Shown here: positions 1-45,092 of the stretch, in pieces
Numbering within the stretch: the first letter of the stretch is position 1
How the letters are laid out: each line of letters opens with the position of its first letter
Source of the DNA: an uncultured Bacteroidales bacterium
GTDB lineage: Bacteria; Bacteroidota; Bacteroidia; Bacteroidales; Paludibacteraceae
NCBI GenBank assembly: GCA_900319005.1
Contig: ONMV01000010.1
Coordinates: 1 to 45,092 of the forward strand
Length of the DNA: 45,092 nucleotides
Direction of reading: 5' to 3'
Translations under genes and position numbers: made by a program
Notes under the pieces: generated by a model
Seen by the model: the letters and a program-made list of their open reading frames with translations, nothing else
The model's database searches: none
What the model was told of the DNA's origin: nothing

Positions 1-1
1 A

Positions 2-334
2 GTCGTCTATTCGACCAAAGAGTTCTCGCTCTTCTCGTCTCCCAAATGGTTTGCAGATGGTTTTGAGCAACTCAAAGCCATCGCCGATGTCGGTATCCGC
101 CAGGAGTTCATACATCGCAAAGTGGAACTGCTCGAGTATGCGCGTAAGAAAACGACGCAGAAAGTGAACCTCTTTGAGAAAGTTCAGATCCCTGGGTATC
201 AGGATGCTATACGTAAAATCAAACGATTCATGGAAGACGAAGAGAACCTCTCCAAGTCCAGCCAGAAAATCGTTAAGTCTAAACGCGAAGCCGAAGCACG
301 CGCAGCGGAAGAACAGAAAGGAGGTAACGCATGA
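2..334 (+). CDS. atpD: V/A-type ATPase subunit D, C-terminal part (cut by window edge)
   Basis: The window opens inside this gene; about 110 residues remain, read without interruption from base 2 to the TGA at 332-334. Subunit D is the central-stalk protein that links the catalytic A3B3 head to the membrane ring. The remaining sequence is charged and helical, with the family-like stretch KVNLFEKVQIPGY followed by a Lys/Glu-rich tail, as expected for the C-terminal half of the coiled-coil stalk. The stop overlaps the atpI start by four bases (ATGA), indicating translational coupling. The truncation comes only from the window boundary. The identification rests on this motif and the adjacent I and K subunits. 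Confidence 0.88.
   Translation, partial: VVYSTKEFSLFSSPKWFADGFEQLKAIADVGIRQEFIHRKVELLEYARKKTTQKVNLFEKVQIPGYQDAIRKIKRFMEDEENLSKSSQKIVKSKREAEARAAEEQKGGNA
317..325 (+). promoter_or_regulatory. Strong Shine-Dalgarno site of atpI
   Basis: AAAGGAGGT ends five bases before the atpI ATG, inside the end of atpD. Most genes here lack such a site, so high or tightly coupled translation of the membrane subunit is likely. Confidence 0.8.
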
Positions 335-2112
335 TTACTCAAATGAAGAAATACACCTTTTTGGTGTTCCATCGTGATTACGAACCCTTCCTGACGCAAC
401 TCCGCGACCTTGGTGTAGTACATATCACCCAGAAAGCCGCTGGTCTCATCGAGGATGATGAGCAACTCCAGGCAGCCCTCCAACATGAGGACGACCTGCG
501 TCGTCTGCTCAAACAAGGTGCGCCGGATCAACTGCTCGCAGAACGTGCCAACATCGAACAAAGCATTGCGGATGCCAAACAAGCGGCTTCTCAAGCCGCA
601 GTATGGGGTGACTTCGATGCAGAGCGCATTAATGCACTCTCAAAAGCCGGCTACACGCTCCGTTTCTTTGCATGCAGCGCATCTGCATTCCAAGAAGAGT
701 GGGGTGTCAAAGTCTCCGAAAAAGAGGGAAAGACCTATTTCGTTGTAGTCGAGAACGCAACCTCTAAAGACCTCGATAACTCGGATCTTCTCGAGAAGGC
801 TACCGAACTCCCGCAGCCCGAGAAATCAGCTGCCCAGTACATGCAGGAAGTAGAAAACCTCAAAGGTCTGCTCGCTGCTGCTAATGCTCGTATTGAGGCA
901 TGGCAAATTGCTAATATCGAAGACATCAAAGCACAACTCAAAGAAGCCCGTCAAAACATTGACTGGCAGCGTGTTACGCTCTCGACCGATAAACTCGCAG
1001 AAGGGTCGCTCTGTCTCTTTGAGGGCTTCTGTCCGATTGACAAAGAGCCCGAACTGAATGCCATGCTTGCTGCCGCAGAAGTCTATTACGAAGAGACCGA
1101 CCCGGTAGCCGAGGACGCTACGCCAATCAAGTTGCACAACAACTGGTTCGTGCGTCTCTTTGAGCCCCTGACCGGCATGTACGGCTGGCCGGACTATAAT
1201 GAGTTTGACCCGACGCCTATTCTCGGTCCGTGTTTCCTGCTCTTCTTCGCCCTCTGTATTGGCGACTGCGGTTACGGTTTTATGCTCACCCTCATCGGCT
1301 ACCTCATCTTCAAAGGCAAACTGAAGATTGAGATGTTCGACGGACTGGGCGGCATCATCATGGCGCTTGGTGTCGGATCGACTGTGGTGGGTTACCTCAT
1401 GGGCACCTTCTTTGGCGTGGATATCTACCGCGCAGAGTGGTTCCCGGAGAGTGCAAAGGCATTGATGTTCAATAACTTGGGTGTAAATGGCAAGATTGGA
1501 GAATACGATGTGATGATGGTTCTGGCGCTTGTTATTGGTGTCGTTCATATCATCCTTGCCATGACCATTAAAGCGATCTCTTATACCAAACGGGACGGCT
1601 TCAAAAACACCGTTTCTACATGGGGATGGTTGTTGCTCATCGTGGGAGGTATTTGTACCGCTATCTTGGCAATGACCTTCTCGCTGCCGACTGAAACCGT
1701 TAAATGGACGCTCATCGGTATTGGTGCCGTCTCTGCTTTGGGTATCTTCGTGTTCAACACACCGGGTCGCAATCCGTTGATTAACGTGGGAGCAGGTCTC
1801 TGGGATACATACCAGATGTCCACCGGTCTCCTCGGCGATGTGCTCTCATACATCCGTCTCTATGCCCTTGGTTTGGCGGGCGGAATGTTGGGAGCTGCCT
1901 TCAACCAACTCGGCGCACAAGTCCTTGGCGAGAACCCCAATGTGGGTACATGGATCGGCTTTATCCTCATCGTGACCTTTGGTCACATCCTCAACTTACT
2001 GATGGCTTGTCTCGGTGCGTTCGTTCACCCGCTACGTCTCTCGTTCGTCGAGTACTTCAAGAACGCAGGCTACGAGGGAACCGGCAAACTCTATCAACCT
2101 TTTAAAAAATAA
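331..2112 (+). CDS. atpI: V/A-type ATPase membrane subunit I (subunit a homologue)
   Basis: 593 residues. The hydrophilic N-terminal half (about residues 1-290) is rich in coiled-coil charge and forms the peripheral-stalk arm. The C-terminal half has roughly seven to eight membrane segments. The motif LSYIRLYALGLAGG near residue 508 holds the arginine that faces the rotor glutamate during ion transfer. Family members are about 600-660 residues, so it is full length. The ATG at 331 follows a strong AAAGGAGGT ribosome site (317-325), rare in this window, and overlaps the atpD stop by four bases. Subunit K follows, the usual order. Known for the family: it forms the ion half-channels of the V/A-ATPase stator. 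Confidence 0.95.
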   Translation: MITQMKKYTFLVFHRDYEPFLTQLRDLGVVHITQKAAGLIEDDEQLQAALQHEDDLRRLLKQGAPDQLLAERANIEQSIADAKQAASQAAVWGDFDAERINALSKAGYTLRFFACSASAFQEEWGVKVSEKEGKTYFVVVENATSKDLDNSDLLEKATELPQPEKSAAQYMQEVENLKGLLAAANARIEAWQIANIEDIKAQLKEARQNIDWQRVTLSTDKLAEGSLCLFEGFCPIDKEPELNAMLAAAEVYYEETDPVAEDATPIKLHNNWFVRLFEPLTGMYGWPDYNEFDPTPILGPCFLLFFALCIGDCGYGFMLTLIGYLIFKGKLKIEMFDGLGGIIMALGVGSTVVGYLMGTFFGVDIYRAEWFPESAKALMFNNLGVNGKIGEYDVMMVLALVIGVVHIILAMTIKAISYTKRDGFKNTVSTWGWLLLIVGGICTAILAMTFSLPTETVKWTLIGIGAVSALGIFVFNTPGRNPLINVGAGLWDTYQMSTGLLGDVLSYIRLYALGLAGGMLGAAFNQLGAQVLGENPNVGTWIGFILIVTFGHILNLLMACLGAFVHPLRLSFVEYFKNAGYEGTGKLYQPFKK

Positions 2113-2116
2113 TTGT

Positions 2117-2142
2117 TAATTCGTAATTTTTAATTTTTAATT
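2117..2142. repeat. 26-base AT-rich repeat, copy 1
   Basis: An identical 26-base sequence (starts TAATTCGTAATTTTT) occurs at 7566-7591. This copy fills the atpI-atpK gap. It belongs to the short-period AT-rich repeats scattered through the window. Confidence 0.85.
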
Positions 2143-2149
2143 TATATAA

Positions 2150-2572
<423 letters not shown>

Positions 2573-2574
2573 TT

Positions 2575-3444
2575 ATGGCTAAAGCATTTGTTTTTCCCGG
2601 ACAGGGAAGTCAATTTCCGGGCATGTGCAAAGACCTGTACGATGCACATGCTGAAGCCCGCGAGATGTGCCAAGCAGCTGACAGGCTGCTTGGCTTCTCG
2701 CTGACAGATATCATGTTCAACGGCACTGCCGATGATCTCAAGCAGACCAAAGTGACGCAACCTGCAGTGTTTCTGCACTCGGTTGTAGCACAACGTCTTA
2801 TGACCATTGAGAAACCTGACATGGTCGCCGGACACAGCCTTGGTGAGTTCAGCGCACTTGTAGCATGTGGAGCTTTGCGTTTTGAGGACGCCTTATTATT
2901 AGTGTCCGCGCGTGCGCAGGCGATGCAAGCTGCCTGTGAGCAAAACCCCGGTACGATGGCTGCCGTTCTCGGTCTTCCGGATGAGAAAGTGGTCGAGATC
3001 TGTGAAAGCGTTAGTGGGGTTGTCGTTGCTGCCAACTTCAACTGCCCGGGACAGATTGTTATCTCAGGAGAAGTTGAAGCCATCGACGCTGCCTGTGTCG
3101 CTATGAAAGAAGCAGGTGCTCGCCGTGCGCTCAAATTGCCGGTTGGAGGTGCTTTCCATTCACCGTTGATGCAGCCCGCTGCGGAAGATCTCAAGGCGGC
3201 AATCCTCAAAACGGATTTCCACAAACCTTTCTGTCCGATCTACCAGAACGTGACCGCAAAAGCAGAAACAGAACCGGAAATTATCCGCGAAAACCTTCTA
3301 AAACAACTCACAGCTTCCGTTCGCTGGATGCAATCCGTGCAAAACATGATTGCAGACGGCGCAAACGAGTTCTATGAATTCGGACCGGGAGATGTGTTAA
3401 AAGGTATGATTCGTAAAATAAATCCTGACGTACAAGTAGGATAA
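2575..3444 (+). CDS. fabD: Malonyl-CoA:ACP transacylase
   Basis: 289 residues, the usual length. It moves malonyl from CoA to acyl carrier protein to supply fatty-acid elongation in the cytoplasm. Visible motifs are the oxyanion loop [11 protein letters not shown] at residues 5-15, the nucleophile motif [16 protein letters not shown] with the catalytic Ser, the arginine in SARAQAMQ, and the catalytic His in GGAFHSPLM. The C-terminal [14 protein letters not shown] is also typical. It starts two bases after the atpK stop with no good ribosome site, so it is probably read through from the ATPase operon. Linkage to ATPase genes has no obvious functional reason and may be lineage-specific. Confidence 0.97.
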
Positions 3445-3458
3445 AAGCATTTGTTACT

Positions 3459-4433
3459 ATGTTAAAGACAATAGGTGTACTTACTTCCGGAGGAGATGCT
3501 CCGGGAATGAACGCTGCCGTACGTGCCGTTGTGCGCGCGGCTATCAGCCAAGGATTGGACGTGAAAGCGATCTATCGTGGCTACAAAGGTCTGATAGATG
3601 GTGAAGTAAAGACCTTCACTTCGCAAGATGTCTCTGGAATTATCCAGCGCGGCGGAACAATCATCAAATCCGCTCGTTGTATGGAGTTCAAGACTCCGGA
3701 AGGACGTAAACAGGCTTATGACACTCTGTTGCGTGAACATATTGACGCACTGGTGGTAATCGGCGGTGATGGTACGTTCACAGGCGGCCGCCTCTTTGCG
3801 CAAGAGTACGATGTGCCGGTTATTGGTATTCCGGGTACTATTGACAATGACCTTTGGGGCACTGATGCTACCATCGGTTATGACACTGCGCTCAACACCA
3901 TCATGGAGTGTATCGATAAACTGCGTGACACCGCCACTTCGCACGAACGCGTGTTCTTGGTGGAGGTCATGGGACGCGATGCGGGATTCTTGACGCTCAA
4001 TGCAGCTATCGCAGGAGGTTGCGAAGCTGCTATCATCCCGGAGCGTAAGCCTATCGTTGAGCAGATTGAAGAAGCGATTGGTAGCGGCAGACGTAAGTCG
4101 AAGAACTCGTCTATCGTGCTCGTTCAGGAGCATGCAATCGAAGGAGGAGCTGCGACTGTAGCGCAGATGATTGAGAAAGTACACCCCGAGTATTCCACGC
4201 GTGTCACCGTGCTTGGTCACTTGCAGCGCGGCGGTAGTCCTACCGCCAACGACCGGATCTTGGCTTCTCGCATGGGCATAGCAGCTGTACAGGCGCTCAT
4301 TGACGGGCAAAGAAACGTCATGGTGGGTATTCAGAACGATGATATCGTGTTAGTTCCGCTCAGCAAAGCCATCCATCAGAAAAAAGATATCAAGGAAGAC
4401 TCCTGGCAGGCAATGATGGTTCTGAGTATCTAA
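3459..4433 (+). CDS. pfkA: ATP-dependent 6-phosphofructokinase
   Basis: 324 residues. It phosphorylates fructose 6-phosphate, the committed step of glycolysis. Motifs in order: [16 protein letters not shown] (ATP site), [32 protein letters not shown] (substrate site with catalytic Asp), MGRDAGFL and [15 protein letters not shown]. The Gly in GGDGT, where pyrophosphate-dependent enzymes have Asp (GGDD), and the length close to 320 residues indicate the bacterial ATP-using type. That matters because this genome also carries a pyrophosphate-driven pump. It lies 14 bases downstream of fabD and is probably co-transcribed. Confidence 0.97.
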
Positions 4434-4437
4434 AAAC

Positions 4438-4482
4438 AAATGACCAAATAGTAAATGATTAATAAATGACTAAATAGTAAAT
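4438..4482. repeat. Direct repeat of 19 bases, period 26, before the ferritin gene
   Basis: AAATGACCAAATAGTAAAT (4438-4456) recurs with one change at 4464-4482. It fills the pfkA-ferritin gap. I see no TANNTTTG promoter box here. Confidence 0.8.
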
Positions 4483-4488
4483 AAATTT

Positions 4489-5010
4489 ATGATTTCCAAA
4501 CGTTTAGAGGACGCTATCAACGCCCAAATCAATGCCGAGATGTGGTCGGCATATTTATACCTCAGTATGTCTGCTTATTGCCAGGATAAAGGCTATGCAG
4601 GCATGGCGAACTGGTTTGCTATCCAATTCAAGGAGGAGCAAGACCACGCACAGATTTTCTATAACTATCTTATCAGCCGTGGTGGACGTGTGCTGCTCAA
4701 GGCGATTGACGCGGTAGAGACCGAGTGGGCTTCTCCGCTGGCTGCTTTTGAGCAGACTTATGAGCACGAGCAACACGTTACTTCGCTCATTAACAACCTC
4801 ATGCACATCGCTGTTGAGGAGAAAGACTACGCTTCGCAAAGCCGTCTCCAATGGTTCATCGACGAGCAGGTAGAGGAAGAAGAGAATGCAGTAGAGATTA
4901 TCAATAAGCTCAAGATGTTGGACGGCAACAGCTATGGTCTGTATGTTTTGGACCAGGAGCTGGCTGCACGTGTTTATGCTACGCCGTCACCATTAGCGGC
5001 AAAAGCATAA
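4489..5010 (+). CDS. ftnA: Ferritin (non-haem, FtnA type)
   Basis: 173 residues, close to E. coli FtnA. It stores iron by oxidising Fe(II) at a di-iron site and mineralising it in a 24-subunit shell. The ferroxidase residues are visible: the Glu in NAEMWSAYLYLSM (about 17), EEQDHAQIF giving Glu and His near 50-53, the Glu in YEHEQHVT near 94, and RLQWFIDEQVEEE near 127-130. There is no haem-ligand Met of the bacterioferritin type that I can identify. It follows pfkA across a short repeat and precedes an SDR gene by 12 bases. The C-terminal tail (SPLAAKA) is short and variable. Confidence 0.95.
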   Translation: MISKRLEDAINAQINAEMWSAYLYLSMSAYCQDKGYAGMANWFAIQFKEEQDHAQIFYNYLISRGGRVLLKAIDAVETEWASPLAAFEQTYEHEQHVTSLINNLMHIAVEEKDYASQSRLQWFIDEQVEEEENAVEIINKLKMLDGNSYGLYVLDQELAARVYATPSPLAAKA

Positions 5011-5022
5011 GCATATACATCA

Positions 5023-5796
5023 ATGAAAGATATTTTTGATTTGTCCGGCCGCGTAGCGTTGGTAACAGGTTGTTCAGGCGGCTTGGGTGTGCAGATGGCG
5101 AAAGCCCTGGCTGCTTGTGGGGCGAACTTAGTGATCATAGCTCGCCGTTACGAGAAATTAGTGGAAGTACAAAAAGCCATCGAGGCTGAGTACGGTGTTA
5201 AGGTGTTACCGCTCCAATGCGACATCACCTCTACCGAAGCCGTAGATACCATGGTCGATGAAGCGCTCAAACAAGTGGGACACATCGACATTGTGGTTAA
5301 TAACGCCGGAACAGGAGCAGTTGCTCCTGCAGAGGATATCACCGATGCGCAGTTTGAGAACGAGATGCAGATTGATCTCTTTGGTACTTTCCGCGTAGCA
5401 CGTGCAGTAGCCAAGAAATCGATGATCCCGAATAACTACGGCCGCGTCGTCAATATCGCGTCTATGTACGGACTCGTGGGCAACAAGATCGCACCTGCAT
5501 CGCCTTACCATGCAGCCAAAGGTGGCGTAGTCAACTTGACTCGTGCCTTGGCAGCAGAGTGGGGTAAATACGGCATTACGGTCAATACCATCTGCCCGGG
5601 ATATTTCATTACCCCGTTGACCAAAGAGACGCTCGAGTCCGAGTACTTTGCCAACTATGCCAAGACCGTCATCCCGATGGAGCGTTACGGTCATGAGGGC
5701 GAACTGGATAGTGCTGTAGTCTTCTTGGCTTCCAATGCTTCAACATACGTCACGGGTGTAGCATTGCCCGTAGATGGCGGTTACACCTGCGTTTAA
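5023..5796 (+). CDS. SDR-family oxidoreductase, gluconate 5-dehydrogenase-like
   Basis: 257 residues, the classical short-chain dehydrogenase size. The nucleotide-binding TGCSGGLG lies at about 16-23, NNAG near 91, and the active site includes SPYHAAKGG (Tyr-x3-Lys). The C-terminus ends TYVTGVALPVDGGYT, typical of sugar-alcohol and oxoacyl reductases in this superfamily. The nearest family I recognise is gluconate 5-dehydrogenase (IdnO/Gno type), but substrate cannot be read from sequence, and a 3-oxoacyl-ACP reductase role is possible. It is the last gene of the rightward cluster, 12 bases after ferritin and 26 bases before a hairpin terminator. Confidence 0.85.
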   Translation: MKDIFDLSGRVALVTGCSGGLGVQMAKALAACGANLVIIARRYEKLVEVQKAIEAEYGVKVLPLQCDITSTEAVDTMVDEALKQVGHIDIVVNNAGTGAVAPAEDITDAQFENEMQIDLFGTFRVARAVAKKSMIPNNYGRVVNIASMYGLVGNKIAPASPYHAAKGGVVNLTRALAAEWGKYGITVNTICPGYFITPLTKETLESEYFANYAKTVIPMERYGHEGELDSAVVFLASNASTYVTGVALPVDGGYTCV

Positions 5797-5822
5797 TTGT
5801 AATAAACGTACTCGCTAATATA

Positions 5823-5862
5823 CGAAAGAGGGATGATCTCATTGGAGACCATCCCTCTTTCG
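5823..5862. terminator. Bidirectional hairpin terminator between convergent genes
   Basis: Two 18-base arms (5823-5840 and 5845-5862) pair with one mismatch around an ATTG loop. The A-rich start and T-rich end let it work on both strands, ending the SDR gene (+) and the DoxX gene (-). Confidence 0.9.
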
Positions 5863-5904
5863 TTTCTCTTAAACCTTATAAGCTCTTATGTACATATTCA
5901 TTTT

Positions 5905-6999
5905 TTACAACTGTCGGAAGTTGTGCTTTTCAATAATTGTTCCGTTTTGCACGACGAACATGCCGGGGTTGGCACGTACAATCGTTTTGAGCGTCACCGG
6001 GTCGATGAAACAGAACCGTTCGGGATCAATGCCAAGCTTCTCACCCATTTTCTCCACCTCCTCTGCACCGGAACCCGTGAGAATGTAACAATCGGGGGTG
6101 CTATTCACCATTTCTGCCACTTTGCTCAACTGCGAGACGTTAGATTTATTGAGATCATACATCGTGATGAGCGTAACAGGAGTTTCGGATTCGAGGATGT
6201 CGTACGTTATGTCATCGAAGTCGATGGTCAATATCTCGAAATCATGGATAGGCGCCTCGTAACCTTTCTTGACGAGCACAGAATGCTGGTCCACAAACGT
6301 CCATTCAGGGTCGTTCTTGGGGTAGTTCTCCAAGGTGAACTCACGTTCTTCGCCTTCATCATTGGCGTAGATGAGCGTGGTCTCATACACATCGGGTTCC
6401 GCATCGTCCGGCACTTCCATGAGGGTGGGGATGTGATTGCCTATTTTGTAGGGACGAAAATCCAACGGCGGAAGGTGGGTATATGAATAGCCCATGATGA
6501 TGCCGCCCGAGATCAACGCTATGAGCATGATGCACAACTCCATCCAAGTGGACCATAATTGCGGAATCGCTTTCTTGCAGATGAGCAGGATCAACACGAG
6601 AATGAGCAATACGATATTCTTCCAGAAAGTTTGCCAGTTAGTGAGTACCAACGCGTCGCCGAAACAACCGCAGTCGGAAACAGGGTTAGTGAGCGCAATC
6701 CATAGTGTGAGAGGCGTCATCATGAGATAAAACACCAACGATAGCCAACTCGTTATTTTCGTGCGCACATTCAGGAGCATCGCCCAACCGAGAAACCATT
6801 CCGCGAGGATGAGACTTACTGCAGCCAATCCTGCTAAAGGCAGCAATTCGGTGAAAAAGCCGCCGAAGGCTTTGAGGTAATCCTCTATTTTATAGACCGT
6901 TCCGAGAGGATCTACCGCTTTGACGAAACCCGAGAAAAGGAACGTAAGCGCCAACAATGTACGAGCGCTACTCCCGATGATATGTTCTGCTTTTTTCAT
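5905..6999 (-). CDS. DoxX/MauE-like membrane protein with a soluble thioredoxin-fold-like domain
   Basis: About 364 residues. The N-terminal half has four membrane segments typical of the DoxX/MauE group, with CGCF between segments (SDCGCFGDALVLTNWQTF), a pattern of this subfamily linked to redox or disulfide handling. The C-terminal half (from about residue 180) is soluble and acidic and looks like a thioredoxin-fold domain without an obvious CxxC. A TTG 24 bases upstream is also in frame, but the ATG at 6999 follows AAAGGACGAAGGA, so I use it. It follows the DUF1599 gene in the same direction, a pairing I recall in Bacteroidetes. The exact function is unknown. Confidence 0.85.
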   Translation of the reverse strand: MKKAEHIIGSSARTLLALTFLFSGFVKAVDPLGTVYKIEDYLKAFGGFFTELLPLAGLAAVSLILAEWFLGWAMLLNVRTKITSWLSLVFYLMMTPLTLWIALTNPVSDCGCFGDALVLTNWQTFWKNIVLLILVLILLICKKAIPQLWSTWMELCIMLIALISGGIIMGYSYTHLPPLDFRPYKIGNHIPTLMEVPDDAEPDVYETTLIYANDEGEEREFTLENYPKNDPEWTFVDQHSVLVKKGYEAPIHDFEILTIDFDDITYDILESETPVTLITMYDLNKSNVSQLSKVAEMVNSTPDCYILTGSGAEEVEKMGEKLGIDPERFCFIDPVTLKTIVRANPGMFVVQNGTIIEKHNFRQL

Positions 7000-7026
7000 T
7001 TCCTTCGTCCTTTCATTTTTCAATTT

Positions 7027-7563
7027 TCATTTCTCATAGTGTATGAGGTCGAATATAGCGTAATTGATGATGTCGAAATAATTGCCTTCCACTCCTTCGG
7101 AAGCGATTGTGGTGCCTCCATGCTCCAGAATGGTCTTAATCCGAATAATCTTAGCGAGAATCATATCCGCGATTCCCTCTTTTGACATCTCGCGCCATGC
7201 CTCACCGTAGTCATGGTTCTTGCGGAGCATCAGTTCTTTGGCTTCTTGCAGCACCTCGTCGTATAAACGGGTGGCTTCCTCGGAGGTCATGTCTATTCCG
7301 TCGGCATAGCCTTTGCGATTTTGGATGATAGCCATCACTCCATAGTTGACCACCGCGCGCAGATTGCTGTCTATCTCATCGCCCACCAAGCTCACACCGG
7401 TCTCCTGACGCTGACGGATATTACATAGCTTGATGTATAATTGGTCAGTAATCCCATGCAGACGGAAGATCCGCCATGAAGGACCATAATCCTGCATCTT
7501 ATCTATGAAGACCTCGCGGCATTTGGCGGTCACTTGGTCAAATTGCATATTGGTATCTGCCAT
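7027..7563 (-). CDS. DUF1599 protein (nucleotide-modification-associated domain 1)
   Basis: 178 residues built from two related halves: KMQDYGPSWRIFR near residue 22 and KNHDYGEAWREM near residue 114 are aligned copies, each followed by a helical segment and an NYG or NYA motif (VVNYGVMAI and IINYAIFDL). This internal duplication is characteristic of DUF1599. The family is associated with nucleotide metabolism, but I know of no settled reaction. It lies 15 bases after hisS with the 26-base AT-rich repeat in the gap, and 27 bases before the DoxX-like ATG, so it is probably in one transcript from kdtA. Confidence 0.88.
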   Translation of the reverse strand: MADTNMQFDQVTAKCREVFIDKMQDYGPSWRIFRLHGITDQLYIKLCNIRQRQETGVSLVGDEIDSNLRAVVNYGVMAIIQNRKGYADGIDMTSEEATRLYDEVLQEAKELMLRKNHDYGEAWREMSKEGIADMILAKIIRIKTILEHGGTTIASEGVEGNYFDIINYAIFDLIHYEK

Positions 7564-7565
7564 CG

Positions 7566-7591
7566 TAATTCGTAATTTTTAATTTTTAATT
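7566..7591. repeat. 26-base AT-rich repeat, copy 2
   Basis: Identical to 2117-2142. Here it occupies the 15-base hisS-DUF1599 gap and runs into the hisS 3' end, so it also supplies the last hisS codons. Confidence 0.85.
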
Positions 7592-8898
7592 GCGGACAAC
7601 AACTCGTCAAGCGTTAAGAGTTGTTGTTCGCCTGTGCTCATTTCCTTGACCATCACTTTGTTCTGCGCCATTTCGTCGCTTCCGACGATTGCTACAAACG
7701 GAATCTGCTTGGAATCTGCATAACCCATCTGCTTCTTCATCTTGGTCGGTTCGGGATAAACCTCCACTGCAATATTCTGTGCTCTAAGCTCCTTTGCCCA
7801 ACGCAGAGCATAATGTAATTCCTCTTCTCCGAAGGCTGCGAAGAGTATCTGTGTGGCTGATTGTAGCTCCTTCGGGAATAAATCCAACTCCGTCAATACA
7901 TCATAGATGCGGTCTGCACCAAAAGAGATTCCTACGCCCGATACCCCCGGCAAACCGAAGATGCCGGTCAAGTTGTCATAGCGTCCTCCACCGGTGATGG
8001 AACCAATCTGTGCGTCCAAAGCTTTGACCTCAAAAATTGCACCGGTATAATAATTAAGTCCGCGCGCGAGGCAGAGATCCAATTCGATATTCAGTTTCAC
8101 GCCTGTTGCTTCAATCAAATCGAACACCTCTTCCATCTCCTCAACACCCTTCAGACCGATTTCACTGTCAGCCAAAAATTCTTTCAACGAGGCTAATTTG
8201 TCTTGGTTCTTGATTCCGGATTCTTGATTCAGTATAGGTTGCAAAGCCTCTACTTGCTCGTCGCTTAGTCCGCGTTCTTTGAGCTCGTTTTTGACCGCCT
8301 CTACGCCGATCTTGTCGAGTTTGTCGATAGCAACGGTGATGTCAATCATCTTGTCCGGTGCACCGATGACTTCCGCAATGCCCGCAAGGATCTTACGGTT
8401 ATTGATATGAAGGCAGACACGGATACCTAAACGGCGATAAACCTCCTCCACAATCTGAATCAACTCCAACTCGCCGATGAGACTGTCTGAACCGATCACG
8501 TCCACGTCGCATTGATAGAACTCGCGGTAACGACCTTTCTGAGGACGGTCAGCACGCCATACGGGCTGGATCTGGAAACGCTTGAACGGGAAAGAGATCT
8601 CCTCGCGGTGTTGCACTACATAACGCGCAAAAGGAACCGTCAAATCATACCTCAGACCTTTCTCCGGCGCTAAACTGGCTTTCTCGCCGCTGTTCTGAAT
8701 TCGGAAGAGCAGTTTGTCGCCTTCCTCGCCGTACTTACCCATTAGCGTGGAGAGGTTCTCCATCGCGGGAGTCTCAATCTGCTGAAAACCATACAGACTG
8801 AAAACTGACTTAATCGTGTTAAAGATATAATTGCGACGCGCCATTTCGACTTGTCCGAAGTCACGCGTCCCCTTTGGAATGCTTGGTTTTTGTGCCAT
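7579..8898 (-). CDS. hisS: Histidyl-tRNA synthetase
   Basis: 439 residues, class II synthetase that charges tRNA-His. Motifs: KGTRDFG at the N-terminus, motif 2 region [27 protein letters not shown], the histidine-specific [13 protein letters not shown], and motif 3 [11 protein letters not shown]. The C-terminal anticodon domain includes [17 protein letters not shown]. An unusual stretch near residues 223-235 ([10 protein letters not shown]) is encoded by a 7-base-period repeat array at 8198-8232, where other Bacteroidales enzymes have a short variable loop. It lies between catalytic elements and should be tolerated. The ATG at 8898 follows kdtA by 20 bases. Confidence 0.96.
8198..8232. repeat. 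Five 7-base units inside hisS
   Basis: On the plus strand the units are TTGTCTT, GGTTCTT, GATTCCG, GATTCTT, GATTCAG. The reading frame is kept and the array encodes the [11 protein letters not shown] segment of HisS. Confidence 0.8.
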
Positions 8899-8918
8899 TT
8901 TCTTATTTACTCATTTAT

Positions 8919-10157
8919 TCATTGTTCATTTTTTTCAAACAGATCTTGATAGATCTTTTGCGTAGCGCCGAGTTCGCTATGCACATATTCAGCAGCTTTG
9001 GCGCCAATTGTTTTGTATTGATCAAGGGCGGTAGTAAGCGCTGATTCCAACTCCCTGTAATTCTTGATACTCCTTGCTGCTCCGGAATCAATCAGTCCTT
9101 GTGCCTCTCGGAAATGACTATAGTTAGGACCGAATAGAACGGGCATACCATATGCCGCTGCTTCTATCGTGTTATGAATTCCAACCCCGAATCCGCCGCC
9201 TATGTATGCTACCTGTCCGAAACGGTAGATAGAGGAGAGTAGCCCCATTGTATCGACTATCAGTATGCTCGCTTGCTGCAGAATATTCCGCTGACTGACC
9301 TTGTCTTTCATCCCGCTAACTGCCGAGTAACGCACTATCCGTCCTTGGAACAAGCGGAAAATAAAATGCAGGTGTTTCGGGTCTATTTCATGCGGCACAA
9401 GAATCAGTTTGGCTCTCGGTTCTGACTGCATGTACTGCGCAAACAAAACCTCATCTTTGGGCCAAGTACTACCGGCTACGATGACGTGTTGAGACCCTTC
9501 GGCAAAATGCGACACAAGCGTCAGATCTTTCGTGTCCGCCGCACGAAGCTCCATCATCCGGTCGAAACGTGTGTCGCCCGCTACGCATACGTTGGCTATG
9601 CCATGTTTCGCCAAGAGTACAAGCGATGCCTGATCTTGTACGTATATTTGCGTGAAACATTTGAGCAACTTCAAATGCAACTTACCCCATGGAAGGAAGA
9701 AGAGTTGATTGGGACGGAAGATAGCGCAAATACTATAGGTCGGGATATTCCGTTTCTTGAGTTCACGCAGGTAGGCGGGCCAAAACTCATACTTGACAAA
9801 GATGGCCATCTTCGGTTGCAGAGCTTCTAAAAAACGCTTGGCGTTACGCGATGTAGCGAAGGGGAGGTAATAAATCCCGTCTGCATGGGGGTATGACTTA
9901 CGCGCTTCATAGCCCGAAGGGCTGAAGAACGTCACTACAATCTGCTGCTCCGGGCGTTCACGACGAAGCCGCTCTATAATCGGACGTGCTTGCTCAAACT
10001 CACCCACTGATGCCGCATGAAACCAGATCGGAGATCTCATACTTGAACTTTGCTCTTTGAGCTTCGAAATAGTCTCGCGCTGCCCACGAACCAACTGCTG
10101 AGCCTTTTTATGACCCAGTAACGCTGCTATCCTTATACAAAAAAAATAGAAATACAC
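8919..10157 (-). CDS. kdtA: 3-deoxy-D-manno-octulosonic acid (Kdo) transferase
   Basis: 412 residues, GT30 family. It adds Kdo to lipid A precursor at the inner face of the cytoplasmic membrane. An N-terminal hydrophobic anchor (FYFFCIRIAALLG) is followed by the acceptor-site motif FHAASVGEFEQARPI with the conserved Glu, then KYEFWPAYLRE and the donor-domain sequences VAGSTWPKDE and YIGGGFGVGIHNTIEAA. The start is a GTG at 10155-10157; no in-frame ATG lies near, and the sequence after it matches the family N-terminus. A strong promoter sits at 10183-10214, giving a leader of about 18 bases. It is the first gene of the kdtA-hisS-DUF1599-DoxX unit. Also called waaA. Confidence 0.94.
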   Translation of the reverse strand: MYFYFFCIRIAALLGHKKAQQLVRGQRETISKLKEQSSSMRSPIWFHAASVGEFEQARPIIERLRRERPEQQIVVTFFSPSGYEARKSYPHADGIYYLPFATSRNAKRFLEALQPKMAIFVKYEFWPAYLRELKKRNIPTYSICAIFRPNQLFFLPWGKLHLKLLKCFTQIYVQDQASLVLLAKHGIANVCVAGDTRFDRMMELRAADTKDLTLVSHFAEGSQHVIVAGSTWPKDEVLFAQYMQSEPRAKLILVPHEIDPKHLHFIFRLFQGRIVRYSAVSGMKDKVSQRNILQQASILIVDTMGLLSSIYRFGQVAYIGGGFGVGIHNTIEAAAYGMPVLFGPNYSHFREAQGLIDSGAARSIKNYRELESALTTALDQYKTIGAKAAEYVHSELGATQKIYQDLFEKNEQ

Positions 10158-10182
10158 TTTTGGGGTATTAACAAATCGGCTG

Positions 10183-10214
10183 CAAAATTACAACAAATTT
10201 TGCATATATGCAAG
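10183..10214 (-). promoter_or_regulatory. Promoter of kdtA with palindromic -33 region
   Basis: Read leftward: CTTG, 20 bases, then TAATTTTG (10190-10183). The -33 box is part of the exact palindrome TTGCATATATGCAA. Confidence 0.85.
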
Positions 10215-10224
10215 CGTTCGGGAA

Positions 10225-10350
10225 TTTTTTTTGAGAAAAGGAGCGATTTATCGCGTCTTAAAGGTCCCTGAGCGTCAATCGGGAGCTTGCTCACGGATAG
10301 GCGCTCAGGGTCCTTTAAGGAGAGACCTTAGTCTTTTTTCTCAAAAAAAA
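10225..10350. other. 126-base imperfect inverted-repeat structure, function unknown
   Basis: Outer arms of 15 bases (10225-10239 and 10336-10350, eight T then GAGAAAA, and its complement) are perfect. Inner arms of 18 bases (10257-10274 and 10302-10319, CTTAAAGGTCCCTGAGCG) pair with one mismatch. Unpaired segments lie between outer and inner arms and in the 27-base apical loop. It could be a structured RNA, a kdtA-side terminator-like element, or a remnant of a small mobile element. No open reading frame of note is inside. Confidence 0.65.
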
Positions 10351-10394
10351 TCCCCGCTCTTGCCTATATATCCCGCAAAATGCGAACGTATTTT

Positions 10395-10435
10395 CGGTGG
10401 GACCCTATTATATTTCTATAATAGGGAGGACCGAA
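10395..10435. other. Second hairpin in the same gene-free region
   Basis: CCCTATTATA (10403-10412) and TATAATAGGG (10417-10426) form a perfect 10-base stem with a TTTC loop. Outside it, TTCGGT pairs with ACCGAA across a small internal loop. It has no T-run, so it is not a clear terminator. Confidence 0.6.
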
Positions 10436-10523
10436 GTACAACCCTCCCCATCCCCAATTATCAACTCTCTACTCTCAAAATTTTCGCTTGTCGAAAATAA
10501 TCGTTCGAGCGAAGCGAGATAAG

Positions 10524-10587
10524 AATTGTCAATTCTCAATTCTCAACTATCAACTATCAATTGCCAACTATCAACTCTCAAATTGTC
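10524..10587. repeat. Array of about nine 7-base units, intergenic
   Basis: Units AATTGTC, AATTCTC, AATTCTC, AACTATC, AACTATC, AATTGCC, AACTATC, AACTCTC, then AAATTGTC. This is the longest and clearest of the window's 7-base arrays. It ends a few bases before the next promoter. Confidence 0.88.
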
Positions 10588-10593
10588 AAAAAA

Positions 10594-10625
10594 TTTGCAT
10601 ATATCAATTTTTTTTTGTACCTTTG
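10594..10625 (+). promoter_or_regulatory. Promoter of the 10772 gene
   Basis: TTTG (10594-10597), 20 bases, TACCTTTG (10618-10625). It predicts a leader of about 140 bases before the ATG at 10772, longer than at most genes here. I see no ORF or clear structure in that leader. Confidence 0.8.
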
Positions 10626-10771
10626 CACCGGATTTCAATAATCATCTTTCCCTCTCCAATTTATGCCCATCGACTTAACTCCTGAGGTATTTCGAGACCG
10701 GAACATATGTATCCTAGACCATATTTAAAATCGAAACTTATAACACACACATTTACAATACATTACAAACT

Positions 10772-11422
10772 ATGTCACAGCACTTAAAAACAACGGTTAT
10801 TAACGGTTTGGCGCGCACGATTGCTACTTTCGTTCAACTCCCGCCTTCCACCCCTGTTTATTCCAAAGGGGTGCGTTATTTCGTGCCTGCGGAATGTATC
10901 CAATACCTCTGGGGAGCCATGAATAAACTCAAAATCGGTCAAAAACGCCGCAAACACATCATCGTCCGCTATTCTCCCCATCGTCCCGGCTTGCTTCAAC
11001 TCTACACCTACCATTTCCCCAAGACTTGGTCGGCTGCCTGTCAAGCTAACCGTGAGATCATCAAACTCGCACAACGCCGTGCTCACGCCTTGGAACACAG
11101 CTATACCCGAGAAGCCCTCGAATGGCGGATCCGCTTCTTCAAGCATTATTACCGTGTTATCAAAGGTCATCAGCAGCCGGAACCGGGACTCAAAGCCTAT
11201 TCCCGTTTCTATCAATATGTCTATGTCTGTATCTACCGAGACCTCAAAGCCGCTCTACAACCGTCATTTAACGACCAAATCCCAACGAACCTCCCCGCTT
11301 TTGAGCCGCTTTCTGCTCTCTCATACTACCGAAAGAGACGCTACGCATATGGCATTAATGATAATTATTCGCCAAATCTCAAAAAAAATAACAGAATATT
11401 TGCATATATGCAAAAATTGTAG
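10772..11422 (+). CDS. Basic protein of unknown function
   Basis: 216 residues that I do not recognise. It is rich in Lys, Arg, Tyr and His (for example IGQKRRKHIIVRYSPHR near residues 53-70 and YRKRRYAYG near 185-193), has no signal peptide or membrane segment, and could bind nucleic acid, though nothing proves that. Its own promoter lies at 10594-10625, and codon use looks like its neighbours. The 3' end is odd: the last codons (FAYMQKL and the TAG at 11420-11422) are made from the -33 palindrome and spacer of the next gene's promoter. Either the promoter sits inside the gene or an original stop was lost and translation runs into it. Confidence 0.7.
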   Translation: MSQHLKTTVINGLARTIATFVQLPPSTPVYSKGVRYFVPAECIQYLWGAMNKLKIGQKRRKHIIVRYSPHRPGLLQLYTYHFPKTWSAACQANREIIKLAQRRAHALEHSYTREALEWRIRFFKHYYRVIKGHQQPEPGLKAYSRFYQYVYVCIYRDLKAALQPSFNDQIPTNLPAFEPLSALSYYRKRRYAYGINDNYSPNLKKNNRIFAYMQKL

Positions 11423-11430
11423 TAACTTTG
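11399..11430 (+). promoter_or_regulatory. Promoter of the beta-CASP nuclease gene
   Basis: TTTG (11399-11402), 20 bases, TAACTTTG (11423-11430), with the exact TTGCATATATGCAA palindrome. It overlaps the last codons of the upstream gene. Confidence 0.85.
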
Positions 11431-11452
11431 CAGCATCAAATATGTATGAGCC

Positions 11453-12895
11453 ATGAAGATACAATTTTTAGGCGCTACGCGCGAAGTAACGGGTAGTAAG
11501 CATTTGATCACCACCGATTCGGGGCATACTATCTTATTGGACTGCGGTATGTATCAGGGTAAAGGTATGGAGACTGATGCTGCTAACAGGGACTTGGGGT
11601 TTGATCCCGCTAAGTTGGATTGTGTGGTCCTCAGCCACGCGCATATAGACCATTCGGGGCTGATTCCTTATATCGTGAAGATGGGCTTCAAAGGGGATAT
11701 CTACTGCACCCCGGCAACCCGCGATCTATGTGCATTGATGCTGACCGATACTGCCTTCATCCAAGAGCAGGATGTGCGTACTTATAACAAGAAAATTGAC
11801 AAGCAGAACCCGCATAAGGAGAAGGGAAAGAAATATAAGATTGAGCCGCTTTATACCCAGCAGGATGTGAACAAAGCGATGAAGCATTTCGTAACCTATA
11901 GTTACGACCGCAGGTTCAGAGTGTTTGACGATGTGCTCCTTACTTTTACCAATTCCGGTCACATGCTCGGCGGAGCTGTTTGCAGTCTGGAGATCTATGA
12001 GAACGATACTAACGACCAAAAACGCTGGAAGCGCTTAACCTATACTGGGGACATCGGACGGAAGCATTGCCATATTCTGCCGTCTCCGCAACTCTTCCCG
12101 CAATGCGATTACCTGATTTGTGAATCAACATACGGAGATCGTCTGCATGAGGATGCAGAGGTGACGGAAGAGCAACTATTGGGCGTTGTGGAAGATACTT
12201 GTGTATATCGCAAAGGACAACTCCTGATTCCTTCTTTCTCAGTCGGACGTACACAGGAGATTGTTTATGTCCTCAACCAACTGTACAACGATGGGCGTTT
12301 GCCACATATTCCGGTCTATGTGGACAGCCCGATGAGTACGAATGCAACCCAGATCTTCCGCATGTATCCCGATGAGTTAAGCGACGAAGTGCGGGATACG
12401 ATGCAGTTTGATCCCGATCCATTTGGCTTTAACACCCTGCGTTATATCACGGATATCCGGGAATCGAAAGCATTGAACCATAAGGACGAACCCTGTATCA
12501 TCATCTCTGCTTCGGGCATGTTGGAGGCTGGACGAATCAAGCATCATGTAGCGAACCATATATCCGATCCGCGTTGTACTATCCTCATTGTAGGGTATTG
12601 CGAACCAACGACCTTGGGTGCTCGTATTCAACAGCCCGGCCTGCAGTGGATCTCCATCTTCGGACTGGATCGTAAGATCAAAGCCCAAATAACAAAGATT
12701 GAAGGTTTCTCCGGGCATGGTGATTATAAGGAAATGATTGATTATCTGACACGAAGCCTTGCTGTTGAACAGGTACAACGTGTATTTGTAGTGCATGGAG
12801 ACGAGAATGCTGCCGAGGCTTACAAAGGACATCTCCATGAGGCGGGATTCAAAAATATTGAGGTGCCTCAGAAAGGCGAAACAGTAGAATTATAA
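11453..12895 (+). CDS. MBL-fold beta-CASP RNA-processing nuclease (CPSF73/Ysh1-like)
   Basis: 480 residues. The metallo-beta-lactamase core shows the metal motif HAHIDHSG near residue 62, SGHMLGG near 169 and YTGDIG near 200. The beta-CASP insert follows, with SFSVGRTQE and DSPMS. Then come SASGMLEAGRIKHH and the C-terminal FSGHGD of the RMMBL domain. These indicate a zinc-dependent RNA endo- or exonuclease of the CPSF73-like bacterial branch, not RNase J, which is longer. Substrate is unknown. A palindromic promoter at 11399-11430 drives it, and tsaD and the exosortase-like gene follow within 10 bases, suggesting one operon. Confidence 0.93.
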   Translation: MKIQFLGATREVTGSKHLITTDSGHTILLDCGMYQGKGMETDAANRDLGFDPAKLDCVVLSHAHIDHSGLIPYIVKMGFKGDIYCTPATRDLCALMLTDTAFIQEQDVRTYNKKIDKQNPHKEKGKKYKIEPLYTQQDVNKAMKHFVTYSYDRRFRVFDDVLLTFTNSGHMLGGAVCSLEIYENDTNDQKRWKRLTYTGDIGRKHCHILPSPQLFPQCDYLICESTYGDRLHEDAEVTEEQLLGVVEDTCVYRKGQLLIPSFSVGRTQEIVYVLNQLYNDGRLPHIPVYVDSPMSTNATQIFRMYPDELSDEVRDTMQFDPDPFGFNTLRYITDIRESKALNHKDEPCIIISASGMLEAGRIKHHVANHISDPRCTILIVGYCEPTTLGARIQQPGLQWISIFGLDRKIKAQITKIEGFSGHGDYKEMIDYLTRSLAVEQVQRVFVVHGDENAAEAYKGHLHEAGFKNIEVPQKGETVEL

Positions 12896-12903
12896 CTATT
12901 TAT

Positions 12904-13950
12904 ATGGAAAAACCAATCGTTATATTAGCGATCGAATCGAGTTGTGATGATACCTCCTCCGCGGTGATTGTGGACGGGGTGCTGCGCAGTAATGTGATTG
13001 CGAGCCAGAAGGTGCATGAGGAGTACGGAGGTGTGGTGCCGGAATTGGCAAGTCGTGCCCATCAATTGAATATCTTACCGGTGGTGGATACAGCGCTCAA
13101 GCGTGCGGGGGTGAGCAAAGAGGATATCTCTGCAATCGCTTTCACCCGTGGTCCAGGTTTGTTGGGGTCGTTGCTTGTGGGTACCTCTTTTGCGAAAGGA
13201 CTCGCTTTGTCGCTCAACGTACCGATTATTGATGTGAACCATTTGCAGGGGCATGTGCTCGCGCATTTTGTGGAGGATGGAACAGGTCTTCCGCATCCCA
13301 CTTTCCCGTTCTTATGTCTGCTCGTTAGCGGAGGTAACAGCCAGATAGTGCTCGTCAAAGCCTATAACGACATGCAGATCATCGGTCAGACAATCGATGA
13401 TGCAGCGGGGGAAGCCTTCGATAAATGTGCTAAAGTACTGGGACTGCCTTACCCGGGAGGACCGTGGATAGATAAGCTCGCTAAGCTTGGCGATGCTACC
13501 AAGTATCCCTTCGCCAAACCTAATATAGCCGGTTATGACTACTCCTTCTCGGGACTGAAGACCTCTTTCCTTTATACGCTCCGTGATTTGCTCAAGGCGC
13601 ATAACGTAGATACGATTGATGCCTTGGCGGAGAAGATTCCGAACTTGCGGGAAGACATGTGTGCAAGTCTGCAAGCGACGGTAGTGGATATACTCATGCG
13701 CAAACTGAAGAAAGCAGCTAAGGATTTGGGTATCAACCAAGTAGCGGTTGCAGGAGGAGTGAGCGCGAATAGTGCGTTACGACAGGCATTTATTGACTAC
13801 GGTAAGAAATATCATTGGACGGTCTTCATTCCGCCTTTTAGTTTCACAACTGACAATGCTGCAATGATTTGTCAGGCGGGCTATTTCAAGTATTTGGGAA
13901 AAGAATTTTGTGCTATCGACGAAGTGCCGTTTGCGAAAACTCAAATATAA
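12904..13950 (+). CDS. tsaD: tRNA N6-threonylcarbamoyladenosine transferase
   Basis: 348 residues. It transfers threonylcarbamoyl to A37 of ANN-decoding tRNAs, acting with TsaB and TsaE. Motifs: AIESSCDDTSSAVI at the N-terminus, the metal-binding HQLNILP and HLQGHV histidines, SGGNSQIV, DDAAGEAFDKCAKVLGLPYPGG, FSGLKTSFLY, AGGVSANSALR and FTTDNAAMI. Length and motif spacing are normal for the bacterial Kae1/Gcp family. It is 8 bases after the nuclease gene and 3 bases before the exosortase-like gene. Confidence 0.97.
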   Translation: MEKPIVILAIESSCDDTSSAVIVDGVLRSNVIASQKVHEEYGGVVPELASRAHQLNILPVVDTALKRAGVSKEDISAIAFTRGPGLLGSLLVGTSFAKGLALSLNVPIIDVNHLQGHVLAHFVEDGTGLPHPTFPFLCLLVSGGNSQIVLVKAYNDMQIIGQTIDDAAGEAFDKCAKVLGLPYPGGPWIDKLAKLGDATKYPFAKPNIAGYDYSFSGLKTSFLYTLRDLLKAHNVDTIDALAEKIPNLREDMCASLQATVVDILMRKLKKAAKDLGINQVAVAGGVSANSALRQAFIDYGKKYHWTVFIPPFSFTTDNAAMICQAGYFKYLGKEFCAIDEVPFAKTQI

Positions 13951-13953
13951 GGA

Positions 13954-14532
13954 ATGGAACTCAAATCTCTAATCTCTAATCTCAAATCTCAAATCCGTCC
14001 ATATAGGGACGTGATCATTTTTATGGTCACGCTTCTCGTGGCGAACTTTTTCTGGAAGTTCACCTTCGTGGGGGATGAAGACGGAGAGAGGGTGACTTGG
14101 TTCGGCATGGATGTTACGGCGCCCTTTGAGATGATGTCCTGCCATATTGCGTCCGCTGTCTATTGGCTTCTTTCGCTCGGTCGCGACACTGTATATATGG
14201 TCGGGGATCACACCATTCGTTTCGATTCAGGCAGCGGAACCACTATTATTTGGGGCTGCTCGGGACTAAAGCAGAGTTTTATTTGGATGTGTCTGATCCT
14301 TACCGTACAAGGCGGATGGATTCATAAACTATGGTATATACCATTGGGATGGGGAGTGTGTTACGGATTTAATATATTGCGTATATTTCTTATCTCGCTC
14401 TTTATTGAGTTTCATCCGGAATGGTTTACTATTCTGCATGATTATATCTTCAAGTACCTTTTCTACGCCATTTTATTCGGTCTATGGGTTATCTTTGTTG
14501 AAAAGATACGGCCCAACGCTTCAAAGCACTAA
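13954..14532 (+). CDS. Exosortase/archaeosortase-like membrane protease, orphan
   Basis: 192 residues with about five membrane segments. The three hallmark residues of the exosortase/archaeosortase group are visible in order: C102 in WGCSGLKQS, R143 in NILRIFLIS and H162 in LHDYIFKYLFYAILF. In the family this triad processes proteins with a C-terminal PEP-CTERM-like tail and is often tied to exopolysaccharide systems. No polysaccharide genes or obvious substrate lie in the window. The first 16 residues (about ELKSLISNLKSQIR) are encoded by 7-base repeats at 13964-13998, so the native start may once have lain later. The 3' end overlaps the convergent antiporter gene by 44 bases. Confidence 0.82.
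   Translation: MELKSLISNLKSQIRPYRDVIIFMVTLLVANFFWKFTFVGDEDGERVTWFGMDVTAPFEMMSCHIASAVYWLLSLGRDTVYMVGDHTIRFDSGSGTTIIWGCSGLKQSFIWMCLILTVQGGWIHKLWYIPLGWGVCYGFNILRIFLISLFIEFHPEWFTILHDYIFKYLFYAILFGLWVIFVEKIRPNASKH
13964..13998. repeat. Five 7-base units at the start of the exosortase-like gene
   Basis: AATCTCT, AATCTCT, AATCTCA, AATCTCA, AATCCGT, immediately after the start codons. They encode most of the hydrophilic N-terminus. Confidence 0.85.
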
Positions 14533-16342
14533 CGATTTTCCATGTTCGGCTTGCTTGTGTGGTATCTCCTGTCAGGAGATCGGGGATTGCATTTCCTGTC
14601 TCTTGTTCCGGGTAAATGAGCATGTAACTATGGTCGCTGAAGAAACGCGACAACATATCCGGTACTTGTTCAAAGAGCGGGTTATAGGATGGGGTGGAAG
14701 GACGTGCATTGATCAGGATAATCAGGTCGTCCCGTGTCATCTGTTTTGCTATCATCAAGGCATCCTCCCAATCTTCCATTTCGCGATAAGAGGCGCGTAA
14801 GTATTTGCCTTTACGGAGACAGAAAGCCTGCAGTACTTTTTGGGTCTCTTCATTCGTGAAGAAAACAACTTTCGCTCCTAATTGACTGCTCAGACGACGG
14901 ATCAGACCAAAGCAGGAAATGAAATCATGCTCTTTCTCTGCGTACCGCGGAACTGCCACCAATATACGGGAAATCGTATTGAGGGGTTGTTGGGGATGAT
15001 AGATAAGCGCTGCTTTGCTCTGACGATTGATGAGGTTCATGGCTTCGCTCCAGTCGCTTTCCGAGGTGAACACAGGTTCGTTCAGTTCACTGAGCTCGCT
15101 TAACTCTTTGAGTTCGTAGTGCCGGTTTTCTCCTACTGTCATTAGGAGCCACGAGTTATCGGCTTTATCCGCCTCTAAGCGGGCTGCTTCTTGCAACGCT
15201 AACTGTTTGGCGGAATACTCGGTAACGAACGAAGCAGAGGTACATAGTACCAAAATCATCAGAATGGACGCATTGAGAATCTCCGGACCAAAGATACCTG
15301 TTTCATAACCCACTGTTACAATCGCGAGTGTTCCGGCAGCAGTAGCGTGCGTGAGACCGAAGATGAGTTGACGCTCTACTGCTTGCAAACCAAAACTCTT
15401 TTGTGCCAACCATGCGGCTAACCATTTGCCGGCTAATTTGGTAGCGATCATCACAACCGCAATAATGAGCGTAGCCCATCCGCTCCATAGAACAGACACA
15501 TCAATCATCATTCCCACGCCAATGAGGAAGAGCGGTACAAAGAGGTTATTACCCACGAAATTGATGCGCTGCATCACCGGACTGAGGTTAGGTACTAACT
15601 TATTCATCGCAACACCGCAGATGAAGGCACCTAAGATAGCTTCCAACCCACACCACTCTGCCATCCATGCAGAGACGGTCATCAGCGTCATAACAACCAT
15701 AAACCCCGTGGTGGGATCAGACCAGCGTTTGAAGAAACGTTGTGCTACTTTCGGGAAGATTACCAGTATATGCAGTAAGGTCAGCGCAATGCGGAAAAGT
15801 TGTCGCCATAACGGAATAGTTACTGTTTCTACTGCATCAAAATTACGCAATAAAGCCAGTACGAAGAGGGCTAAGGAGATTGAAAGCATCGTACCGCCGA
15901 TAGCGATATTCACCGCCTCGTTCTTCTGTACCCCGTAACGGTTGACAATAGGATAAGTCATCAGCGTGTGGCTTCCATACATGGCGCCTAATAGTGCACT
16001 GGTGATCCAATCATAACCTAAAAGCAGACTCGTAATGAATCCTAATCCGAAAGGAAAAAGAAAAGAGTAGAGACCAAATATGGTTGCCCGTCCGCGTTGC
16101 TGCCTGAAATCATTGATGTCCACCTCTATACCGGCTTGAAGCATGATATAAAGCATACCTATCTTACCAAGCGTTTGGATCACATCTCCACCGCTGATGA
16201 GATGCCAACCGTTCTGACCGATACAGATGCCTACGATGATAAATCCCACTATGCTGGGGATGCGTATCTTACGGCAAATCATCGGAACGAACAAGGTGGT
16301 TGCCAATAAAATGGCGATGATGGCAAGAGGGTTTGTTATCAT
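14489..16342 (-). CDS. CPA2-family cation/proton antiporter with C-terminal USP-like domain
   Basis: 617 residues. About 12 membrane segments occupy residues 1-375 (start [19 protein letters not shown]; later GAFICGVAMNKLVP and VGNNLFVPLFLIGVGMMID). From about residue 400 a soluble domain shows alternating strands and helices (RILVAVPRYAEKEHD, VVFFTNEE, DDLIILINARP), resembling universal-stress-protein regulatory domains. Family members exchange Na+ or K+ for H+ across the inner membrane. ELKELSELSELNE near residue 412 is encoded by 9-base repeats. The ATG overlaps the uvrA stop as ATGA, so translation is coupled. The 3' end overlaps the exosortase-like gene. Ion specificity cannot be read. 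Confidence 0.9.
   Translation of the reverse strand: MITNPLAIIAILLATTLFVPMICRKIRIPSIVGFIIVGICIGQNGWHLISGGDVIQTLGKIGMLYIMLQAGIEVDINDFRQQRGRATIFGLYSFLFPFGLGFITSLLLGYDWITSALLGAMYGSHTLMTYPIVNRYGVQKNEAVNIAIGGTMLSISLALFVLALLRNFDAVETVTIPLWRQLFRIALTLLHILVIFPKVAQRFFKRWSDPTTGFMVVMTLMTVSAWMAEWCGLEAILGAFICGVAMNKLVPNLSPVMQRINFVGNNLFVPLFLIGVGMMIDVSVLWSGWATLIIAVVMIATKLAGKWLAAWLAQKSFGLQAVERQLIFGLTHATAAGTLAIVTVGYETGIFGPEILNASILMILVLCTSASFVTEYSAKQLALQEAARLEADKADNSWLLMTVGENRHYELKELSELSELNEPVFTSESDWSEAMNLINRQSKAALIYHPQQPLNTISRILVAVPRYAEKEHDFISCFGLIRRLSSQLGAKVVFFTNEETQKVLQAFCLRKGKYLRASYREMEDWEDALMIAKQMTRDDLIILINARPSTPSYNPLFEQVPDMLSRFFSDHSYMLIYPEQETGNAIPDLLTGDTTQASRTWKIVSALKRWAVSFQQR
15080..15115. repeat. Four 9-base units in the antiporter gene
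   Basis: GTTCAGTTC, ACTGAGCTC, GCTTAACTC, TTTGAGTTC on the plus strand. On the coding strand they give four Glu-Leu-x tripeptides in the linker between the membrane and soluble domains. Confidence 0.7.
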
Positions 16343-19044
16343 ATAAATTGTCCAGTGATACTTTTGGGGTTCTTGCGTATATCTTCAATCGTTCCTTCTG
16401 CGACGATTGTTCCTCCTCCTCGTCCTCCTTCGGGACCAAGGTCAATGATCCAATCGCAGGCACGAATGACATCTGTGTTATGCTCAATGATGATGACGGT
16501 ATTTCCTTTTTCCACTAACTGCCGTAGTACACCAAGAAGCACACGAATATCCTCAAAATGAAGACCCGTGGTGGGTTCATCTAAGATGTAAAGCGTCTTT
16601 CCTGTACTCGGGCGGGATAACTCTGTTGCTAATTTGATGCGCTGACTCTCCCCGCCGGAGAGGGATGTAGAGGACTGACCCAGTTTGATATAGCCCAATC
16701 CCACATCCTGAATGGTCTTGATCTTACGGAGAATAGTAGGCTGGGGTTCAAAGAACTCGACGGCTTGGTTGACGGTCATGTCAAGTATATCTGCGATGTT
16801 CTTTCCTTTCCAGCGTACCTCAAGCGTCTCGCGGTTATAACGTTGCCCTCCGCACACTTCACAAGGCACATAAACATCCGGCATGAAGTGCATCTGGATG
16901 GTCTTATATCCATTTCCCATACATTCATCGCAACGTCCTCCATGCATGTTGAAGGAGAATCGTCCGGTCTTCCATCCGCGGATCTTGGATTCCGGTAAAG
17001 CGGCAAACAAATCGCGTATGTCATTGAAGACATTCGTGTATGTCGCAGGGTTAGAACGCGGCGTGCGACCGATAGGCGATTGATCCACATTGATGACTTT
17101 ATCAATCAACTCCACGCCTTCAATCCGTTTATAGGGGAGCGGGGCTGTCTTGGACCGATAGAATTTCTGACTGAGGATGGGGTAGAGTGTCTGGTTGATG
17201 AGTGTCGATTTACCGCTTCCACTCACACCCGTGACGCATACCATCTTACCCAACGGAATCTTCACCGTCACGTTCTTTAGGTTATTCCCCGTACATCCGC
17301 TGAGCGTAATAAATCTTTCAGCGGAGCGGTCTTTCAGCGAAGCGGTCTTTGTTCTTTCAGTGACCTCGGTCACGGTCCGTTTTCCCTTTAAATACTGCGC
17401 CGTCAATGTATCGGTCTTGAGTAAGTCTTCCGGCGTACCGGAGAAAAGAACATTACCTCCGAGACGGCCTGCTTTAGGACCTATATCTACTATCCAGTCC
17501 GCCTCGCGCATCATCTGTTCGTCATGTTCTACAACGATGACGGAGTTATTGAGGTCGCGCAACTCTTTGAGGCTGTTGATCAGCCGTTCGTTATCTCGTT
17601 GGTGAAGACCGATGGAAGGCTCGTCAAGGATATATAGTACGTTGACAAGACGGCTTCCAATCTGCGTAGCCAGACGGATTCGTTGGCTCTCACCACCGGA
17701 AAGACTCTCGCTGCTGCGATTAAGAGAGAGATAACTCAGACCCACGGACTGCATAAAACGCAAACGACCGATAATCTCTTTGAGAATAGGCTCCGCGATC
17801 GCTTTTTGCTGCTGTTTCAGTTCATTGGAGTCTTTGAAACCGGTAAGGGCTTTGATTAACTCGTCTATGTCCATTTCCGAAAGGTCTGAGATAGAATACT
17901 TGCCGAACTTATAGCTGAGTGCTTCTTTGCTCAAACGCTTGCCCTGACACTCCGGACATACAATCCATTCTTCGTTCTCATCTTCCTCGTTATCTGTGAA
18001 TTCCGTCAGACGTTCCCACCAGTTATCTTCACGAATGGCTTCGTCTATCTCCTCCATTAATCCTTCATTCTTTAACCTTTCGCCTTTTACCTTTCCAAGT
18101 CCTTTGCAGCAGGGACACCAACCCGACGGACTATTGAATGAGAACGTGTGAGGAGCGGGATTTTGATAACTAAGACCTGTCTCCGGACACATCAGATTAC
18201 GGCTCAAGAACCGGACTTCTGAAGGCGTGTCGCTCTCTACAATCATCATGATACCATTGCCTTGTGTCATGGCTCTGTCCACTGACTGCCGCAAACGATG
18301 CAGGTCTATCTCATCTCCCTCCATTGAGGGGTGGGTCGGGGAGAGGTTTTTAACTTTTAATCGGTCCACCACCACTTCAATCGTGTGGGTCTTATAGCGG
18401 TCCAGTTTCATGCCTGCCACTATCTCGCGCACCTCGCCGTCCACGCGAACATGCACGAATCCTTTCTTGCGGATGGTCTCGAACAGCTCCTTGTAATGTC
18501 CCTTTCGGGCGTTAACCAAAGGAGCCAACAAGAGAATCTTCTTTCCTGCAAATTCATTCACGATCAGTTGGATGATCTGCTCGTCCGTGAATTTAACCAT
18601 CGGCTTGCCGGAAAGGTACGAATAGGGTTCTGCGGCACGCGCAAAGAGTAATCGCAGAAAATCATACACCTCCGTAATGGTTCCAACGGTGGAACGAGGG
18701 TTCTTGGTTGTGGTCTTTTGATCAATGGAGATGACCGGACTAAGACCTGTTATCTTGTCCACGTCAGGGCGTTGCATCTGACCGATGAAACCGCGTGCAT
18801 AGGACGAGAATGTCTCCATGTAACGGCGTTGACCTTCTGCAAAGATGGTGTCGAAGGCAAGAGACGATTTCCCCGAACCGCTGAGGCCTGTAATGACCGT
18901 CAGCCGTTTTCGGGGAATAGAGACGCTGATATTTTTCAGGTTATGTACCCGTGCGCCTATGACTTCTATGTTGCCTTCGGAAATCAATTGATAATTGATA
19001 ATTGACAATTGATAATTAGCCTTTGAGCGCTTTGATGGCTTCAT
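16339..19044 (-). CDS. uvrA: UvrABC nucleotide-excision repair protein UvrA, with repeat-derived segments
   Basis: 901 residues; the dimeric ATPase that finds bulky DNA lesions and loads UvrB. Walker A sites are GLSGSGKSS (about 53) and [12 protein letters not shown] signatures are [14 protein letters not shown] and [14 protein letters not shown], and the second zinc motif is CDECMGNGY...CEVCGGQ. The first zinc site is degenerate (CPETG for CPxCG), as I recall in Bacteroidetes. Four segments come from repeats: the N-terminus [35 protein letters not shown] and SLKDRSAER. The ATG at 19044 lies 29 bases inside valS; an in-frame TTG at 18987 is an alternative just before conserved sequence. Its stop overlaps the antiporter start. 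Confidence 0.96.
17314..17345. repeat. Two 16-base direct repeats in uvrA
   Basis: TCTTTCAGCGGAGCGG and TCTTTCAGCGAAGCGG are adjacent. They encode part of the linker before the second ATPase half ([10 protein letters not shown]). Confidence 0.8.
18058..18099. repeat. Six 7-base units inside uvrA
   Basis: TAATCCT, TCATTCT, TTAACCT, TTCGCCT, TTTACCT, TTCCAAG on the plus strand. They encode the [12 protein letters not shown] segment. Confidence 0.8.
18315..18346. repeat. GC-rich repeat block in uvrA, related to one in valS
   Basis: CTCCCTCCATTGAGGGGTGG onward resembles 19461-19490 in valS. It encodes [10 protein letters not shown] in the same reading frame as the valS copy. Confidence 0.75.
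18988..19015. repeat. Four 7-base units at the valS-uvrA junction
   Basis: TTGATAA, TTGATAA, TTGACAA, TTGATAA. Translated on the minus strand they give the [11 protein letters not shown] start of UvrA. Confidence 0.88.
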
Positions 19045-21637
19045 TGATAGAAGCGATACGGCTCTCGGCGTCGGCTTTCTTCTTGCGCTCCAGCTCGACG
19101 ATCTCCGGTTTGGCGTTCTGTACGAAACGCTCGTTACTCAGTTTTGCCATAACGCCCTTGAGGAAACCTTGCTGGTGAGCGAGGTCTGCTTCGAGTTTCT
19201 TGAGCTCTTCCTCTACGTTGATGAACTGATCCATCGGAATCGCAAACTCGGTTGTGCCAACAAGGAACTTCGCACAGTTGCCGTTAGAATCGCCAAGCTT
19301 GGCGATATCTACATTCGCAAGTTTGTCCACAAGCGGGTTCAACTCAACCGGAGAGATAAGCGTCAGACGTTCCTTCTGCGGGATGTTCTTCGACGCGCGC
19401 ACATTTCGTACACCCGATACAATCTCTTTCAGGGTCTCAATATCGGAGAGAATCTCATTGCTCCCTCCCTTTAGGGAGGGTTGGGGTAGGCTGGCTACCA
19501 TGATAGACTCACCCTCTTTGCGCTCATAGAGGTTCTGCCAGAGTTCCTCGGTGATGAACGGCATGAAGGGGTGAAGTAGAACGAGCAAACGATCGAAGAA
19601 TGCGAGAGTGGCTTCGTACGTAGCGCGATCAATCGGTTGTTGGTATGCGGGTTTGATCATCTCCAAGTACCAACCGCTGAACTCGTCGCAGTACAGTTTG
19701 TAGATCTCCATGAGCGCCTCGCTCAGACGGTATTTGGAGAATAGGTCTGCTATCTCTGCGGCGGTCTTGTCCAGTTGCGCATCGAACCACTCGATGGCAA
19801 ACTTGGAGGTCTCGGGCTGCGGGATGTCTGCTATTTCCAGACCTTTGACCATACGGAAACAGTTCCAGATCTTGTTGCAGAAGTTACGTCCCTGCTCACA
19901 GAGCGAATCGTCATAGAGGATGTCGTTTCCGGCTGGAGCAGAAAGGAGAATACCCATACGCACGCCATCGGCTCCGAAACGCTCGATGAGGTCTAATGGG
20001 TCAGGGCTATTACCGAGGGATTTGGACATCTTGCGTCCGAGTTTGTCGCGGACGATACCTGTGAAATAGACGTGCTTGAACGGCATTTTGCCTTGGTACT
20101 CATAGCCCGCCATGATCATTCGTGCTACCCAGAAGAAGATAATATCCGGTCCGGTAACGAGGTCTGCCGTCGGGTAGTAATAGTTGATCTCTTTGTTGTC
20201 CGGATGCTCAATGCCGTCGAACAAGGATATAGGCCATAACCAGCTGCTGAACCAAGTGTCCAAAGCGCCTTCGTCCTGTACGTAGTTTCCTTCCGGTTTG
20301 GTCTCCGATACAATGATCTTATCGTCCGGGTAGTTCTCGAGGCCGGTTTGTGCCAAGAGGTCGGCATCGTAGTACGCCGGGATGCGGTGTCCCCACCATA
20401 GTTGGCGGGAAATACACCAGTCTTTGATATTCTCGAGCCAGTTGCGGTACGTGTTTTTGTATTTCGCAGGATAGAAAACGATGTCGTCGTTCATTACCGG
20501 CGGGAGGGCGATGTCTGCAAAATGCTGCATCTTGACGAACCACTGGAGGCTCAAACGCGGCTCGATAGGCACGTTCGTACGCTCAGAATAACCGACTTTG
20601 TTGTCGTAGTCCTCGATTTTCTCGACGAGGTTGAGGGCTTTGAGATCTTCGACGATCTGTTTGCGGCAGTCGAAACGATCCATGCCGTGGTACTTGCGTA
20701 CGTTAGGTTGGAGTTCCGGCTCGACGGTGTCCATGTTCAGATGGGCATCCGGCGTGAAGATGTCGATAGTCTTGAGGTTGTATTTCTGCCCCAAGGCATA
20801 GTCGTTGACGTCGTGTGCTGGCGTCACTTTGAGGCAGCCTGTTCCGAAACCAATCTCCACGTAGCGGTCTTCGATGATGGGGATGACACGACCGACACCC
20901 GGTACGATGACGTGCTTGCCTTTGAGCCACTGGTTCTTCTCCTCTTTGGGGTTGATGCAGACCGCTATATCGCCGAAGATGGTCTCCGGACGGGTAGTTG
21001 CCACGATGGCATATTTGCCCGGCTCTTCGGCTACTTGGTAGCGCAGGTAATAGAACTTGTTATGCTCGTCGTGGTAGATCACCTCCTCGTCGGAAAGGGC
21101 AGTCTGACGCTCGGGGTCCCAGTTGACCATACGCAGACCGCGGTAGATGAGACCTTTCTTATAGAGGTCGCAGAAGACGTGAATAACGGCTTTGGAGCGG
21201 GTCTCGTCCATGGTGAAGGACGTGCGGTCCCAATCGCAGGAACATCCGAGTTTGCGGAGCTGCTTCAAAATGATGCCTCCGTGTTCGTCGGTCCAATCCC
21301 ACGCGTGTTTAAGGAACTGCTCGCGGGTCAGGTCGGACTTATTGATCCCTTGCTCTTTGAGTCGTTTGATGACTTTTGCTTCGGTAGCAATCGAAGCATG
21401 GTCTGTTCCGGGCACCCAGCAAGCGTTCTTGCCTTCCAAACGTGCACGACGTACCAAAATGTCCTGAATGGTCTCATTCAGCACATGTCCCATATGCAGC
21501 ACACCTGTTACGTTAGGCGGCGGAATAACGATGGTAAATGGATCGCGGCCATCCGGCTCGCTGTGAAAGAGTTTGTTGTCCAGCCAGTATTGATACCAGC
21601 GGGCTTCAATGTCAGTAGGATTATACTTTGAGTCCAT
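19016..21637 (-). CDS. valS: Valyl-tRNA synthetase
   Basis: 873 residues, the normal length for this class I synthetase. The HIGH-type motif appears as [14 protein letters not shown] near residue 39, the editing-domain motif as [14 protein letters not shown], and the KMSKS loop as [10 protein letters not shown]. The C-terminal coiled coil ([20 protein letters not shown]) is typical of ValRS. The segment [14 protein letters not shown] near residue 725 in the anticodon-binding region is encoded by a GC-rich repeat (19461-19490) also found in uvrA. A promoter lies at 21684-21715. It is the first gene of valS-uvrA-antiporter. Confidence 0.97.
19461..19490. repeat. GC-rich repeat block in valS, partner of the uvrA block
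   Basis: CCCTCCC-TTTA-GGGAGGG (19463-19480) is a perfect hairpin followed by TTGGGGTAGG. It encodes QPSLKGG in frame. Confidence 0.78.
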
Positions 21638-21683
21638 ATATGAAATAATTAAAGTTCAAAATAAGGCAAATTAAAATCGGGCA

Positions 21684-21715
21684 CAAAATTACAAAAAATT
21701 TTTCACATGTGCAAG
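21684..21715 (-). promoter_or_regulatory. Promoter of valS
   Basis: Read leftward: CTTG (21715-21712), 20 bases, TAATTTTG (21691-21684). The -33 palindrome is degenerate (TTGCACATGTGAA). Confidence 0.85.
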
Positions 21716-21753
21716 CGCGCACGCACATTTCCTAAATTTTTTTTGAGTATTTA

Positions 21754-21785
21754 TTTGCATATATGCAAAATTTGTAGTAATTTTG
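21754..21785 (+). promoter_or_regulatory. Promoter of hppA with exact palindrome
   Basis: TTTG (21754-21757), 20 bases, TAATTTTG (21778-21785), including TTGCATATATGCAA. It is divergent from the valS promoter. Confidence 0.88.
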
Positions 21786-21831
21786 CAGCCGGATTTGAAA
21801 AACATAACCATCTAATACAAAAACACATTCT

Positions 21832-24039
21832 ATGGAAGATTTAACAATCTTGATGTACGTCGTTTTGGCGGCATCTCTTTTAGCGCTCGGATTTGCGTAC
21901 TGTTTCTACCGCTCGATGATGAGCAAGGAGGAGGGTACAGAGTTAATGAAAACGATTGCGTCGCATGTGCGCAAAGGAGCTTTGGCTTACCTCAAACAGC
22001 AGTACAAAGTGGTGACGATCGTGTTCATCGTGTTGGCGCTTGTCTTTGCCATCATGGCGTATTTTAACCTGCAGAACGGTATTGTTTGGTTTGCGTTCCT
22101 GACGGGAGGATTCTTCTCCGGTTTGGCAGGTTTCTTCGGTATGAAGACAGCCACTTATGCTTCTTCCCGCACTGCCAATGCTGCACGTCAGAGTCTCAAT
22201 GCAGGTCTGCAAGTGGCATTCCGTTCGGGAGCAGTGATGGGTCTGACAGTGGTCGGATTGGCGTTGTTGGATATCGCCGGATGGTTCTTGGTTCTCAAGG
22301 AAACCGGACTGCTGGCTTGGGTAGGCGCCGAAGGTGATCTGATCACCATCACGACGACGATGTTAACGTTCGGAATGGGTGCATCTACTCAAGCGCTGTT
22401 CGCACGTGTGGGCGGAGGTATCTACACAAAGGCAGCGGATGTAGGAGCAGACTTGGTAGGTAAGACAGAGTATAACATTCCTGAGGATGATCCCCGAAAT
22501 CCGGCTACTATTGCGGACAATGTGGGCGATAACGTGGGCGACGTAGCCGGTATGGGAGCAGACTTATATGAGAGTTACGCCGGTTCGATCTTGGCTACGA
22601 TGGCTCTTGGTGCGTCAGCTTTTGCATTCTGCGAAGAAATGCAATTACGCGCCGTATTGGCTCCTTCGTTAATAGCAGCTTGCGGTGTATTGCTCTCAAT
22701 AATAGGTATTTACATGGTGAAAACCAAAGAGGGGGCTGGGATGAAAGAGTTGCTACGCGCATTGGCTGTTGGAACGAATACGGCGGGTTTCCTGATTGCA
22801 GCTGTGACGTTTGGCATTTTTGCCTGGCTCTTTGGAACGGAGACAGATCAATGGTGGCAAGTCAGCCTCTCGGTGGTGGTAGGTCTGATAGCCGGTATGA
22901 TCATCGGTCAATCAACGGAATATTATACCTCGCAGAGTTATCTGCCTACTCAGAAAGTGAGTGAGAGCTCGCAGACCGGTCCTGCAACCGTGATTATCAG
23001 CGGTTTAGGATTAGGCATGTTGTCCACAGCTATTCCTGTAGTAACGGTAGGTGTAGCAATTATCTTAGCTTATCTGTGTGCCAACGGGTTCCATGTGGAG
23101 TTCAGCGCGGCTAACTTGAGTATGGGTCTGTATGGTATCGGAATAGCAGCGGTAGGAATGTTGTCCACGCTGGGTATCACTCTGGCGACCGACGCGTATG
23201 GTCCGATAGCGGATAACGCTGGTGGTAACGCAGAGATGTCGGGTCTGCCGGCTGAGGTACGTCAGCGTACGGACGCCTTGGATGCGTTGGGAAACACTAC
23301 TGCTGCAACGGGTAAGGGTTTTGCTATCGGTTCTGCTGCATTGACGGCGTTGGCACTCTTGGCTTCGTATGTAGAGGAATTGAAGATAGCATTGATCCGT
23401 ACGGGCGAAGCTTTGCCGAACGGCGTCGATGCAGCCAAAGCGACGCTGGTAGATTTCATGAATGCGTATAATGTGAACCTGATGAACCCTGTTGTGCTGG
23501 TGGGTATCTTTATCGGTTCGATGATGGCATTCCTGTTCTGCGGTCTGACGATGAACGCCGTGGGGCGTGCGGCACAACACATGGTGGAAGAGGTACGTCG
23601 CCAGTTCCAGACCATCAAAGGTATTCTGGAAGGAAAGGCGGATCCGGATTACGCTCGCTGTGTGGAGATCTCTACCAAGGGTGCTCAGCAGGAGATGTTA
23701 TTGCCCTCTATCCTGGCGATTATCGTGCCGGTTATTACCGGTCTAATACTTGGTGTAGCAGGAGTGTTAGGATTATTGATTGGCGGTTTGGCAACCGGTT
23801 TTGTGTTAGCTGTCTTCATGGCCAATGCAGGAGGTGCTTGGGATAACGCAAAGAAATACGTGGAGGAAGGTCATTTCGGAGGAAAGGGTAGTGACTGCCA
23901 TAAAGCAACCGTGGTGGGCGACACCGTGGGAGATCCTTTCAAAGATACGTCGGGACCGAGCCTGAATATACTGATCAAACTGATGTCAATGGTATCTATC
24001 GTGATGGCAGGATTGACCGTGACATACCACCTGTTGTAA
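21832..24039 (+). CDS. hppA: Membrane ion-pumping pyrophosphatase, K+-dependent type
   Basis: 735 residues with about 16 membrane segments. It couples PPi hydrolysis to outward transport of Na+ and/or H+. Substrate-binding motifs are [22 protein letters not shown] near residue 220 and, at the C-terminus, [12 protein letters not shown] and [25 protein letters not shown] near residue 487 has Ala where K+-independent enzymes have Lys, so K+ dependence is predicted. Bacteroides enzymes of this type have been reported to move both Na+ and H+; which applies here cannot be settled by eye. It is transcribed alone from a palindromic promoter and ended by a perfect hairpin at 24047-24088. Confidence 0.97.
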
Positions 24040-24046
24040 GCAAGAA

Positions 24047-24088
24047 TTAACAATTAAGCGGAGCACGAAAGCTCCGCTTAATTGTTAA
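24047..24088. terminator. Bidirectional terminator after hppA
   Basis: Perfect 18-base arms (24047-24064 and 24071-24088) with an ACGAAA loop. The GC-rich core (GCGGAGC) is flanked by A/T ends, and it serves hppA (+) and the DUF4491 gene (-). Confidence 0.92.
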
Positions 24089-24091
24089 TAA

Positions 24092-24379
24092 TCAGTATTT
24101 TCTTTTGGGATTCTTTGGAAACCAACCTTTACGGACTCGTTCCCGTTGTTTGAAGATCTCACCAATCCCCCAAAAGGCGGAAAAGGCAAAGATACCCAAG
24201 AAGATGGAAAGATAGGTATTCTCCACAAACAAAGAAGCGATTGCTGCAACCAATCCCATGAAGAGAAATGCCCACCATGATTTGACGCCAAAATAATACT
24301 CCGCCTTAATCACCAGCGGATGGAACAACCCGATACAAAAGAACGCGCCGGCTCCTAATAATAATCCTTCGTAGTTCAT
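24092..24379 (-). CDS. DUF4491 small membrane protein
   Basis: 95 residues from the ATG at 24379. Three membrane segments are visible (GLLLGAGAFFCIGLFHPLVI, WWAFLFMGLVAAIASLFV and YLSIFLGIFAFSAFWGIGE), then a basic tail KGWFPKNPKRKY. The pattern FHPLVIKAEYYFG and the ending GWFPKNPKRK are what I recall of DUF4491, a Bacteroidetes family of unknown role. An upstream ATG at 24403 is in frame but would leave a leader of only about 8 bases after the promoter, and family members begin near MNYEG, so I prefer 24379. The stop lies four bases from the shared terminator. Confidence 0.85.
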   Translation of the reverse strand: MNYEGLLLGAGAFFCIGLFHPLVIKAEYYFGVKSWWAFLFMGLVAAIASLFVENTYLSIFLGIFAFSAFWGIGEIFKQRERVRKGWFPKNPKRKY

Positions 24380-24418
24380 AATAAATTGTACCTTTGAGCT
24401 CATCTGTTAAAAACGGCG

Positions 24419-24426
24419 CAAAGGTA
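24419..24426 (-). promoter_or_regulatory. -7 box of the DUF4491 gene
   Basis: TACCTTTG read leftward. No clear TTTG or CTTG lies 19-21 bases upstream, unlike the other promoters. A second TACCTTTG faces it on the plus strand at 24389-24396. Confidence 0.6.
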
Positions 24427-24485
24427 CAAATTTATTCTTAAAGAAAGTTTAAGATTTGCTTAAGAATGCTATTTTCTCTATAAAA

Positions 24486-26126
24486 TTACTTATAAAGGAA
24501 TCGTTTGATTGATTTCTTGGGGGTTTTCTCAAAGGGTTGCTCTTGTACCTCAATGTCTGACACTTTGCTGTAGGAAGGAATCAAACTATTGAGTTTCTGC
24601 AAGTTCTCCTTCATCAGTTGTTGTATCTCATCGAGTGTCATTCGCTTGGTGAGGGTCTCGTCGGGAAAGACGAGTGCTACCAGTTTACCTTCGCGTTCTA
24701 CGATGAGCGATTCGCCGACAGCCTCTTGGTTGTTGAGTTTGTCTTCAATCTCCTCAGGGTAGATATTCTGTCCCGAAGCACCGAGGAACATCGTTTTGCA
24801 ACGTCCTTTGATATAGATATTTTTCTTCTTGTCGAGTCGTCCGAGGTCTCCTGTACGCATCCAACCGTCTTCGGTGAACACAGCTTTGGTAGCTTCAGGA
24901 TTCTTGTAATAACCAAGCATCACGTTCTCTCCCTTGACAAGGATCTCACCGATACCTGCTTCGTTCGGATTATCAATCTTAACGTCCATATTCATTACCG
25001 GCACTCCTCCTGAACGAGCTTTGAAATACTTAGGAGGGTTACCACCGATAAGCGGACCGCATTCAGTCATTCCGTATCCGATAGAGAGCGGGAAATGGAT
25101 ATCCATCAGACATTTCTCCACGATGGGGTTCATGGCCGCTCCTCCGCAGATGAAATAGCGTAATCTACCGCCGAAGGCACTACGCAGACCGCTTTTGACG
25201 CGGCTTTTGAGGATAGCACCGATGATAGGTGTATGCCAGAACATGCGGATGATCCATTTGCTGAGCGTCGGGTCCAGATTCTTCTTGTATATCTTCTCGA
25301 TCACCAGCGGTACGGTTACCACCAGATAAGGCTGTACCTCTTTGAGCGCTTTGAGCAGAATAGAAGGGGTGGGGCTCTTGGTCAGGAAATAGATGTGGGT
25401 ACCGCAGCAAAGCGGGTAGAGCAGTTCGCAAACCTGACCGAACATGTGAGCGAGCGGTAACATCGATACGATCCGCTGTCCCGGATCCACTGGCAGGATC
25501 TTCATTCCAATTTCGATATTATTGCTAATCGACCGTCCGTTAAGCATCACGCCTTTGGGCGAACCGGTCGAACCGCTGGTATAGTTAATGAGCGATACGG
25601 CATCGGGATCGGCTGCGAAATGAATATCCTCCGGCATCAAAGGGCGCGGATATTTTGCTTTGAATGCAGCTTCCCATTCCTCTTTGGAGGGCATTGGAGC
25701 ATCCTTTGCGGTATAGAGCGGACGCCAATCTTCCAGTGAAAGGGCGGCTTTCAAACGCTTAGGCAAGGCTTTGTTTTGCAATTCTTTCCATACATAAGGA
25801 CCTACGAAGAGCAAATCCGAATCGGAGTGATCCAATAGATGCGCTATGTCATCCGCCGTGAAATCCTGTAATATGCTGACAACCACGCCTTCATAGGAGG
25901 TGATAGCAAGATAGGCAGCTGCCCAGTTAGCGCAGTTACGCCCCGCTAAAGCTATTTTGTCTCCGCGCTTGATACCTAACTGCTCAAACAACACATGGAG
26001 CTTCACCATTTCCGTAGCTAACTCCGCAAAAGTGTACTCATGATTCTCTCCGAAGTCCGTCAATGCAGGGTCGTTCCACTGATGTGACATGACGTCGGTC
26101 AGATAATTTAAATAATGTTTAACCAT
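24486..26126 (-). CDS. Long-chain fatty-acid CoA ligase (AMP-binding), copy 1
   Basis: About 546 residues. It activates a carboxylic acid to acyl-AMP then acyl-CoA. The AMP-binding P-loop is NYTSGSTGSPKGVML near residue 190, with GYGMTECGPLIGG, the TGD motif GWMRTGDLGRLD, and the C-terminal lysine region KTPKKSIKRFLYK. Residues 1-8 of the longest frame would begin at a TTG inside the -7 promoter box, so the ATG at 26126 is the start. It is a tandem paralogue of the next gene, sharing its length and both end motifs. Substrate chain length is unknown. Confidence 0.92.
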   Translation of the reverse strand: MVKHYLNYLTDVMSHQWNDPALTDFGENHEYTFAELATEMVKLHVLFEQLGIKRGDKIALAGRNCANWAAAYLAITSYEGVVVSILQDFTADDIAHLLDHSDSDLLFVGPYVWKELQNKALPKRLKAALSLEDWRPLYTAKDAPMPSKEEWEAAFKAKYPRPLMPEDIHFAADPDAVSLINYTSGSTGSPKGVMLNGRSISNNIEIGMKILPVDPGQRIVSMLPLAHMFGQVCELLYPLCCGTHIYFLTKSPTPSILLKALKEVQPYLVVTVPLVIEKIYKKNLDPTLSKWIIRMFWHTPIIGAILKSRVKSGLRSAFGGRLRYFICGGAAMNPIVEKCLMDIHFPLSIGYGMTECGPLIGGNPPKYFKARSGGVPVMNMDVKIDNPNEAGIGEILVKGENVMLGYYKNPEATKAVFTEDGWMRTGDLGRLDKKKNIYIKGRCKTMFLGASGQNIYPEEIEDKLNNQEAVGESLIVEREGKLVALVFPDETLTKRMTLDEIQQLMKENLQKLNSLIPSYSKVSDIEVQEQPFEKTPKKSIKRFLYK

Positions 26127-26147
26127 ACCCAAAACATTTTTGCGCTG

Positions 26148-26179
26148 CAAAATTACTACTTTTTTTTGATATATGCAAG
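26148..26179 (-). promoter_or_regulatory. Promoter of acyl-CoA ligase copy 1
   Basis: Read leftward: CTTG (26179-26176), 20 bases, TAATTTTG (26155-26148). The -33 region is a near palindrome, TTGCATATATCAA. Confidence 0.85.
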
Positions 26180-26231
26180 ATTTTGATAATTTTTATCAGA
26201 AGAATAGTGATTTCATAATGTGCTTTGTCAT

Positions 26232-26268
26232 AAAAAAACGAGTGCATAGCTTCACAGTTACACACTCG
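26232..26268 (-). terminator. Rho-independent terminator of acyl-CoA ligase copy 2
   Basis: On the minus strand a 10-base stem (CGAGTGTGTA with TATGCACTCG, two G-U pairs) and a 10-base loop are followed by seven T (26238-26232). It lies 100 bases after the gene and before the copy 1 promoter, so the paralogues are separate units. Confidence 0.85.
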
Positions 26269-26368
26269 CTTTGATTTCCCATTTCAGAGAAATCCATCTA
26301 CTTACTCACATAATTATTTACAGAAACGTTGTGGATACTCACAAAAACCACAACGCGGGATGCGATAT

Positions 26369-28018
26369 TTATTTGTACAAATATCGCTTGATGGAGCGTT
26401 TCGGGGTCTTTTCAAACTCCGAAGCCACTAATTCTATAGAGTTAATCTGGCTATACACCGGAAGGGTCTTGTTTACCGCTACGCGGTTCTCTTCCATCTG
26501 TTGAGTCAGACTCTTTGTTCCTAAAAGTTTCTTGCCTTCCGTAGAAGTATCAGGGAAGACCAACGCCACCAGTTTATGATCGCGGTCCAAAACGATGGAC
26601 TCTACAACACCGGGCATGGAGTTCAGTTTGTCCTCCAATTCCTCGGGGTAAATATTCTGTCCCGAAGGACCGAGAATCATGTTCTTTGAACGACCGTGGA
26701 TATAGATATTTCCCTCTTTATCAAGTACTCCGAGGTCACCAGTCCTCATCCATCCATCCTCTGTGAAGGCTGCTTTGGTAGCTTCGGAGTTCTTGTAATA
26801 CCCCTTCATGACGTTGATACCTTTCACTTGAATCTCACCATCCTTGGAGGTAGGATCTTCAGAATCAATACGCACGCGGCACTGCGGCAACTCTTTTCCG
26901 CAACTATGGAACGCATAACGGAACCAGTCTTCATAACTGATAAGCGGTCCGCATTCCGTCATTCCGTATCCCACGCAGTACTGATAATGTATATCGTGCA
27001 GCACTTGCTCTACCTCGCCGTTCAGGGCGGCACCACCGATAATAAGGAATCGTAATCTGCCGCCGAAGATCTTATCCAAACCTTCTTTCACTTTTTTGCG
27101 AACGATGGTCTTGATAATCGGGGTTTGCCAGAGAATCTTCATGGTCGGGGTACTGATCTTTGGCAGTACACCTTTCTTGATGATTTTCTCGATAACCAAA
27201 GGTACCGTCAGGATCATGAATGGTTTCACTTGTGCGAACGCTTTCATGAGCACAGTCGGGGTGGGGGCTTGCGTCAGGAAATACACCTCAGCACCATCGC
27301 ACACCTGATAGAGGAACTCGAACATCAGACCGAACATATGGGCGATAGGCAACATTGAGAGCACTTTATCGCCCGGTTTATGAGGAATACGCTGACAAGC
27401 GAACTCTACGTTTCCGCTCAAGTTCAAATGAGTCAGCATCACGCCTTTCGGATTGCCCGTTGAACCGCTCGTATAATTGATGACTGCTATCTCGTCGAAG
27501 TTATCTGTAGGATAATGTACATCGCTTACCTTCACTCCTTTCGGATATGCCTTTTTGAATGCCTCTTCTGCGCCCTCATAAGCTTTGGAGAATTCCGGCG
27601 TAGCCTCCACGATGTGCATATCGTCCATGAAGATGGTCGCTTTTAGACCCTTCATCTGCTTGGGGTCAATACGCTTCATTACGTTCGGACCTACGTACAA
27701 GAGTACAGCCTCGGAATGGTCCACCAGTGAGTAGATGCCCTCTGCCGTGAAATCCGGCAGGATGCTGACTGTTACCGTACCATACGATTCAACAGCCAGG
27801 AAAAGGAGTCCCCAGTTTGCACAGTTACGACCGCAAAGAGCAATCTTATCGCCCTCCTTAATACCGCACTCGCGCCAAGTGACATGCAATTTTGCAATCT
27901 CTCTCGCTATATCGGCGTAGGTATATTTATGTTCACCATCGAAATCGGTCATCGCCAAATAATTCCATTTGGCGCGTATCGTTTCCTCCAAGTAGGATAA
28001 ATAGTGTTTAGTAGCCAT
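26369..28018 (-). CDS. Long-chain fatty-acid CoA ligase (AMP-binding), copy 2
   Basis: 549 residues. The P-loop NYTSGSTGNPKGVMLTH lies near residue 180, VGYGMTECGPLIS near 325, GWMRTGDLGVLD near 405, and the end is EKTPKRSIKRYLYK. The same domain order and near-identical ends as the gene downstream mark a tandem duplication, but the sequences have diverged widely (for example SWKEL-like and alignment-poor stretches in the N-terminal third), so substrates may differ. It has its own promoter (28037-28067) and terminator. The patatin-like lipase gene upstream in the same direction could supply its fatty acids, an inference. Confidence 0.92.
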   Translation of the reverse strand: MATKHYLSYLEETIRAKWNYLAMTDFDGEHKYTYADIAREIAKLHVTWRECGIKEGDKIALCGRNCANWGLLFLAVESYGTVTVSILPDFTAEGIYSLVDHSEAVLLYVGPNVMKRIDPKQMKGLKATIFMDDMHIVEATPEFSKAYEGAEEAFKKAYPKGVKVSDVHYPTDNFDEIAVINYTSGSTGNPKGVMLTHLNLSGNVEFACQRIPHKPGDKVLSMLPIAHMFGLMFEFLYQVCDGAEVYFLTQAPTPTVLMKAFAQVKPFMILTVPLVIEKIIKKGVLPKISTPTMKILWQTPIIKTIVRKKVKEGLDKIFGGRLRFLIIGGAALNGEVEQVLHDIHYQYCVGYGMTECGPLISYEDWFRYAFHSCGKELPQCRVRIDSEDPTSKDGEIQVKGINVMKGYYKNSEATKAAFTEDGWMRTGDLGVLDKEGNIYIHGRSKNMILGPSGQNIYPEELEDKLNSMPGVVESIVLDRDHKLVALVFPDTSTEGKKLLGTKSLTQQMEENRVAVNKTLPVYSQINSIELVASEFEKTPKRSIKRYLYK

Positions 28019-28036
28019 AAATGTTCAAATTTTTTG

Positions 28037-28067
28037 CAAAATTACAATTTTTTTTTCATATAGCAAA
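28037..28067 (-). promoter_or_regulatory. Promoter of acyl-CoA ligase copy 2
   Basis: Read leftward: TTTG (28067-28064), 19 bases, TAATTTTG (28044-28037). The palindrome is largely lost here. Confidence 0.8.
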
Positions 28068-28133
28068 AGATTTCGCGATTTTTTTTGCCTTTTTTGACGA
28101 ATTATCGATTTTCTTGATATTTTTTTTGAAATC

Positions 28134-28925
28134 TTAAACTTTTTCGTACCTATCTAATGCCTCATTCATGATCTTTTTTCCATCGGCGATGATTTGTTCG
28201 GCTTTGTCAAAATCGAAGGTGTTATAGGCATATTGGCGCATCACAGCGTGTATATCGGGTGGGGTTATTCGGAGTGAGAGAAGGGTATTCTGCTGAATTT
28301 GCATGTCACTCATTCGATCCAGAATACTGAGGAAGTTCAGTTTATGGTCGATAGCGATGCTGTCTTTGCCGCTTATATCCATTGCTACCAAAAGGTCACC
28401 CTCCGTTCGTTCTACTACATGCAGCGGTAATGGGTTTAGAATACCTCCATCTATGAGCACATACTTGCCGATATGTACCGGTTCGAAGAAGAGCGGTATG
28501 CTGATGGACGCGCGTACGGCTTCAAAAAGGCTGCCTGTACGGAAAACCACCTCTTCTGTACTCATTATATCTGACGCAACGATAGTACATGGAATGTTCA
28601 ATTGTTCCATCGGACGATCCGGCACAATGGTCTGTAACTCTTCAATGATGCGTTGTCCTTTTACCAAGCCGTTTCCGCTAAGTAAATTTATATCCATCAT
28701 CCTAAGGATGAGCTGCTTATCCACTCTGAGGAACCATTCTTTGGCTTCTTTGAGTTGTCCTGCGGCGTACATACCAGCGATAATGGAACCCATCGAGCAG
28801 CCTGCTATACTGGTAATCGTATAACCACGCTCCTCAAGGGCTTCAATCGCACCAATATGCGCGAGTCCTCGCGCACCTCCTGAACCAAGGACAAGTGCAA
28901 TGTGCTTATTAGTCGTTGGATTCAA
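28134..28925 (-). CDS. Patatin-like phospholipase (RssA/NTE type)
   Basis: 263 residues. The oxyanion loop GSGGARGLAHIG lies at about 14-25, the nucleophile motif GCSMGS near 43 contains the catalytic Ser, and the dyad Asp is in DGGILNPLP near 174. Family enzymes release fatty acids from phospholipids or lysophospholipids. No membrane helix or signal is seen, so it is probably cytoplasmic. The only usable start is TTG (28925), since an in-frame stop lies four codons upstream and the next Met is inside the active-site motif. It is 20 bases after gcvT, the last gene of the leftward operon. Confidence 0.9.
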   Translation of the reverse strand: MNPTTNKHIALVLGSGGARGLAHIGAIEALEERGYTITSIAGCSMGSIIAGMYAAGQLKEAKEWFLRVDKQLILRMMDINLLSGNGLVKGQRIIEELQTIVPDRPMEQLNIPCTIVASDIMSTEEVVFRTGSLFEAVRASISIPLFFEPVHIGKYVLIDGGILNPLPLHVVERTEGDLLVAMDISGKDSIAIDHKLNFLSILDRMSDMQIQQNTLLSLRITPPDIHAVMRQYAYNTFDFDKAEQIIADGKKIMNEALDRYEKV

Positions 28926-28945
28926 TTGTAAATATCAATTATCAA

Positions 28946-30037
28946 TCAGACCTGCTTAGCCGGTACGAGTTTTTCGCGAATCTTGATATAGATTGTCTCG
29001 CCTTTCTTGGCGTAAGGAGTCTGCACGTATCCCATGCCGATACCCACTTTGGTATTTGGCAACATGATACCGGATGTTACGTTTCCGATGGTTTCACCAG
29101 TCTCGTTGCAGATCTCGTATCCGTTACGCGGGATAGCACGCTCCAAGCATTCGAAATGAACCAGTTTGCGTTTCACGCCTTCTGCTTTCTGTGCTTTGAG
29201 GAAATCGCGGTCGATGAAGTCTTTGGCATCCAGTTTGGTGATCCATCCCAGTCCGGCTTCCAACGGTGAGGTTGTGTCATCTATGTCATGACCGTAGAGG
29301 CAGTACCATTTCTCCAGCCGCAGACTGTCACGTGCCCCCAGGCCTATCGGAGCGAGACCGAAAGGTTTGCCCACTTCGAACAGGGCGTCCCAAATCTGTT
29401 TTCCGTATTCTGCAGGGAAATAGAGTTCAAATCCTCCTGCACCGGTGTAACCGGTATTACTAAGAATAACACCCGGAACGCCCGCAAAACTCCATTCGCG
29501 GAAGGCATAGTAGTCAATTGATTTTAAATCTGCGTCGGTCAGCAGTTGGAGCATCTCGGTTGCTTTCGGACCTTGTACCGCCAACTGACCGTAACGCTCA
29601 GAAGCATTCTCCAATTTCAAATCACAGTTCTCAAATTTCAATTTATAAATCTTATTCACCCATTCCCAGTCTTTGTCGATATTACCGGCATTGACTACCA
29701 TGAGGTACTTGGTGGTGGAATATTTATAGATGATCAGGTCATCTACGATACCGCCTTTTCCGTTAGGCATGCAGGTGTACTGCGCTTTTCCGGCAGGAAT
29801 GACCGAGAGGTCGTTGGTGGTGATGTATTGCAGAAAATCCAAAGCTTTCTCGCCTTTGACCCAGAACTCGCCCATGTGGCTCACATCGAAGACACCTACG
29901 CCCTCCCGAACGATCATGTGTTCCTGATTGATGCCGGTAGGGTATTGGATCGGCATGTTAAAGCCTGCGAACTCTGCCATTTTTGCGCCTAACGCAATGT
30001 GGATATCTGTAAACGGTGTGGTTTTAAGATTTGCCAT
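28946..30037 (-). CDS. gcvT: Aminomethyltransferase, glycine cleavage T protein
   Basis: About 363 residues. It transfers the aminomethyl carbon to tetrahydrofolate in glycine cleavage. [29 protein letters not shown] at the N-terminus, [29 protein letters not shown] and PLEAGLGW are typical. The other glycine-cleavage genes are not adjacent here. An ATG 15 bases upstream (30052) is in frame, but its five residues derive from AT-rich spacer DNA, so I prefer 30037. The segment [16 protein letters not shown] near residue 135 is encoded by 7-base repeats (29613-29647) in a variable region. It follows pepT by 31 bases. Confidence 0.94.
29613..29647. repeat. Five 7-base units inside gcvT
   Basis: AATTTCA, AATCACA, GTTCTCA, AATTTCA, ATTTATA on the plus strand. 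They encode the [14 protein letters not shown] segment without breaking the frame. Confidence 0.78.
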
Positions 30038-30068
30038 TTGATCATTTACCATTTTATCAATTATTTAA

Positions 30069-31247
30069 TTATTTAACCATTTGAATAATTTGCAAGATCA
30101 CTTCCATCGCTTTTATCATCGATGGAATCGGGAGATATTCGTAGCGGCTGTGGAAGTTCTCTCCTCCGGCGAAGATATTCGGGCAGGGTAGTCCTTCGAA
30201 AGACAGGCGAGCTCCATCTGTACCGCCACGAATCGGTTTGACGTTCGGGGTCACGTTGACAGCTTTCATAGCGTCTATGACGAGGTCAATGATGTGCATG
30301 ACGGGTTCGATTTTCTCGCGCATGTTATAGTATTGATCGCGCAATTCGATCTCCGCCGTACCCTCTCCGTACTTGGTGTTCATTGCTTCCACCATCTGTA
30401 TCATCGCTTGTTTGCGTGCCTCAAAACGATTCCGGTCATGGTCTCGGATGATATAAGAGAGCGTCGTTTCTTCTACAGTACCGTTGATGCCTACCAGATG
30501 GAAGAAACCCTGATAGCCTTGTGTGTGTTCCGGTGTCTCGCTGCGAGGAATCATTGCGATGATCTGATGAGCGATGCGCATGGAGTTGTGCATCTTGTGG
30601 TACGCATAACCCGGGTGGACATTCAATCCATGAATCTTGATTTTACAAGCCGCGGCATTGAAGTTCTCGAACTCCAGTTCGCCGATAGTACCCCCATCCA
30701 TTGTGTACGCAAAATCCGCTCCGAAAGCATTGACATCAAAATGGTCTGCTCCTTGACCGATCTCTTCGTCCGGCGTAAAGGCGATGCGTATTTTGCCGTG
30801 TGGAATCTCGGGGTGTTGAATGAGGAACTCGCACGCCGTCACTATCTCCGCAATTCCGGCTTTGTCATCAGCCCCCAGGAGGGTAGTCTCGTCCGTCACG
30901 ATCACATCCTGACCGGCATACCGAGGGTCGATGTATTCTCGTTCTTCGGCTTTGACGATGGATGCCTTCACATGTTTGCCGCTTGCATCCGGAGAGGTGT
31001 CCATATGGGCAATGAATCCCACCACAGGAATCTGACAACTGCGATCAGAAGGCTGATTGCTCTCCAGAGTAGCCATGATGTACCCGTTTTCGTCCAACCT
31101 TACCTCGCTCAGACCGATGGATTTCAATTCCTCCGCCAAGTATTTGGCGAACTCTATCTGACCGGGTGTAGAGGGTGTCAAACCGGTGTTCTCATCACTC
31201 GTAGTGCAGAATGATACGTATTTTAAGAAACGATCAACGATCTCCAT
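30069..31247 (-). CDS. pepT: Peptidase T (tripeptide aminopeptidase)
   Basis: 392 residues, M20 family. It removes the N-terminal residue of tripeptides using two zinc ions. Metal-ligand and catalytic motifs are AHMDTSPD near residue 77, [12 protein letters not shown] near 143, [14 protein letters not shown] near 176, TMDGG, and the C-terminal [15 protein letters not shown]. The start ATG shares one base with the stop of the lipoprotein gene (TAATG) and follows GGAGGT, one of the few good ribosome sites here. It is in the middle of a five-gene leftward operon. Confidence 0.95.
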
Positions 31248-31783
31248 TATTTACCTCCGAAAAGACTGAGAAGATTACTGATGGAGCCTGCGTATTGCGC
31301 AGCGGTGTTAGCGTACTGAGCAGCCTGGTTAGCGGTGTTCTGAGCTTGTGAGCTGACGTTCTTAACGGTTTCAGTGTTCTTGATCATGTCCACCAGACTG
31401 TTGGTGACCGTGTTCACGTTGTTCTGCGTAACCAGACCGAGAGATGATGCGATCATACCTTTGCCGAACTCGGTCAGGTAACTCTTGTCTTTGTAGTTTT
31501 CTTTGAGTCCCTCGCAGTTGGAAATCAGAGCCATGGTGTTCATGATGTTCTGCAGGTTCTTGTAATCGTACTTACCATCCGCTTTGTACTGGTTGTAGAG
31601 GGCTAACATTGCGTTTCCCGCTCCCTGACCTGCTCCCATAGCAGCGTTGGTTCCAGTCTGAACGGTAGTTGTGGCAGCCGGAGCAGGCTGATTGTTGTTT
31701 TGTACGTTACTCGAAGTGCTGTTTTGCATAAAGCCGCAACCTGCCATCATGATAGCGGTTGCAAAAAGAATGATTTTTTTCAT
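31247..31783 (-). CDS. Small predicted lipoprotein of unknown function
   Basis: 178 residues. The signal [16 protein letters not shown] ends in a lipobox with Cys16, so a membrane lipoprotein is predicted. A low-complexity Asn/Gln/Ala/Thr stretch follows (residues 20-55), then a helical domain including [16 protein letters not shown] near residue 90, and a C-terminal Ala/Gln-rich region ([20 protein letters not shown]) that could be a coiled coil or an amphipathic helix. I cannot assign a family. It overlaps the upstream dehydrogenase by four bases (ATGA) and pepT by one base, so it is fixed in this operon. Confidence 0.8.
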
Positions 31784-32706
31784 AATACTATATTCATTTT
31801 GTTTATGTTATTGTTAATAAAGGCAAGAATATTGTCTGTCACGTTCTCGCACATAGCGATGCGTCCTTCCCAAGTACCTGTTCCGGTATGAGGGGAGAGA
31901 ACAACGTTAGGCAGCGTCATCAGTTCCGCCGATATCTGCGGTTCGAACTCATACACATCGAGTGCTGCACCGGTGATGATACCGCTCTTGAGTGCTTCGA
32001 CGAGCGCTTCCTCGTTTACGTGCGCACCGCGCGCAGTATTAATGAGGTAAGCGCTGCGTTTCATCATCCCTAATTCCGGTTTGCCGATTATATGATGCAC
32101 TTCCGGCGTGTAGGGTAGGTTCAGACTCAGGAAATCGCTGTCTTGCAGCAATGTCTGAAAATCTACGTATTGCGCTTGTACTCCTTCGTTCTTTAACTCG
32201 TTAACCCGTTCAGTCGTTAACTCGTGCCGGTTATGATAAATGATCCTCATCCCGCTTGCAGCAGCACGGCGAGCCAAAGCCTGGCCGATACGACCCATAC
32301 CAAGAATTCCCAAAGTCTTGCCGTAAAGGGAGTGACTCAGGTTCCGCATAACTCCGAATTGCGCTTTACCCTGCCGCACCATGCGGTCGAACTCGCTTAC
32401 GCGCCGCGCTACATCGATCATTAGCGCAAAAGCCAACTCAGCGGTTGGCTCTATCACCGGTTGGGGTGTGTTTGTTACACGGATACTACGCTCTTTACAT
32501 GCCTCCAGATTGATGTTGTTGTACCCTGCGCCGAAATTAGCAATCAATCGCAACTTTGGCATCGCCTCAATCATCTCACGTGGTACCTTCACATCGAACG
32601 TACTGATCAACACCTCCGCTTCTTCAAACGGGGCGTAAAGCCGGTGTCCGGCTAAACGTGTAAAGCCCTCTAAAGGCAATTCTGTGGTAAAAGCAATCTG
32701 CATCAT
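31780..32706 (-). CDS. D-2-hydroxyacid dehydrogenase
   Basis: 308 residues, NAD(P)-dependent, reducing 2-keto acids such as glyoxylate, hydroxypyruvate or pyruvate. The dinucleotide motif is GILGMGRIGQALARRAA near residue 147. The catalytic Arg is in INTARGAH, the Glu in DVYEFEPQ, and the His in LSPHTGTGTWEGR. ELTTERVNELKNEG near residue 170 is encoded by an 8-base repeat array (32185-32224), just after the nucleotide-binding strand. Two ATGs (32706 and 32703) are adjacent; AAAGGA precedes both. It is the first gene of the operon that includes the lipoprotein, pepT, gcvT and the patatin gene. Confidence 0.9.
   Translation of the reverse strand: MMQIAFTTELPLEGFTRLAGHRLYAPFEEAEVLISTFDVKVPREMIEAMPKLRLIANFGAGYNNINLEACKERSIRVTNTPQPVIEPTAELAFALMIDVARRVSEFDRMVRQGKAQFGVMRNLSHSLYGKTLGILGMGRIGQALARRAAASGMRIIYHNRHELTTERVNELKNEGVQAQYVDFQTLLQDSDFLSLNLPYTPEVHHIIGKPELGMMKRSAYLINTARGAHVNEEALVEALKSGIITGAALDVYEFEPQISAELMTLPNVVLSPHTGTGTWEGRIAMCENVTDNILAFINNNINKMNIVL
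32185..32224. repeat. Five 8-base units inside the D-2-hydroxyacid dehydrogenase gene
   Basis: TTCGTTCT, TTAACTCG, TTAACCCG, TTCAGTCG, TTAACTCG on the plus strand. They encode most of the ELTTERVNELKNEG loop. Confidence 0.78.
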
Positions 32707-32722
32707 TTATCCTTTGCGGCTG

Positions 32723-32754
32723 CAAAGGTACTAAAAAAATTGCATATATGCAAG
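32723..32754 (-). promoter_or_regulatory. Promoter of the D-2-hydroxyacid dehydrogenase operon
   Basis: Read leftward: CTTG (32754-32751), 20 bases, TACCTTTG (32730-32723), with the exact TTGCATATATGCAA palindrome. Confidence 0.88.
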
Positions 32755-32798
32755 GATTTGGGCATTTTTCCTAAAATTTTATAAAAATCTTCCCAAAA

Positions 32799-32829
32799 TT
32801 TGCATATGTCAAAAAATATTGTATACTTG
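32799..32829 (+). promoter_or_regulatory. Near-consensus promoter facing a gene-free stretch
   Basis: TTTG (32799-32802), 19 bases, TATACTTG (one mismatch to TANNTTTG). No gene starts for 230 bases downstream; a tandem repeat and then the EamA promoter follow. It could drive a short untranslated RNA. Confidence 0.45.
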
Positions 32830-32916
32830 CAGTGGATTCCTAAATAATCAATTCACATTATTAGAAAAAACCAGTGAGATAATGCTGAGTATATGATGAG
32901 CATTATTGAGCATATA

Positions 32917-32971
32917 TTGAAACCAGGTGAAAACCAGGTTGAAACCAGGTTGAAACCATGTGGAAACCAAG
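32917..32971. repeat. Five tandem 11-base units upstream of the EamA gene
   Basis: TTGAAACCAGG, TGAAAACCAGG, TTGAAACCAGG, TTGAAACCATG, TGGAAACCAAG. The period is about one DNA helical turn, so proteins bound to it would line up on one face. It ends 41 bases before the EamA promoter. Confidence 0.85.
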
Positions 32972-33012
32972 TGGCGAAAATTATAATCTATTCTGAAAAA
33001 AATCCCTGAACG

Positions 33013-33044
33013 CTTGCATATATGCAAATTTTGTAGTACCTTTG
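33013..33044 (+). promoter_or_regulatory. Promoter of the EamA transporter gene
   Basis: CTTG (33013-33016), 20 bases, TACCTTTG (33037-33044), with the exact TTGCATATATGCAA palindrome. Confidence 0.88.
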
Positions 33045-33059
33045 CAGCCGTTTTGCTAA

Positions 33060-34022
33060 ATGCCAATTATGATTATTGAAAAGAAAAATACGCAAATTAT
33101 CGCTGTCATCGCGTTGGTGGTGTCGATGATTTTTTGGTCCATCAGCGGTATCGCTATCAAACAGGCTTTGACCATACTGCCTCCACTAACGCTGATTGTG
33201 ATGCGATTTACACCCTCCGTGCTGCTGATGTTAGTTATCGGTCTAATGTGCCGTAAGAGCGAACTGTTTTCGTTGCAGCGTGTGAGTAGGCGTGACCTGC
33301 CTCTTTTTATCGCTGCGGGTTTCTGTCAGCCGTTCTTGTACTATCTGTTGGAGGTGTTCTCGTATAGTGCACTCAACAGTCCGACCATCGCCGAGGCATT
33401 GTTGTCCACTTCACCGCTTTTGGCACCTCTGTTTGCCGCTGTTTTGTTGCGCGAACGTGTCACGCGCAATAATATAATAGGTGTTCTCATTTCTACGATC
33501 GGTATGTTGTTGTTGATACTCGTGGGTAGCAGCGATTTTGCAATAGGCAGTTACTGGGGTGTTTTGCTGGCATTTGCTGCGGTATCAGCAGCCATCATGG
33601 ATACGATTCTCATGCGCAAGATTCCGGACAGATACAACCCACTGACCATCATTTTTTATGCCCAGACAGTGAGCCTGCTGTTCTTCTATCCCCTTTGGTG
33701 GTGGAAGGAGGGAGGAAGTGATTTTCGATTTTTGATTTTCGATGAACGATTTTCGAATTACGAATTATTGACTGCGCTGGGTTGTGTGGCTTATCTGACG
33801 GTTTTTGCAAGCGTGATTGCTTTCATTCTCTTCTGCTATGCATTGCGCAGAGTGGGTGTGACTCAAGCCAATGCCTTCAATAATATCCGTCCAGCTTTCA
33901 CGGCATTATGGATGTTACTCTTTTTCGGTGAACAAATGCCTGTAGCGAAGTGGATCGGTATGGTTTTGATCATTTTGGGCTTGTTTGTATGCCAAAAGCA
34001 AGAAAAATTAAAAAAATATTAA
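33060..34022 (+). CDS. EamA-family (drug/metabolite transporter) membrane protein
   Basis: 320 residues with about ten membrane segments in two EamA halves. The first begins IIAVIALVVSMIFWSISGIAIKQ with the typical PPLTLIVMRF after it; the second half starts near SYWGVLLAFAAVSAAIMD and closes with RPAFTALWMLLFFGE. Family members export metabolites or amino acids; the substrate is unknown. A loop near residues 222-237 (SDFRFLIFDERFSNYE) is encoded by seven 7-base repeats. The start may be 33060 or the ATG at 33069, both shortly after the promoter. It precedes the 5-alpha-reductase gene but has its own promoter. Confidence 0.9.
   Translation: MPIMIIEKKNTQIIAVIALVVSMIFWSISGIAIKQALTILPPLTLIVMRFTPSVLLMLVIGLMCRKSELFSLQRVSRRDLPLFIAAGFCQPFLYYLLEVFSYSALNSPTIAEALLSTSPLLAPLFAAVLLRERVTRNNIIGVLISTIGMLLLILVGSSDFAIGSYWGVLLAFAAVSAAIMDTILMRKIPDRYNPLTIIFYAQTVSLLFFYPLWWWKEGGSDFRFLIFDERFSNYELLTALGCVAYLTVFASVIAFILFCYALRRVGVTQANAFNNIRPAFTALWMLLFFGEQMPVAKWIGMVLIILGLFVCQKQEKLKKY
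33720..33768. repeat. Seven 7-base units inside the EamA gene
   Basis: GATTTTC, GATTTTT, GATTTTC, GATGAAC, GATTTTC, GAATTAC, GAATTAT. They encode a charged loop between membrane segments. Confidence 0.88.
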
Positions 34023-34028
34023 CATTTA

Positions 34029-34060
34029 TTTGCATATACGAATTATTATTCGTACCTTTG
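34029..34060 (+). promoter_or_regulatory. Promoter of the 5-alpha-reductase/OYE/SDR unit
   Basis: TTTG (34029-34032), 20 bases, TACCTTTG (34053-34060). It overlaps the end of the EamA spacer and is the only promoter seen for the next three genes. Confidence 0.85.
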
Positions 34061-34084
34061 TGCGTTTTTTAACAAACAATCAAT

Positions 34085-34900
34085 ATGGACTATTTGAATA
34101 CCTCTTTCGGCGATTTGCTGTTTATCATGTTTTTGATCGGCTTAGTCGTCTTTGTGTCACTTTATTTCGTGGACGCGGGTTACGGTAAGATGCGTTCGGA
34201 GAAATGGGGTCCGTCAATGAATAACAAGGCGGGATGGTTGCTCATGGAGTGCCCGGTCTTTTTTGTGGTTTGGTATGAGTATTTCAAGGCGTTGGGAGGT
34301 CCAGATCCCGTAGTATCAGAGGCAGTGAAGAATGCACCGTACTGGTTGTTCTTCCTGTTCTTTGAGTTCCACTATTTCCAGCGGTCTTTCATCTTCCCGT
34401 TCCTGCTGAAAGGAAAGAGCAAGATGCCATTTGCAATCATGATCATGTCAGTAGCCTGGAACTTGATTAACGGATACATACAGGGCTATTTTCTGTTCCA
34501 TATAGCGCCGAGTGATCCGTATTACTCGCAGTTATATAGTTCAGCATGGCTCACCGATCCGCGTTTCATCATCGGAACGGTAATCTTCTTTACAGGATGG
34601 ATTATTAACATGCATTCCGATTACGTAATCCGTCATTTGCGCAAACCCGGAGACACTAATCATTACCTTCCGAAAAAAGGCATGTACCGGTTTGTAACGA
34701 GTGCCAACTATCTGGGGGAGATCACCGAATGGTTTGGTTTTGCGATCCTCACATGGTCGTTTGCGGGATTGTTGTTCTTCTGGTTCAGTTGCTGCAACCT
34801 CGTACCTCGTGCCAACTCGATATATCATAAGTACGAGGAGGAATTCCCGAACGAGTTCGACCGAAAGAAACTGAAACGAATCATTCCGTTTATTTATTAG
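34085..34900 (+). CDS. Steroid 5-alpha-reductase family membrane enzyme (SRD5A-like)
   Basis: 271 residues with about six to seven membrane segments. It resembles vertebrate SRD5A1/SRD5A2 as I recall them: INMHSDYVIRHLRKPGD (174-190) against INIHSDYILRQLRKPGE, SANYLGEITEW (206-216) against GANFLGEIIEW, and the ending RIIPFIY against ALIPFIF. The catalytic pair has counterparts in E55 (LLMECPVFF) and Y97 (EFHYFQRSF). Family enzymes use NADPH to reduce the delta4 double bond of 3-ketosteroids. The length is near 254-260 in vertebrates. It is first in a promoter-led unit with an OYE and an SDR. Steroid or bile-acid substrate is inferred; a native isoprenoid-type substrate remains possible. Confidence 0.88.
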   Translation: MDYLNTSFGDLLFIMFLIGLVVFVSLYFVDAGYGKMRSEKWGPSMNNKAGWLLMECPVFFVVWYEYFKALGGPDPVVSEAVKNAPYWLFFLFFEFHYFQRSFIFPFLLKGKSKMPFAIMIMSVAWNLINGYIQGYFLFHIAPSDPYYSQLYSSAWLTDPRFIIGTVIFFTGWIINMHSDYVIRHLRKPGDTNHYLPKKGMYRFVTSANYLGEITEWFGFAILTWSFAGLLFFWFSCCNLVPRANSIYHKYEEEFPNEFDRKKLKRIIPFIY

Positions 34901-34953
34901 TCTTGATCTCGTGATCTTTAGCCTCGTGATTCCGAAATAAATATCAATCATCA

Positions 34954-36228
34954 ATGGATAAATTGTTCACTCCCTTCCAACTGGGGCCTATCACACTGCG
35001 GAATCGAATTATCCGCAGTGCTGCTTTCGAAAATATGGCGCGCAAAAATGCGCCTACACAACAATTACAGGACTATCACGTGAGTGTAGCTCGCGGCGGA
35101 GTAGGTATGACGACGGTAGCGTACTGCGCAGTGGATCTGAGCGGTGTTTCCTTTGACGGTCAGCTCTATGTTCGTCCGGAGATAATCCCCGATATGAAGA
35201 AGATGACCGACGCTATCCATGCGGAGGGTGCGAAAGCGAGTATCCAATTGGGACACTGCGGCAACATGACGCATATATACACCTGTCATTGCATCCCCGT
35301 GAGCGCAGATACATGGTTTAATCTCTATAGCCCGACTATTCACCGCGCCCTCAAAGTGGCGGAGATCAAGAACCTCGTTAAGAAATTCGGAGAGGCGGTC
35401 GATTGGGCACGAGAGTGCGGCTTTGACTGCGTGGAGATCCATGCGGGTCATGCCTATCTGCTTTCCCAGTTCATCGCTCCTAGAACCAACCACCGCCGCG
35501 ATGAGTACGGCGGCTCGTTTGAGAACCGTGTCCGTTTCATGAACGAAGTGCTGGACGAGGTGATGGCGCACGCCAAAGATGATATGGCGGTAGTCGTTAA
35601 AACGAACATGTGGGATGACTGCTGGCATGGTGTGACGATCGAAGAGGGTATCAAAGTAGCGAAAGAGATAGCCAAGCATAAGGTACATGGTATCGTTCTC
35701 TCGGGAGGCACCGTGAGCCGCAGTCCGATGACAATTCTTGGCGGTGCAATGCCCTATAAGACCTTGGCGCATTACATGGATATGAAATCGTTTTGGTGGC
35801 TCAAAGCCGCTCTGAATATCCCCGGTGTACACCAGATCATGCTGCCTACCAAGCCGTTCAAAGAACTCTATTTCATGGACAAAGCGAAACTATTCCAAGA
35901 AGCGCTGAAGGAATGTGACGTGCCCCTCATCTACGTAGGCGGCGTGCAGAGTGGCGATAACTGCCAGCAGATCATGGACGAGGGTTTTGAACTCTTCCAG
36001 ATAGCCCATGTGCTGATCAAGGATTCCGATTTCGTGAAGCATGTGCAGTCTGACCCGCATTATCATGCCGGTTGCGGACGATCGAACTACTGTGTAGGAC
36101 GTATGTACACGCTCGATATGAAATGTCATGAGTGCGTAGAGCGTGACGGAGAAGTCATCGCCCCGCGTATCAAACGTGAAATAGCCAAATTAGAAGAAGA
36201 TGCTCGCCTTAGTAACAGGAGCAAGTAG
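34954..36228 (+). CDS. Old-Yellow-Enzyme family NADH:flavin oxidoreductase, single domain
   Basis: 424 residues, an FMN barrel of the type that reduces activated C=C bonds. PFQLGPITLRNRIIRSAAFEN at the N-terminus, IQLGHCGN, and EIHAGHAYLLSQFIAPRTN followed by RRDEYGGSFENRVRF are the hallmark motifs. The C-terminal Cys cluster CX5CX10CX2C (about residues 375-395) suggests an iron-sulfur cluster. There is no C-terminal FAD/NADH domain as in 2,4-dienoyl-CoA reductase. In gut Bacteroidales and relatives such proteins have been reported as delta4-3-ketosteroid 5-beta-reductases. It starts 53 bases after the SRD5A-like gene, across short repeats. The substrate here is inferred from the neighbours. 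Confidence 0.88.
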   Translation: MDKLFTPFQLGPITLRNRIIRSAAFENMARKNAPTQQLQDYHVSVARGGVGMTTVAYCAVDLSGVSFDGQLYVRPEIIPDMKKMTDAIHAEGAKASIQLGHCGNMTHIYTCHCIPVSADTWFNLYSPTIHRALKVAEIKNLVKKFGEAVDWARECGFDCVEIHAGHAYLLSQFIAPRTNHRRDEYGGSFENRVRFMNEVLDEVMAHAKDDMAVVVKTNMWDDCWHGVTIEEGIKVAKEIAKHKVHGIVLSGGTVSRSPMTILGGAMPYKTLAHYMDMKSFWWLKAALNIPGVHQIMLPTKPFKELYFMDKAKLFQEALKECDVPLIYVGGVQSGDNCQQIMDEGFELFQIAHVLIKDSDFVKHVQSDPHYHAGCGRSNYCVGRMYTLDMKCHECVERDGEVIAPRIKREIAKLEEDARLSNRSK

Positions 36229-36979
36229 CGGAATAGGCTTGCAGTACGCAACGCAACTCGCACGCGATTATCAATGCGACTTGCTGCTGGTCAGCAACCA
36301 GCAGAAAGAGTTAGACGAGGTAGCTCATGACCTCGCCGAGCAGTTCCATGTGAAGACAATCCCACATTTTGCGGACCTCAGCGAACATGATGCCGCTGAG
36401 AAATTATACGCATGGTGTCAGGAAAAAGGGTATGAAGTGGATGTGCTGATCAATAATGCCGGCGTTTTCTTTTTCAACGAATATTGCCAAACGGACATTA
36501 AGCGAATTGATCTGATGCTGCAACTTCATGTGGTGACGGTAGCAAAGATGACGAGGCTCTTTGCCGCAGATATGTGCGCGCGTAGGCGTGGGTATATATT
36601 AAATATGAGTAGTATGTCCGCATGGATGGCGATGCCTGGTATTCAGACCTACAATGCCACCAAAGCATTCATCTATAATTTCTCGAAGTCCCTTTGGTAC
36701 GAACTGAAACCCTACAACGTTCATATCACAGTCATGGCACCAGGGGCAGTAGATACAGGTCTCTTCGGTTTGGCTCCAAACTTACGCAAGTTAGCGGTTA
36801 ACCTAACGGTCTCGATACCTCCGGAGAAACTGGTCAAAAGGGCATTGAAGAAACTCTTCAAGGGCAAGAAAGCCGACACTCCGGGCTTCATCAACTGGCT
36901 CTCCACACCTATGTTGAAACATACGCCGGATTGGGTTCTCCTCTTCGCCCAAAAGAAACTGAAACGATTCATGAAATAA
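36200..36979 (+). CDS. SDR-family dehydrogenase, hydroxysteroid-dehydrogenase-like
   Basis: 259 residues. ALVTGASSGIGLQYA at the N-terminus binds the cofactor; NNAGVFFF lies near residue 88, and the catalytic Ser is near NMSSMSAWM with YNATKAF (Tyr-x3-Lys) near 153. The C-terminal helix region resembles 17-beta-hydroxysteroid dehydrogenase 3/12-type and 3-beta-type enzymes, but the substrate cannot be read. It begins 29 bases inside the OYE gene, at a position matching the usual SDR start, so the two are tightly coupled. With the two reductases upstream, a keto-to-hydroxyl step on the same substrate is likely, an inference. Confidence 0.86.
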   Translation: MLALVTGASSGIGLQYATQLARDYQCDLLLVSNQQKELDEVAHDLAEQFHVKTIPHFADLSEHDAAEKLYAWCQEKGYEVDVLINNAGVFFFNEYCQTDIKRIDLMLQLHVVTVAKMTRLFAADMCARRRGYILNMSSMSAWMAMPGIQTYNATKAFIYNFSKSLWYELKPYNVHITVMAPGAVDTGLFGLAPNLRKLAVNLTVSIPPEKLVKRALKKLFKGKKADTPGFINWLSTPMLKHTPDWVLLFAQKKLKRFMK

Positions 36980-36996
36980 TTCAAATGGGTACCATT

Positions 36997-38493
36997 ATGA
37001 AACACTTAACCTTCATTTTCACACTCTGCTTTGTTTCGATGGCAGTGTGTGCTAACGTCATTACCTACACGGCAGATGACCAAACAATCTTCCCGAATCC
37101 GGAAAGAGGTTTTACGGATGAGTTAGGTGGAGAAACAATGCTTTCTGACTCCAAAAATCATGTGGTTAAACCTGAGGCGGATTGGTATTTTGAGGAGTTT
37201 GGAGGCAAGCAAACGCTTACCGTACTGATCTATTATTTAGGCAATTACAGGACTAAAGGCCTGTCGGATAAGATACTGCAGGGCTTTGATGAAGACATGC
37301 AAATCCTTCGGGATAACGGCTTTAAGTGCGTGCTGCGTTTTGCCTATGATTGGAATTCCAAAAACGATGCGGAACTACAGTGGGTCAAACGTCATATTGA
37401 GCAGTTAAAACCTCATTTGGCTGCTAATTCCGATGTGATCTATGTGATGGAGACCGGCTTTGTAGGTCAGTGGGGCGAGTGGTACTATAGTTCAAATTTT
37501 GGGAATGAGACGCAGAAACTGAATAATAACCGTCGTCAGGTTTTGGAGGCTATGTTAGATGCCTGTCCGTCCAACCGTTTCTTGCTGGTTCGTTATCCGC
37601 TTATCAAACTAAGTTATTTAGGCGATGAGGTTCCTTTGAGTTCCGAAGAGGCATTCTCGGGTTCAATCCGTGCCCGTATTGGACATCATAATGATGCGTT
37701 CTTGGCGGATTGGGGGAATGACGGAACATATGGACGTGATGGCGATGGACCTGATGATGACCCTGTTCTTCGTCAGTATATTGCGGATGAGACCCTGTAT
37801 GTGCCAAATGGCGGCGAGACGAATGTGGAGGGCTCTTTGGCAAGCCAAGTATATAAACAGGCCGAGAGCGAGATGAGCAAATATCATTGGTCCTTCTGCG
37901 GCTATAGTTATTCGCGCGATGTGACAGACAAATGGCGTTCCTCCGGTATCTATGCTAATCTGGATCGTAAGATGGGTTATCGCTATCAACTGACGACCGC
38001 AACTATCCCTTCGGCAGTTAATCCCGGAGGCGAAGCTCGTGTCGTGCTGAAGATTAAAAATGCCGGATATGCTCCGCTCTATAATGAACGTAAAGTGTAT
38101 ATCGTCCTCAAAAATGGTAATAAGAGTTATTCCATCCCCTTGCAATCCGACCCACGTCGATGGAAACCTAATGGGGTAGTCACCACGATAGATGAAACGC
38201 TCTCCATTCCCGCAGAGATACCTGCCGGTACGTATCAGCTGTACCTCCATATGCCGGACGCAGCTGAGAGTCTGGCAGCCGATCCGCGCTATGCCGTGCG
38301 CTTCGCCAATGTAGGTACATGGGACGCCACGACGGGTATGAATAAGCTCAATACCACGATGGAGATAACAGGCAGTACGGCGATTAACCAAAAGCAAACC
38401 GCCCCGCAGGTGGATAAGATCCTGCGAGACGGTCAGTTAATGATCCGCAAAAACGGCAAACTATATACCGTCCAAGGTACGGAGTTATTTTAA
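36997..38493 (+). CDS. Secreted DUF4874/DUF4832 protein
   Basis: About 498 residues. The longest frame starts 66 bases earlier inside the SDR end, but MKHLTFIFTLCFVSMAVCAN at 36997 is a clean signal peptide, so I use it. FPNPERGF near residue 32 marks the DUF4874 start, ETGFVGQWGEWYYSS is the barrel-like centre, and DAFLADWGNDGTYG begins DUF4832. A beta-rich module follows (residues 340-460). The end, KILRDGQLMIRKNGKLYTVQ, resembles the C-terminal tail of type IX-secreted proteins in Bacteroidales. Probable surface or extracellular polysaccharide-related role, unproven. It overlaps the S41 gene by nine bases. Confidence 0.82.
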   Translation: MKHLTFIFTLCFVSMAVCANVITYTADDQTIFPNPERGFTDELGGETMLSDSKNHVVKPEADWYFEEFGGKQTLTVLIYYLGNYRTKGLSDKILQGFDEDMQILRDNGFKCVLRFAYDWNSKNDAELQWVKRHIEQLKPHLAANSDVIYVMETGFVGQWGEWYYSSNFGNETQKLNNNRRQVLEAMLDACPSNRFLLVRYPLIKLSYLGDEVPLSSEEAFSGSIRARIGHHNDAFLADWGNDGTYGRDGDGPDDDPVLRQYIADETLYVPNGGETNVEGSLASQVYKQAESEMSKYHWSFCGYSYSRDVTDKWRSSGIYANLDRKMGYRYQLTTATIPSAVNPGGEARVVLKIKNAGYAPLYNERKVYIVLKNGNKSYSIPLQSDPRRWKPNGVVTTIDETLSIPAEIPAGTYQLYLHMPDAAESLAADPRYAVRFANVGTWDATTGMNKLNTTMEITGSTAINQKQTAPQVDKILRDGQLMIRKNGKLYTVQGTELF

Positions 38494-40116
38494 TTCCTGC
38501 AGCGCGCGTTTGAGTTCTTTATCAAAACGCAACTGAAAGGCTGCTTGGCCCCGTTGGTAGTAATAACGCAATACTATCTCGGCGCCAAGCAGTTCTTTTA
38601 CTTCCTCTTTATGACGCTCGATGGCTGTGCGGAAATTCGGACGCAAAACAGACTCGATATCTTCTAGTTGCTTGATGGTCGCCGAATCAATATCTTCGTT
38701 CTTTGCCATCTTGAGCATGTCATCGAAGAACTTGCTTGTCTCCGTCTCATATTTGAATCCGCGTTCATCAAGGTACGCACAAAACTCCTCTATATCCGCA
38801 TCGCTCAGCTCGAATACCTCCGGCGTAGCAATGGAGTCGTGAAGGCGGTGGTAACGCGTTGCGAAATCAAAGAAATAATGGTTGATATAGAGTGTATAGC
38901 AAATATCCACCTTCGACGAATCCGTAATCACAATGTCCGGTAGAATACCTCCCGCTGTGTCTTTCTTGAGCTCGTGACCCTTTTGCCGCTCACTGTAATC
39001 AATCGCCTGAATGCACCGACCGGAGGGTAGGTAGTACTTGCTGGTAGTCACTTTGATGTGTCCTCCATATGCGATGGGACGAACATTCTGCACTAATCCT
39101 TTACCATACGTGCGCTGACCAATCAGTTTGGCGCGCCCTAAGTCTTGCAATGCACCGGAGACAATTTCGCTCGCAGAAGCAGAGTTCTTATCCACCAGCA
39201 GCACGATAGGCAGGTCTTTATAGCGCGGGTTATTACGGGTCTTATAGACACGGTTACTGTTCGCTGTCTTGCCGCGCGTTTCCACTATAGTCTGGTCACG
39301 TTCCACAAAGAGGTTCACGATTTGCAAGGCTTCGTCAACGATACCTCCGCCGTTACTGCGCAGGTCAATAATCAGCTTGCGGGCACCCTTGGTATAATAC
39401 ATCTCGTCTAGAGCGTTGGTAAATGCGTTGGCTGAGCCCTCCGTGAACTCGCTAAATGCGATGTAAGCAACAGGTTGGGGCAGGGTATCGTCCTTAATAA
39501 CGGCATAATAGCGAACAGGATCCATGTGTATATCCTCGCGTACGATGGAGACCTCAAACGGTTTTTCCACTCCCTCTCGCTCCAGTTCGAGCACAACTGT
39601 AGTTCCCGGTTCGCCGCGTAAGTTATTGCTCACTTCACTTACCGTCAAACCCACTGTGCTCTTTCCGTCCACACGAAGAATTCGGTCACCCGCTTGTACA
39701 CCCGCCCGTTGGGCAGGCTTGCCCTCATAGGGATTCACCGCATAAGTCCAAAGGGAGTCCTTGTCTACTTTCGACTTGCGATGGGACGTCTTCATATCGG
39801 GGCGGGGACGCTGCTGGATAATACTACCAATACCTCCGTATTTGCCGGTAGTCAACATACGCAAATCGCGGTCTTTTTGCTTGGAGTAATAGATGGTGTA
39901 GGGGTCTATCTTATGCAGCATAGCGTTAATGGCGGTCTCCGTCAAGTCCTCGTAATTGAGGGTGTCCACATAATTGACATCTACCTGACGCAATACATCC
40001 GTGAAGATATCAATACTCTCATTCACACGCGTAGTCTTCTGCCGCTCTTGAGCAGAGAGGATGGAATAAGGAATAAGGAATAAGGATAAAAGACTTATTA
40101 CTATTTGTCTGTTCAT
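38485..40116 (-). CDS. ctpA: S41-family C-terminal processing protease
   Basis: 543 residues. A signal peptide is followed by an N-terminal domain, a PDZ domain near 100-200 (DRILRVDGKSTVGLTVSEV), and the S41 core: IIDLRSNGGGIVDEALQIV, then the nucleophile in NSASASEIVSGALQDLGRA and the Lys in RTYGKGLVQ. It cleaves proteins in the periplasm, usually at hydrophobic C-termini. The signal peptide segment LFLIPYSILSAQ is encoded by a 7-base repeat array (40063-40089). It follows coaD by 62 bases. Confidence 0.94.
   Translation of the reverse strand: MNRQIVISLLSLFLIPYSILSAQERQKTTRVNESIDIFTDVLRQVDVNYVDTLNYEDLTETAINAMLHKIDPYTIYYSKQKDRDLRMLTTGKYGGIGSIIQQRPRPDMKTSHRKSKVDKDSLWTYAVNPYEGKPAQRAGVQAGDRILRVDGKSTVGLTVSEVSNNLRGEPGTTVVLELEREGVEKPFEVSIVREDIHMDPVRYYAVIKDDTLPQPVAYIAFSEFTEGSANAFTNALDEMYYTKGARKLIIDLRSNGGGIVDEALQIVNLFVERDQTIVETRGKTANSNRVYKTRNNPRYKDLPIVLLVDKNSASASEIVSGALQDLGRAKLIGQRTYGKGLVQNVRPIAYGGHIKVTTSKYYLPSGRCIQAIDYSERQKGHELKKDTAGGILPDIVITDSSKVDICYTLYINHYFFDFATRYHRLHDSIATPEVFELSDADIEEFCAYLDERGFKYETETSKFFDDMLKMAKNEDIDSATIKQLEDIESVLRPNFRTAIERHKEEVKELLGAEIVLRYYYQRGQAAFQLRFDKELKRALQELK
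40063..40089. repeat. Nearly four 7-base units in the ctpA signal-peptide coding region
   Basis: GGAATAA three times, then GGATAA, on the plus strand. On the coding strand this reads TTATTCC units and yields the hydrophobic core of the signal. Confidence 0.88.
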
Positions 40117-40134
40117 TTTCGATTATTTTCTTTT

Positions 40135-40150
40135 TGCAGGCTTACCTGCA
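40135..40150. other. Short hairpin between coaD and ctpA
   Basis: TGCAGG-CTTA-CCTGCA. Six-base stem, no T-run on the minus strand, so it is a weak candidate for a processing or pause site, not a clear terminator. Confidence 0.4.
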
Positions 40151-40178
40151 TTCTTTTGTCATTGAGCGAAGCAGTCAG

Positions 40179-40628
40179 TTATCTTAGTGTGTTGGGAACG
40201 AAATCGCTCACATCTTTTCCATAGGCATACAGATCGCGCACCAACGTTGAAGAAATATGCGCGTACTCAGGGCGGGTATAAAGGATAACTGTCTCGATAC
40301 CAGCTAATTGTTTATTTGCCTCCGCCATATTACGCTCATACTCAAAATCGCCAATACAACGCATACCACGCAAGATGAACTGGGCGTTCTGCTCTTTTGC
40401 AAAATCTACGGTCAAGCAATCATAGATAGCTACTTTCACGCGCTTCTCGTCGGCAAAAATCTTACGGATGGCTTCCTCACGTTCCCGAATAGGGAAGGTC
40501 TCTTTCTTGGTACTATTACGACCGATACCGATGATAATCTCATCGAATAAATCCAGACCACGTTTCACGATATCGTAGTGGCCAACAGTAAATGGGTCAA
40601 ATGATCCCGGGAATATTGCTCTTTTCAT
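40179..40628 (-). CDS. coaD: Phosphopantetheine adenylyltransferase
   Basis: 149 residues, close to the family's 155-165. It adenylates 4'-phosphopantetheine in CoA synthesis. The nucleotidyltransferase motif FPGSFDPFTVGHYDIVKRG lies at residues 6-24, LRGMRCIGDFEYERNMAEANKQL in the middle, and ISSTLVRDLYAYGKDVSDFVP near the C-terminus. It is followed by the S41 protease, a pairing I recall in other Bacteroidales. The ATG at 40628 is preceded by a 25-base gap after the acyltransferase stop. Confidence 0.96.
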   Translation of the reverse strand: MKRAIFPGSFDPFTVGHYDIVKRGLDLFDEIIIGIGRNSTKKETFPIREREEAIRKIFADEKRVKVAIYDCLTVDFAKEQNAQFILRGMRCIGDFEYERNMAEANKQLAGIETVILYTRPEYAHISSTLVRDLYAYGKDVSDFVPNTLR

Positions 40629-40653
40629 AATTTTAATACTTTACTTTAAACAT

Positions 40654-41676
40654 TCAACATTCATCTTTCAAACTATCCTTATGATTAATCACAGGATTCA
40701 TATACATCTCCTTCAGACGCTCTCTAAGGAAGGTCTCGTCTTTGTCTGACAATTCTATTTTCGCCAACCGGCTCTCCAAGTACGCATCAAATTCTGTGCC
40801 ACGATTATACATCTCGTATCCTTGGAATATATGTCGGTCGATGATATAACACAGATGCTCAATCTGGTCTTTGATGGGCAGACCCCGGTAATAGGGGAAA
40901 CGCTCCAACATCCGGTCGATGTCGTGGTTGATACTGGGCGTCAAACGGTATACTACGTGCCCTTTTTCTCCGCGAATGCCCGTTACCATTGATTCTACAT
41001 CGTCTTTCGCACGTTTACGCCACCTTGGATTATCCCGCTTGAGTTGCATTTCCCGAGCCTTGAGATAGTCACAGGGATCGTACTCATAATTGATACTTAC
41101 GGGGCATATATTCAGCTCTTTCACATAATCGAAGAACTCCTCTATAGGACGGTTCTGCTGCTCAAAATCAATGGTCAGCATATGCAGCACAGCGGCTTGT
41201 GTACGGTCATTACTGTCTTTGGCTCGACCTTCACGCTGTGCCAACCAAATCGATTTGCCATGTTCACGCAAATAGTGAATATACGCCGAGAGTTGTTTGG
41301 CATTCTCCAACTGGGCATGAATTCCGGCTCCGCGCTTAACCACAAAACAACGGTTGAAACGCACGAAGATCTCTATCCATTTATGGGCAAAAAGGTTATT
41401 TCCTATGCCGATGAATGGACGGATGAAATAGCGGAAACGAAGCAGCATTGACAACCATGCAGCGTCCATAACTATATCGCGATGATTAGTCATGAAGAAT
41501 GCACCGTGCTTGATGTCTTGCTCTATGAGCTTTCGATCGCCTAAATAATCCAATTTCAGACCGGTCGTCGTTCGTTTGGATAATATCCACAATGTCGGAA
41601 AGGCAATCAGAAAATCCCAAATGGTCAATAACCATCCAGTTCGATAAGCCCGTATATCTTTAAATGGGTCTTTCAT
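40654..41676 (-). CDS. PlsC-like membrane acyltransferase
   Basis: About 341 residues. It resembles glycerolipid acyltransferases: TNHRDIVMDAAWL near residue 61 is a variant of the NHX4D catalytic block (spacing differs), EGRAKDSND near 150 matches motif III, and CPVSINYEYDPCD near 190 follows. One or two N-terminal hydrophobic segments may anchor it. The longest frame would start at a TTG, but the ATG at 41676 overlaps the YigZ stop by one base (TAATG), so I use it. The exact acceptor is unknown. Confidence 0.82.
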   Translation of the reverse strand: MKDPFKDIRAYRTGWLLTIWDFLIAFPTLWILSKRTTTGLKLDYLGDRKLIEQDIKHGAFFMTNHRDIVMDAAWLSMLLRFRYFIRPFIGIGNNLFAHKWIEIFVRFNRCFVVKRGAGIHAQLENAKQLSAYIHYLREHGKSIWLAQREGRAKDSNDRTQAAVLHMLTIDFEQQNRPIEEFFDYVKELNICPVSINYEYDPCDYLKAREMQLKRDNPRWRKRAKDDVESMVTGIRGEKGHVVYRLTPSINHDIDRMLERFPYYRGLPIKDQIEHLCYIIDRHIFQGYEMYNRGTEFDAYLESRLAKIELSDKDETFLRERLKEMYMNPVINHKDSLKDEC

Positions 41677-42050
41677 TAGCAACTTTCAATTTTCAAATCT
41701 TTGTATTTGTCCAAGGCATCTTTGGATGCTTCCCTGTATGCCACCATTAAGCCTCCAGTGCCTAATAAAGTGCCGCCGAAATAGCGCACTACCACCACAA
41801 GGATATTATCCAATCCGCGGGCATCGATAGACCGTAGAATGGGAGCTCCGGCGGTACCATGCGGCTCTCCGTCATCCTTCGTGCGCCAAAGATTAGCCCC
41901 CAATCGATATGCGTAACAGACATGCCGCGCATCATGGTATTTTTTCTTAAACCATGCAATGCGGGCTTTTGCTTGTTCTTCGTCTGTGATAGGTTCTGCA
42001 AACGCAATGAACTTACTTCCGCGGTCCTTATAGATTCCTTGTGCTACCAA
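41676..42050 (-). CDS. YigZ/IMPACT-family protein, N-terminal domain only
   Basis: 124 residues. GIYKDRGSKFIAFAEPI, KKYHDARHVCYAYRLG, DDGEPHGTAGAPIL and VVVVRYFGGTLLGTGGLM match the conserved N-terminal UPF0029 domain. The C-terminal domain of typical YigZ (about 200 residues in all) is missing, and the frame stops after CYKDLKIESC-like residues built from AT-rich spacer. The only start is TTG (42050), as an in-frame stop lies four codons upstream. The family is linked to translation regulation, with no certain activity. Confidence 0.84.
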   Translation of the reverse strand: MVAQGIYKDRGSKFIAFAEPITDEEQAKARIAWFKKKYHDARHVCYAYRLGANLWRTKDDGEPHGTAGAPILRSIDARGLDNILVVVVRYFGGTLLGTGGLMVAYREASKDALDKYKDLKIESC

Positions 42051-42066
42051 ATTGACTGATTATTAA

Positions 42067-43326
42067 TTAGAGTGCCAATTTTTTACGGATGTCTTCAGGG
42101 ATAGCGTTTTTGTGAACGAGTATGTCGTTCGTTTTGTAACGCATGAACGCTTCGCTGATGTACCAGATACCTTTGTAGTCCGAGCGGAGAGTGCCCCAAC
42201 TATTCTTGACCATGTAGTATTTCTTGCCGTTTTGGTCCTTGGCGATACCGAAGATCTGCATACCATGATCATCGGTAGTTTCCCAATTGTCATAAGCCTG
42301 TTGACGCATCTCTTGTGTGATCTCTTTTTCCGGCAGCGGTTTCTGAGTCAGTTTGGCTTTCTGCTCTTCCTTGCTCATTCCGACCCATTTAGCCATGTCA
42401 CTACCTGTGATGTCTGCTCCTTTTTCGTCCAGCGGCATGACACCGATACCTTTGCGGGTAAAACCTACTTCGCTCACATCAGCGCCCCATGCCAACGTAA
42501 AACCGTTTGCTAAAGCATTGTCTATCACCTCCATTAACTCGTCTATGGGTAAGTTGTACATCTGGTCCATACGCCAGTTGTCCGGCACTTCGAGTGCAAA
42601 AGTCTGATAGAAGGGGTGGTGGGTATAACTGGTGAGCGATACATAATCGTCAGCGTCCAGACCTAAGGATTCTACATATGTCTGAGGTGTGTACATCTGA
42701 CCGTCATACACAAACTCACGCGGACACTTGCCTAAATAAGTGTCGTATATTGCTTGCAGACCTTCACGCCATACAGGAGTCAGTTTCTTCAAGCCTGTTA
42801 AAGCATTCAGATAGCCTCTTGCCACTTTGTCCAACTCTGTATGAACGGGGAGGGTATCTGCAGGAGTGGAACCATAACGAATACCGGGCATCGCTGCTTG
42901 CGGAACCAGACCGTAATGCTTCATGCAGTAGATCACATCATACGCACTTCCGCCGGCCGAAAAATGCGGTTCGTTATACATACGTACGCAGTAAGTAGCG
43001 CGATCCATCATGGTCTTGCTGACTACATACATCTCCGCGAAATCTACTTCGATTCCTTTTATACGAAGCACTTCGCTCTCTAAAAAACCTAAGGTGGAGA
43101 ATGCCCAGCAAGTACTACTGCGGTGCTGGTCCTTTACCGGAGTGATAGCTACACTATCTACGGTAGTGAACACGAAACCGCTATCTGCTTTCGCTTTTTC
43201 TATTTGCGTTGTATCTGCTACAACGCTATCTACTTGCATCGTATCTGCTACAACGCTATCTACTTGCGTCGTATCTACCACGACGCTATCCAGCATCATT
43301 GCTGCTAAAAAAGAAAGTATCAACAT
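42067..43326 (-). CDS. C1-family cysteine peptidase (bleomycin-hydrolase-like)
   Basis: 419 residues. The catalytic Gln67 and Cys73 are in KDQHRSSTCWAFST, the His in DDHGMQIFG near 345 and the Asn in VKNSWG near 368, as in papain and aminopeptidase C. A short hydrophobic N-terminus (LILSFLAAMM) may be a signal. Residues 13-42 are three copies of about VDSVVADTTQ, encoded by 30-base DNA repeats. The ATG at 43326 is immediately preceded by four 8-base repeats that fill the ribosome-site region. Known enzymes of the group act in cytosol, but the N-terminus here suggests export. Confidence 0.9.
   Translation of the reverse strand: MLILSFLAAMMLDSVVVDTTQVDSVVADTMQVDSVVADTTQIEKAKADSGFVFTTVDSVAITPVKDQHRSSTCWAFSTLGFLESEVLRIKGIEVDFAEMYVVSKTMMDRATYCVRMYNEPHFSAGGSAYDVIYCMKHYGLVPQAAMPGIRYGSTPADTLPVHTELDKVARGYLNALTGLKKLTPVWREGLQAIYDTYLGKCPREFVYDGQMYTPQTYVESLGLDADDYVSLTSYTHHPFYQTFALEVPDNWRMDQMYNLPIDELMEVIDNALANGFTLAWGADVSEVGFTRKGIGVMPLDEKGADITGSDMAKWVGMSKEEQKAKLTQKPLPEKEITQEMRQQAYDNWETTDDHGMQIFGIAKDQNGKKYYMVKNSWGTLRSDYKGIWYISEAFMRYKTNDILVHKNAIPEDIRKKLAL
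43204..43293. repeat. Three 30-base tandem repeats in the C1 peptidase gene
   Basis: Units at 43204-43233, 43234-43263 and 43264-43293 encode (VDSVVADTTQ)-like decapeptides, just after the N-terminal hydrophobic segment. Confidence 0.9.
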
Positions 43327-43327
43327 G

Positions 43328-43359
43328 TCTTTAACTCTTTAACTCTTTAACTCTTTAAC
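43328..43359. repeat. Four 8-base units in the C1 peptidase ribosome-site region
   Basis: TCTTTAAC four times on the plus strand, GTTAAAGA on the coding strand, ending one base before the ATG at 43326. Each unit holds AAAGAG, a weak Shine-Dalgarno-like core. Confidence 0.9.
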
Positions 43360-43362
43360 ACT

Positions 43363-44469
43363 TTACTCCGGAAACTCCATGAGGTACGCTTTGATAAATG
43401 CATCTATATCACCGTCCATGACGGCATTGACATTACTTGTCTGATAATTTGTGCGATGATCTTTTACACGGCGGTCATCGAAGACATAACTACGTATCTG
43501 GCTTCCCCATTCTATCTTTTTCTTACCTGCTTCCACTTTCGCTTGCGCCTGACGGCGTTTCTCCAGTTCTAACTCATAGAGTTGACTGCGCAAATGGCGC
43601 AACGCGTTCTCGCGGTTCTTAGGCTGGTCACGTGTTTCTGTGTTCTCAATAACGATCTCATCAGGCTGGTTCGTCAGCGGATTGATGAACTTATAATGCA
43701 AGCGCACACCGGACTCCACTTTGTTAACGTTCTGACCACCTGCTCCCGAACTGCGGAATGTATCCCAACTGATTCCGGCAGGGTTCACCTCCACCTCAAT
43801 CGTGTCATCAATGAGCGGCACCACGAAGACGCTGGCGAAAGACGTCATACGTTTGCCCTGCGCATTATAGGGGCTCACACGTACCAAACGATGAACACCG
43901 TTTTCTGATTTGAGGTAACCATATGCCATGTCGCCTTCTATATTGAACGTCACAGTCTTGATTCCCGCTTCATCGCCTTCCTGAAGGTTCTCAATGGTAA
44001 CTTTGTAGTCATGTTTCTCGCAGTAACGCATGTACATACGCATGAGCTGCTCCGCCCAATCTTGAGCTTCAGTACCTCCGGCACCGGAAACGATCTTCAG
44101 CACAGCGGGCATCTGGTCTTCCTCATGACTCAGCATGTTCTTCATTTCCAGATCCTCCACTTCCGTGAGCGCTTTTGAGTAAGCGGCATCTACCTCCTCT
44201 TCCGTTACTAACTCTTCCTTGTAATAATCGAACGCCAATGCCAACTCTTCCACGGCGGCACGAACGCCCTCATAACCTTCTATCCAGCGCTTGATTCCTT
44301 TAACCTTGCGCATCTGTAATTCTGCCGCTTTCGCATCGTCCCAGAAACCCGGGGCTTGCGTGTGCAGTTCTTCTTCCTCCAGCTGAATGCGCTTCTCATC
44401 AATCTGCAAATATGCCTTTAACTTGTCTGCGCGCTGCTGGACATCTTTTAATTGTTCTATTGTGATCAT
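43363..44469 (-). CDS. prfB: Peptide chain release factor 2, no programmed frameshift
   Basis: About 368 residues from the ATG at 44469. It ends translation at UGA and UAA. The GGQ motif is in SSGAGGQNVNKVESG near 245, and the stop-recognition tripeptide (SPF in E. coli) reads SPY in RVSPYNAQGKRMTSF. In many bacteria a UGA near codon 25 needs a +1 shift; here the frame is unbroken and reads KAYLQIDEKR at that place. The longest frame would add six residues from a TTG, but the ATG fits the family. A promoter lies at 44505-44536. It leads the prfB-C1 peptidase-YigZ-acyltransferase-coaD-S41 run. Confidence 0.95.
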   Translation of the reverse strand: MITIEQLKDVQQRADKLKAYLQIDEKRIQLEEEELHTQAPGFWDDAKAAELQMRKVKGIKRWIEGYEGVRAAVEELALAFDYYKEELVTEEEVDAAYSKALTEVEDLEMKNMLSHEEDQMPAVLKIVSGAGGTEAQDWAEQLMRMYMRYCEKHDYKVTIENLQEGDEAGIKTVTFNIEGDMAYGYLKSENGVHRLVRVSPYNAQGKRMTSFASVFVVPLIDDTIEVEVNPAGISWDTFRSSGAGGQNVNKVESGVRLHYKFINPLTNQPDEIVIENTETRDQPKNRENALRHLRSQLYELELEKRRQAQAKVEAGKKKIEWGSQIRSYVFDDRRVKDHRTNYQTSNVNAVMDGDIDAFIKAYLMEFPE

Positions 44470-44504
44470 AAGTCTATATTTAGCCAATTTAGTATAAGAC
44501 GCTG

Positions 44505-44536
44505 CAAAGGTACTATTTTTTATTCACATACGCAAG
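44505..44536 (-). promoter_or_regulatory. Promoter of prfB
   Basis: Read leftward: CTTG (44536-44533), 20 bases, TACCTTTG (44512-44505). The -33 palindrome is degenerate (TTGCGTATGTGAA). Confidence 0.85.
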
Positions 44537-44592
44537 CCTGCGCGCGTTTTTTCGTGACGAGCGTGCTTTTTTTATAAATTGTACAAAAAAAA

Positions 44593-44624
44593 TTTGCATG
44601 TTTGCAATTTTTATCGTACCTTTG
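44593..44624 (+). promoter_or_regulatory. Promoter of gdhA
   Basis: TTTG (44593-44596), 20 bases, TACCTTTG (44617-44624). The -33 region is TTGCATGTTTGCAA. It diverges from the prfB promoter. Confidence 0.85.
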
Positions 44625-44660
44625 TGCGCTATTTTTGTGAAAAAATATTTATCATCATAA

Positions 44661-45092
<432 letters not shown>

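Follow-up and report, generated by a model that had tools for sequence, protein, structure and literature searches.

According to four papers, gut Bacteroidota with a clustered 5α-reductase (5AR), flavin oxidoreductase and 3β-hydroxysteroid dehydrogenase (3β-HSDH) produce isoallo-bile acids, and the cluster is described from Parabacteroides merdae, Odoribacter laneus and Bacteroides dorei (PMC10382948, PMC10672800, PMC12789469, PMC9645264). In P. merdae, the gene for 5AR that was disrupted clusters with genes for a predicted 3β-HSDH and an NADH:flavin oxidoreductase, the latter hypothesised to be a 5β-reductase (PMC10382948). Since that report already describes clustered genes, the grouping of the three enzyme types in one block was known before. 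Parabacteroides distasonis is reported to convert 3-oxo-Δ4-LCA to 3-oxoLCA and to interconvert 3-oxoLCA, isoLCA and LCA, and a 3α-HSDH is also named in that paper (PMC11647740).

The locus analyzed here is found in a stretch of 45,092 nucleotides (the window) from an uncultured member of the Bacteroidales; where a source is named for its nearest relatives, it is mostly the gut of a ruminant. The first-pass annotation had proposed three open reading frames in one block on the forward strand, and all three were located: a 5AR gene (34085-34900), encoding a 271-aa homologue of the SRD5A-type membrane 3-oxo-5α-steroid 4-dehydrogenases with the signature M54-E55-Y97; a gene (34954-36228) for an OYE-family FMN oxidoreductase of 424 aa, a predicted 5β-reductase/Δ4-dehydrogenase (5BR); and an SDR gene (36200-36979) for a predicted 3β-HSDH of 259 aa. 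The 29-base overlap given for the OYE and SDR genes is exact (36200-36228). The three enzyme types also agree with the Pfam search, as 5AR scored 132.2 bits against PF02544 (E 2e-38, cut-off 22.6 bits), OYE 188.6 bits against PF00724 and SDR 135.3 bits against PF00106, all above the Pfam cut-offs. Absent from that annotation were an EamA gene upstream, a dyad overlapping the promoter and a Q-to-M change in the 5AR signature.

The protein families, the gene order, its conservation, the dyad and most of the catalytic residues are observed at this operon. We consider it quite probable that the locus belongs to the gut-Bacteroidota type of steroid A-ring reduction/isomerisation operon, in which OYE, 5AR and SDR would act in series under their own promoter, with control through the dyad and transport by the EamA protein. 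The reactions, their direction and the substrate are predicted as follows. OYE (5BR) would interconvert 3-oxo-5β and 3-oxo-Δ4 steroids, 5AR would reduce the Δ4 bond on the α face with NADPH to give flat (allo) 3-oxo-5α products, and SDR would turn the 3-keto group into a 3β-hydroxyl (iso). The series would thus lead from 3-oxo-5β bile acids or similar steroids to 3β-hydroxy-5α (isoallo) products.

Like the isoallo cluster, the window operon holds the same three enzyme types side by side in a member of the Bacteroidales, with homologues in P. distasonis and Phocaeicola massiliensis. It differs in the named sources of its relatives, mostly ruminants, and in the EamA transporter gene and promoter dyad. 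P. distasonis has an OYE-SDR pair matching the window proteins at 52% (WP_005861966.1) and 43% (WP_009276610.1), the 13 kb inspected at that locus holding no 5AR, and P. massiliensis has a 5AR-OYE pair, at 53% each; both records are from a plasmid collection, and neither species is among the three named for isoallo activity. Because the P. distasonis pair without 5AR goes with a matching reported phenotype, the predictions of OYE as a 5β-reductase and of SDR as a 3β-HSDH gain weight. Of the earlier proposal, the enzyme types of all three genes, their arrangement as one block and the resemblance to the bile-acid cluster of gut Bacteroidota are supported, and bile acids are a possible natural substrate.

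The operon is compatible with bile acids, plant sterols and hormones alike as substrates. The rumen source of relatives speaks against bile acid as the main natural one. It is possible, though we lean against it, that foregut Bacteroidales have steroids from feed (phytosterol-derived 4-en-3-ones, plant steroids) or host steroid hormones as their natural substrates, bile acids being incidental, in which case steroid saturation would be an electron sink or would blunt membrane-active steroids. In a set of 80 related loci, obtained from a scan of named genomes and with no P. merdae locus among them, a gut site is named in the title for 22; consistent with the feed or hormone origin, 14 of these 22 are stomach compartments (rumen, reticulum, omasum, abomasum), upstream of the bile duct, and the remaining 8 are duodenum, hindgut or faeces. 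The window's own genome (85% complete) yielded no bile salt hydrolase, and among 12 same-genus genomes some match was found in seven and a strong one (>200 bits) in two, compared with a strong 5AR in 11. However, no gene for sterol uptake or a 3β-HSD/isomerase was recognised among the window's Pfam matches, and bile acids are the substrates of the nearest relatives with reported activity. Moreover, an ISME J 2024 study showed that microbes in rumen contents turn added bile acids into alloCA, 3β-CA and isoHDCA, among others (PMC11193847). Eight KEGG types, of 82 searched, were found in rumen MAGs in that study, with no 5α-reductase or 3β-HSDH among the eight in its available text, and L-ribulose-5-phosphate 3-epimerase was proposed for the 3β step (PMC11193847). 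In a study dealing with cow faeces and bile acids, the passages on Paludibacteraceae mention the family solely for its differing abundance (PMC9983187).

The steroid reading of the operon was further compared with the features of the 5AR protein. The vertebrate-like motif noted earlier is real, with INMHSDYVIRHLRKPGD opposite INIHSDYILRQLRKPGE in the alignment to human SRD5A2 (7bw1). The proposed counterparts of the catalytic Glu and Tyr are E55 and Y97, which align with E57 and Y91 of SRD5A2 and are found without exception in the 165 Bacteroidales rows. Q56 of the Q-E-Y signature is M54 in the window protein and Met in all 165 rows, stand-alone 5ARs included. Since M54 replaces Q throughout, the protein is classed, from its sequence, as a homologue in the SRD5A family whose signature is a variant one, and not as a strict Q-E-Y enzyme. 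The mutations Q56A/L abolished the activity of human SRD5A2, for which eight NADPH-binding residues are named (PMC7815742). Seven of the eight are present in the window 5AR, six being invariant in 165/165 rows and N208 conserved in 164/165. The eighth, H231, is I246, and this position is Ile in 131 and Leu in 5 of 136 rows, whereas His is retained in 22 of the 29 Bacteroidales rows for stand-alone 5ARs. Like the SRD5A enzymes (7c83, 7bw1), the window 5AR belongs to PF02544 and has the catalytic Glu and Tyr, the C-terminal motifs and most of the NADPH-binding residues, but it has M-E-Y where they have Q-E-Y. No NCBIfam model matched it at E 0.001.

PF02544 also includes polyprenol and very-long-chain enoyl-CoA reductases, and this counts for a reading of the 5AR-like protein as such an enzyme in a lipid-saturation operon, as do the Met in place of Q and a weak DUF1295 match in the Pfam search. 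We regard this as improbable, because the E-values are 4.9e-52 to PbSRD5A (PDB 7c83) and 1.9e-37 to human SRD5A2 compared with 2e-5 to the TECR-like very-long-chain enoyl-CoA reductase art-1, the catalytic Glu and Tyr are invariant, and 5AR is often paired with OYE; polyprenol and very-long-chain enoyl-CoA reduction pathways are not known to include an OYE. A grouping with fatty-acid or isoprenoid reductases, which the first-pass annotation had named as speaking against a steroid role, was not seen in a comparison by E-value with the very-long-chain enoyl-CoA reductase, and grouping with fatty-acid reductases was rejected on these values. In a tree of 66 rows hand-chosen by the analyst, the 38 OYE-adjacent 5ARs formed one side of a branch from the 28 others (SH-aLRT 100), set apart from the stand-alone 5ARs. 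The TECR row had an end branch of 10, too long to be placed as long branches meet, and the tree was therefore not used against the fatty-acid-reductase grouping.

In OYE, the residues H163, H166, Y168, C102, C374 and C380 are found in 132 of 132 rows and C391 in 131. Its C-terminal Cys set is C-x5-C-x10-C, different from that of the BaiCD/FadH-type flavoenzymes, which we take to be C-x2-C-x3-C-x11-C. None of the 12 NCBIfam models matched reached its cut-off. The BaiCD model (NF041087) scored 182.1 bits against an equivalog cut-off of 825, and this 642-position model was matched only at positions 2-255. The OYE barrel with His-x2-His-x-Tyr is common to the window protein, BaiCD/FadH-type flavoenzymes and the ci2350 5β-reductases, as far as described in the available text (PMC12238238). 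No relative of OYE was encoded on the viral contigs searched. For SDR, no cut-off was reached among the 25 of 213 NCBIfam matches listed. Its tree placed 23 operon SDRs apart from other SDRs (SH-aLRT 96), a weak separation with only two outside rows, both very long-branched.

The gene block is well conserved. OYE follows 5AR in all 80 related loci (one OYE runs off its contig), with a median gap of 34 bases. Although OYE and SDR belong to large and common superfamilies, an accidental clustering of three widespread oxidoreductases that share no pathway was rejected as already refuted by synteny, since all three genes occur together in 78 of 80 loci, the same 29-base overlap recurs in 27 of the 78 with an SDR, and 5AR-OYE pairs are found in many Bacteroidales families. 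The distances of the three proteins correlate with r of 0.89-0.92 across 90 loci and 0.50-0.61 among 66 genus-level loci, part of which is explained by shared ancestry alone. Across the order, 29 of 35 OYE places of at least 400 bits, counting the window's, have a same-strand 5AR no more than 2 kb away and six do not; for weaker places (200-400 bits), some on other contigs, the count is 0 of 15. Within 1.5-kb flanks, OYE was not found at 7 of 27 family-level 5AR loci of this type, nor a matching SDR at 13 of 30 OYE loci. Two genomes of one Parabacteroides-like genus differ in content, the first having 5AR-OYE but not this SDR and the second OYE-SDR but no 5AR, and therefore the parts of the operon are separable.

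The promoter stretch claimed ahead of the operon (34029-34060) holds, on the forward strand, a -33-like TTTG (34029-34032), 20 bases and a -7-like TAnnTTTG element, read as TACCTTTG (34053-34060), presumably the Bacteroidota -33/-7 form. TAnnTTTG was found within about 110 bases upstream of 5AR in 73 of 80 loci. An inverted repeat, TACGAA-N6-TTCGTA (34037-34054, forward strand), overlaps this promoter, and the TA of the -7 element is common to its right arm. At no more than three mismatches, 0.02 chance matches are expected in the window, and the 2.18-Mb genome has one exact copy only. A perfect dyad adjoins the -7 box upstream of 5AR in 37 loci and was found nowhere else on the forward strand of 961,435 bases; 43 loci have no perfect dyad, and five loci carry compensated changes. 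The dyad is probably the operator of the operon promoter, and control would probably be exerted through it between -33 and -7. Since the three other one-mismatch sites in the genome all lie inside open reading frames and a reversed control pattern gave more such sites per strand (8 vs 4), no dyad regulon was found in this genome. No regulator gene for the dyad was identified. The EamA-family transporter gene (33060-34022, forward strand; PF00892, 134.5 bits) is the upstream neighbour of 5AR in the window and was found upstream of 5AR in 72 of 80 loci (E 1e-10). It was not found in the other eight, and hence is not essential. The gene is probably an accessory gene of the module, and its product probably moves substrate or product; the roles of dyad and transporter are both predictions.

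New here are the strong 5AR in all but one of the 12 same-genus genomes, the EamA gene in most related loci and the promoter-overlapping dyad. A more far-reaching proposal, which we offer as speculation and think rather unlikely, is that rumen Bacteroidales carry a nearly fixed A-ring isomerisation operon with a dedicated operator, which would act on feed or host steroids before bile entry and be a main source of the allo- and iso-steroids of the ruminant foregut; the OYE-linked 5AR clade (M-E-Y, Ile/Leu at the NADPH His) would then form a separate functional subfamily beside the Q-E-Y SRD5A enzymes. The operon is a chemically sensible gene set for the allo and 3β steps reported in the rumen, and the titles of many of the 78 loci with the block name the rumen or another stomach compartment. 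Expression of the three genes makes the rumen question testable, and the operon may be a gene source of the bile-acid changes in the rumen.

The three reading frames were re-read in the window, and their strand and the 29-base overlap between the second and the third were as the first-pass annotation had stated in proposing a steroid or bile-acid reduction unit under one promoter. They lie on the plus strand and encode an SRD5A-type protein (5AR, 34085-34900, 271 aa), an Old Yellow Enzyme flavoprotein (OYE, 34954-36228, 424 aa, predicted 5BR) and an SDR (36200-36979, 259 aa, predicted 3-beta-HSDH). Pfam assigned these to PF02544, PF00724 and PF00106, respectively, in agreement with the family types named there. 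The promoter elements were also confirmed, with TTTG at 34029 and TACCTTTG at 34053-34060, separated by 20 bases. The genome carrying the window is 2.18 Mb and 85% complete, and the window is its contig 13.

The operon is real and conserved, and its kind is well explained; the enzymes themselves are ordinary. Named genomes were scanned with the 5AR, and the best 80 of 151 confirmed loci were used, the titles of which read Paludibacteraceae, Bacteroidales, Bacteroidia or Candidatus Colicola. A same-strand OYE follows the 5AR in all of these best 80 (one OYE leaves its contig), the gap between the two has a median of 34 bases and is shorter than 200 in 76, and the SDR is present in 78 and the upstream EamA transporter gene (33060-34022, plus strand in the window) in 72. 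PF02544 matches were found in 75 of 150 family-level genomes, including all 12 of the same genus (11 strong, 1 weak), and in 116 of 295 order-level genomes, many of them weak. At the order level, 29 of the 35 OYE places with at least 400 bits, the window's own counted, were less than 2 kb from a same-strand 5AR; the number was 0 for the 15 weaker places (200-400 bits), two of these being halves of one gene and several non-adjacent places lying on other contigs. Within 1.5-kb flanks, the 30 best OYE loci had a 5AR in 26 and an SDR in 17, and the 27 best family-level 5ARs of the window type had an OYE in 20 and none in 7.

Directly 3' of the SDR, Pfam identified a DUF4874/DUF4832 protein gene on the plus strand (36985-38493). 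Since such a gene is downstream of the SDR in only 9 of the best 80 of 151 loci, it is probably outside the module. Upstream of the operon, two AMP-binding acyl-CoA-synthetase-like genes and a patatin-like phospholipase gene stand in tandem on the minus strand (24486-28925); this lipid-handling neighbourhood has no evident connection with the operon.

The inverted repeat TACGAA-N6-TTCGTA (34037-34054) lies between -33 and -7, shares a TA with the -7 box, and looks like a putative operator of a dedicated regulator. The layout searched for, with an outer TA and TTTG two bases past the right arm, was fixed after the sites were seen; of the best 80 of 151 loci, 37 carry a perfect dyad in the 220 bases preceding the 5AR gene (40 if one mismatch is allowed) and 43 do not. 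No perfect dyad was found elsewhere on the plus strand of 961,435 bases of locus sequence. The arms of the 37 were TACGAA in 32, TACAAA in 4 and TACTAA in 1, and both arms had changed together, in compensation, in 5 related loci. When the upstream stretches were base-shuffled 200 times, the mean number of loci with a dyad was 0.005 and the maximum 1. In the same loci, 37 of the 92 TAnnTTTG sites preceding the 5AR have such a dyad, versus 1 of 680 other such sites counted on both strands; the loci are related and therefore not independent. The exact dyad is single-copy in its own genome, where three one-mismatch sites all lie within ORFs; that genome is incomplete, and therefore more sites may be missing. 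Loci from outside the genus, at family or order level, showed no exact TACGAA dyad, and no gene for a regulator was found.

The 5AR was compared by alignment with SRD5A2, whose numbering is used here and whose residue roles were taken from the available part of PMC7815742. The window protein keeps E57, Y91, N160, D164, R171, N193, E197, R227 and Y235; Q56 is replaced by Met (M54) and H231 by Ile (I246). M54 was present in 165 of 165 5AR rows, some genomes being counted twice. Outside the stand-alone list (n=136, 7 of them with no OYE in the flanks), the residue aligned with H231 is an Ile in 131 rows and a Leu in 5, and stand-alone rows retain His there in 22 of 29. Among OYE rows of at least 395 aa, H163, H166, Y168, C102, C374 and C380 were found in 132 of 132 and C391 in 131. 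In its spacing, this Cys set is similar to a FadH/BaiCD iron-sulphur motif in thinned-out form.

A 66-row tree of 5ARs was built by a quick method from rows picked by us and rooted on a long TECR row, leaving out 5 of 30 stand-alone loci (L121, L124, L125, L128 and L138) and 7 family-level 5ARs lacking an OYE in the flanks. One branch with SH-aLRT 100 has all 38 OYE-adjacent 5ARs on one side and 25 stand-alone Bacteroidales 5ARs, PbSRD5A (7c83) and human SRD5A2 on the other; judged from these hand-chosen sequences, the OYE-adjacent 5ARs are one clade. The 5ARs of two loci from another Bacteroidales family (L144 and L145, f81) fall inside the window family in the tree (SH-aLRT 99), with OYEs that share 81% identity with that of the window; horizontal transfer or a family-boundary artefact is likely. 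In L101, L102, L103 and L109 (caecum, rectum, colon), identity to the window is 63-64% for the OYE versus 72% for the 5AR, and L100 (site unnamed) has the same pattern; an exchange or rapid evolution of the OYE may lie behind this in the L101/L102/L103/L109 branch. In three genomes of one genus in family f75 (L112, L116 and L118), some 9 kb separates a stand-alone 5AR from a distant OYE on the same strand, perhaps a different steroid cluster.

Named relatives carry parts of the set. In Parabacteroides distasonis NZ_OY725754.1 (L178), an SDR gene (43% to the window SDR) comes directly after that of an NADH:flavin oxidoreductase with 52% identity to the window OYE; an efflux pump gene is also present, and no 5AR was found within the 13 kb read. 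According to the accessible text of PMC11647740, P. distasonis, in a strain not matched to this record, converts 3-oxo-delta4-LCA to 3-oxoLCA and interconverts 3-oxoLCA, isoLCA and LCA. In Phocaeicola massiliensis OY726067.1 (L177), a 5AR (53%) adjoins an OYE (53%) and the SDR after them is different (22%). Both records are labelled as plasmids; the label may be wrong and the pieces chromosomal, since L178 carries the genes for ribosomal protein L25 and aminoacyl-tRNA hydrolase. In a Parabacteroides-like genus, whose OYE is 82% identical to that of P. distasonis, one genome has OYE-SDR with no PF02544 match and another 5AR-OYE with no close SDR; hence in this genus the OYE is constant, and the 5AR and SDR come and go.

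In the accessible part of PMC10382948, a Bacteroidota 5AR gene shares its cluster with genes for a flavin oxidoreductase and a predicted 3-beta-HSDH, and disruption of the P. merdae 5AR gene abolished the allo-products. The corresponding part of PMC10672800 gives the series from 3-oxoLCA by 5BR to 3-oxo-delta4-LCA, by 5AR to 3-oxo-alloLCA and by 3-beta-HSDH to isoalloLCA; PMC12697870, PMC12789469 and PMC9645264, likewise in part, also treat the Bacteroidota pathway. Because its parts match those of the published isoallo cluster, we propose the same series for the window operon, which would run 5BR, 5AR and 3-beta-HSDH in turn on 3-oxo steroids. On contig 26 of the same genome, at 7927-8718 (L187 4928-5719, minus strand), a paralogue of the operon SDR with 39% identity is encoded on its own. 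It is a possible second hydroxysteroid dehydrogenase and candidate 3-alpha partner, and that it could supply the other 3-hydroxyl stereochemistry is a guess.

A host is named in the titles of 28 of the best 80 of 151 loci (ruminant 25, horse 2, pig 1); the remaining titles (RUG, UBA, SRR etc.) name none, and we take RUG to mean rumen genomes. Among the same best 80, 14 of the 22 loci with a gut site in the title come from the rumen, reticulum, omasum or abomasum, where bile acids are expected to be scarce. Plant sterols and hormones remain substrate candidates besides bile acids. In the available text of PMC11193847, bile acids added to rumen contents gave alloCA, 3-beta-CA and isoHDCA, and the eight types given there for rumen MAGs, from 82 searched, include neither a 5-alpha-reductase nor a 3-beta-HSDH. 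Its main text nowhere uses the terms 5AR, 5BR or Paludibacteraceae, and no paper with both Paludibacteraceae and 5alpha-reductase was found among the best matches in the open-licence PMC literature. The operon is of use in connecting a rumen-type lineage with a reaction of the rumen for which there had been no explanation.
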